Assembly: GCA_903951425.1 (NCBI GenBank)
Contig: CAJBBX010000020.1
Location: 1 to 35,720 of the forward strand
Reading direction: 5' to 3'
Source of the DNA: an uncultured Chthonomonas sp.
GTDB lineage: Bacteria; Armatimonadota; Chthonomonadetes; Chthonomonadales; CAJBBX01
Length of the DNA: 35,720 bases
Shown here: one piece after another, positions 1-35,720 of the stretch
Layout: every line of letters begins with the position of its first letter
Position numbering within the stretch: the first letter of the stretch is position 1
Program-made: the position numbers and the translations under genes
The notes under the pieces: model-generated
The model's database searches: none
Told to the model about the DNA's origin: nothing
What the model saw: the letters and a program-made list of their open reading frames with translations, nothing else

Positions 1-3000
1 CGATCTCGGCGGGCCTGCCCGGCTCGAAGAGGCCGACCGGGGCCGTCAGGAAGAAGAGACCGAAGGAATCCGGCGCGATGGTGCGCCGAACGGTGTAGCG
101 CAGCCGCACCGTTCCGTCGGCGCTCGACCACTGCCCGCCCGTGACCGTGAACGGGAACTCCACCGCGTGCCGACCGTTCACCGTCAGCGTGAAGCCTCCC
201 GCCTCGGGCTCGGTCGACCAGCCGATGCCGCCGGCCCAGACCAGCGTCACCGTGTCGGAGCCCGGCTTCGGGCGCACCGGCGCGGTTCGCCACCGGAGAC
301 TCTGGGCGCCGTCGCTCTGCCGCACGGGGTAGGTGGGCGCCATGTCGTCGCGATGCGTGTGCCAGGGCTCCGCCTTCGCCGTGGAGGCGACGACGGCGCC
401 GAAGCCCTCGGACCAGTCGGCCGGGTCGGGCAGCCCGGTCTCTGTAACGCGCTTGCGGAGCCACTCGACGGGGATCTCGGCCGCCGGGCGGAAGGCGTCG
501 CCCGCGGCGTAGGCCTCCAGGCGGGCGCGGAGCCAGGCGGCGGCCGGGTCGGCGGCTCGGGCGGTCCGGCTCAGGTTCAGCGTGCTGACGAGCAGCTTGC
601 CGCGGCCCACGCGCGCCTCGAAGAGGTAGGCCTTGCGGGCCATGCGCCAGGGGACGTCCAGGCAGGCGATGATGGGCCGGATGCCGCCGGGCACGTCGTC
701 GAGCATCACCACCGGACGGTCTTCCATCATGTTCGCGGCCTGCAGGTCGCCATAGCCCTCCGGCGCGAAGCCGCGCACGGCCGGGTGGTCGGCCACCTGG
801 TTGCCGTAGGTGTGATCGGCTGCGTCGTCGCCGTGCCACCATGCCGTCTTGAACCGCGCCTGCAGCGTGGGGAAGGTGGCCCCGTCGTCGGTGACCAGCA
901 CGGAGCGGCCCCGCTCCAGCTCGTCCAGCGTGTTCGGCGTCAGGCTGCGGACGACCAGCACATCGGATGCCTTGCCCGGCGCCGGGGCCGGGTAGACCCA
1001 GATCGGCCACTCGTTGACCAGGGCGCCGCAGCGTGCTGCCAGCGTCAGCTTCAGCGGCACCGAGGCCCTGGGCGCGCGCGCTAGCCCGGTCCACGGCCCG
1101 ATGACGCCCCGCCCGCCGACGCGCGCCGGAGGCTTCAGCGTGATCGCCTGTGCGCCCAGACGGGCCGTCAGAGCACCCAGCTTGCCGGCGGAGGCGGGCC
1201 TGTAGTCCGACAGGTAGAGCCGCACCGGCACGCCCTCGCCGCTCCCGTACGCGGCCCGGTCCCGGTCCCAGAGGAGCACGCCCGGGCCGATGAAGCGGCG
1301 CGACAGCTCCGGTGTGAGGGCGCGGGGCCGGTCGAACTGGTCGACGAAGCCCGTGCTCTGGCTCCAGTAGTCGCGGAAGAGCCACTGGTGGTGGCCCTTG
1401 ATGTGCGGGTTGAGGCGCGCGGCCTCGATGTTCAGCTTCAGCTGCGACGCCTGCAGCCGGGCCGACGCACGGCGCATGGCGGGGAGCTCGGCGGCCAGGC
1501 CGCGGCGGTGCACGGCGCTCTGCATCGCCTCGAGCCAGGTGGGGCGCACCCCGCCGGCGTAGAGCGGGACGTCGGCCGGATTGGGCAGCACGGAGAGGTT
1601 GGACATCTCGTGGACCACCAGCGGCGCGGGCGGCGGCGACGGCGTGCGGTACTTGCCGATCTTGGATCCCCAGGGGATGGCCCACTCCTCGAACTGCGTG
1701 CTCAGGTAGTCCAGTGTGGGCCGACGGGCGCCGGGCGGCACGCCGTCGGTATCGACCACGGGCCGCGTGGGGTCGAGGCCCCTGGCCGTGCGGTAGAGCT
1801 CGGCCGACAGCACGGTTCCGTTGTACTGCTCGTTGCCCATGCACCAGGCGAGAACCGAGGCGTGGTTGCGCATCTGCCGGATGTAGCCCGACCAGACGGC
1901 GCGGTAGAGGTCGTGCCCCGCGGGCGTCGCCGCGGCGAAGAAGGGCTCATAGACCACGGGCAACTCGGGCTGCACGAGGATGCCCACCTCGTCGGCGGCG
2001 TCCAAATACTCCTCGGGCGGCATGGTGGAGTGGTGGCGCACGGCGTTGAAGCCGTAGTCCTTGCGCGTCTGCAGGTAGGCCCGCCACTCGGGCAGCGTCG
2101 TCGGTCCCGTCACGGTGGTTGGGAAGGTCCAGTCGTCGCCGTAGCCGTGCAGGAAGAGCTTGTCGCCATTGAGCAGGAACTCGCCGCCCCGCACCTCCAG
2201 CCGCCGCAGGCCGAAGCGGATCGTGCGCCTGTCCAGCGTCGCGGCGCCGGAGGTCAGCGTCACCTCGGCGGTGAGGAGCTTCGGGGAGTAGGTCGTCCAG
2301 AGCGGCGCGCCGGGCAGCCGGAGGTCCAGCGTGGCCCGAGTCCCGGCAGAGGCGCGGGTGCGCCAGGCGGCCGCGCCGGAGCCGCGCACCACGCACTCCA
2401 GCACGGCATCCGGCGGCACGGCGCCTGAGGTCTCCACGTCGACCCGCGCGCGCCGGCCGGCCGGATCGGGCCGCACGAAGATGCTCTCCAGGCGCCCCTC
2501 GCCCGTGGTCTCCAGCGTGACGTGGCCGAAGATGCCGCCCCAGTCCACGTCCATGTAGTCCATCAGGTCGAAGGCGCCGGCCAGCGGGTCGCGTTCCTTG
2601 TGGCGGCGGCTGTCCACGGCGATGACGACCTCCTGCTCGGCGCCGGGCCGCAGCAGGTCGGTCACGTCGGCTCGGAAGGCGACGGGGTAGCCCCAGTGCT
2701 CGCCTGCGGGCCGGCCGTTCACCCAGAAGCGCGCCGACCGGTGGACGCCGCCGACGCAGAGCCAGACCCGCCCGCGGCTGAAGCCCGCCGGCACGCTCAC
2801 CGTCCGGCGATACCAGCCCACGCCAAGGCCGTGGGTCCGCATCCGTTCGGCCGGCTGCCCCACGCCCTGCGCGTCCCAGCACCCCGGCACGCGGACCGAG
2901 CGCCCAAACGCCGCGCCGCCGCGCCACTCGGCCTCGCCCGCATCGTCGGCCACATGGCGGAACCGCCACACGCCGTCCAGGTTGAGCGAAGGCCGCCCCG

Positions 3001-3070
3001 ACGGGAAGGCGCACGCATGGACGGCGGAGAGGAGGAGGGTAAGGGTGGTGAGCGTTAGCCGTAGCGACAC
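1..3070 (-). CDS. Secreted glycoside hydrolase family 2 protein (beta-galactosidase/glucuronidase type), C-terminus cut by window edge
   Basis: The frame is open from a GTG at 3070 to base 1, so at least 1023 residues are present and the C-terminus is missing. The start is set by GGAGG 7 bases upstream and by the signal peptide that follows (hydrophobic LTLTTLTLLLSAVHACA). Order: signal peptide about 1-20; GH2 sugar-binding jelly roll about 27-190 (LDGVWRFRHV, VPGCWD, WYRRTV, FWVNGRPAGEHWG); Ig-like sandwich about 190-290; TIM barrel about 295-590; then a long accessory region. The acid/base is E414 in WCMGNEQYN. The likely nucleophile is E488 in VVHEMSN, which differs from the usual EYG-type motif. 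The family retains configuration and removes beta-linked terminal sugars; the true substrate cannot be read here. It starts 42 bases after the receiver-GAF-GAF gene on the same strand, so co-transcription is plausible. Confidence 0.88.
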   Translation of the reverse strand, partial: MSLRLTLTTLTLLLSAVHACAFPSGRPSLNLDGVWRFRHVADDAGEAEWRGGAAFGRSVRVPGCWDAQGVGQPAERMRTHGLGVGWYRRTVSVPAGFSRGRVWLCVGGVHRSARFWVNGRPAGEHWGYPVAFRADVTDLLRPGAEQEVVIAVDSRRHKERDPLAGAFDLMDYMDVDWGGIFGHVTLETTGEGRLESIFVRPDPAGRRARVDVETSGAVPPDAVLECVVRGSGAAAWRTRASAGTRATLDLRLPGAPLWTTYSPKLLTAEVTLTSGAATLDRRTIRFGLRRLEVRGGEFLLNGDKLFLHGYGDDWTFPTTVTGPTTLPEWRAYLQTRKDYGFNAVRHHSTMPPEEYLDAADEVGILVQPELPVVYEPFFAAATPAGHDLYRAVWSGYIRQMRNHASVLAWCMGNEQYNGTVLSAELYRTARGLDPTRPVVDTDGVPPGARRPTLDYLSTQFEEWAIPWGSKIGKYRTPSPPPAPLVVHEMSNLSVLPNPADVPLYAGGVRPTWLEAMQSAVHRRGLAAELPAMRRASARLQASQLKLNIEAARLNPHIKGHHQWLFRDYWSQSTGFVDQFDRPRALTPELSRRFIGPGVLLWDRDRAAYGSGEGVPVRLYLSDYRPASAGKLGALTARLGAQAITLKPPARVGGRGVIGPWTGLARAPRASVPLKLTLAARCGALVNEWPIWVYPAPAPGKASDVLVVRSLTPNTLDELERGRSVLVTDDGATFPTLQARFKTAWWHGDDAADHTYGNQVADHPAVRGFAPEGYGDLQAANMMEDRPVVMLDDVPGGIRPIIACLDVPWRMARKAYLFEARVGRGKLLVSTLNLSRTARAADPAAAWLRARLEAYAAGDAFRPAAEIPVEWLRKRVTETGLPDPADWSEGFGAVVASTAKAEPWHTHRDDMAPTYPVRQSDGAQSLRWRTAPVRPKPGSDTVTLVWAGGIGWSTEPEAGGFTLTVNGRHAVEFPFTVTGGQWSSADGTVRLRYTVRRTIAPDSFGLFFLTAPVGLFEPGRPAEI

Positions 3071-3112
3071 GGGCGTACCTCCGGGTTCGACTTCTGTGCC
3101 CCCTCGCAACCC

Positions 3113-4702
3113 CTACTCGTAGCTCACGCGCTCCAGGATGCCCAGGCTGCGGAGGCCGGCGGCGGCGTAGACGGAGATGGCCTCGAGCAGGCGTTGGTGG
3201 TCGGCGGTATAGGCGTCCAGTCTGGCGGAGAAGACCTCCAGCAGGCCCACTACGGCGCCGCGGACGCGAAGGGGCGCGAAGACTGCCGACCGGGGCAACG
3301 AGGCTTGGTCGTCCGGCAGCGTACCGTGGACGCCGCCTGCACCGTCAACGTAGTAGGTGGCCGTGCTGCCGGATCGGGCTGCCAGGTAGTCGGGGTAGAC
3401 CGTGGTCTTGCCGCTACGGAGGACGGTTGCGGCCACGCCGGAGCCGGCGGGAGCCACGGGGAGCAGTGGCCAGCCTGTCGTGTCAGCTACGCCGGTTTCG
3501 GCGGACCAGGCGTAGATCATGCGTAGCCTGGCCTCCGCCGCACCGTAGGCCGCCAGCACGAGGTTGTCGCAGGGCACGCTCTTGCAGAGCGCGTCCGTGA
3601 GGGCAGCGCACAAGCTCGCCTCGTCGGCCGCGCCGGCGACGCTGCTGGCTACGTCACACAGCAGGGTCATTTCGGCCGTGCGCGACTGTAGGGCGGCCAC
3701 GGCCTCCTGCCGGTTGGCGATCCCCTGCTGCAAGGCGTCCTTGAGCCGGCTGTTGCGGATGGCTACAGCGGCGATGGCGGCGAATGGCAGCAGGTCGTCG
3801 ACCTCCTCCTCGGCGATGGGCCTGTTGGTGAGGGCATTGTCGATGGCGATGGCGCCGAGGGCGTCGGCGCCGGCGCGCATGGGCAACACCAGGTGATGCA
3901 GCACACCGTGCATATGATGACCTTCGGCATGCCGGTGCTCGGCCTGCATATCCGCAACGTAAAGGTATGGCGCCTCGCCCTTCAGCACCGGCGCGAAGCC
4001 GGCGGCGCCCGGGTCGTCAACATGGAGCCAGATGTGGCTTTCGTCGGTGAGGCCGCCATTCCGGTCGGTGCCGTACGCTCCCTGGATCAACCCGCTGTCG
4101 GCATCGTAGAGCCAGACGCCGGCTCGGTCGAACCCATAGGCGCTGATGACGGCCTGCCGGATGCGGCGAAGGACAGACTGCTCGTCGGCGCCGGCGTTGA
4201 CGGCCGCCGTCAGCTGCATCAGCTCCCGCATCTGGTTGACGCGTCGCTGTAAGTGCGCCGTGCGTGAGCCGACCAGCTCTTCGAGGTACGCCTCGTAGCG
4301 CTCGTTCTCGGCTTCCAGCGCCTGCTTGTCGAGGATGGCGGTCCGCATCGCCGTCGCGGCAGCGGCGACCCGGCGGACCGTGTCCTTGCCCACGGGCTTG
4401 GCCAGGTAGTCGAAGGCGCCGGCGCGAATGGCCTCCCGTGCGGTCTCCAGGCTCGGCGCGCCGGTCATGACGACGACCTGTGTGTCGGGCCAGTGGTCGC
4501 GGATTCGGAAGAGCAGGTCAATGCCGCCGGCGCCGGGCATCATAACATCGGTGATCACGATGTCGGCCGCGCCCGCCTGCATCACCTCGAGGGCGGCGGA
4601 GGCGGATGCGGCGGTCACGGCGTCGTGGCCGTCAGCGGCGACGAACAGAGCCAGCGTCTTGCGGATGCCGGTCTCGTCATCAACAATGAGTATCCTCGCC
4701 AT
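3113..4702 (-). CDS. Response regulator: receiver domain followed by two GAF domains
   Basis: 529 residues. The N-terminal 120 residues are a complete receiver domain: acidic pocket D8/D9, phosphoacceptor D52 in VITDVMMP, switch T80 in VVMTGA, and K102 in YLAKPV. A short helical linker (about 125-160, EAENERYEAYLEELV) leads to GAF 1 (about 165-315) and GAF 2 (about 340-525). No DNA-binding, kinase, GGDEF or phosphatase domain follows, so the output is unclear: it may act by protein contact or by sensing a small molecule in the GAF pockets. The ATG start is preceded by AAAGG. It is divergent from the TIM-barrel histidine kinase, 126 bases away, which is the obvious partner. The GH2 gene lies 42 bases downstream. 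Confidence 0.88.
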   Translation of the reverse strand: MARILIVDDETGIRKTLALFVAADGHDAVTAASASAALEVMQAGAADIVITDVMMPGAGGIDLLFRIRDHWPDTQVVVMTGAPSLETAREAIRAGAFDYLAKPVGKDTVRRVAAAATAMRTAILDKQALEAENERYEAYLEELVGSRTAHLQRRVNQMRELMQLTAAVNAGADEQSVLRRIRQAVISAYGFDRAGVWLYDADSGLIQGAYGTDRNGGLTDESHIWLHVDDPGAAGFAPVLKGEAPYLYVADMQAEHRHAEGHHMHGVLHHLVLPMRAGADALGAIAIDNALTNRPIAEEEVDDLLPFAAIAAVAIRNSRLKDALQQGIANRQEAVAALQSRTAEMTLLCDVASSVAGAADEASLCAALTDALCKSVPCDNLVLAAYGAAEARLRMIYAWSAETGVADTTGWPLLPVAPAGSGVAATVLRSGKTTVYPDYLAARSGSTATYYVDGAGGVHGTLPDDQASLPRSAVFAPLRVRGAVVGLLEVFSARLDAYTADHQRLLEAISVYAAAGLRSLGILERVSYE

Positions 4703-4740
4703 GGCGGCCTTTCGCTGGCATCGGTGTGAGTGGTAAGTCC

Positions 4741-4746
4741 ATTCTA
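4741..4746 (-). promoter_or_regulatory. Possible -10 element (TAGAAT) for the receiver-GAF-GAF gene
   Basis: TAGAAT on the minus strand, 38 bases before the ATG at 4702, in the 126-base divergent intergenic region. I see no good -35 hexamer at 16-18 bases, so this rests on the -10 match alone. The same hexamer, also followed by GG, lies upstream of the gene at 35659. Confidence 0.3.
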
Positions 4747-4828
4747 CTGCACCGACAGGCGGCAGGGCGCGCTTCTGTCAGAATGAGAGTGGCTCGCCGC
4801 GGTTCCGGCGATCCGACGGGGGTTACAC

Positions 4829-7345
4829 TTGGACGCCGTGCAGATCGGGTACCAGACCATCGCGTTCGGCCCTACATTCGAGGACCTGCCCGGCGTGCTG
4901 GACGCGCTCGCGGCCCTGGGGTACCGGGGCATCGAGTTCGCCCAGGCGCCGCAGGCCCTGCCGCCCATCGAGGCCCTGCTGAGGATGCTGGATGACCGCG
5001 GATTGCACCTTCTCGGCCTGGCCGGAGGCAGCATCTTCGACCGCGCGGCCTACTGCCGCGACGTGCGAATACCTTATCTCTATGTCGAGGCGTGGAACCC
5101 CGCCCACGCCGAGGACGCCCTGGCCGCGGGCCACCGCCTGGCGCTCCATCCCATCACGTTCCGGCCCCTCCACCGCATGGCCGCCGCGCACACACTGCTG
5201 GCAGAGCATCCGGAGCTTCTGATCATCCCGGACAGCGCACACCTGCACATCGTGGGCGATGACCCGGCGCTGGCCCTGCGGCAGTGCGTGGGTCGGCTGG
5301 CATCGGTACACCTGAAGGACTGGACGCCGGAGTACGGCCGTTCAGCCTACCGCTACTCGCGGGGCTTCACCGAACTAGGCGAGGGCGTGGTGCCGCTGGA
5401 GCCCTTCATCGCCGAGTGGCGCAAGGGCGCTCCCGGCGTCTGGGCCGTGGTGGAGCAGGACCGGTCGCGGACCGACCCGCTGACCAGCGCCTACCGGAGC
5501 GCTTGCTGGCTGGCCGACCGCAAGCTGCTCCCGAGGCCCGCGCCTCCGGGCGGGCCTACGCACCGTGTGCGCCCGGCCATGGTGGCGCCCGAGGCGTGCC
5601 CGCCGGAGATGGTCTCGCACTTTGCGCGGTCGCTGGCGGTCGCGTCGTCCGAGGACCTGGAGCAGTCGTACACGAACATTACGGAGGCGCTCCGCGAGGT
5701 ATCGCAGGCCGACCTGGCGTCGCTCTGGGCCTTCAGCCCCAGCCGAGACCTGGGCACGCTTGTGGGCGTGAGCCCCCCTTGCAGCGCGGTGGAGCACCGG
5801 ACGCTGCAGTGCGGCCCTGCCCTGAGCGGCATCGCCGTGGACCGGCAGGCGGCCACCCTGTTTGACCTGACCACGCCGCAGCCCGGCCTGCCCTATGGCC
5901 GGCCCGATGCCGAGCTGTGCGCGCCGGAGGTGGTGAACGCGCTGGGTATGCGCTCCCTGATTTCGGTCCCCATCGCGGACCCGAGCAACGCCGACCACGT
6001 GCGCCTCATCGCCAACCTCTTCTATCGGGAGCCCGATCCGGGCGTCTCGGCGCGGGACCTGGGGGCGCTGGGAAGCCTGGTGGGCCGCGCCGCCGATGCC
6101 GCCATGGACCAGGTCTGCGCCTACGCCGCCGCCGCGGTGAACGTGGCCGCGGGCAGGGGCAAGGACGCGGGCCAGTTCCTCGACCGCGTGCGCGACCTTG
6201 TGGCGCGGCTACTCGTCTGCGACGGCGTCACCATCTTCGTGGTCGACTCCGTGGGCGACAGGCTGGAGGCCGCCAGCACCACGGGCCTGCAATGGCGCGT
6301 GGACGAGGGCGAGCGGCACTACGCCAAGGGCGAAGGCATCACCGGGGGCGTCTGGGCCAACGAGGAACCCGTGGTGGGGGCCGACGCCCACGAGGCGCCG
6401 GGCCGCGTGGCCAAGAGCGTGGAGACCGTGGGGCGGCAGTTGGGCTCGTTCCTCGTCGCGCCGCTACTCGACTCCGGCGGCGAGGTGGTGGGCGTGGTGC
6501 GGTGCCAGAACAAGCGCTCCGCCGACGGCCGATGGGCCATGTACTCCGATGACGACCTGGCCATCCTCGACGCCATCGGGCAGGCCGTGGTGCCGCACCT
6601 GGTGACCCGGCTGGCCGACGAACGGCGCATCGCAGCCCTGGGACGCCTGACCCACGAGCTGAAGGTGCCGCTGGGCTCGATCCGGGGCGCCGTGGACCTG
6701 ATCCAGCACACCAAGGGCGTCCGGGAGATGCTCCCCTACGACTACCTGGGTGATATCCTCTCCTGGTGCGACATCATGCGGCGGCTGGTGGGCAACGCGG
6801 ACGTGCTGCGGTCGGCCCGGGCTTCGCTGCCGCTGGATTGCCGGCCCACGTTCCTGAAGTCGGAGGTAATCGCGGCGGCGGTGCGGCAGGCGGGCCTGCT
6901 GCTGCGCGGCAAGCGCTTCAGCGAGAACCGCATCCAGTACGACGATTTCGAGACGGTGCCCCGCCTCTGGATCGACAGGAGCCAGTTCCAGCAGGTGATG
7001 TTCAACCTGCTGTCGAACTCCATCAAGTATGCGTTCAGCGATCCCGACGCGTTCAACGTCGAGATCGCCGGCGATCGGCGCGGGGGCGATTATGTGATAA
7101 CCTTCCGCGACCGGGGCACGGGCATTCCATCCGGCGCCGACGAGCGCCTCTTCCAGGAGGGCGCCCGGGGCCGCAACGCGCTGGAGCGCAATGTGGCGGG
7201 GCAGGGCCTGGGGCTCTTCGTGGTGCGGCAGATCGTGGAGGCTCACGGCGGCTCGGTCCGCGTGACCCACACGGCCCAGCCCACCGAGATAACCATCACG
7301 CTGCCGGGTGAGCTGGCGCATCGGCCGCCCGGGCAGAAGGGATAG
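4829..7345 (+). CDS. Hybrid sensor histidine kinase: IolE-like TIM barrel, two GAF domains, HisKA and HATPase
   Basis: 838 residues from a TTG start behind a weak GGGGG. Residues 1-230 form a xylose-isomerase-like TIM barrel most like inosose dehydratase IolE: GYRGIEFAQ, PDSAHLHI, VHLKDW, FTELGEGVVPLEPF, WAVVEQD. Candidate metal or active-site residues D135, H138, H161, D164 and E209 are all present, so the barrel may still bind a sugar or a metal. GAF 1 spans about 260-435 and GAF 2 about 445-600. The dimerisation/phosphotransfer helix has H609 in LTHELKVPLGSI. The ATPase domain (about 695-832) has the N box around N726 (FNLLSNSIKY), DRGTGIP and GQGLGLFVV. No transmembrane segment is visible, so it is cytoplasmic. 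It is followed 8 bases later by a lone receiver. Fusion of a TIM barrel to a kinase is unusual; I infer ligand sensing through the barrel. Confidence 0.88.
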   Translation: MDAVQIGYQTIAFGPTFEDLPGVLDALAALGYRGIEFAQAPQALPPIEALLRMLDDRGLHLLGLAGGSIFDRAAYCRDVRIPYLYVEAWNPAHAEDALAAGHRLALHPITFRPLHRMAAAHTLLAEHPELLIIPDSAHLHIVGDDPALALRQCVGRLASVHLKDWTPEYGRSAYRYSRGFTELGEGVVPLEPFIAEWRKGAPGVWAVVEQDRSRTDPLTSAYRSACWLADRKLLPRPAPPGGPTHRVRPAMVAPEACPPEMVSHFARSLAVASSEDLEQSYTNITEALREVSQADLASLWAFSPSRDLGTLVGVSPPCSAVEHRTLQCGPALSGIAVDRQAATLFDLTTPQPGLPYGRPDAELCAPEVVNALGMRSLISVPIADPSNADHVRLIANLFYREPDPGVSARDLGALGSLVGRAADAAMDQVCAYAAAAVNVAAGRGKDAGQFLDRVRDLVARLLVCDGVTIFVVDSVGDRLEAASTTGLQWRVDEGERHYAKGEGITGGVWANEEPVVGADAHEAPGRVAKSVETVGRQLGSFLVAPLLDSGGEVVGVVRCQNKRSADGRWAMYSDDDLAILDAIGQAVVPHLVTRLADERRIAALGRLTHELKVPLGSIRGAVDLIQHTKGVREMLPYDYLGDILSWCDIMRRLVGNADVLRSARASLPLDCRPTFLKSEVIAAAVRQAGLLLRGKRFSENRIQYDDFETVPRLWIDRSQFQQVMFNLLSNSIKYAFSDPDAFNVEIAGDRRGGDYVITFRDRGTGIPSGADERLFQEGARGRNALERNVAGQGLGLFVVRQIVEAHGGSVRVTHTAQPTEITITLPGELAHRPPGQKG

Positions 7346-7353
7346 GCAGGATC

Positions 7354-7767
7354 GTGGCAAAGAGGCTTCTGTTTGTGGATGACGACGTTACGCCGAACTG
7401 GTACCACGTGTCGGCGCTGGAGCAGAAGGGCTTCGAGGTCCTCCAGTGCGTCATCCCCGACAGGGCGGTGGAGGAGGCCGGCGCCGGCTGCCCGGACCTC
7501 ATCGTGCTGGACATCATGATGCCGCCGGGCAAGCTCTTCACGCCCAAATCCAGCGACAACGGGCTCATCACCGGCGTGCTCCTCTACTCGGTCCTCCGCG
7601 CACACTGCCCGGATACGCCGGTGGCCGTGCTGACCAACGTGCAGAACCCGCAGACGCTGGCGCGGTTCACTCCGGGACCGCGGTTGCGGGTGTTCCACAA
7701 GGTAGATTGGCTCCCGACCGCGTTCGCCGAGGAGATGGCGCGCGTGGCCGAGGCGGGCGGCTGGTAA
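7354..7767 (+). CDS. Single-domain response regulator (receiver)
   Basis: 137 residues, receiver domain only. D10/D11, phosphoacceptor D53 in LIVLDIMMPPG, T94 in VAVLTN and K116 are present. The usual K-P pair is K-V here (VFHKVDW). After D53 there is a longer loop (PPGKLFTPKSSDNGLITG) typical of receivers that act as phosphate shuttles or in complexes rather than with a DNA-binding output. The GTG start follows the kinase stop by 8 bases, so the two are co-transcribed and this is probably the first phosphate acceptor. It could relay to the receiver-GAF-GAF protein; that step is inference. Confidence 0.85.
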   Translation: MAKRLLFVDDDVTPNWYHVSALEQKGFEVLQCVIPDRAVEEAGAGCPDLIVLDIMMPPGKLFTPKSSDNGLITGVLLYSVLRAHCPDTPVAVLTNVQNPQTLARFTPGPRLRVFHKVDWLPTAFAEEMARVAEAGGW

Positions 7768-7903
7768 GCTAAGGGGCCGCTCAACGGACGCCGATTGCGA
7801 CGATGAGAGGCGAACGGCGGTACCATGGTGCCCGTACGTAAGAGAATGGCGATCACGGGATACCTGTTCGAGGGCCCCGCGCCTGCTAGTTAGGAGGTCT
7901 GTC

Positions 7904-9331
7904 TTGTCTGACCTTATTGCGGGTATGCCGAGGCTGATACAGGCCGGCATGGGAGTACAGGTTTCGTGCGCCCGCCTGGCTAACGCAACGGCGCGCCTCG
8001 GCGCGCTGGGCGTGGTCTCCGGTGTGGGGCTGCGCCATATCGTCGTGGAGCAGGTGCGAGCGGGCGACGAGATCGCCATCTCCCTGGCCCAGACGTTCCC
8101 GATCAAACGCTACGTCGAGGATCTGCTGAGCTACGCGCGCGGCGGGTCCCGATTCCATCTTGAGCCCCCCATGGACCTGCCGGACCCGGTCCGTGGCGCG
8201 CTCGCACGGCGTCTCAGCGTCATCGGCGCCTATGTCGAGGTGCTGCGCGCCAAGTCCGGCCATCGCGGCCGGGTGGGCGTCAACGTCATGTGGAAGTGCG
8301 CCCTCACGGTGCTTCCCACGATCTACGGCGCCATGCTCGGCGGCGTCGACGCCCTGCTCTGCGGCGCCGGCGTGCCCATGGAGCTGCCGGACATCGTCAC
8401 GAACCTCCGCGCCGGCAACGCCGTGGAGTACGAGGCGCTGACGGGCACGGGCACGCACGTCCTGCTGGAGGCCCCCGGCGACGAGGGCGCGGCCCTGCTG
8501 GCGCAGCATCCCGCCCCGCACATGATCCCGATCCTCTCCAACTTCGCGTTCCCCAAGCGCATCCTGGACATCTGGAACCGCGACATGGAGGGCGCGCGGC
8601 CTTTCGCCTTCGTGCTGGAGAACCACCGCGCCGGCGGCCATAACGCCCCGCCGCGCAACCGCGTCTCCTTCGGCGATCCCGACGAGATCGACGCCTACTT
8701 CGACAAGGTGCTGGCCATGGGCGTGCCCGTCTACGTTGCCGGGGCGCTGGACGAGGGAGGCTCGCGCAACGACTACCTGCGCTGGCTGGCCCGCGGGGCC
8801 TACGGCGTGCAGATCGGTTCGCGGTTCGCGCTCTGCAGGGAATCCGGCATGAGGGATGACCTGAAGCAGCAGGTCGTCGATCGCAACCACACCAAGGAGA
8901 CCACCGTCCTCACGGACAATGTGCTCTCGCCCACGGGGTACCCCTTCAAGGTGGTGCCGCTGGAGGGAACACTGGCCGATCCGACGGTCTACGAGGCCCG
9001 CAAGCGCATCTGCAACCGGGCCTACCTGGTCACCTCCACTTGGGACACGCGGCCCGACGGCACGCGGCGGGAGCGATACATCTGCCCGGCCATGCCGGAG
9101 AAGCAGTACCGGACGCTGGGCGGCGACGTGGCCGACCTGACCGGCCGCGTTTGCCTCTGCAACGCCCTGCTCTCCACGGCGGGCCTCTACACCGACGTGG
9201 AGCCGCCCATCATCACCCTGGGCGAGAGCGGCGTCCACGCAGAGAAGATGCTCTCAGCCCGTGAGATCGTTGAGGACATCCTGACGCCCGAGGTCGTGGC
9301 CGAGCAGGAGAGGGCGTTGGCTTTAGCTTGA
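7904..9331 (+). CDS. Nitronate monooxygenase-like (2-nitropropane dioxygenase family) FMN protein
   Basis: 475 residues from a TTG start at 7904; AGGAGG at 7892-7897 with 6-base spacing decides it. The fold is a (beta/alpha)8 FMN-binding barrel: opening LIQAGMGVQVS, GVNVMWKC, CGAGVPMELP, the family motif ENHRAGGHNAP (E239 to H246), then VYVAGALDEGG and YGVQIGSRFALCRESG as the phosphate-binding loop. It is longer than typical bacterial nitronate monooxygenases (about 310-360 residues). The extra C-terminal part (about 365-475) is Cys-containing (RYICPAMP, RVCLCNALLSTAGL), which recalls the PfaD/FabK-like enoyl-reductase branch of the superfamily. Family members oxidise alkyl nitronates or reduce enoyl thioesters using FMN; which applies is unknown. 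It stands alone after a 136-base gap. Confidence 0.82.
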   Translation: MSDLIAGMPRLIQAGMGVQVSCARLANATARLGALGVVSGVGLRHIVVEQVRAGDEIAISLAQTFPIKRYVEDLLSYARGGSRFHLEPPMDLPDPVRGALARRLSVIGAYVEVLRAKSGHRGRVGVNVMWKCALTVLPTIYGAMLGGVDALLCGAGVPMELPDIVTNLRAGNAVEYEALTGTGTHVLLEAPGDEGAALLAQHPAPHMIPILSNFAFPKRILDIWNRDMEGARPFAFVLENHRAGGHNAPPRNRVSFGDPDEIDAYFDKVLAMGVPVYVAGALDEGGSRNDYLRWLARGAYGVQIGSRFALCRESGMRDDLKQQVVDRNHTKETTVLTDNVLSPTGYPFKVVPLEGTLADPTVYEARKRICNRAYLVTSTWDTRPDGTRRERYICPAMPEKQYRTLGGDVADLTGRVCLCNALLSTAGLYTDVEPPIITLGESGVHAEKMLSAREIVEDILTPEVVAEQERALALA

Positions 9332-9407
9332 GGAGGTGAGGGGGTGAAGGGGAGAACGGGCGACTGTTTTCCTACCCTCCGATACCGTTTCACCTCCTCA
9401 CCTCCTC
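9330..9407. terminator. Long inverted repeat between convergent genes; likely bidirectional terminator
   Basis: Left arm 9330-9348 and right arm 9389-9407 are 19-base reverse complements with one mismatch (GAGGAGGTGAGGGGGTGAA against TTCACCTCCTCACCTCCTC), with a loop of about 40 bases. The left arm overlaps the stop codon of the flavoprotein gene and the right arm overlaps the last codons of the phosphoesterase gene on the other strand. There is no T-run, so it is not a classical intrinsic terminator. It may instead be two opposed copies of a purine-rich dispersed repeat. Confidence 0.5.
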
Positions 9408-11164
9408 ACTTTCTCCAGCGCCAGACGGTCGCACTCCTTGCCGTCGGCGTCCAGCGCTTGCATCGTCAGGCGCGGCCCGTCCAGGCGGAAGGCGTGGTAG
9501 ATCGGCACACGCGGCTCCAGGTTCACCAGGCCATACCTCGGGAGCTTGGCCTCCTCGCCGCGCTGGCCCACCGCCACGGTCATGAGGTAGATCGGCGCGG
9601 CCGAGCCCTCGGGCAGCGCCTTGTTGCCCCGGATCGGGTAGCTGCGCTGAAGCCGGTGGACGTGGCCCGAGAGCGCCAGATCCACGCCGTACTTGTCGAA
9701 GATCGGGCACCATTCGCGGCGGATATCGGGGTAGTCCTCCTCCAGCGAGTAGGGCGGGAAGTGGAACACGACCACCTTCCAGCGCGCCTTGCTCGCCTTT
9801 AGCGTCGCCTCGAGCCAGGCCCGCTGGGCCGGGACCGAATCGGTGGCATCCAGCGCCACGAAGAGGAGGCCTGAGTACTCGAAGTAGTACGAGCGGCCAC
9901 GGCGCAGGGCCGGAGCCCCGTTGGCGGGTAGCGCGAACTGGCTCAGGTAGCCCTCCGGCCCCAGCCCGTCGATGCAGTCGTGGTTGCCCATGGAGGGCAT
10001 CACGGGGCGCTCCGGCGCGTAGGCGGCCAGATGGCGCCAGAACTGATCCCAGTCCTCGCGGTGCTGTCCCGTGCCGACCAGGTCGCCGGAGATGGTGCAG
10101 AAGGCCTGGTCCGGGAGCCGCTCCAGCGCCGCCGCCAGCAGCGTGGCCGCAGCGGGCTGGTTGTGCGTATCGGAGAGCCAGACGAAGGAAAACGGGGCCG
10201 GCCGCGCCGGAGCCGTCCGGAAGCGGTGTAGGCCCTCGGCGCCGGCGATGCAATACTCGTAGGCTGTCCCGGGGCGCAGGCCGACGGCAGCGGCCCGCCA
10301 GGTCCGCACGCTCGGGTTGTTCACGATGCGCGAGTCGGTCAGCGTGGTCGAGGCGGCGGGCGCGCTCCGCCAGGCCGTCGCCGAGCCCGCCGGCCGCCAC
10401 TGGAACCTGCCTGACCGGACTGCCGCGCTCGTGCGCCACTGCACCGCCACCGAGGTCCGCGGGTCGCCCGACCAGGTCAGGTGCAGTTGGTCCGGCGCCC
10501 GGCCGGCCGGGTAGGGCGTGGTGCGGAAGCCGCCCACCAGGTGCGCCTCCCGGGCGCGGCCGCGGATGGTGGTGAGCAGCACCTGGCCCTTCAGCGCGTC
10601 GGGTAGCTCGGTGATGACCAGGTCCGGCCAATCATGGTAGATGGGCGAACCCTTGCGCATGGCGAAGCGGCGCTGGCCGCTCGGGTAGAAGCTGGAGAGG
10701 CGCAACGCCGCGCCGCGCTTCAGAGCGCCGACGGCCACGAAGTAGTGCGGCCGGTGCTGGTCGAAGCCGTTGATGCCCAAACCGATGGGGCCGGCGGCGA
10801 AGTCGCGCTGCCAGACCTCGTACTCGTACTCCTCGTTGCGGACGCGCATGTCGGTCCGCGTGAAGCCCCGCGCCCGGAGCCAGAAGGGCGGGACCTTCTG
10901 CTCGATGGCCCGCATCACCGAGACGCGGACGGGCACGTTGGCCGTGAAGCGCCAGTAGCGTGTGCCGAGGACGGCGCGGTCGGCCTCGGTGACGAAGCGA
11001 TCGACGGTGGCGGCGTCGAGCGTGAGGAGCCCCTCGCGCCCCAACTGGGAGCGCATGCGGGCGATGATGCCCTCCACCGTCCTGTCCACGGTCGGTTCAC
11101 CGGCCGTTGCCGCGCCGCAGCAGACGGCCGCCGCCGCCACGCAAATCCACCGTCCGAGCAGCAT
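9398..11164 (-). CDS. Secreted purple acid phosphatase-like metallophosphoesterase
   Basis: 588 residues. The start is ATG at 11164 because GGAGG lies 5 bases upstream; the GTG two codons earlier overlaps that ribosome site. A signal peptide (LLGRWICVAAAAVCCGAATA) is followed by a unique region of about 200 residues with no recognised domain, a fibronectin-III-like N-terminal domain of purple acid phosphatases (about 220-320, DQLHLTWSGDPRTSVAVQW), and the calcineurin-like catalytic domain (about 325-560). Metal-ligand motifs are complete: WLSDTH (D332, H334), SGDLVG (D361), GNHD (N394, H395), VVFHFPPY and SGHVHR. It should hydrolyse phosphomonoesters or diesters outside the cytoplasm using two metal ions. 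It has no operon partner and points toward the flavoprotein gene. Confidence 0.88.
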   Translation of the reverse strand: MLLGRWICVAAAAVCCGAATAGEPTVDRTVEGIIARMRSQLGREGLLTLDAATVDRFVTEADRAVLGTRYWRFTANVPVRVSVMRAIEQKVPPFWLRARGFTRTDMRVRNEEYEYEVWQRDFAAGPIGLGINGFDQHRPHYFVAVGALKRGAALRLSSFYPSGQRRFAMRKGSPIYHDWPDLVITELPDALKGQVLLTTIRGRAREAHLVGGFRTTPYPAGRAPDQLHLTWSGDPRTSVAVQWRTSAAVRSGRFQWRPAGSATAWRSAPAASTTLTDSRIVNNPSVRTWRAAAVGLRPGTAYEYCIAGAEGLHRFRTAPARPAPFSFVWLSDTHNQPAAATLLAAALERLPDQAFCTISGDLVGTGQHREDWDQFWRHLAAYAPERPVMPSMGNHDCIDGLGPEGYLSQFALPANGAPALRRGRSYYFEYSGLLFVALDATDSVPAQRAWLEATLKASKARWKVVVFHFPPYSLEEDYPDIRREWCPIFDKYGVDLALSGHVHRLQRSYPIRGNKALPEGSAAPIYLMTVAVGQRGEEAKLPRYGLVNLEPRVPIYHAFRLDGPRLTMQALDADGKECDRLALEKVRR

Positions 11165-11283
11165 CGCCACCTCCGCTTGTCGAGCCTACCCCAGCATACG
11201 GCCGGCAAGGAGCCCGCTACGCCGGAGCAGGCGTTGCGCGAACGCCCTGGCCTGCCTGCGGTCGGCGCCCCGGTCCACCGAGG

Positions 11284-12234
11284 CTAGAGGCGGCACACCA
11301 TATCGTAGTTGTTCAGTTCGCCTGCCATGAACTCGCCGATCTTCCGGAAGCCCAGCTTCTCGTAGAAGCGTCGGGCGCGGACGTTGCGCTCCTGGACGCC
11401 GCCCCAGAGGTTCACGGTGCGTATGCCTCGTGAGCGCGCCATGCGGAAGAGGACCGCCGCCATGGCCGTGCCGACCCCCGTCTCCTGCAGGCCGTCCAGC
11501 ACCGACGGCGCGAACGCGGCGCACTCGCCTTCGGGTAGCTCGATCCCCTCGGCCCGGTACTTCTCCGCGTCGATGTGCCAGACCCCGATCTGGAGCAGCA
11601 TGTAGGAGATGAGCCGGCCGTCAGGCAGTTCGCCGACCACGCGCAGCAGGTCGGCTGGCGCCAGCGTGGCGCAAATGGCGTCCGCCTCCTCCTGCGTGAA
11701 GGGGTGCGGGCCGTAGAGCGACCGGGTCCGCTCGGAGAGGCCTGCGAAGTAGGCGCCAAGGCGCGGGCCATCGTCGGGCCGCAGCAGGCGCACCGTCATC
11801 TCCTCGCCGGAGCGGAGCCGCGTGCGGGCCACGGCCGGCGCCGGGGAGCCGGGAGGCAGGAGGGCCAGGTGCGACCCGCAGCGGCAGTCGCTGGAGCCGA
11901 AGCCGCGCACGGGCTCGGAGGCGCCGGGGATGGACAGCAGCTCGGCGTGGAGGGCGCACTCCGTCGGTCCGCCGCCGGGCAGGGCCTCCAGGTCCACCAC
12001 TTCGGCGTGGGGCAACAGGTAGTCGATGTGCCACTTCAGCACGCCCGTGGGCCGCAGGTAGCGCCGCACCCGGCCGCGGATGCCTCGCAGGGCGCTGCCG
12101 CTGTAGGCGTAGAGGCCGGCGGGTAGCTCGCGCTCGCCCAGGGCGCCGATGGGCGCGCGGGCGGCCTCGGACAGCCGCAGCCAGAGGCGGTAGGCTCCGG
12201 GTTCGACGGTGATCTCTTCGGGGTCGATGGGCAT
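11284..12234 (-). CDS. DUF123 (GIY-YIG-like) domain fused to a GNAT acetyltransferase
   Basis: 316 residues from ATG at 12234, which follows GAGGAG. An upstream in-frame extension to 12423 exists but reads as low-complexity and overlaps the divergent gene. Residues 1-135 match DUF123/COG1833: GAYRLWLRL, AGLYAYSGSALRGIRGRVRRYL, WHIDYLL, ECALHAELL, GFGSSDCRCGSHL. Residues about 155-316 are a GNAT domain (TVRLLRPDDGPRL, ETGVGTAMAAVLFRMARSRG, NVRARRFYEKLGFRKIGEF). DUF123 is usually a stand-alone nuclease-like protein or is joined to DNA repair enzymes; its role is unsettled. The acetyltransferase substrate is unknown. It is divergent from the methyltransferase at 12353, with 118 bases between starts. 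Confidence 0.83.
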   Translation of the reverse strand: MPIDPEEITVEPGAYRLWLRLSEAARAPIGALGERELPAGLYAYSGSALRGIRGRVRRYLRPTGVLKWHIDYLLPHAEVVDLEALPGGGPTECALHAELLSIPGASEPVRGFGSSDCRCGSHLALLPPGSPAPAVARTRLRSGEEMTVRLLRPDDGPRLGAYFAGLSERTRSLYGPHPFTQEEADAICATLAPADLLRVVGELPDGRLISYMLLQIGVWHIDAEKYRAEGIELPEGECAAFAPSVLDGLQETGVGTAMAAVLFRMARSRGIRTVNLWGGVQERNVRARRFYEKLGFRKIGEFMAGELNNYDMVCRL

Positions 12235-12352
12235 GGCGGGCGGCTCCTCGGGTCGTTTGCCGGAGGGGCGATCCGCCGCGTCCGGCAGGCTACAGGGTAG
12301 CATGAAGCGAGCCGACCGGTGCGCCGGCGGGGACTCGAGGAGGTGCAGGACC

Positions 12353-13009
12353 ATGGCGGCGAAGAGCCCACTAGAGCGAGCGACGGCGTTGCTGCATCTC
12401 TGCCGTAAGTTCCGTCCGGCCACGCTGGCCTACAAGGCCAAGCTGAACCGCATGGGCGTGGACATCCACTTCGAGAGCCCGCGCGCCATCGGCCTGCCCC
12501 GAGGCGCGGGCTTCATGTACAGCGACTCGTGCGGACCGGACCTGGCGTTCGTTCTGAAGCAGCTGCCCATCGGCCCGGAGGACGGCATCATCGACCTGGG
12601 CTGCGGCAAGGCCGGGGCGCTCATCACCATGGCCGAGTTCCCCTTCGGCCGCATCGACGGGCTGGACCTCTCCGAGAAGCTGATCCGCATCGGCCGGCGC
12701 AACCTGGAGATCTGCAAGCTCAAGAACGCCACGCTCTACGTCGCCGACGCGACCACCTTCGACGACCTGGACCCTTACACCTACCTCTACTTCTACAACC
12801 CCTTCCCCGAGCCGGTCATGGAGAAGGTGATGGAGAACATGCGGGAGTCGCTGCGGCGCAAGCCCCGGAACATGACCATCGTCTACTTCCACCCCTTCGC
12901 CAAAGGTCCGGTGGAGGTGGCCCTGCCGTGGGACGAGAAGAAGGTCTACGACCACTCCACGCATCCCATCCACGTCTACTTCAAGGCGGCAACCGGCGCC
13001 AGGACCTGA
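12353..13009 (+). CDS. Class I SAM-dependent methyltransferase
   Basis: 218 residues. ATG at 12353 is chosen because GAGGAGG (12337-12343) sits 9 bases upstream; an upstream ATG at 12302 lacks such a site. The Rossmann-type methyltransferase core shows motif I as IIDLGCGKAG (residues 79-88), the acidic end of strand 2 at D105 (GLDLS), and a YFYNPFPEP motif near 145 in the place of motif IV. The NPF form resembles N-methylating enzymes, but the rest of the protein is not distinctive enough to name a substrate. Its 3' end overlaps the convergent branching-enzyme gene by 34 bases. Confidence 0.85.
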   Translation: MAAKSPLERATALLHLCRKFRPATLAYKAKLNRMGVDIHFESPRAIGLPRGAGFMYSDSCGPDLAFVLKQLPIGPEDGIIDLGCGKAGALITMAEFPFGRIDGLDLSEKLIRIGRRNLEICKLKNATLYVADATTFDDLDPYTYLYFYNPFPEPVMEKVMENMRESLRRKPRNMTIVYFHPFAKGPVEVALPWDEKKVYDHSTHPIHVYFKAATGART

Positions 13010-15024
13010 GCGCTCCGCGCGGGCAGGTAGACCTGCACGCTCTGGTCGCGCCCCTGCGCGGGCGCGGACTGCAGCAGGTACGTGGCGCCCGGCTCCGTGC
13101 GCCCGAACCCGCCGAACTCGGGCCTGTCCGTGTCCAGCTCCACCACGTAGTCGGTCGCGTCGGGCACGGGGATGCGGAGGCCGCTGTAGGAGCGCTCGGC
13201 GTCGAAGTTGAACGCGAAGACCAGCGCGCCACGCCGCACGACCAGCACGCGGGCCTCTTCGTCCAGCAATAGCTGCTCTATGAACGGGTCGGCCAGCAGC
13301 CGCCGGCGCTCGTCCAGCGCCATCATGGCCCGGTCGAACTCGTTCAGTCCCTGGTAGCGCAGGAAGCCGTCGTCGGCCAGCGACCACTGCCTGCGGGCGT
13401 AGTGGTACGAGTAGCCGTTGCCCTGGCGCGGGAAGTCGATCCACTCGGGGTGCCCGAACTCGTTGCCCATGAAGTTCAGGTAGGCGTCGCCGGCCAGCGC
13501 GAAGGTGATGAGGCGGATCATCTTGTGCAGCGCGATGCCCCGCTCCACCACGGGATCGGCGGCGGCGCGGTCCATGCTCCAGTACATCCGCTGGTCCATG
13601 AGCCAGAAGGCGAGGGTCTTGTCGCCCACCATGGCCTGGTCGTGCGACTCGGCGTACCCCACGTGCTTCTCGGTATGGCGCCGATTGAGAAGCGTGCCGA
13701 CGATGTCGCCCAGGCTCCACTCCTCGTCCTTGCGCTCCTTCAGCAGGCGGATCCACATGTCGGGCACGCCCATGGCGAGGCGGTAGTCGAAGCCCAGGCC
13801 CCCCTCGGCCACGGGGCGAGCGAGGCCCGGCATCCCGGAGACATCCTCCGCCACGGTCACCGCGCCGGGCCGCACCCGATGCGCCAGATCATTGGCCAGC
13901 ATCAGGTAGGTCACGGCGTCGGCGTCGACGTTGTCGCCAAAGTAGTCGTCGTAGCGGTTGAACGGGCGCCCGAGGCCGTGGTCTAGGTAGAGCATGCTGG
14001 TGACGCCGTCGAAGCGGAAGCCGTCGAAGCGGTACTCCTCCAGCCAGAAGCGGACGTTGGAGAGGAGGAAGCGGAGCGGCTCGGCCTTGCTGTAGTCGAA
14101 GCAGAGCGAGTCCCACGCCGGGTGCTCGCCGCGCGGCGGGGCGTGAAAGTACTGGTGGTCCGTGCCGTCAAACCGATTGAGCCCCTCCGCCGCGTTTCTC
14201 ACGCTGTGCGAGTGGATCAGGTCCATGATGACCGTGAGGCCCAGCCGGTGCGCCTCGTCGACCAGCGCCTTCAGCTCATCCGGCGTGCCGAAGCGCGACG
14301 AGACGGCGAAGAAGCTGGAGACGTGGTATCCGAATGAGGCATAGAAGGGGTGCTCCATGACGGCCATGAGCTGCACCGCGTTGTAGCCCTGCCCGGCGAT
14401 GCGCGGGAGGACGTCGCGGGTGAACTCGCCGAAGCTGCCCACGCGCCCCTCCTCCAGCGCCATACCCACGTGCGCCTCGTAGATGCGCAGGCCGGGCGGC
14501 GGGGCGGGGGCCTGGTGGCGCCAGGCGTAGGGGTCGGCGGGGCTCCACCAGCGGGCGCAGAAGCTCGTGTCCGGCTCCTGCACCACCCGTGTGGCGTAGG
14601 CCGGCAGTCGGTCCATGGCGCTCTCGCAGTGCGCCACGTGGACCTTCAGGCGCCCCTCGTGTGCGATGGCGCAGCCGTGCGGGCCGTCGGGCAGGAAGAT
14701 CGACCAGACGCCCCACTCGTCGCGGGCCATGGGATGGGCGCCCCGGTCCCAGCCGTTGAAGTCGCCGATGAGCGCCAGGTAGGTCGCGCCGGGAGCCCAC
14801 TCGCGGTACCAGAGGCCGGGCGCGCCGTCGCGCGCGCCGCGGTTCAGGCCCAGGTACCGGTGGCCCAGGCTCACGGAACCGAGGAGCCCGCCGCCGTCCT
14901 CCATCCGCGCCAGGGCGTCCCGGAAGCGCCGCAGCCTCTCGCGGAGCTGCGGCTCATAGGGCTCCAGCCAGGGGTCAAGCCGAACAAGGCCCACGGGTTC
15001 CAGCGTCGGTGGTCTGGTGGTCAT
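12976..15024 (-). CDS. glgB: 1,4-alpha-glucan branching enzyme, eukaryotic-like GH13_8 type
   Basis: 682 residues from ATG at 15024 behind GGGAGG; longer in-frame extensions upstream are low-complexity. Residues about 60-165 are the N-terminal CBM48-like domain (YREWAPGATYLALIGDFNGW). The catalytic GH13 barrel has nucleophile D339 (FRFDGVTSM), acid/base E393 (VAEDVSGMP) and H461-D462 (AESHDQAMVGDK). The C-terminal part includes MGNEFGHPEWIDFPR and YHYARRQWSLADDGFLRY, which follow animal, plant and fungal branching enzymes closely rather than E. coli GlgB. It transfers alpha-1,4-glucan chains to alpha-1,6 positions in glycogen. No other glycogen gene is adjacent. Confidence 0.94.
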   Translation of the reverse strand: MTTRPPTLEPVGLVRLDPWLEPYEPQLRERLRRFRDALARMEDGGGLLGSVSLGHRYLGLNRGARDGAPGLWYREWAPGATYLALIGDFNGWDRGAHPMARDEWGVWSIFLPDGPHGCAIAHEGRLKVHVAHCESAMDRLPAYATRVVQEPDTSFCARWWSPADPYAWRHQAPAPPPGLRIYEAHVGMALEEGRVGSFGEFTRDVLPRIAGQGYNAVQLMAVMEHPFYASFGYHVSSFFAVSSRFGTPDELKALVDEAHRLGLTVIMDLIHSHSVRNAAEGLNRFDGTDHQYFHAPPRGEHPAWDSLCFDYSKAEPLRFLLSNVRFWLEEYRFDGFRFDGVTSMLYLDHGLGRPFNRYDDYFGDNVDADAVTYLMLANDLAHRVRPGAVTVAEDVSGMPGLARPVAEGGLGFDYRLAMGVPDMWIRLLKERKDEEWSLGDIVGTLLNRRHTEKHVGYAESHDQAMVGDKTLAFWLMDQRMYWSMDRAAADPVVERGIALHKMIRLITFALAGDAYLNFMGNEFGHPEWIDFPRQGNGYSYHYARRQWSLADDGFLRYQGLNEFDRAMMALDERRRLLADPFIEQLLLDEEARVLVVRRGALVFAFNFDAERSYSGLRIPVPDATDYVVELDTDRPEFGGFGRTEPGATYLLQSAPAQGRDQSVQVYLPARSAQVLAPVAALK

Positions 15025-15329
15025 GAGGCGCCCTCCCCGGCAAAGCGCGGCCCGCCGCCTGTGGGGAGTGTACCTGCCGCGCCGTAAGGCCGGGGCCTGG
15101 TTGCCCTCTGCCCTTGCCGTCATCCTGAGGCCGCCGTTTGGCCGAAGGACCCCCGTAAGCTGCCCGCCGCACTTCCGCATTGTACGGCGCCATGGGCCGG
15201 CCCGGGCCACCAACGGCGGCCTCCTCTCCCCTTCCCCCCTTCACCGCCTCACATCCTCACATCCTCACCCCACACGGTCGGGTACTCTCGTGGGGTGTTG
15301 CCCGACGCCGGTTGGGCGCCCTCTGGGGA
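15025..15329. other. 305-base divergent intergenic region with repeat-like sequences
   Basis: This gap between the branching enzyme and the lipid A operon holds no credible gene. At 15119-15153 is GTCATCCTGAGG...GGCCGAAGGACCCCC, which resembles the dispersed GTCATCCTGAG-CGAAGGA elements common in many bacterial genomes and contains a small GGCC...GGCC hairpin. At about 15226-15270 is a pyrimidine-rich tract with short direct repeats (CACATCCTCACATCCTCAC), related in reverse complement to the arms at 9330-9407. The promoters for both divergent units must lie here. Confidence 0.55.
15067..15072 (-). promoter_or_regulatory. Possible -10 element (TACACT) for the branching enzyme gene
   Basis: TACACT on the minus strand, 42 bases before the ATG at 15024. 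No convincing -35 partner is visible, so support is weak. Confidence 0.25.
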
Positions 15330-16619
15330 GTGTTCGCCATCATCGCCTTGTACAACATCGGGCTCCTGCTGCTCTCGCCTGCCATCGCGCTGGGGCTGGC
15401 CTTGCGGCTGGCGCGCGGCAAGTCGCGCGCCGGGTGGGGCGAGCGCTGGGGGCGGTTGCCCGCCGTCGCGCCTGCGTCGGGCCAGCGCGTCTGGGTCCAT
15501 GGCGCGTCGGTGGGCGAGGTCTCGGCCGTCACTCCCATCCTTCGCGCCCTCAAGGCCGCCCGGTCCGACGTGGACGTGGTCATCACGTGCATCACGCCCG
15601 GTGGACATGAGACCGCCTCCAAGCTCGTGCCCGGCCTAGCCTCAGCGGCGCTCTACGCCCCGTTTGACGTGCCCTTCGTCGTGCGCCGCTTCCTGCGGGC
15701 GTTGCGGCCGGACCTGCTCGTGGTCGTCGAGACCGAGCTATGGCCGAACCTCCTGCACCAGGCCCACTGCGCCCGCGTGCCCGCCCTGCTGGTCAGCGGA
15801 CGCATCTCGGACCGGAGCTTCCCGCGGTACCTGCGAGCCCGGCCCCTCACGCAGGCCGCGCTGGGCCTCTTCCGCCGCGTTCTGGCCCAGACCGAGACCG
15901 ACGCCGAGCGGCTTCGTGCGCTGGGAGCGCCGGTGGGCATCGTCTCCGTGGTCGGCAACCCGAAGTTCGACCAGCGGACGCCCTGCCTGACCGACGCCGA
16001 GGCCGCCGCACTCCGGCTGGAGCTGGGCCTGGCCGCCGACCGCCCCACGCTGGTGGTTGGCAGCACCCGCTCCACCGAGGAGGAGGAGGCAGTGCTGGGC
16101 GCCTTCATGACCGCCCGCGCGGCGCTGCTCGGCCTGCAACTGCTCCATGCGCCTCGCCACCCGGACCGCGCCGACGACCTGGCCGCGCTCATGCGGCGCG
16201 TGGGGCTGGAGCCTGCCCGCCGGTCGGCCCGCGAGGCCGCCGTCGACGGCGTGGTGATCCTCGACACCTTCGGCGAGCTGGCCCGGGCCTACGCCGCCGG
16301 CGACGTGGCCTTCATCGGCAACAGCCTCTCCGAGCCGGGCGGCGGCCAAAACCTGCTGCAGCCGCTGGCGCAGGGCAAGGCCGTACTGCACGGGCCGCGC
16401 ATGCAGAACTTCCGCGACATCACCGCGCTGGCGGCGCAGGCCGGGGTGGCGTTCGAGGTCCGATCCCAGCGCGAGCTGGCCGACGCCCTGCTGGAGCTAC
16501 TGGCCGACCCCGACCGCCGGGCCCGGATCGCCCGGACCGCGCTGGCGCTCATCGAGGCCAACCAGGGCGCTTCGGAGACCTACGCCCGGGCCATCGCCGA
16601 GGCGCTGGAGGGCCGGTGA
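15330..16619 (+). CDS. waaA: 3-deoxy-D-manno-octulosonic acid transferase (Kdo transferase)
   Basis: 429 residues if translation starts at GTG 15330; TTG 15312 and earlier in-frame codons are possible and no strong ribosome site decides it. I chose 15330 because the protein then begins with the expected N-terminal membrane anchor (FAIIALYNIGLLLLSPAIALGLAL). The GT-B enzyme shows WVHGASVGEV with the conserved glutamate, FDVPFVVRRFLRALRPDLLVVVETELWPNLL, SGRISDRSF, VVGNPKFDQ, HAPRHPDR, FIGNSLSEPGGGQNLLQPLAQGK and an NFRD motif. It transfers Kdo from CMP-Kdo to lipid IVA at the inner face of the cytoplasmic membrane. It is the first gene of the lipid A operon; its stop overlaps the next start. 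Confidence 0.93.
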   Translation: MFAIIALYNIGLLLLSPAIALGLALRLARGKSRAGWGERWGRLPAVAPASGQRVWVHGASVGEVSAVTPILRALKAARSDVDVVITCITPGGHETASKLVPGLASAALYAPFDVPFVVRRFLRALRPDLLVVVETELWPNLLHQAHCARVPALLVSGRISDRSFPRYLRARPLTQAALGLFRRVLAQTETDAERLRALGAPVGIVSVVGNPKFDQRTPCLTDAEAAALRLELGLAADRPTLVVGSTRSTEEEEAVLGAFMTARAALLGLQLLHAPRHPDRADDLAALMRRVGLEPARRSAREAAVDGVVILDTFGELARAYAAGDVAFIGNSLSEPGGGQNLLQPLAQGKAVLHGPRMQNFRDITALAAQAGVAFEVRSQRELADALLELLADPDRRARIARTALALIEANQGASETYARAIAEALEGR

Positions 16620-17746
16620 GCGTGTCCGATCCGGCCGGGCGTCCGTGGGCGCTGAGGGTGCTGGACGGCTCCGCCACGGGCCCCGGCGCAGGTGCGCTGC
16701 GGCTGCTGCTCTCGGGTCTGGCGCTGATCTACTCCGGCGGGCTGAAGCTCTACCTGGCGCCCTACCGGCTGGGCCTCCGCAAGCAGGCGCGGCTGCGATG
16801 CCCCGTAGTGAGCGTGGGCAACCTCACCACCGGCGGCACGGGCAAGACGCCCTTCACGCTCTGGCTCTGCCGCCGTCTGCAGGCCCAGGGGCTGCGTCCC
16901 TGTATCTTGAGCCGTGGCTACCGGGGAGCGGGCGAAGGCGGCGCGGTGATCGTCTCCACTCCCGACGAAGTGCTCCTCGGCGCCCGCGAGGCCGGAGACG
17001 AGGCCTTCCTGCTGGCCACCTCGCTGCCGGGCGTCCCCGTGCTGGCGGGGCGCGACCGCCGCGTCACCGGCCGGCTGGCCGTGGAGCGCTTCTCGCCGGA
17101 CCTCATCGTGCTGGACGACGGCATGCAGTTCTACCAGCTCCACCGCGATGTGGAGGTCGTGCTTCTCAACGCCGTGCGCCCCTTCGACAACGGCCGCCTG
17201 CTGCCCCGAGGCCTCCTGCGCGAGCCGCCCAGCCACCTGAGCCGGGCCGGCTTCGTGGTCCTGACGCACGTCGATGAGGTCGCGGGCGACCAGGTGGCGG
17301 CGCTGAAGCGACGCGTGGCCGCCATCGTCGGGCCGGGCCGCGTGGCCGAGGCCGCCTATAGCGCGGCGGGAGTGCGCCCGTCGGCCGGCGGCGAGGCCTC
17401 CCCCGCGATGTCCCTGGCCGGACGCAAGGTGGCCGCCGTATCGGCCCTGGGCCACCCCGAGGGCTTCGAAGGACTACTGGAGCGCGTGGGCGCCGACGTG
17501 GCGCTGCGGCGGCGCTTCCCGGACCACCATGCCGTCACGCCCGACGAGATGGAGCAGGCGGCCCGCGACGCCCAGGAGGCCGGCGCGGAGCTGTTGGCCA
17601 TCACCGAGAAGGATGCCGTGAAGCTCCCCGTGCGCGAGTATGCCCTGCCGGTGGTAGTCTTGTCGGCAGAGTTGGACATCATCGGCCATGAGGCGCTGGA
17701 CGAGGCGATCCGGCAAGCCCTGGCCCGGGCAGGGAGCAAGTCATGA
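16616..17746 (+). CDS. lpxK: Tetraacyldisaccharide 4'-kinase
   Basis: 376 residues from GTG at 16616, overlapping the waaA stop by 4 bases (GTGA). A GTG at 16622 is an equally possible start; GGAGG at 16607-16611 could serve either. An N-terminal hydrophobic stretch (about 28-42) precedes the P-loop VGNLTTGGTGKT (67-78), ILSRGYRG, GDEAFLLA, VLDDGMQFYQLHRDVEVVLL, RLLPRGLLREP and, near the C-terminus, LLAITEKDAVKLP. The enzyme phosphorylates the 4' position of the lipid A precursor in the inner membrane. It ends in a 4-base ATGA overlap with the acyltransferase gene. Confidence 0.94.
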   Translation: MSVSDPAGRPWALRVLDGSATGPGAGALRLLLSGLALIYSGGLKLYLAPYRLGLRKQARLRCPVVSVGNLTTGGTGKTPFTLWLCRRLQAQGLRPCILSRGYRGAGEGGAVIVSTPDEVLLGAREAGDEAFLLATSLPGVPVLAGRDRRVTGRLAVERFSPDLIVLDDGMQFYQLHRDVEVVLLNAVRPFDNGRLLPRGLLREPPSHLSRAGFVVLTHVDEVAGDQVAALKRRVAAIVGPGRVAEAAYSAAGVRPSAGGEASPAMSLAGRKVAAVSALGHPEGFEGLLERVGADVALRRRFPDHHAVTPDEMEQAARDAQEAGAELLAITEKDAVKLPVREYALPVVVLSAELDIIGHEALDEAIRQALARAGSKS

Positions 17747-18726
17747 GCCAGGCGCCGTCGCTGGGGAACACGCGGCCACAAACCAACACGAAGCTATCCA
17801 AACGGCTGGCCCGCGCCGTGGGCCTGGCGGTGCTGAAGGGTCTGGTGGCCCTGCTGCCGCGCCTGCCGCTGCCCGTGGCGCTGGGGCTCGGCCGGGGCCT
17901 GGGCAACCTCATGCGCATGGTCTCGAAGAAGCGGCGCAAGGTCGCGCAGGACAACCTAGCCTGGGCGCTGGGCCCGACGCACTCCGAAGTGGAGCGCCGG
18001 CGCATCGCCTGGGAGAGCTTCCGCCAGTTCGGTATGCTGATGGTCGAGCAGATCTGGTACGCCTTCCGCACGCCGGAACAGATCGATGAGGTGATCGAGT
18101 TTCGCGAAGAGGATTGGAGCGACTTCGCCGCGCTTCACGCCCGAGGCAAGGGCGTCATCTTCGTCACCGCGCACCTGGGCAACTTCGAGATGCAGGCGCG
18201 CATCCCCGCCGCCCGCGGGGTGGAGGTGCTGTTGCTGGTCCGCCCCTCGCGCGATCAGGGCACCACCGAGCTGATCACCCGCCTCCGCGAGCGCACCGGA
18301 CTGAAGGTTGTGGAGACAGGCAGAGGGCTACGCACCATTCTGGAGGGGCTCCGACGCGGCGCCTGCGTGGCCATGGTGAGCGACCAGAACGCCACCGATG
18401 TCTTCGTGCCCTTCTTCGGACGCCAAACCGGCTTCGTCGACGGCGCCGCCCGGCTGGCGCTGAAGACCGGCTCGGCCATCATCCTCTGCTACTGCGTGCG
18501 GGTGGGGCCCGGCCGCTTCCGCATGCTCTACAGCGGCGGCTTCGTGCCCGAGTCCACGGGCGACACCGCCGCCGATATCGACAAGATCATGCGCCGCGTG
18601 GCCGATGACTCCGAGGCCGCCATCCGGGCCCACCCCGAGCAGTGGCTCTGGTTCCACAATCGCTGGAAGTCGTCGCCCCCGCCGCCCGAGCGCCCGTCCG
18701 GCCCGCAAAGGAGCAACCAAGCATGA
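17743..18726 (+). CDS. Lipid A late acyltransferase (LpxL/HtrB family)
   Basis: 327 residues; ATG overlaps the lpxK stop (ATGA). An N-terminal hydrophobic segment (about 27-55) is followed by the family core: KVAQDNLAWAL, the catalytic H-x4-E motif at H144-E149 (TAHLGNFE), VRPSRDQGTTELI, SDQNATDVFVPFFGR, and PEQWLWFHNRWK near the C-terminus. It adds a secondary acyl chain to Kdo-lipid A using acyl-ACP. Whether it is the LpxL or LpxM equivalent cannot be told, and only one acyltransferase is present here. It is cotranscribed with kdsB, again with a 4-base overlap. Confidence 0.9.
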   Translation: MSQAPSLGNTRPQTNTKLSKRLARAVGLAVLKGLVALLPRLPLPVALGLGRGLGNLMRMVSKKRRKVAQDNLAWALGPTHSEVERRRIAWESFRQFGMLMVEQIWYAFRTPEQIDEVIEFREEDWSDFAALHARGKGVIFVTAHLGNFEMQARIPAARGVEVLLLVRPSRDQGTTELITRLRERTGLKVVETGRGLRTILEGLRRGACVAMVSDQNATDVFVPFFGRQTGFVDGAARLALKTGSAIILCYCVRVGPGRFRMLYSGGFVPESTGDTAADIDKIMRRVADDSEAAIRAHPEQWLWFHNRWKSSPPPPERPSGPQRSNQA

Positions 18727-19460
18727 GCGCAGCACGCAAGGTCGTCGGCATGATCCCCGCCCGCATGGCCGCCACGCGCCTGCCGGGCAAGCCGTTGCTG
18801 GAGATCGCCGGCAAGCCCATGATCCAGTGGGTCTGGGAGAACGCCTGCCGCGCCCGCTGCGTGGACGAGGTGCTGGTGGCCACCTGCGACCCGGCGATTG
18901 TGGCAGCGGTCCGGGCCTTCGGCGGCCGAGCCGAGATGACCGCCGACACGCACACCTCGGGCACCGAGCGCCTCGCCGAGGTGGCAGGGCGCATCGACGC
19001 GGACATCGTGGTCAACATCCAGGGCGACGAGCCGCTGCTGGCGCCGGAGACGGTCGACGCCGTGGTCCAACCCCTGTTGGCCGATCCGGCCTCCTGCATG
19101 TCCAGCGCCATGTGCCCCTGCCCCGAGGCCGAACTGGACAACCCGGCTACGGTCAAGGTGGTCTGCGGAGCCGACCAGAACGCGCTCTATTTCTCGCGCT
19201 GGCGCATTCCCTTCATGCGAAACCCGGCCGCGCCGGTGACCACCATGCAGCACATCGGGCTCTACGCCTACACCCGCGATTTCCTCATCACCATCGCGGC
19301 CATGCCCCCTGCGCCCATCGAGCAGGCCGAGTGCCTGGAGCAACTCCGGGCGCTCTACAACGGCTACGACATCCGCATGGTGCGCATGGACGCCGCCCCG
19401 CTGTCGGTGGACACGCCGGACGACCTGGAGCGAGTGCGGGCCATCCTCGCCGCCCGCTAA
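18723..19460 (+). CDS. kdsB: 3-deoxy-manno-octulosonate cytidylyltransferase (CMP-Kdo synthetase)
   Basis: 245 residues, the usual length. ATG at 18723 follows AAAGGAG and overlaps the preceding stop. The cytidylyltransferase signature is complete: VVGMIPARMAATRLPGKPL, EVLVATCDP, HTSGTERLAEV, VVNIQGDEPLL, YFSRWRIPF, HIGLYAYTRDFL, EQAECLEQLRALYNGYDI and SVDTPDDLERV. It activates Kdo with CTP, producing the donor used by the waaA product of the same operon. This is the last gene; a strong hairpin follows at 19481-19521. Confidence 0.95.
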   Translation: MSAARKVVGMIPARMAATRLPGKPLLEIAGKPMIQWVWENACRARCVDEVLVATCDPAIVAAVRAFGGRAEMTADTHTSGTERLAEVAGRIDADIVVNIQGDEPLLAPETVDAVVQPLLADPASCMSSAMCPCPEAELDNPATVKVVCGADQNALYFSRWRIPFMRNPAAPVTTMQHIGLYAYTRDFLITIAAMPPAPIEQAECLEQLRALYNGYDIRMVRMDAAPLSVDTPDDLERVRAILAAR

Positions 19461-19480
19461 GGCGCCGGGAGAGGATGAGC

Positions 19481-19521
19481 GGCTCCCTCCCCTTGCCGCG
19501 AAGCGGGAGGGGGAAGGAGCC
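19481..19521. terminator. Strong hairpin after the lipid A operon; likely bidirectional terminator
   Basis: A 19-base stem with two mismatches and one G-U pair (GGCTCCCTCCCC... pairing with ...GGGGGAAGGAGCC) closes on a GAA loop at 19500-19502. It lies between the convergent kdsB and the gene ending at 19540. No T-run follows. The sequence also resembles GC-rich dispersed hairpin repeats. Confidence 0.6.
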
Positions 19522-19539
19522 CTGTTGCCTGGCCACCCG

Positions 19540-21855
19540 CTACGGCGCTGGGCCCACCTCGCAGACGGCCACCTCCATCGGCTGCAGGCTGCCGCTCACG
19601 GCGCCTCCCGCCAGGGCCAGGCTCCACGGGCGGCCCGGTAGCAGGCTGCGCGCCCGGCCAGACGAGCGGCCCGCCAGCCGGAGCGCCACGGTGCGGGCCT
19701 CCTTCTGCGACGAGTTCACCACGCAGACCAGCGTCCGCTTGCCCAGCCGCCACTGCGCCGCGAAGAGGTCGGGTGAGCCGGTGGGCAGCTCCGTCAGGGC
19801 GCCGTCCAGCAGGAACGGCTCCATCGCCTTCAGCTCCGCAGGCAGCGTCTTCATGCCCGCCCAGAGCGCGGGATGCTCCGTGACCTTGAAGCTGGTGTCG
19901 GCGTAGGTGTAGTAGAGGATGCCCTTCACGCCGGCGACCAGGGCCAGGTAGGTCATGCAGCGGCACTCCTCGAACGTGGGGACGCGCCACGGCCCGCCCG
20001 CATAGCCGAAGCACTGCAGGATGCCCCAGACCGGGTGGCCGTAGGGCGCCCCGGCCTGCCGCGCGGCACGGAGCGATGAGTAGACGAAGCTGAGCGGCGC
20101 CGAGGGGATGGGGTACGGATCGGGCGCCAGCACGTCGGCGCTTGCCGCGTAGAGCCGGTACGTGGCCGGCACGCAAAGCGTCATGTAGACCGGGTGCGTG
20201 GGGTCGGCGTCCTTGTAGACCGCCATGCGGCGCGCCATCTCGTCCGGCGAGACGCCCTGGCCGTCGGGCTCGTCGCCGGGGTTCCAGGTGAGGACCGCCG
20301 GGTGCTTCTTGAAGCGCTTGATCACGTCCAGCGGCTCTACGCCGAACTCCGTGCCCACCTTCACGCCCAGTCGCTGCGCCTCGTCCAGGAACTCCACCCA
20401 TTCATCGGCCTGCTTGACGCCCGCGTGGACGGCGTTGAAGCCGCCGGCCGCCACGTCGCGCAGGAAGTCCAGGCGCTCCTGGGTGGTGAAGGACCACGAG
20501 ACGTGGTACCAGCCGAACGGGAAGAAGGGCTTGCCGCCCACGAGCAGCGTGCCGTCGGGGCGGCAACCGGCCACGCCGGGTCCGAAGGTGGTGAACTCGG
20601 CCTCCGCCTGGCCCAGGACGGCCGAGCCGGACCGGAGGCGCAGGACCGCCCGGTGGCGGCCGCGCTTGAGCGAGGCCGTTCGGATGGCGCCGGAGACGCC
20701 CTCGGTAGGGCCGGACTTGCGCCATACGAGCCTGCCGTCGACCGTGAGTTCGGCGGAACAGGCGGCCAGGTCCACGCCGCCGTCCGGGGCGAACGCGGCC
20801 GAGAAGGGGAGACTGGGCGTGGCCGGCCCAACGCTCCGCAGAGGCATCGTCAGCGCCGCCGCGGCCGGCACCTCCTGGCTACGATCGACCAACGGGGCGC
20901 CGTTCACCCGCGCCTCGATGCGGCACCGCCCGCGCGACGCCACGGTGCAGGGGAGGCGCAGTTCGGTCGCGGCGCCGCCGGCCAGGCGCAACGTGCGGCT
21001 GCAGGCCTCGCGGGCGGGTTCGGAGCCCTCGGTGACGAGGAGCTGGAGGCGAGCGTCGAGCGGCCGGGACGCGGTGTTGCGGATCGCCAGAGCCACGGTG
21101 CGCCGGCCCGGACGCGCCGGGCCGACATCGAACCGGGTGACCTCCAGTCCCAGCCGCAGGCCGGCGGTTCGGGCGCGGATGTTGTCCAGAAGCGCGGTGA
21201 CGAGCGGGCCGTCGCCGACGCCCTTGAAGGAGTAGAAGCTGGTGACGACCAGGAGGCCCTTGCCCACCTCGCGTGCGGCGTAGAGGCATCCGCCGTCGGG
21301 GCAGTTCACCAGCCGCCGCCAGCCGGGGCCGACGCCCGTCATGTGCGCCCAGATGTTGGCCTTGGCGGGCAGCAGGCGGGCGAGGTCATGCGGCGTATGG
21401 AGGAGCGCATCCTTCGGGTCGCACCGCAGGTCGAGCCGCCCGCCGGCGTCGGTTGGGTGGGCGCAGGCGGCCGACGAGATTGCGAAGTCCGGCCCCAGGC
21501 GGTTCACCCACTGGTCCAGCACCGATCCGTAGCTGGCGTCGGTGATGACCAGCGCCCCGCCGCGCTCCAGGAAGCGGAGCCACTCGGCGCGGTAGGCGCC
21601 CATCTCCTGCGGGTTCTCGTAGTTGCCCACGCCGCACGAGACGACCATGTCGAACTCATCGAGCCGCGCCGCCAGCTTGGCCGCGTCACGGTTCTCGAAC
21701 TTGTCGAACCGCAGGCCGAGGCCGCCGAGGTGGGCGTCCATCTCCTCGCGGAAGGCGTATCCGCCCCAGGCGCTGTAGACCAGCGCCACCCGCGGCGCGG
21801 CGGCCGTGGCGGCCATGGAGGCGAAGAGAAGGCAGGCGGTAAGAAGGGCGCGCAT
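19540..21855 (-). CDS. Secreted protein: GATase/ThuA-like N-terminal domain plus glycosidase-like TIM barrel
   Basis: 771 residues. ATG at 21855 follows GGGAG and begins a clear signal peptide (MRALLTACLLFASMAATAAA). Residues about 20-250 look like a ThuA/class I amidotransferase-like sandwich (RVALVYSAWGGYAFREEM, FDMVVSCGVGNY, FLERGGALVITDASYG). Two beta-rich segments follow (about 250-440). A TIM barrel (about 445-690) contains VGGKPFFPFGWYHVSW, FNAVHAGV, HPAVLTWNPGDEPDG with E529 as a candidate catalytic acid, PDPYPIP and YYTYADTSFK. The C-terminus is a small beta domain. The barrel resembles GH2/GH5-like clan A proteins; I cannot assign a family or substrate. It stands alone. Confidence 0.75.
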   Translation of the reverse strand: MRALLTACLLFASMAATAAAPRVALVYSAWGGYAFREEMDAHLGGLGLRFDKFENRDAAKLAARLDEFDMVVSCGVGNYENPQEMGAYRAEWLRFLERGGALVITDASYGSVLDQWVNRLGPDFAISSAACAHPTDAGGRLDLRCDPKDALLHTPHDLARLLPAKANIWAHMTGVGPGWRRLVNCPDGGCLYAAREVGKGLLVVTSFYSFKGVGDGPLVTALLDNIRARTAGLRLGLEVTRFDVGPARPGRRTVALAIRNTASRPLDARLQLLVTEGSEPAREACSRTLRLAGGAATELRLPCTVASRGRCRIEARVNGAPLVDRSQEVPAAAALTMPLRSVGPATPSLPFSAAFAPDGGVDLAACSAELTVDGRLVWRKSGPTEGVSGAIRTASLKRGRHRAVLRLRSGSAVLGQAEAEFTTFGPGVAGCRPDGTLLVGGKPFFPFGWYHVSWSFTTQERLDFLRDVAAGGFNAVHAGVKQADEWVEFLDEAQRLGVKVGTEFGVEPLDVIKRFKKHPAVLTWNPGDEPDGQGVSPDEMARRMAVYKDADPTHPVYMTLCVPATYRLYAASADVLAPDPYPIPSAPLSFVYSSLRAARQAGAPYGHPVWGILQCFGYAGGPWRVPTFEECRCMTYLALVAGVKGILYYTYADTSFKVTEHPALWAGMKTLPAELKAMEPFLLDGALTELPTGSPDLFAAQWRLGKRTLVCVVNSSQKEARTVALRLAGRSSGRARSLLPGRPWSLALAGGAVSGSLQPMEVAVCEVGPAP

Positions 21856-21885
21856 GGGCAGCTCCCGTCGGAAGGCGTTGGCCGT

Positions 21886-21891
21886 AGTATA
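21886..21891 (-). promoter_or_regulatory. Probable -10 element (TATACT) for the TIM-barrel hydrolase gene
   Basis: TATACT on the minus strand, 30 bases before the ATG at 21855, a suitable distance for a short leader. The -35 region is not recognisable. Confidence 0.4.
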
Positions 21892-21935
21892 CGCCCGTGC
21901 CTCACTCCGGAGGAACGGTCCGGACGCCACCATCG

Positions 21936-21976
21936 CAAGAAGGACACTTCCCTACCACAGGAAAGTGTCCTTCTTG
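21936..21976. terminator. Hairpin downstream of the aldolase-like gene
   Basis: Arms CAAGAAGGACACTTCC (21936-21951) and GGAAAGTGTCCTTCTTG (21960-21976) are reverse complements apart from one extra base, with an 8-base loop. It lies 38 bases past the stop of the minus-strand gene ending at 22014 and upstream of the next minus-strand gene, so it probably separates two transcription units. There is no clear T-run. Confidence 0.6.
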
Positions 21977-22013
21977 AACCGACCGGCGGCTCGGCGCCTG
22001 GTTGCCGCCCGGC

Positions 22014-22997
22014 CTACAGCTCGGCGGTGGTGCTGTCGTAGAACTCAACGTACTCGTCCGGCGCCGGGCCTTCGCGCAGGGCGATGGCCGCGCGCGGGTG
22101 CTGGTTGTAGAGGCCCGTGATGTAGTAGGGCGCGCTGGGGCCCCAGTCGTACCGGGCGCGGAGGGGCAGCATCTGCTCCTGGATGAACTTCAGCACAGGC
22201 CGCAGCTTGAACTTGGGGTTGCGGAGCCAGCCGAGCAGCAGCTCCATGGGGCAGTTGCCCGCGCCGCGGCCCAGGCCCATCATGGAGGCGTCGGCCCGGT
22301 TGCAGCCGAGGATGATGGCCTCGATGGTGTTGGCGAAGGCGAGCTGCAGGTTGTTGTGCGCGTGGATGCCCACGTGCCGCCCGTCGCCCGCCGCCGCCTG
22401 GTAGAGCTGCACCAGTTGGTCTACCTGCTCGCGGTAGAGGTTCCCGAAGCTGTCCACCACCACCAGCGTGCCGGTGGGCGTCCGCGCCGCGACCTCCAGC
22501 GCCTGGGCCAACTCGGCGGAGCCGACGATGGAGATGGCCATGATATTAATGGTCGTCTCGTAGCCCAGCTCGTGGTAGTGGTGCACCATCTCCACGGCTT
22601 CGGATATCTGGTGGACGTAGCAGGCCACGCGCATGAGCCCCAGCACGCTCTCGGAGGCCGGGACGTCGTGCTTGCGCCAGTCCGACTTGCCGCCGGCATC
22701 GACCATGGCCGAGAGCGTCAGGCCGGTCCGCGCGGCGTCATGGTCGCCGAAGACGCGGCGCAACTCCTCCTCGCGGCTGTGGCGCCACTTGCCGTACTTC
22801 GGCTCGGGGAAGGCATCGGGCGAGTTGCGGTAGCCCACCTCCATCATATCGATGCCGGCCTCGAGGCAGGTGTCGTAGAGCGCCTTCGCGAAGTCGTCGC
22901 TGAAGTGGGAATCGGTGACCAGGCCTCCGTCGCGCAGGGTGCAGTCGAGCACCTTGATCTCGGGCCTGTAGGTGATCCATGGAGCGTTATCCGGCAC
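22014..22997 (-). CDS. HMG-CoA lyase-like aldolase (DRE-TIM metallolyase superfamily)
   Basis: 327 residues if started at GTG 22997, which has GGAG 6 bases upstream; ATG 23003 abuts that site, and a TTG at 23075 is also in frame. The metal-binding opening LDCTLRDGG and the HAHNN motif (GIHAHNNLQLAFAN) define the DRE-TIM family that includes HMG-CoA lyase, 4-hydroxy-2-oxovalerate aldolase and homocitrate/isopropylmalate synthases. Other marks are GIDMMEVGYR, VVVDSFGNLY and SMMGLGRGAGNCPMELLLGWL. The last motif fits the 4-hydroxy-2-oxovalerate-aldolase branch. No acetaldehyde dehydrogenase or other pathway gene is adjacent, so the substrate is open. The C-terminus ends with a short tail (EYVEFYDSTTAEL). 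Confidence 0.82.
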   Translation of the reverse strand: MPDNAPWITYRPEIKVLDCTLRDGGLVTDSHFSDDFAKALYDTCLEAGIDMMEVGYRNSPDAFPEPKYGKWRHSREEELRRVFGDHDAARTGLTLSAMVDAGGKSDWRKHDVPASESVLGLMRVACYVHQISEAVEMVHHYHELGYETTINIMAISIVGSAELAQALEVAARTPTGTLVVVDSFGNLYREQVDQLVQLYQAAAGDGRHVGIHAHNNLQLAFANTIEAIILGCNRADASMMGLGRGAGNCPMELLLGWLRNPKFKLRPVLKFIQEQMLPLRARYDWGPSAPYYITGLYNQHPRAAIALREGPAPDEYVEFYDSTTAEL

Positions 22998-23137
22998 GGG
23001 CATCTCCGTTGCTGGTGTGATAGGACCTGTATTGTCGCACAAGAAGCGCACCGGCGGCTCCTGAGGTACCCTCAACCATCAGGCGCGGCCCCGTCGCGCG
23101 CCTACGACGAGCATCTGATGACCAAGGAGAGAGCCCC

Positions 23138-23824
23138 ATGAACCGCCCGACCGCAACCCTGGCCGCCGCCCTGAGCCTTGCCCTGGCAGCCGGCACGGCC
23201 GTCGCCCAGACCGAGGCAGCCAAGAGCGCCATGGAGACGAGCCCGCGCGGCTGGGTCAGCATCATGCCCAAGCCTGACCTGAAGGGCTGGACCCGCGTAC
23301 CCGTGCCACCCGGCGCGCCGCTGGGCAAGGCACAGTGGAGCGTGGACAAGGCCGGCCCCATGCTGGTCTGCGACGGCGAAGGCGGCCACGATATGCTGCT
23401 CTGCGGCCGCGAGTTCGGCGACGCGATCCTCCACATCGAGTTCCGATACACCCGCGTTGAGGGCAAGTCGGGCTACAACAGCGGCATCTACGTGCGGAAC
23501 AACAAGGACGGCTCGATCTGGCACCAGGCGCAGATCGGCGACGCCTCAGGCGGCTACCTCTTCGGCGAGACCCCCGGCGCCGACGGCAAGAAGCGCTTCT
23601 TCCAGACGGCCGGAAGCGTGAAAGACGGCCGCGTAAAACCGGCAGGCGAGTGGAACACGGTAGAGGTCACCGCGCAGGGCGGCACGCTGAGCCTCTGGGT
23701 GAACGGCGCCGTGACCTGCGAAGTGAAGGAGTGCGGCCAGGCCCGCGGCATCGTGGGCGTCGAGGGCGAGGGATACCGCATCGAGTTCCGCAACATCAAG
23801 GTGAAGGAGTTGAAGGGGCGGTAG
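23138..23824 (+). CDS. Secreted DUF1080 (3-keto-disaccharide hydrolase-type) protein
   Basis: 228 residues. ATG at 23138 follows AAGGAGAG. A signal peptide (about 1-23, LAAALSLALAAGTAVAQ) precedes one DUF1080 jelly-roll domain: DLKGWTRV, DGEGGHDMLLCGREFGDAILHIEFRY, GYNSGIYVRN, GEWNTVEVTAQGGTLSLWVNG, and the closing GIVGVEGEGYRIEFRNIKVKEL. DUF1080 proteins have a concanavalin-like lectin fold and are abundant in Planctomycetota, Armatimonadota and Bacteroidota. Some members hydrolyse 3-keto-glycosides, and others probably only bind glycans. It is divergent from the aldolase-like gene, with 140 bases between starts. Confidence 0.87.
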   Translation: MNRPTATLAAALSLALAAGTAVAQTEAAKSAMETSPRGWVSIMPKPDLKGWTRVPVPPGAPLGKAQWSVDKAGPMLVCDGEGGHDMLLCGREFGDAILHIEFRYTRVEGKSGYNSGIYVRNNKDGSIWHQAQIGDASGGYLFGETPGADGKKRFFQTAGSVKDGRVKPAGEWNTVEVTAQGGTLSLWVNGAVTCEVKECGQARGIVGVEGEGYRIEFRNIKVKELKGR

Positions 23825-23946
23825 ACGGCATGAAGGGGTGAGGGGGCGCCGCCTTGGCGATGCGCTCCCACCGCACTGAGCTGTCGACGCGACCGGCGCC
23901 TTTGGGGAATAATGTAGTCAACCTAAACATACGAGGAGGTTGGCTC

Positions 23947-26790
23947 GTGTTCCCTGGCTTGAGAGCGCTGACGGTAGTTGCGGCCGTGCTGACGACGGCC
24001 CTGCCCGCCATGGCGGCAGGCATTGACCCGGACCGGTCGCCCGATGCGGTGGCGGTGGCGGAGCCGTACCACTTCACGATGACCGATCTGATCCGGGCGC
24101 AGGAGCGGCACAAGGCCGATGTACTGGCCGGCCGAGCCGCGCCCGCTTCGCCGCTGGTCGAGGCCCGCGAGCGCGAGCTGGGCCGCCGCCGGAACCGTCC
24201 GGCCGACCGGGGTCCGCTGGCGCGGGCGGGCGGCCCCTGGCACGGCTGGACGCTCCAGAAGCGGCTGGTGCCCGACGACGGCAGGTACCTTCCGCCGCCG
24301 CCCTACGTGGGCAAGCGGGTCCGGCCCAACGCTCCGCAGAGCATCGGCGCCAACTTCATCGGCCCCATCTCGGGCGGCGCCTTCACCCGGTGGATCCCGC
24401 CGGACACCAACGGCGCCGTCGGCCCCAACCACTTCGTCTCGGCGGTCAACAGCTCGCTGGTCATCTTCGACCGCCAGGGCGTCCAGCTCTCGGCAGTCGC
24501 CCTCAATGACATGTTCCCGGGGCAGGTGGGCGATACCTTCGACCCGCGCATCATCTACGACCGCCACAGCAACCGCTGGATGGTAAGCGCGCTGGAGTTC
24601 AATAACACCCAGAACAACAGCGCGTTCCTCACCGTCAGCGACGGCTCGGACCCGACGGGCGGCTGGACGAGGTGGGAGCTGGAGGTGGGCGTCATCGGCG
24701 GCCTGACCGACTACGAGACGCTCGGCGTCGATGACAACGGCGTCTACATCGGCGTTACCATCTTCGGCGCGGCGGCGACCTACAACGCCATCATCGCCGC
24801 CACCAAGCAGTCGGCAACCGGCGGCTATGGGCTTGTCTACTACACCTTCAGTAACCTGACAGACTATGTGGGCACGCCGCACCCGGTGTTGACGGCGGGC
24901 TCCAACGGACCGGCAGGCGTCGAGTGGATCGTCGGCTCCTCGCGTGACGCCTACGCCAATGTGCTCCTCCGCAACATCCGGTGGGGCGGCTCGGGGCCGG
25001 TGCTGAGCGCCGTTGAGATGCTCACCACGCCCGGCTACGGCGAGCATCCGAACGCAGAGGCCAAGGGGAGCAGCGTCGACATCAGCACCAGCGACGACCG
25101 AGTGCAGATGGCCATGCGCCACGGTTCCAGCGTCTGGCTCACGCGCAACGTAGGCGTCAACGCCGCCGGCGGCTCCGGCAACACTCGGTGCGCCATCGAG
25201 TGGATGGAGCTGGACGTCTCGGCCACGCCGCCCGTCGTGAACCAGCGCGGCCGCGTCTACGACGCGAGCGCCTCCGATCCGCGCTCCTACTACTTCGGCT
25301 CCATCGCGGCCAACGGCCAGGGACACGTGGCGATCGGCTTCTCGGGCTCCAACGCCGCCGAGTATGTGACCGCCTACACCTGCGGGCGGCTCCGGTCCGA
25401 TCCGCTGAACCAGCTGATGGGCATCTCAACGGTCCGCGACGGCGTCGCCTCGTACACCGTGCTCGACAAGGACGGCCGCAACCGCTGGGGCGACTACAGC
25501 TACACGAGCATCGACCCGAACGACAACCAGTCGCTCTGGACCATCCAGGAGTTCGCCCAGACCACCAACGAGTGGGGTACCTGGGTTGCGCAGCTCCTGG
25601 CCCCGGCGCCGACTGCCGTGAACCCCGCGGCGTCAGCGGTCGTGGGGACGACAAGCAACAACCTGCCCATCACGGGGACCGGCTTCTATGACCCGGGCGC
25701 AGGCTACGCCGGGCGGTTCCGCGCCGCCATCACGGGAGGGTCGCCCAACGGCGTCACGCTCCACTCCGCGGGCTACATCGGACCCACCAGCGCCACGCTC
25801 CACTTCGACGTGGCCGCCAACGCCGAGCCCGGCCCGCGCTCCATCATCCTGACCAACCCCGACGGCCAGAGCGTCACGCTGGCGCACGGCCTCACCGTCA
25901 GGGCCGCGCCCGTGGCGTCCAAGATCTACCCGGCCAACCGCACCGGCAACATCACTGACACGATCACCCTCAAGGCCACGCTCTTCCGCTCCAGCGACAA
26001 CGCCCTCATCGGAAACCGGGCGGTTGCCTTCCGCATCGGCGGCACCCTCGTCGGAAGCGCCAACACGAACAGCAGCGGCGAGGCGGCGCTCAACTGGACT
26101 ATCACCAGCGGGGCCACCCTTCGAGCCATCGGCGCGGCGTTCGCCGGCGACGACAGCTACCTGCCCTGCAGCGGCTCGGCCACGCTCACCTCCCTTGTCC
26201 AACCCACGAAGGTCTACGTGGTGGACCGGACCAACGTCAAGGTGAAGACGTACACGGTCCTGAAGGCCTACCTCTACACCACCGGCAACGTCATCCTGCC
26301 CGGCCGCGCCCTGAGCATGGAGGTAGACGGGACGTCGCTGGGCTCGCAGGTCACCAACCCCAGCGGCTACATCAGCTTCGGCTACACCGTGCCCGAGGGC
26401 TCCGGCGCCGGCAACCGGGTGATCACGGCATCGTGGGCGGGCAATGGAGGCTACCCGGCCTCGTCCGGCACGGGCAAGCTGGGGGTGGTGCAGGGCGACC
26501 TCTACCTCTGGCCCTACATCCGCTCCGCGAAGAAGGGAGCGCCCACGCCGCTGAAGGCCTATGTGCGGAGCCTGCCGGACTATGCCGTCAAGCCCGGCAA
26601 GAGCCTCACCTTCAAGGTGAACGGCAGCGTCATCGGCTCGGCGTCGGCCGGGCTGGACGGCTGGGCGTCGCTCACCTGGAACATGCCCACCACCGAGCCG
26701 GTCGGCCCGCATACGGGAACGGCGGCGTTCGCCGGAGATGCCTGGTACGCGGCCGTCAGCTCGGACATGAGCTTCAACGTCGTACCGTAG
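23947..26790 (+). CDS. Large secreted protein: beta-rich N-terminal domain and three C-terminal Ig-like repeats
   Basis: 947 residues. GTG at 23947 is chosen because GAGGAGG (23933-23939) sits 7 bases upstream and a signal peptide follows at once (LRALTVVAAVLTTALPAMAA). An in-frame TTG at 23854 would add 31 residues that hide the signal. Residues about 110-560 form one long beta-rich region (FTRWIPPDTNGAVGPNHFV, VNSSLVIFDRQG, DPRIIYDRHSNRWMVSAL, YTSIDPNDNQSLWTIQEFAQ), probably a beta-propeller. A domain at about 565-655 is TIG/IPT-like. Three Ig-like repeats of about 95 residues end the protein; the third starts at LYLWPYIRS. No anchor or sorting signal is visible. It probably acts as an extracellular adhesin or carbohydrate-associated protein. 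A paralogue lies at 29077-30265. Confidence 0.85.
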   Translation: MFPGLRALTVVAAVLTTALPAMAAGIDPDRSPDAVAVAEPYHFTMTDLIRAQERHKADVLAGRAAPASPLVEARERELGRRRNRPADRGPLARAGGPWHGWTLQKRLVPDDGRYLPPPPYVGKRVRPNAPQSIGANFIGPISGGAFTRWIPPDTNGAVGPNHFVSAVNSSLVIFDRQGVQLSAVALNDMFPGQVGDTFDPRIIYDRHSNRWMVSALEFNNTQNNSAFLTVSDGSDPTGGWTRWELEVGVIGGLTDYETLGVDDNGVYIGVTIFGAAATYNAIIAATKQSATGGYGLVYYTFSNLTDYVGTPHPVLTAGSNGPAGVEWIVGSSRDAYANVLLRNIRWGGSGPVLSAVEMLTTPGYGEHPNAEAKGSSVDISTSDDRVQMAMRHGSSVWLTRNVGVNAAGGSGNTRCAIEWMELDVSATPPVVNQRGRVYDASASDPRSYYFGSIAANGQGHVAIGFSGSNAAEYVTAYTCGRLRSDPLNQLMGISTVRDGVASYTVLDKDGRNRWGDYSYTSIDPNDNQSLWTIQEFAQTTNEWGTWVAQLLAPAPTAVNPAASAVVGTTSNNLPITGTGFYDPGAGYAGRFRAAITGGSPNGVTLHSAGYIGPTSATLHFDVAANAEPGPRSIILTNPDGQSVTLAHGLTVRAAPVASKIYPANRTGNITDTITLKATLFRSSDNALIGNRAVAFRIGGTLVGSANTNSSGEAALNWTITSGATLRAIGAAFAGDDSYLPCSGSATLTSLVQPTKVYVVDRTNVKVKTYTVLKAYLYTTGNVILPGRALSMEVDGTSLGSQVTNPSGYISFGYTVPEGSGAGNRVITASWAGNGGYPASSGTGKLGVVQGDLYLWPYIRSAKKGAPTPLKAYVRSLPDYAVKPGKSLTFKVNGSVIGSASAGLDGWASLTWNMPTTEPVGPHTGTAAFAGDAWYAAVSSDMSFNVVP

Positions 26791-26821
26791 ACGCCGCCGG
26801 GCGGGGCCAGGCGGGTGAGGG

Positions 26822-26850
26822 GCTTGCCCGGGGCGTTGCCCCGGGCAAGC
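26822..26850. terminator. Perfect 13-bp hairpin between convergent genes
   Basis: GCTTGCCCGGGGC (26822-26834) and GCCCCGGGCAAGC (26838-26850) pair perfectly around a GTT loop. It lies 32 bases after the Ig-repeat protein stop and 37 bases from the end of the convergent DUF4038 gene, so it probably serves both. There is no T-run. Confidence 0.65.
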
Positions 26851-26886
26851 ATGGTACGCGCCGTTGGCGCTTGGTCGACGTCACCC

Positions 26887-28956
26887 TCAGTGCGTGAGAC
26901 CATCTAGCCTGACGGCCACCGACGCCACGCGGCAGCGGTGGCCGTTCAGGCATACCCTCATGTCGGCGCCGGAGTTCTGGCGGTTGCCCAGGTAGGGCGC
27001 GTCGGCCTGGAATGTGAGGGTGGTCCAGCCGCCCGCCTGCTTCTGGGACGCCGGCAAGACCGAGCGATAGGCGCTGCCTCCGGCGCCTGTCGCGTCGAAC
27101 TCCAGCGCGATCCCGTCCAGCCCGTCGTCTGACTGCAGCCGCACCTCCACCGCCATGCCGCGGGCGCCGCCACGGAAGGCGATGCGGTCATCGAGGTCGA
27201 GGTACAGGTACTTGCTGCGCGTCGGGTTCTGGTTCACGATGCAGGCCGCGCCGCCCGATGTTGCGCGCCCGAACTCGCCGTCGCGCGGTTCCTTGCGGAC
27301 CAGCCCGTCGATGGGAGCGTCGGCGCCGAACGTGATCGAGGCGTTCGGGCCGCCCGCACGGGTGGCTACCGCGTCCAGGGCCTTCGTCAACCGCGCCACG
27401 GCCGGCGACCCCGGAGCGGCCAGCACCAGGAGCCAGTCCCGCTCATCCGGCGGGGTGAGGCTGACCTTCGGCGAGGGCGTGACGCTCGCGCCCGTGCGCC
27501 ACCTGCCTGTTGATGGGCTGACCCAGAGCGCCCGGCACGTCGCGGGCAGGCCGGAGAGGTCGAGCTCGACCGCGGCATTGCCGGGAAGGTACGCCACGCC
27601 CAGCGACCGGTCCGGGGTGAGAGCGAATGCCATCAGCCGCGCACGGTCGTCAGGCTGGTTCAGGATGCGGCCCGGCGCAGGATCCAGCGTCCACCACGGG
27701 ACCGCACGCAGAACGCGCCCGAGGAGGCCGACCTGGTCGGAGGATGGCGCATCCATCATCGCCGGCGCGTCGTCGTCCCATCGGTAGAGCTGGTTTATGC
27801 CGGCCGTGTAGCCGACGGCGCCTGAGAGGACGCTGAGCCACGCGGTCCGCCGCACGTCATACGCGCCCCCGAGGTCGCCCTCGTAGATCGCCTCGCCGTT
27901 GATCACCGGCTTGCGGCCGGGCAGGGCGAGGACCTCGGCCGGCATCCCGACAGCCCGCGCCGACTGCCGCCGCGCGTCGCCGCCGTTGTGGCCGCTCTGG
28001 ACCATGTCGAACGAGAGCCAGTTCGCGTTGTGGAACCGGGGTCCGACGCCCGTGCCCATGTGCATGGTCACCAGGCTCGAGGGCGCGGCCTCGCGCACGG
28101 CCTCGGCCGAGGCAAGGGTCTCCGCCTCCCGGATACCGCTGTCGAAGCTGGGCGAGAAGATGACGGCGTGGGCGGCGTACCGGGCGGCCACGTAGCGGCT
28201 GAGCGTCGCCACCTGCGCGGGCGGCGGGTACCGGTACGGCGTCTCGATCAGCCCGACCATCAACACGACGAGGCCGCGGGCGTTCGCCGCCGAGATCAGG
28301 CGGTCAAGCCGCTGGAAGTAGGCGGGGTTCGGCTTGGTGATATCGGGAAGCGTCGAGAGGAACGGCGCGACGGGGCGCCTCGCCTCGGCCAGCGCCCAAT
28401 CCGGCGCGATGGAGACCTGCAGGACCGTGTAGCCCTTCCTTGCCCGGTTGGCGATGTACGACCTCCAGTCGATGTCAGTGGCATGGACCGGCGCGGCCCA
28501 GCAGGTGTCGCCGATCCAGAGCAGCGGCGTCCCGTCGGCGTAGGCCAGCGTGCGGCGGTCGTCCGAGACGCGCGGGTAGCCGTGGGCCACGAGCGGGTTG
28601 GTCGAGGCCCGCAGGCTGCCCACGCGCATGACGCCGGCCTGGGCGTGGAGCCCCCGGTTGGAGGTCTCCGTGCAGGTCGTGCGCCAGCGCCACTCGCCCG
28701 GCGCGGGGAAGCAGCATCGGATCACGTACCGCGTGCCGCCGTCCCAGAACGCCATGCCCGCGCGCGTCGCGCCGCCGGGCCCATCGAACCGGACCCGCAC
28801 CTGGACATCGACGCAGGGCCGATCGTACGCCCTGTCGCTGACGAGCGCCCGCTCCCATGGCGTCCAGACGGTGGCCCCGTCGTCAGCCCGGGCGCCCCCG
28901 GCCACCGCGAGCAGGAGCAGCAGCCCCCAGATCGTACGACACGCGGTACTGCGCAT
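26887..28956 (-). CDS. Secreted DUF4038 / GH140-like glycoside hydrolase
   Basis: 689 residues. ATG at 28956 follows GGAGGAG; a longer in-frame extension to 29292 is implausible. A signal peptide (TIWGLLLLLAVAGGARA) is followed by a DUF5060-like beta domain (about 30-115, YDRPCVDVQVRVRFDGP, GTRYVIRCCFPAPGEWRWR), then a DUF4038 TIM barrel (about 125-440): LAYADGTPLLWIGDTCWAA, GYTVLQVSIAPDW, RGLVVLMVG, SPSFDSG with D272, and PVINGEAIYEG with E355. D272 and E355 are the candidate catalytic pair. After a small beta domain, the C-terminal 150 residues look like a carbohydrate-binding jelly roll. GH140 members release apiose-linked sugars from pectin; the exact activity here is not proven. Confidence 0.83.
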   Translation of the reverse strand: MRSTACRTIWGLLLLLAVAGGARADDGATVWTPWERALVSDRAYDRPCVDVQVRVRFDGPGGATRAGMAFWDGGTRYVIRCCFPAPGEWRWRTTCTETSNRGLHAQAGVMRVGSLRASTNPLVAHGYPRVSDDRRTLAYADGTPLLWIGDTCWAAPVHATDIDWRSYIANRARKGYTVLQVSIAPDWALAEARRPVAPFLSTLPDITKPNPAYFQRLDRLISAANARGLVVLMVGLIETPYRYPPPAQVATLSRYVAARYAAHAVIFSPSFDSGIREAETLASAEAVREAAPSSLVTMHMGTGVGPRFHNANWLSFDMVQSGHNGGDARRQSARAVGMPAEVLALPGRKPVINGEAIYEGDLGGAYDVRRTAWLSVLSGAVGYTAGINQLYRWDDDAPAMMDAPSSDQVGLLGRVLRAVPWWTLDPAPGRILNQPDDRARLMAFALTPDRSLGVAYLPGNAAVELDLSGLPATCRALWVSPSTGRWRTGASVTPSPKVSLTPPDERDWLLVLAAPGSPAVARLTKALDAVATRAGGPNASITFGADAPIDGLVRKEPRDGEFGRATSGGAACIVNQNPTRSKYLYLDLDDRIAFRGGARGMAVEVRLQSDDGLDGIALEFDATGAGGSAYRSVLPASQKQAGGWTTLTFQADAPYLGNRQNSGADMRVCLNGHRCRVASVAVRLDGLTH

Positions 28957-29076
28957 GGCTCCTCCTCCTGCCGCCGGGGCAACGACGCGATCGCGCCACA
29001 GCGAACGAACAGAGACTACCACGGACGCCCACGGCGGCGCCCCGGGCCTCCGTGTCGCTCCCTCGACCCATTGTAA

Positions 29077-30265
29077 CCAAACCCGCAGGATCGTAGGTGT
29101 TATGTTGTCTGGCCGACGGTTACCGCCGACGTCGGTTGGCTCTCCTACTCGCGCGACGGCGCCTACCTGCTGTCCGCGTCTCGAGACGGCGCGGTGTTCC
29201 TCTGGCGGACCGCCGACACTGCCCTTCTCAGAACCATGAGCGTCACCAGCGACCCGCCGCGCTCTGTAGCCGTCTCCCCCGACGGCCGCCATCTCGCGGT
29301 CGGTCGGTGGGACGGCCTCCTGGCCCTGGCGCGTCTGCCGCTACCCGACGCACCTCTACATGGTCGATAGGTCCGGCATCGGGACTGAGGCGGTGACCCT
29401 CAAAGCGTGGTTGCGCAGGTCCGATACGGGCGCCTCTCCGGCGGGCAGGACCGTCTCGTTTGCCGTTGACGGCGCCGCCGTCTCCTCGGGCCTGACCGAT
29501 GACTCGGGCCAGGCTGCCTGCATCTGGCGAATAGCCACATGGGTCGCGCCGGGGGACCATGGCCTCACCTCGGCGTTCGCCGGCGATACCACGCTTGAGC
29601 CGGCCACGGCCCATGCCACCTTGACCTGCACTCAGGTGGCCACCAAGGCCTACATGCCCAACCGCGCCGGCAAGCCGTACCAGCCCGGCAGCCGCGCCTA
29701 CCTCACGGCATACCTCTACCGCCTCGACAATACACCCGTCGGCGACAAGTCCATCACGTTTGTGGTTGACGGAACCGCGGTAGGCGCCGCCGCCACCAAC
29801 GCACCGGCCCTCGGTGGCAACGGGCGCGCCATGTTCCTCTGGGATATTCCCATGGCGCTCGCCGCCGGCACGCACGCCATGCGGGCCGAGTTCGCCGGCG
29901 ACAACGGGTACGCCGCATCGCATACCCTCGCCACACTGACGCTGGACCAGGGCACGCTCTACCTTTGGCCCTATATGCGCTCCGTCGTGCAGGGCGCCGA
30001 CTGGCCTCTGTCCGTCTTCGTACGGACCGTGCCCGACTACACCTGGCAACCCGGCGTGGAGATCGAGTTCCTGCTTGACCCCGGCCCCGGTCAGGTCGCG
30101 CTCGGCAAGGCCCTCACCAATGGAGCGGGTATCGCCACGCTCAAGGCGTCGTCGGTCGGCATCGCTGTGGGCGCACACACGATTCGGGCCTCGTACGCGG
30201 GCAGTCCGGGTGTGGCGCCGGCGCAGGTCGAAGTCCAGGTCAGCATCGTCGCGCCTGGACCGTAG
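29077..30265 (+). pseudogene. Truncated and frameshifted WD40-Ig repeat protein
   Basis: Two frames make one protein remnant. From 29077 to about 29343 a frame without any credible start encodes two WD40-like blades (VGWLSYSRDGAYLLSASRDG, FLWRTADTALL; SVAVSPDGRHLAVGRWDG). It then ends at a TAG near 29366. From about 29340 another frame encodes three Ig-like repeats (PTHLYMVDRSG..., TKAYMPNRAG..., GTLYLWPYMRS...) to the stop at 30265. Removing one C from the CCC at 29344-29346 joins them as LPLPTHLYMVDR, which matches the repeat boundary PTKVYVVDR in the protein at 23947. No signal peptide, start codon or ribosome site is visible upstream, so the 5' end is also lost. The 3' part alone (ATG 29360) is a 301-residue open frame without a ribosome site. 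Confidence 0.7.
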
Positions 30266-30302
30266 CGCTGTCGCGCCGACACGCACAGCGCCAACTCACA
30301 CG

Positions 30303-30339
30303 CGGCGGTCCCCCCGGTTGCGAACTGCGGGGACCGCCG
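30303..30339. terminator. Terminator-like hairpin at the convergent junction
   Basis: CGGCGGTCCCC (30303-30313) and GGGGACCGCCG (30329-30339) form a perfect 11-bp stem. The loop can pair further (GTT with AAC). On the plus strand it is followed by TTGTCGTCTTCC, a weakly T-rich tail. It sits between the WD40-Ig remnant and the end of the GH42-like gene. Confidence 0.65.
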
Positions 30340-30350
30340 TTGTCGTCTTC

Positions 30351-33300
30351 CTACCTCCCCAGCGCCGTGATCCCCAGGATCCGCGTTTGGCCCGGCGCGA
30401 AGGGTAGGCGGAGCTGGGTGGCCCCCTGGGCGAGGGTGGCGCCGGTGGTGAGGTCCGTCACGCGGGAGCGGCCCGGCAGGCGGATAGTCCTCTCGCCGGG
30501 GGCGTCGACGCAGACCGAGACCACTCCGCGCGAGGCCCACACGACGTCGTCGCCGTCCACGTACTGGTGGACGCCGGCGGCCCCGGCCAGCCGCCGCAGC
30601 AGGGAGGCCGGGAGTTGCGGAGCGCCGCAGAAGACCGCCGTCCAATCCTTGAAGCGCTTCACCACGAAGCCCGCGGCGCCGTCGGGATAGCTCCCCAGCG
30701 TCACCGCCGCCGGGTCGTTGGCCCGCACCGAGGGGCTGTGCAGGTAGCCGCCGCCGAAGCCGGGGATGCCCAGGCCCTGGATCAGGGCGTCGCCGGGGTT
30801 CAGGGCCACCTTCAGCTCCCTCGGCGCCCGGTCGAGCCGCAGCCGGATGCCGGTGAGCGCCTCCATGCCGGCCTCGTCCAGCTCGCCGTCGCGGTAGGCG
30901 CCGGGGGCATAGAGGAAGACCAGCACGCGGCCGCCGCCCTTCAGGGCCTCGATGGCCTTGCGGTCGGCGGCGGTTGGCGCGAAGCTGGTGGGAAAGATGA
31001 AGAGCTTCCGGTCGGCCAGCCGCGGCAGGTCTGACTGCAGGTAGTGGCCCACGGGCGCGCCGATGCGGTGCAGGGCGGGCAACTGGAGCACCAGCAGGGC
31101 GGCTCCCATGACGTCGGGCACGCGTAGCCGGGTGAGGCTGCCCTCGTCGACCACGAAGGCGACCTGGTCGGCAGGGGTCTTGTCCTGCGGCAGAGCCCGG
31201 AGCGCCGTCTGATTCAGCACGCCGATGCGGGCCATCAGCTCCGGCGCGTCGTACCGGTTGGCGCCCACGTCGAACCACCACTGCCCGGCGCCCTGGGCCA
31301 GGACGTGACCGCTCTCTTTGTCCTGCTGGATGATGTCGCCGGCCACGTCGGCGGGGCGTCCCCACTCGCCCACGGCGCCCTGCGAGATCGACGTGCGGAT
31401 GTCGTTCTCGTTGAACCAGAGCTTGCCGTGGAGCCTGATGGAGCCGAAGAGCGACATGAAGTGGCTGGTGCCCTTGCCGCCCATCTCGCGGAAGGCGTAG
31501 CTAGTCGGGCTGCACATGAAGTCGAGGTCGGGGCAGGCGAGCACCTTCTCCAGGGCAAGGTGGCCCGCGTTCTGCTGCCGCTGCTCGCCGCAGAGCTGGA
31601 GCGTGTAGCCGTAGAAGGCGCCGGCGATCTTGGTCCCGCGGGTGGCCTCCTTGATCACGCGGCAGAAGTGCGCGATGGTGTCGGCCACGAGGTCGGAGGT
31701 GTAGAGGGCGTAGTCGATGGACGGATGGTCGGTGGCCGGATCGCGCAGGGCGCCGGACGCGGCCATGCGCGCGGCCTTGGCGGGCACCGTGGCGGCGTCC
31801 AGGGCGGCGTCGGGCCGGCGCCACGCCTTTCGGAGCGCGTCATCGGAGCCGTACTTCGCCCGCAGCCACTTGCGGAAGGCGCCGGTGTTGGCCGGCGAAT
31901 AGTCGACCCACTGGTCCTCGTTTCCGCCCCACATCATCCACTCCTCGGTGGTGCCCGAGGCGACGTGGTAGCCGATGCAGCGGTCGGCGTAGGGCGAGGC
32001 CTCCACATGGGCGATCAGGCGGCGCAGCGCGTCGGCGGTGTCGCGGCGCCAGGCCTCCGAGGCCCAGCTGGGCGCGGGCTTCTCGCCGGCGTGGATGAAG
32101 GGGACGGGCTTGCCGTCGCCGGGATCCATTTGCACGATGTCGTCGGGGTGCGCCTCGCTCCACCACTTGGGCGCGTGGAGGTAGAGGCGCGGGAAGAAGC
32201 GCGCATTGGGGTTGGCCTGCAGCACCATGGCGACCCGCTCGTCGAGTTCGGAGTAGTCGTAGACGCCGGGCGCCTTCCAGACGGTCTTGCTCAGGCCGTA
32301 GCCCGCCTCCGAGGGCGTGGCGGAGAAGGAGAAGAGGTCGACGCCCGCCCTGGCGAACTCCTCGAACACCTGCCGCGAGGGGCCGTAGGCCGTGTACATC
32401 ATGCCGGTGTGGGGCTTGCCGTTGATGAGGAGCGTGGGCGTGCCGTTGTGGAGCTTCACGGCGGCCGTCACCGTGCCGGGCTTGCGGCCTTCGACCTGCA
32501 CCATGCCGTCGCCTCCCCCGGCGCCCACGCGAATCGGCGCGCGGCCGTCGCCCACGTGCAGGGTCACCTTGAGGCGCCCGCCCGCCGCAAACTCCGGCAC
32601 GGTGAGCTTCAACGCGGGCAAGCGGACCTCCTGCCCCGGCTTCAGCGCCGTGGCGGCCGCGGGCAGGGGCACCGGCAGGCGGAACGCCTCGGCATCGCCG
32701 CGGGTGAAGACCAGCCACGCGCCATCCACGGCTGCGGGCTTGCTCACCGTGAAGGCCATGGGCGCCGCGTAGGCCTTGCCGTGGATCATCTGCGCGGGCA
32801 GTGCGCATCTGCTCACCTGGATCACGGGCCGGTCCGGGCGCGCCACGTCGATCTGGGAGACGCGGAGGTCGTAGGCCACGCCGGGCCGCACGTCGAACGC
32901 GATGATGGCTAGCATGGAGAGCGGGAAATCCATGCGGCCGTCGCCGTCCTTGGACCAGGAGGCGACCTTCCAGTCGGCCACGGGCATCTCCACCCATCGC
33001 CAGCCGCTGTCGGTCTGGAGCTTCACCTGCGAGGCGGTCCACTCGGCGCCGCGGGCGTCGACGACCTTGCAGGCCAGCGTCAGCGGCTCGCCGGCGCACC
33101 GCACGCGGAACCGGATGCCCGCGAAGGGGCCGTCGATGGGCTTGGCCAAGAAGAGGTCGTTGAAGGCGGGGCCCTTGGTAGCGAAGCGCCACCGAAGCTC
33201 ACCGGCCTCGGGCAGGCTCTCCACCTGCGAGACGGCCAGCTCCTGCTCCATTCGCGCGGCGTCACGGCGCGTCTGCCACTCGGTGCGGACCCGGCCGTCG

Positions 33301-33383
33301 AACAGCGTCTCCGTCTCGACCGCCCGGGCCGGGGAGATCGGTGAGAGGGCGGCGATGGCGGCAAGCAGAACGGAACCCTTCAT
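30351..33383 (-). CDS. Secreted GH42-like beta-galactosidase-type hydrolase
   Basis: 1010 residues. ATG at 33383 has GGAG 6 bases upstream; a TTG four codons earlier is unlikely. A signal peptide (KGSVLLAAIAALSPISPARA) precedes a beta-rich N-terminal region (about 25-310, with FDGRVRTEWQTRRD and a carbohydrate-binding-like jelly roll). A GH42-like barrel follows (about 320-730: LLINGKPHTGMMYTAYGP, FARAGVDLFSF, FPRLYLHAPKWW, CIGYHVASGTTEEW, LDFMCSPTSYAFR, KLWFNENDIR). E480 or E481 is the likely acid/base and E659 the nucleophile. A trimerisation-like Rossmann domain (about 750-910) and a small beta domain end the protein. It is the last gene of a four-gene operon, 22 bases after the prepilin-like gene. 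Substrate is inferred only at the level of a beta-linked glycoside. Confidence 0.83.
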   Translation of the reverse strand: MKGSVLLAAIAALSPISPARAVETETLFDGRVRTEWQTRRDAARMEQELAVSQVESLPEAGELRWRFATKGPAFNDLFLAKPIDGPFAGIRFRVRCAGEPLTLACKVVDARGAEWTASQVKLQTDSGWRWVEMPVADWKVASWSKDGDGRMDFPLSMLAIIAFDVRPGVAYDLRVSQIDVARPDRPVIQVSRCALPAQMIHGKAYAAPMAFTVSKPAAVDGAWLVFTRGDAEAFRLPVPLPAAATALKPGQEVRLPALKLTVPEFAAGGRLKVTLHVGDGRAPIRVGAGGGDGMVQVEGRKPGTVTAAVKLHNGTPTLLINGKPHTGMMYTAYGPSRQVFEEFARAGVDLFSFSATPSEAGYGLSKTVWKAPGVYDYSELDERVAMVLQANPNARFFPRLYLHAPKWWSEAHPDDIVQMDPGDGKPVPFIHAGEKPAPSWASEAWRRDTADALRRLIAHVEASPYADRCIGYHVASGTTEEWMMWGGNEDQWVDYSPANTGAFRKWLRAKYGSDDALRKAWRRPDAALDAATVPAKAARMAASGALRDPATDHPSIDYALYTSDLVADTIAHFCRVIKEATRGTKIAGAFYGYTLQLCGEQRQQNAGHLALEKVLACPDLDFMCSPTSYAFREMGGKGTSHFMSLFGSIRLHGKLWFNENDIRTSISQGAVGEWGRPADVAGDIIQQDKESGHVLAQGAGQWWFDVGANRYDAPELMARIGVLNQTALRALPQDKTPADQVAFVVDEGSLTRLRVPDVMGAALLVLQLPALHRIGAPVGHYLQSDLPRLADRKLFIFPTSFAPTAADRKAIEALKGGGRVLVFLYAPGAYRDGELDEAGMEALTGIRLRLDRAPRELKVALNPGDALIQGLGIPGFGGGYLHSPSVRANDPAAVTLGSYPDGAAGFVVKRFKDWTAVFCGAPQLPASLLRRLAGAAGVHQYVDGDDVVWASRGVVSVCVDAPGERTIRLPGRSRVTDLTTGATLAQGATQLRLPFAPGQTRILGITALGR

Positions 33384-33405
33384 GGCCTTCTCCAAGCTCC
33401 CGGGC

Positions 33406-34149
33406 CTAGCCGGGGCAGTTCGCGTGCCAGGGCGCGGCGCCGGGTATGGGATAGCGGCGCATGAGGTCGACGCCGGACCAGGGCTCGCCGCAGGGGTTCG
33501 AGAGAAGCGTGCCTCGGCCCATCCACTTGGCGTGGCCGTCGAAGAACGTCGCGTTGACGCCCACGCTGTGCCGGGTCAGGGCCAGCACCGGCTCGCCGTA
33601 GCCCGCCTTGTCGTAGAGGTTCTTCGGCGGCTCGAACCAGGAGTCGTCGAACCTGGCGCCCTTCTCGGTGATCACGATGGTCTCCGCCGGCGCCTCCACG
33701 GCGGCAAGGCCCAGCGACTCGGCCATGCGGTTCGCCACATACGAGCGCGGGACCAGCGGCCGGCCCGCCTGGCCGTCCTCCAGCGCGTGGGGCGTGCGGC
33801 CGGTATCCGACGGGCAGATCAGCAGGCCGCCGCCGGAGTTGCCGTAGGGGCGTATCTGGTTCCACCAGCGGTTCTCCCGAGTGGCGCCCAGGGGTGCGGC
33901 CGAATTGGCGCGGCTCAGCTGGCTGTTGTGCCCGAAGAAGAAGCAGGTCTCGTCGTAGTCCTCAATGTACATGGCCAGCGCCATGCCCATCTGCCGCATG
34001 TTGGAGTTGCAGGTGGTCTGGCGCGCCTTCTCCCGGGCCTGGGCGAAGACCGGGAAGAGGATGGCGGCCAGAATGGCGATAATGGCGATAACAACAAGAA
34101 GCTCGATGAGAGTGAATCCTGCGGCATGCAGTCGACGGTTTATGGGCAT
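33406..34149 (-). CDS. Type II secretion/type IV pilin-like prepilin with H-x9-DG motif (DUF1559-like)
   Basis: 247 residues. The N-terminus is a class III prepilin signal: a basic leader, cleavage G11|F12, E16 as mature residue 5, then a hydrophobic helix ([20 protein letters not shown]). It continues [20 protein letters not shown], a stretch very common in Armatimonadota prepilins. Near the C-terminus, H194 and D204-G205 form the H-x9-DG motif ([13 protein letters not shown]). Such proteins occur in large families and are thought to be pseudopilins or surface proteins matured by prepilin peptidase; no secretion gene is nearby. The start overlaps the thioesterase gene end by 10 bases, and the GH42-like gene begins 22 bases after the stop, so all are probably one transcript. 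Confidence 0.9.
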
Positions 34150-34592
34150 TGTGGAGTTCCTGGGTCATGTCCCTGCGTGGCAAGAGCCGTCAGGGCGTGT
34201 TCGGGGAAGGATGCAGGCGAGTTGTCGCGGTGGATCGCTACATGCGTCGTGTGGCCCGTTGCGAGGAGCTCGCCTTCGCGCAGTACAGAGTAATAGAAGG
34301 TTACTGTGCGTCGGGTGAGGCGTGTGATGGTGGCGCGGACGGTCAGCACATCGTCATAGAGCGCCGACCTCAGGAAGCGGCACGCGCAGTCCGCCACCGG
34401 AAGCGAAATGCCCAGCTCGGTCTCCATCCGGTGGTAGCTGAAGCCCTGCGCGCGGCAGAGAGCGGCCCGCCCCACCTCGAACCAGGCGAAGTAGTTGCCG
34501 TGGTAGGCCACGCCGCCCTGGTCGGTCTCGGCGTAGCGCACCCTCACGGTTGTCTCGCAGGTCGGCGCATCGTGCTGCTGCGGCTTGCTCAT
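34140..34592 (-). CDS. Acyl-CoA thioesterase, 4-hydroxybenzoyl-CoA thioesterase (hot-dog) family
   Basis: 150 residues from ATG 34592 behind CGGAG. The single hot-dog domain shows the YbgC/4HBT signature [25 protein letters not shown] with catalytic D24, then [43 protein letters not shown] and [23 protein letters not shown]. Family members hydrolyse short-chain or aromatic acyl-CoA, and some act on acyl-ACP in phospholipid metabolism. It lies 13 bases after the beta-propeller gene and overlaps the prepilin start by 10 bases. This housekeeping-type enzyme has no evident functional link to its secreted neighbours. Confidence 0.9.
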
Positions 34593-34605
34593 GCTTCGGC
34601 TCCGG

Positions 34606-35505
34606 TCAGCGGACGATCTGCCCCTTGACGCAGTCGCCCTTGACGTCCAGCAGCTGCACGGTGTTGAGCGTCTTGAAGGTGGCATGGTCCACGTTGGTCC
34701 AGATTACCTTCTTGTCTCGGGTGACCTCGAACATGTGGGTTCCGTTGCCGATGAACCCATGTCCGAGCCAGTTGCAGACGACCGTGTTGCCGTTGGGCAG
34801 GCGCTGGACGCCCGCCACGAAGCGCAGCGGGATGCCGGGCAGCTCGCTCTCGTCGATGGACCAGACGATCTTGGCGTCCTTGTCCATCTCGACCAGCCGA
34901 TGCCCGTCGCCGCAGGAGACCAGCGTGTTGCCGTTCTTCAGCCGAATGGCCCCGAACGCATTGCCCGGCACGGGTACGGACGAGAGGACTGCACCGTCGG
35001 GGTCCAGTTCCTTGACCACGTTCTCGCCCGTGCATGCGATGAGGTAGTGGCCGTTGGGCAGCTTGCGGGCGTTGCGGAAGCGGCTGTGCTGGTCGGGGGC
35101 ATTCGTGGGAACCTTCACCGTCTTGCGGATGGTCCCGTCCTTGCCCACCTCGATCAGTTGGCAACCCTTGAGCTCGCCCACCATGGTGTCGCCGTTCGGT
35201 AGCCGCTGGCAGGTGTAGACCTCGTCGCCCTCACCGGTCTTGTACTCCCAGACGAGCTTCTTGTCCAGGGTCAGCTCCTTCACGCCGCCGTAGTAGGTGT
35301 GGAGGATGTTGCCGTTTGGGAGCATCCAGACATCGGTGACGCCGGGGGCGGGCGTCTCCCACTCCACCACTCCGGCCGCGCTGAGGATAACCACGCGGCC
35401 ACCGGTGTAGTCGCCCAGCAGCATTCGGTGCGAGGTGGGCGGCGCGGCCATGGCGCCGGCGGCAGCGAGCAGGAGGACGACATGGAGCAGGCCGGATCGG
35501 ATCAT
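34606..35505 (-). CDS. Secreted beta-propeller protein (PQQ-like / LPNGNT-repeat type)
   Basis: 299 residues. ATG at 35505 follows GAGGTG. A signal peptide (LLHVVLLLAAAGAMA) is followed by repeats of about 45 residues, each with a variant of LPNGNTL: MLPNGNILHTYY, RLPNGDTMVGEL, KLPNGHYLIACT, RLKNGNTLVSCG and RLPNGNTVVCNW. These blades alternate with strands such as VVEWETPAPGVTDV and KIVWSIDES, giving a six- or seven-bladed propeller. Proteins of this type are often annotated as PQQ-binding-like or arylsulfotransferase-like, but no catalytic histidine or PQQ site can be assigned here. It is the first gene of the four-gene operon ending at 30351. Confidence 0.85.
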   Translation of the reverse strand: MIRSGLLHVVLLLAAAGAMAAPPTSHRMLLGDYTGGRVVILSAAGVVEWETPAPGVTDVWMLPNGNILHTYYGGVKELTLDKKLVWEYKTGEGDEVYTCQRLPNGDTMVGELKGCQLIEVGKDGTIRKTVKVPTNAPDQHSRFRNARKLPNGHYLIACTGENVVKELDPDGAVLSSVPVPGNAFGAIRLKNGNTLVSCGDGHRLVEMDKDAKIVWSIDESELPGIPLRFVAGVQRLPNGNTVVCNWLGHGFIGNGTHMFEVTRDKKVIWTNVDHATFKTLNTVQLLDVKGDCVKGQIVR

Positions 35506-35617
35506 GCATTCACCTCATAGCGTGACTGAGCGCGGCGTGATGCCGGCGCCCTCGTAGCGTACCTAGAGTATGGCAGTCACGAGCCGCCTCCATGGCGATG
35601 GCGACGGCCCGCGATTG

Positions 35618-35623
35618 TAGAAT
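35618..35623 (+). promoter_or_regulatory. Possible -10 element (TAGAAT) for the last gene
   Basis: TAGAAT (in TTGTAGAATGG) lies 35 bases before the ATG at 35659, in the 153-base divergent gap. No clear -35 element is visible. Confidence 0.3.
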
Positions 35624-35658
35624 GGTGGGTAGACCGTTGCAGCAGGAGGATTGGGAGC

Positions 35659-35720
35659 ATGGCAGGTCGCCGCAGATATGACAGCCCCTGGAAGACGATC
35701 ATCGAGGCGCTCTTCCCCGA
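35659..35720 (+). CDS. N-terminus of an Rpn / DUF4351-like (PD-(D/E)XK) protein, cut by window edge
   Basis: Only about 20 codons are present. ATG at 35659 has AGGAGGA (35644-35650) 8 bases upstream. The start MAGRRRYDSPWKTIIEALFP matches the typical opening of the Rpn/DUF4351 family (YDSPWK...FFP), which are nuclease-like proteins described as recombination-promoting or putative transposases. The catalytic region is outside the window, so this is a resemblance on a short stretch only. Confidence 0.55.
   Translation, partial: MAGRRRYDSPWKTIIEALFP

Follow-up and report, generated by a model that had tools for sequence, protein, structure and literature searches.

Domain Organization of the Barrel-Kinase Gene

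The stretch of DNA analysed here (the window, 35,720 nucleotides) belongs to a draft genome of 6.08 Mb from an uncultured Chthonomonas sp. (Armatimonadota; GCA_903951425.1, contig CAJBBX010000020.1). Its forward strand carries an uninterrupted 838-residue frame with a TTG start and no internal stop codons (4829–7345), which joins a TIM barrel to a histidine kinase, followed by the gene for a stand-alone receiver that begins 8 bp 3′ of the kinase gene:

4829–7345 (+): sensor kinase gene, barrel-GAF-GAF-HisKA-HATPase, 838 residues (open reading frame, Pfam, orthologues)
4829–5536 (+): IolE-like xylose-isomerase-type TIM barrel, residues 1–236 (AP_endonuc_2, 55.3 bits with this piece scored alone)
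within residues 1–236: barrel site residues H107, D135, H138, H161, K163, D164 and E209
within the barrel: family-specific loop Y169-G170-R171-S172, R175-Y176, G179-F180
5651–6091 (+): GAF1, about residues 275–421, borderline (21.8 bits against a cut-off of 22.4)
6170–6586 (+): GAF2, residues 448–586 (Pfam, 50.9 bits scored apart)
6641–6796 (+): HisKA dimerisation/phospho-acceptor domain, residues 605–656, with H609 (sub-threshold HisKA match, intact H-box)
6974–7306 (+): HATPase_c catalytic domain, residues 716–826, with N, G1 and G2 boxes (Pfam, motifs)
7354–7767 (+): stand-alone receiver, a response regulator without an output domain, 137 residues, with D9, D10, D53, T94 and K116

When the full-length protein is searched against Pfam, AP_endonuc_2 (PF01261) is matched at residues 85–227 (5e-13, 49.8 bits against a cut-off of 31.1), GAF in two stretches (1.1e-16), HisKA below threshold (0.001) and HATPase_c at 1.9e-19 (73.5 bits as a separate piece). 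The phospho-acceptor H609 sits within LTHEL, and the kinase boxes follow from residues 726 (N-box), 761 (DRGTGI) and 791 (GQGLGL), such that both the ATPase domain with its N, G1 and G2 boxes and the phospho-acceptor histidine that characterize a sensor histidine kinase are present. The earlier note, made from the sequence alone, had placed barrel and kinase in one chain with no frame break, as the reading frame bears out. Of the GAF-GAF-HisKA-HATPase order that it gave, GAF2, HATPase_c and the H-box stand, whereas GAF1 is borderline and HisKA sub-threshold. The barrel residues that it singled out (D135, H138, H161, D164 and E209) all lie where it put them, in the motifs P134-D135-S136-A137-H138, H161-L162-K163-D164-W165 and E209-Q210-D211.

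The Fusion Recurs in Distant Armatimonadota

The fused kinase is present in 5 of 291 Armatimonadota genomes. It is whole in two congeners of the window organism (intact at L028 and L029, 95–96% identity), and a single frame of 902 residues encodes it on a 1.69 Mb contig of G042, a genome of another family (27–33% identity). Only contig ends interrupt the copy in the fifth genome (G025, 31–38% identity): the front, to approximately window residue 404, ends one contig and the remainder, from approximately residue 432, starts another, from which we infer that the two pieces are halves of one gene. The distant homologues match the window protein along its full length (27–38% identity) and score 175–232 bits, compared with only about 80 bits for the best non-fused kinases of the phylum; both the G042 and G025 kinases keep the equivalent of H609. 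The AP_endonuc_2 match exceeds its cut-off in all three lineages (49.8–56.3 bits). Pairwise dN/dS values among the three congeners (0.06–0.11 for the barrel, 0.01–0.05 for the kinase, with an overall domain range of 0.01–0.15) indicate that every domain is under purifying selection.

The earlier note had considered that relatives might always carry barrel and kinase as separate genes; instead, the fusion recurs whole in four assemblies. The genomes are draft metagenome-assembled genomes and the G025 copy is divided between two contig ends, which might suggest that assembly or gene calling had fused unrelated genes. However, the four independent assemblies represent two families, one of them with the fusion on the 1.69 Mb contig, and the orthologues are homologous along their entire length; these whole orthologues rule out an assembly artefact, leaving an accidental fusion with a vanishingly small probability. 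Since the fusion recurs with the same partner gene in distant Armatimonadota, it is a genuine sensor design, and apparently one not described before; no description of a barrel-kinase architecture was found in the open-access literature.

The Kinase Gene Is Linked to a Stand-Alone Receiver Gene

A receiver gene of the same type lies directly 3′ of the kinase gene in all five genomes. What was found is thus a two-component cassette of two genes, and the unit described in the earlier note, a single kinase gene, has to be widened to take in the downstream receiver gene. The G042 and G025 cassette receivers (175 residues, L031 10807–11334, and 345 residues, L032 1342–2379, respectively) share with the window receiver the residues equivalent to D9, D10, D53, T94 and K116 and an extended loop following the phospho-acceptor. 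The G025 receiver has, in addition, a C-terminal extension of approximately 200 residues that matched no Pfam family, which may represent the otherwise missing output domain.

Other stand-alone receivers with a long loop (MMPPG...), such as that beside a kinase in G275, likewise have the DD/D/T/K set. A profile of the three cassette receivers nevertheless gave 193–225 bits in exactly the five kinase-bearing genomes and no more than 53 bits in the rest of the 291 genomes of the phylum, setting the cassette receivers apart as a group of their own. Linkage and co-occurrence mark the kinase and receiver as a cognate pair, in which phosphotransfer is predicted. At the G275 locus (L096), a different kinase is followed by the receiver, whose long loop is similar (MMPLGDGETWEGIDPIDAG), which suggests a wider class of pairs of a kinase and an output-less receiver.

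Comparison of the Barrel with IolE and Ketose 3-Epimerases

A search of solved structures with a profile built from the three divergent barrels ranked IolE (3cny) first (E 5.8e-10), followed by Art22, the beta-eliminase 8bvk, 2-hydroxy-3-keto-glucal hydratase and UlaE. Among NCBIfam models, TIGR04379 (IolE; cut-off 290 bits) is the best for all three barrels; the window protein scores 24.2 bits and the remaining two score 25.0 and 40.8. The "IolE-like" assignment of the earlier note is thus upheld by both comparisons, although scores so far below the cut-off imply that the barrel is IolE-like and not IolE itself. The D, H, H and E motifs of IolE (DTGH/VHFKD/VVE) align with those of the fused barrel, which is of the same type; in contrast to IolE, the fused barrel is shorter between strands 4 and 5 and is attached to a kinase, and no iol or inositol catabolism genes were recognised among the annotated neighbours of the cassette loci.

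The metal site was compared in an alignment of 15 barrels, comprising the three fused barrels and twelve stand-alone relatives from the genome (where AP_endonuc_2 has 35 matches in total) and from plasmids. Ketose 3-epimerases hold Mn through Glu152, Asp185, His211 and Glu246, and use His188 for substrate binding (PMC8167858). The spacings of D135 to H138 (3 residues) and to H161 (26 residues) equal those of Asp185 to His188 and His211, and the Asp, His and Glu metal ligands, together with the substrate histidine at Asp+3, are common to the fused barrel and this group (tagatose/allulose 3-epimerase, UlaE). D135, H161 and E209 are identical in all 15 aligned barrels. The first, strand-5 glutamate of the Glu-Asp-His-Glu site, which in ketose 3-epimerases is a metal ligand and catalytic, is instead replaced by histidine in 13 of the 15 (His107 in the window protein), most of the stand-alone relatives among them, and likewise in IolE. 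With regard to the earlier note's view that the metal site is kept, three of four ligands, as well as H138, are thus in place, but the fourth is His107, such that conservation of the site is only three quarters shown.

Within the three fused lineages, D135, H138, H161, K163, D164 and E209 are invariant. The second histidine of the H-x-H motif that begins with H107 is retained in G042 and G025 but is Ile109 in the window genus. Compared with the stand-alone barrels, the fused barrels have a shorter segment between strands 4 and 5 and share the loop Y169-G-R-S..R-Y..G-F180, which is mostly absent from the stand-alone ones; its GRS portion has local similarity to the 2-hydroxy-3-keto-glucal hydratase 8ro4. 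An AlphaFold2 model of the barrel, made from three near-identical sequences, was of low confidence (mean pLDDT 44, pTM 0.42), and the mixed Rossmann and barrel matches that Foldseek returned with it (TM mostly <0.4) were disregarded.

Genomic Context and Horizontal Acquisition in G042

The cassette genes of G042 have 33–35% GC, compared with 69% for the ABC-transporter ATPase and permease genes that flank them, in an operon of 67–69% GC. The two transporter genes directly adjoin in a congener of G042 (G066, L080) and in other members of the family. Homology to the congener ends at L031:8034, in the last ATPase codons, and resumes inside the permease gene, delimiting an insert of approximately 3.3 kb (L031:8035–11357, 33% GC) that holds just the kinase and receiver genes. 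A low-GC cassette within a high-GC operon, with the site empty in relatives, shows that the G042 cassette was acquired horizontally as a unit, from a low-GC source. No transposase was found in the insert, the edges of which are hairpin-like (left TACAT-TTGAG-ATGTA, right GTGTAG-AGCG-CTACAC). Elsewhere, both in G025 and in the window genus, the cassette matches its surroundings in GC content.

The flanking genes differ among the three lineages, with no metabolic gene constantly linked to the cassette across their flanks, and thus fix no target operon. An FMN oxidoreductase gene (7904–9331) near the cassette in the window was rejected as a functional partner because it is retained by family members that have no cassette.

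The low-GC donor implied by the G042 insert was not found in searches whose coverage beyond Armatimonadota was small (approximately 550 genomes reached via one Burkholderiaceae genome, plus plasmids and phages). No relatives of the fusion were detected among 150 close relatives of the Burkholderiaceae genome or among 398 genomes from its phylum, in both cases with a search that had no positive control. The genome-contig scan used exact peptide patterns of the window protein and so detects close relatives only, with other phyla consequently poorly sampled. The plasmid records contained none with a barrel plus kinase, the phage matches were to the generic kinase part only, and the viral-contig scans gave no related barrels.

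Proposed Mechanism and Alternative Readings

Sensor kinase inputs are mostly PAS, Cache, GAF or periplasmic-binding-type modules. The cassette resembles soluble GAF-domain histidine kinases in its GAF-HisKA-HATPase core, its complete set of boxes and its separate receiver, but differs from them in having an enzyme-type TIM barrel as its N-terminal module. We propose that this soluble kinase and its receiver form a cytosolic two-component system, in which the barrel probably senses a metal-bound sugar or cyclitol by binding it and signals to the receiver. A divalent metal would be held by D135, H161 and E209, perhaps also by H107, and the ligand, a small sugar, keto-sugar, cyclitol or derivative, would be bound with the assistance of H138, K163 and the arginine-rich loop 169–180. 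Ligand binding would alter the packing of the barrel on GAF1 and GAF2, which in turn may control autophosphorylation of H609, with the phosphate then passing from the kinase to D53 of the receiver. As the receiver has no DNA-binding domain, its output would have to run through another protein that it binds, or through a relay.

It is possible, though we consider it rather unlikely, that the barrel is a still-active isomerase, epimerase or dehydratase, the turnover state or product of which sets kinase activity. The invariance of the six site residues in the three fused lineages, the enzyme IolE as best match and the local resemblance of the GRS loop to 8ro4 favour such an activity, and the conserved catalytic residues fit an active enzyme equally well as a sensor. 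Conversely, one of the four metal ligands is histidine, the barrel is shortened relative to its stand-alone relatives, H109 is lost in the window genus and no pathway gene is linked at all three loci. The histidine in place of the strand-5 glutamate, the shortened strand 4–5 segment, Ile109 and the lack of a constantly linked metabolic gene were counted for sensing, and the sensor is the favoured reading. The first of these does not show loss of catalysis, because IolE and most of the "HNH/HPH" relatives, which are presumably active enzymes, have the same replacement. We give a similarly low but appreciable chance to a related arrangement, in which a competent sugar/cyclitol enzyme is covalently wired to a kinase, such that its occupancy or turnover is the signal, and the resulting two-gene sensor cassette spreads among bacteria that are only distantly related.

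A defence role is conceivable, in which the cassette would be a mobile signalling module of a defence or other selfish type and its barrel would detect a metabolite arising from phages or from damage, but we judge it improbable. It would be in keeping with the patchy distribution (5/291 genomes), with the G042 cassette and its empty site in relatives, and with weak PADLOC matches of the kinase to PDC-M43B (1e-11) and of the receiver to SduA and PDC-M60B. These matches, however, fall on the generic HATPase and receiver domains, and no known set of defence genes was matched specifically in PADLOC; effector, nuclease and toxin are all absent from the cassette, no defence genes were seen near it in the window, and horizontal transfer alone is no proof of such a role.

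Should the barrel prove to be the sensor that we favour, a whole xylose-isomerase-like enzyme barrel would be serving as an input domain, demonstrating a route from metabolic enzyme to receptor. The sensed molecule is probably intracellular and sugar-like; the residues of the barrel point to inososes, keto-sugars and 3-keto-glycosides as the first ligands, and to the first mutants, to be tried.

Other Genes in the Window

The divergent neighbour of the kinase gene (3113–4702, −) encodes a receiver-GAF-GAF protein without an output domain, which is kept beside the cassette in the genus and is faster evolving than its own neighbours (83% versus 92–99%). Further downstream, one open reading frame (11284–12423, −) combines DUF123 with a GNAT acetyltransferase domain. 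Genes for a Kdo transferase, LpxK and a lipid A acyltransferase lie in a row at 15180–18726 (+), from which lipopolysaccharide synthesis is predicted in this Armatimonadota genome.
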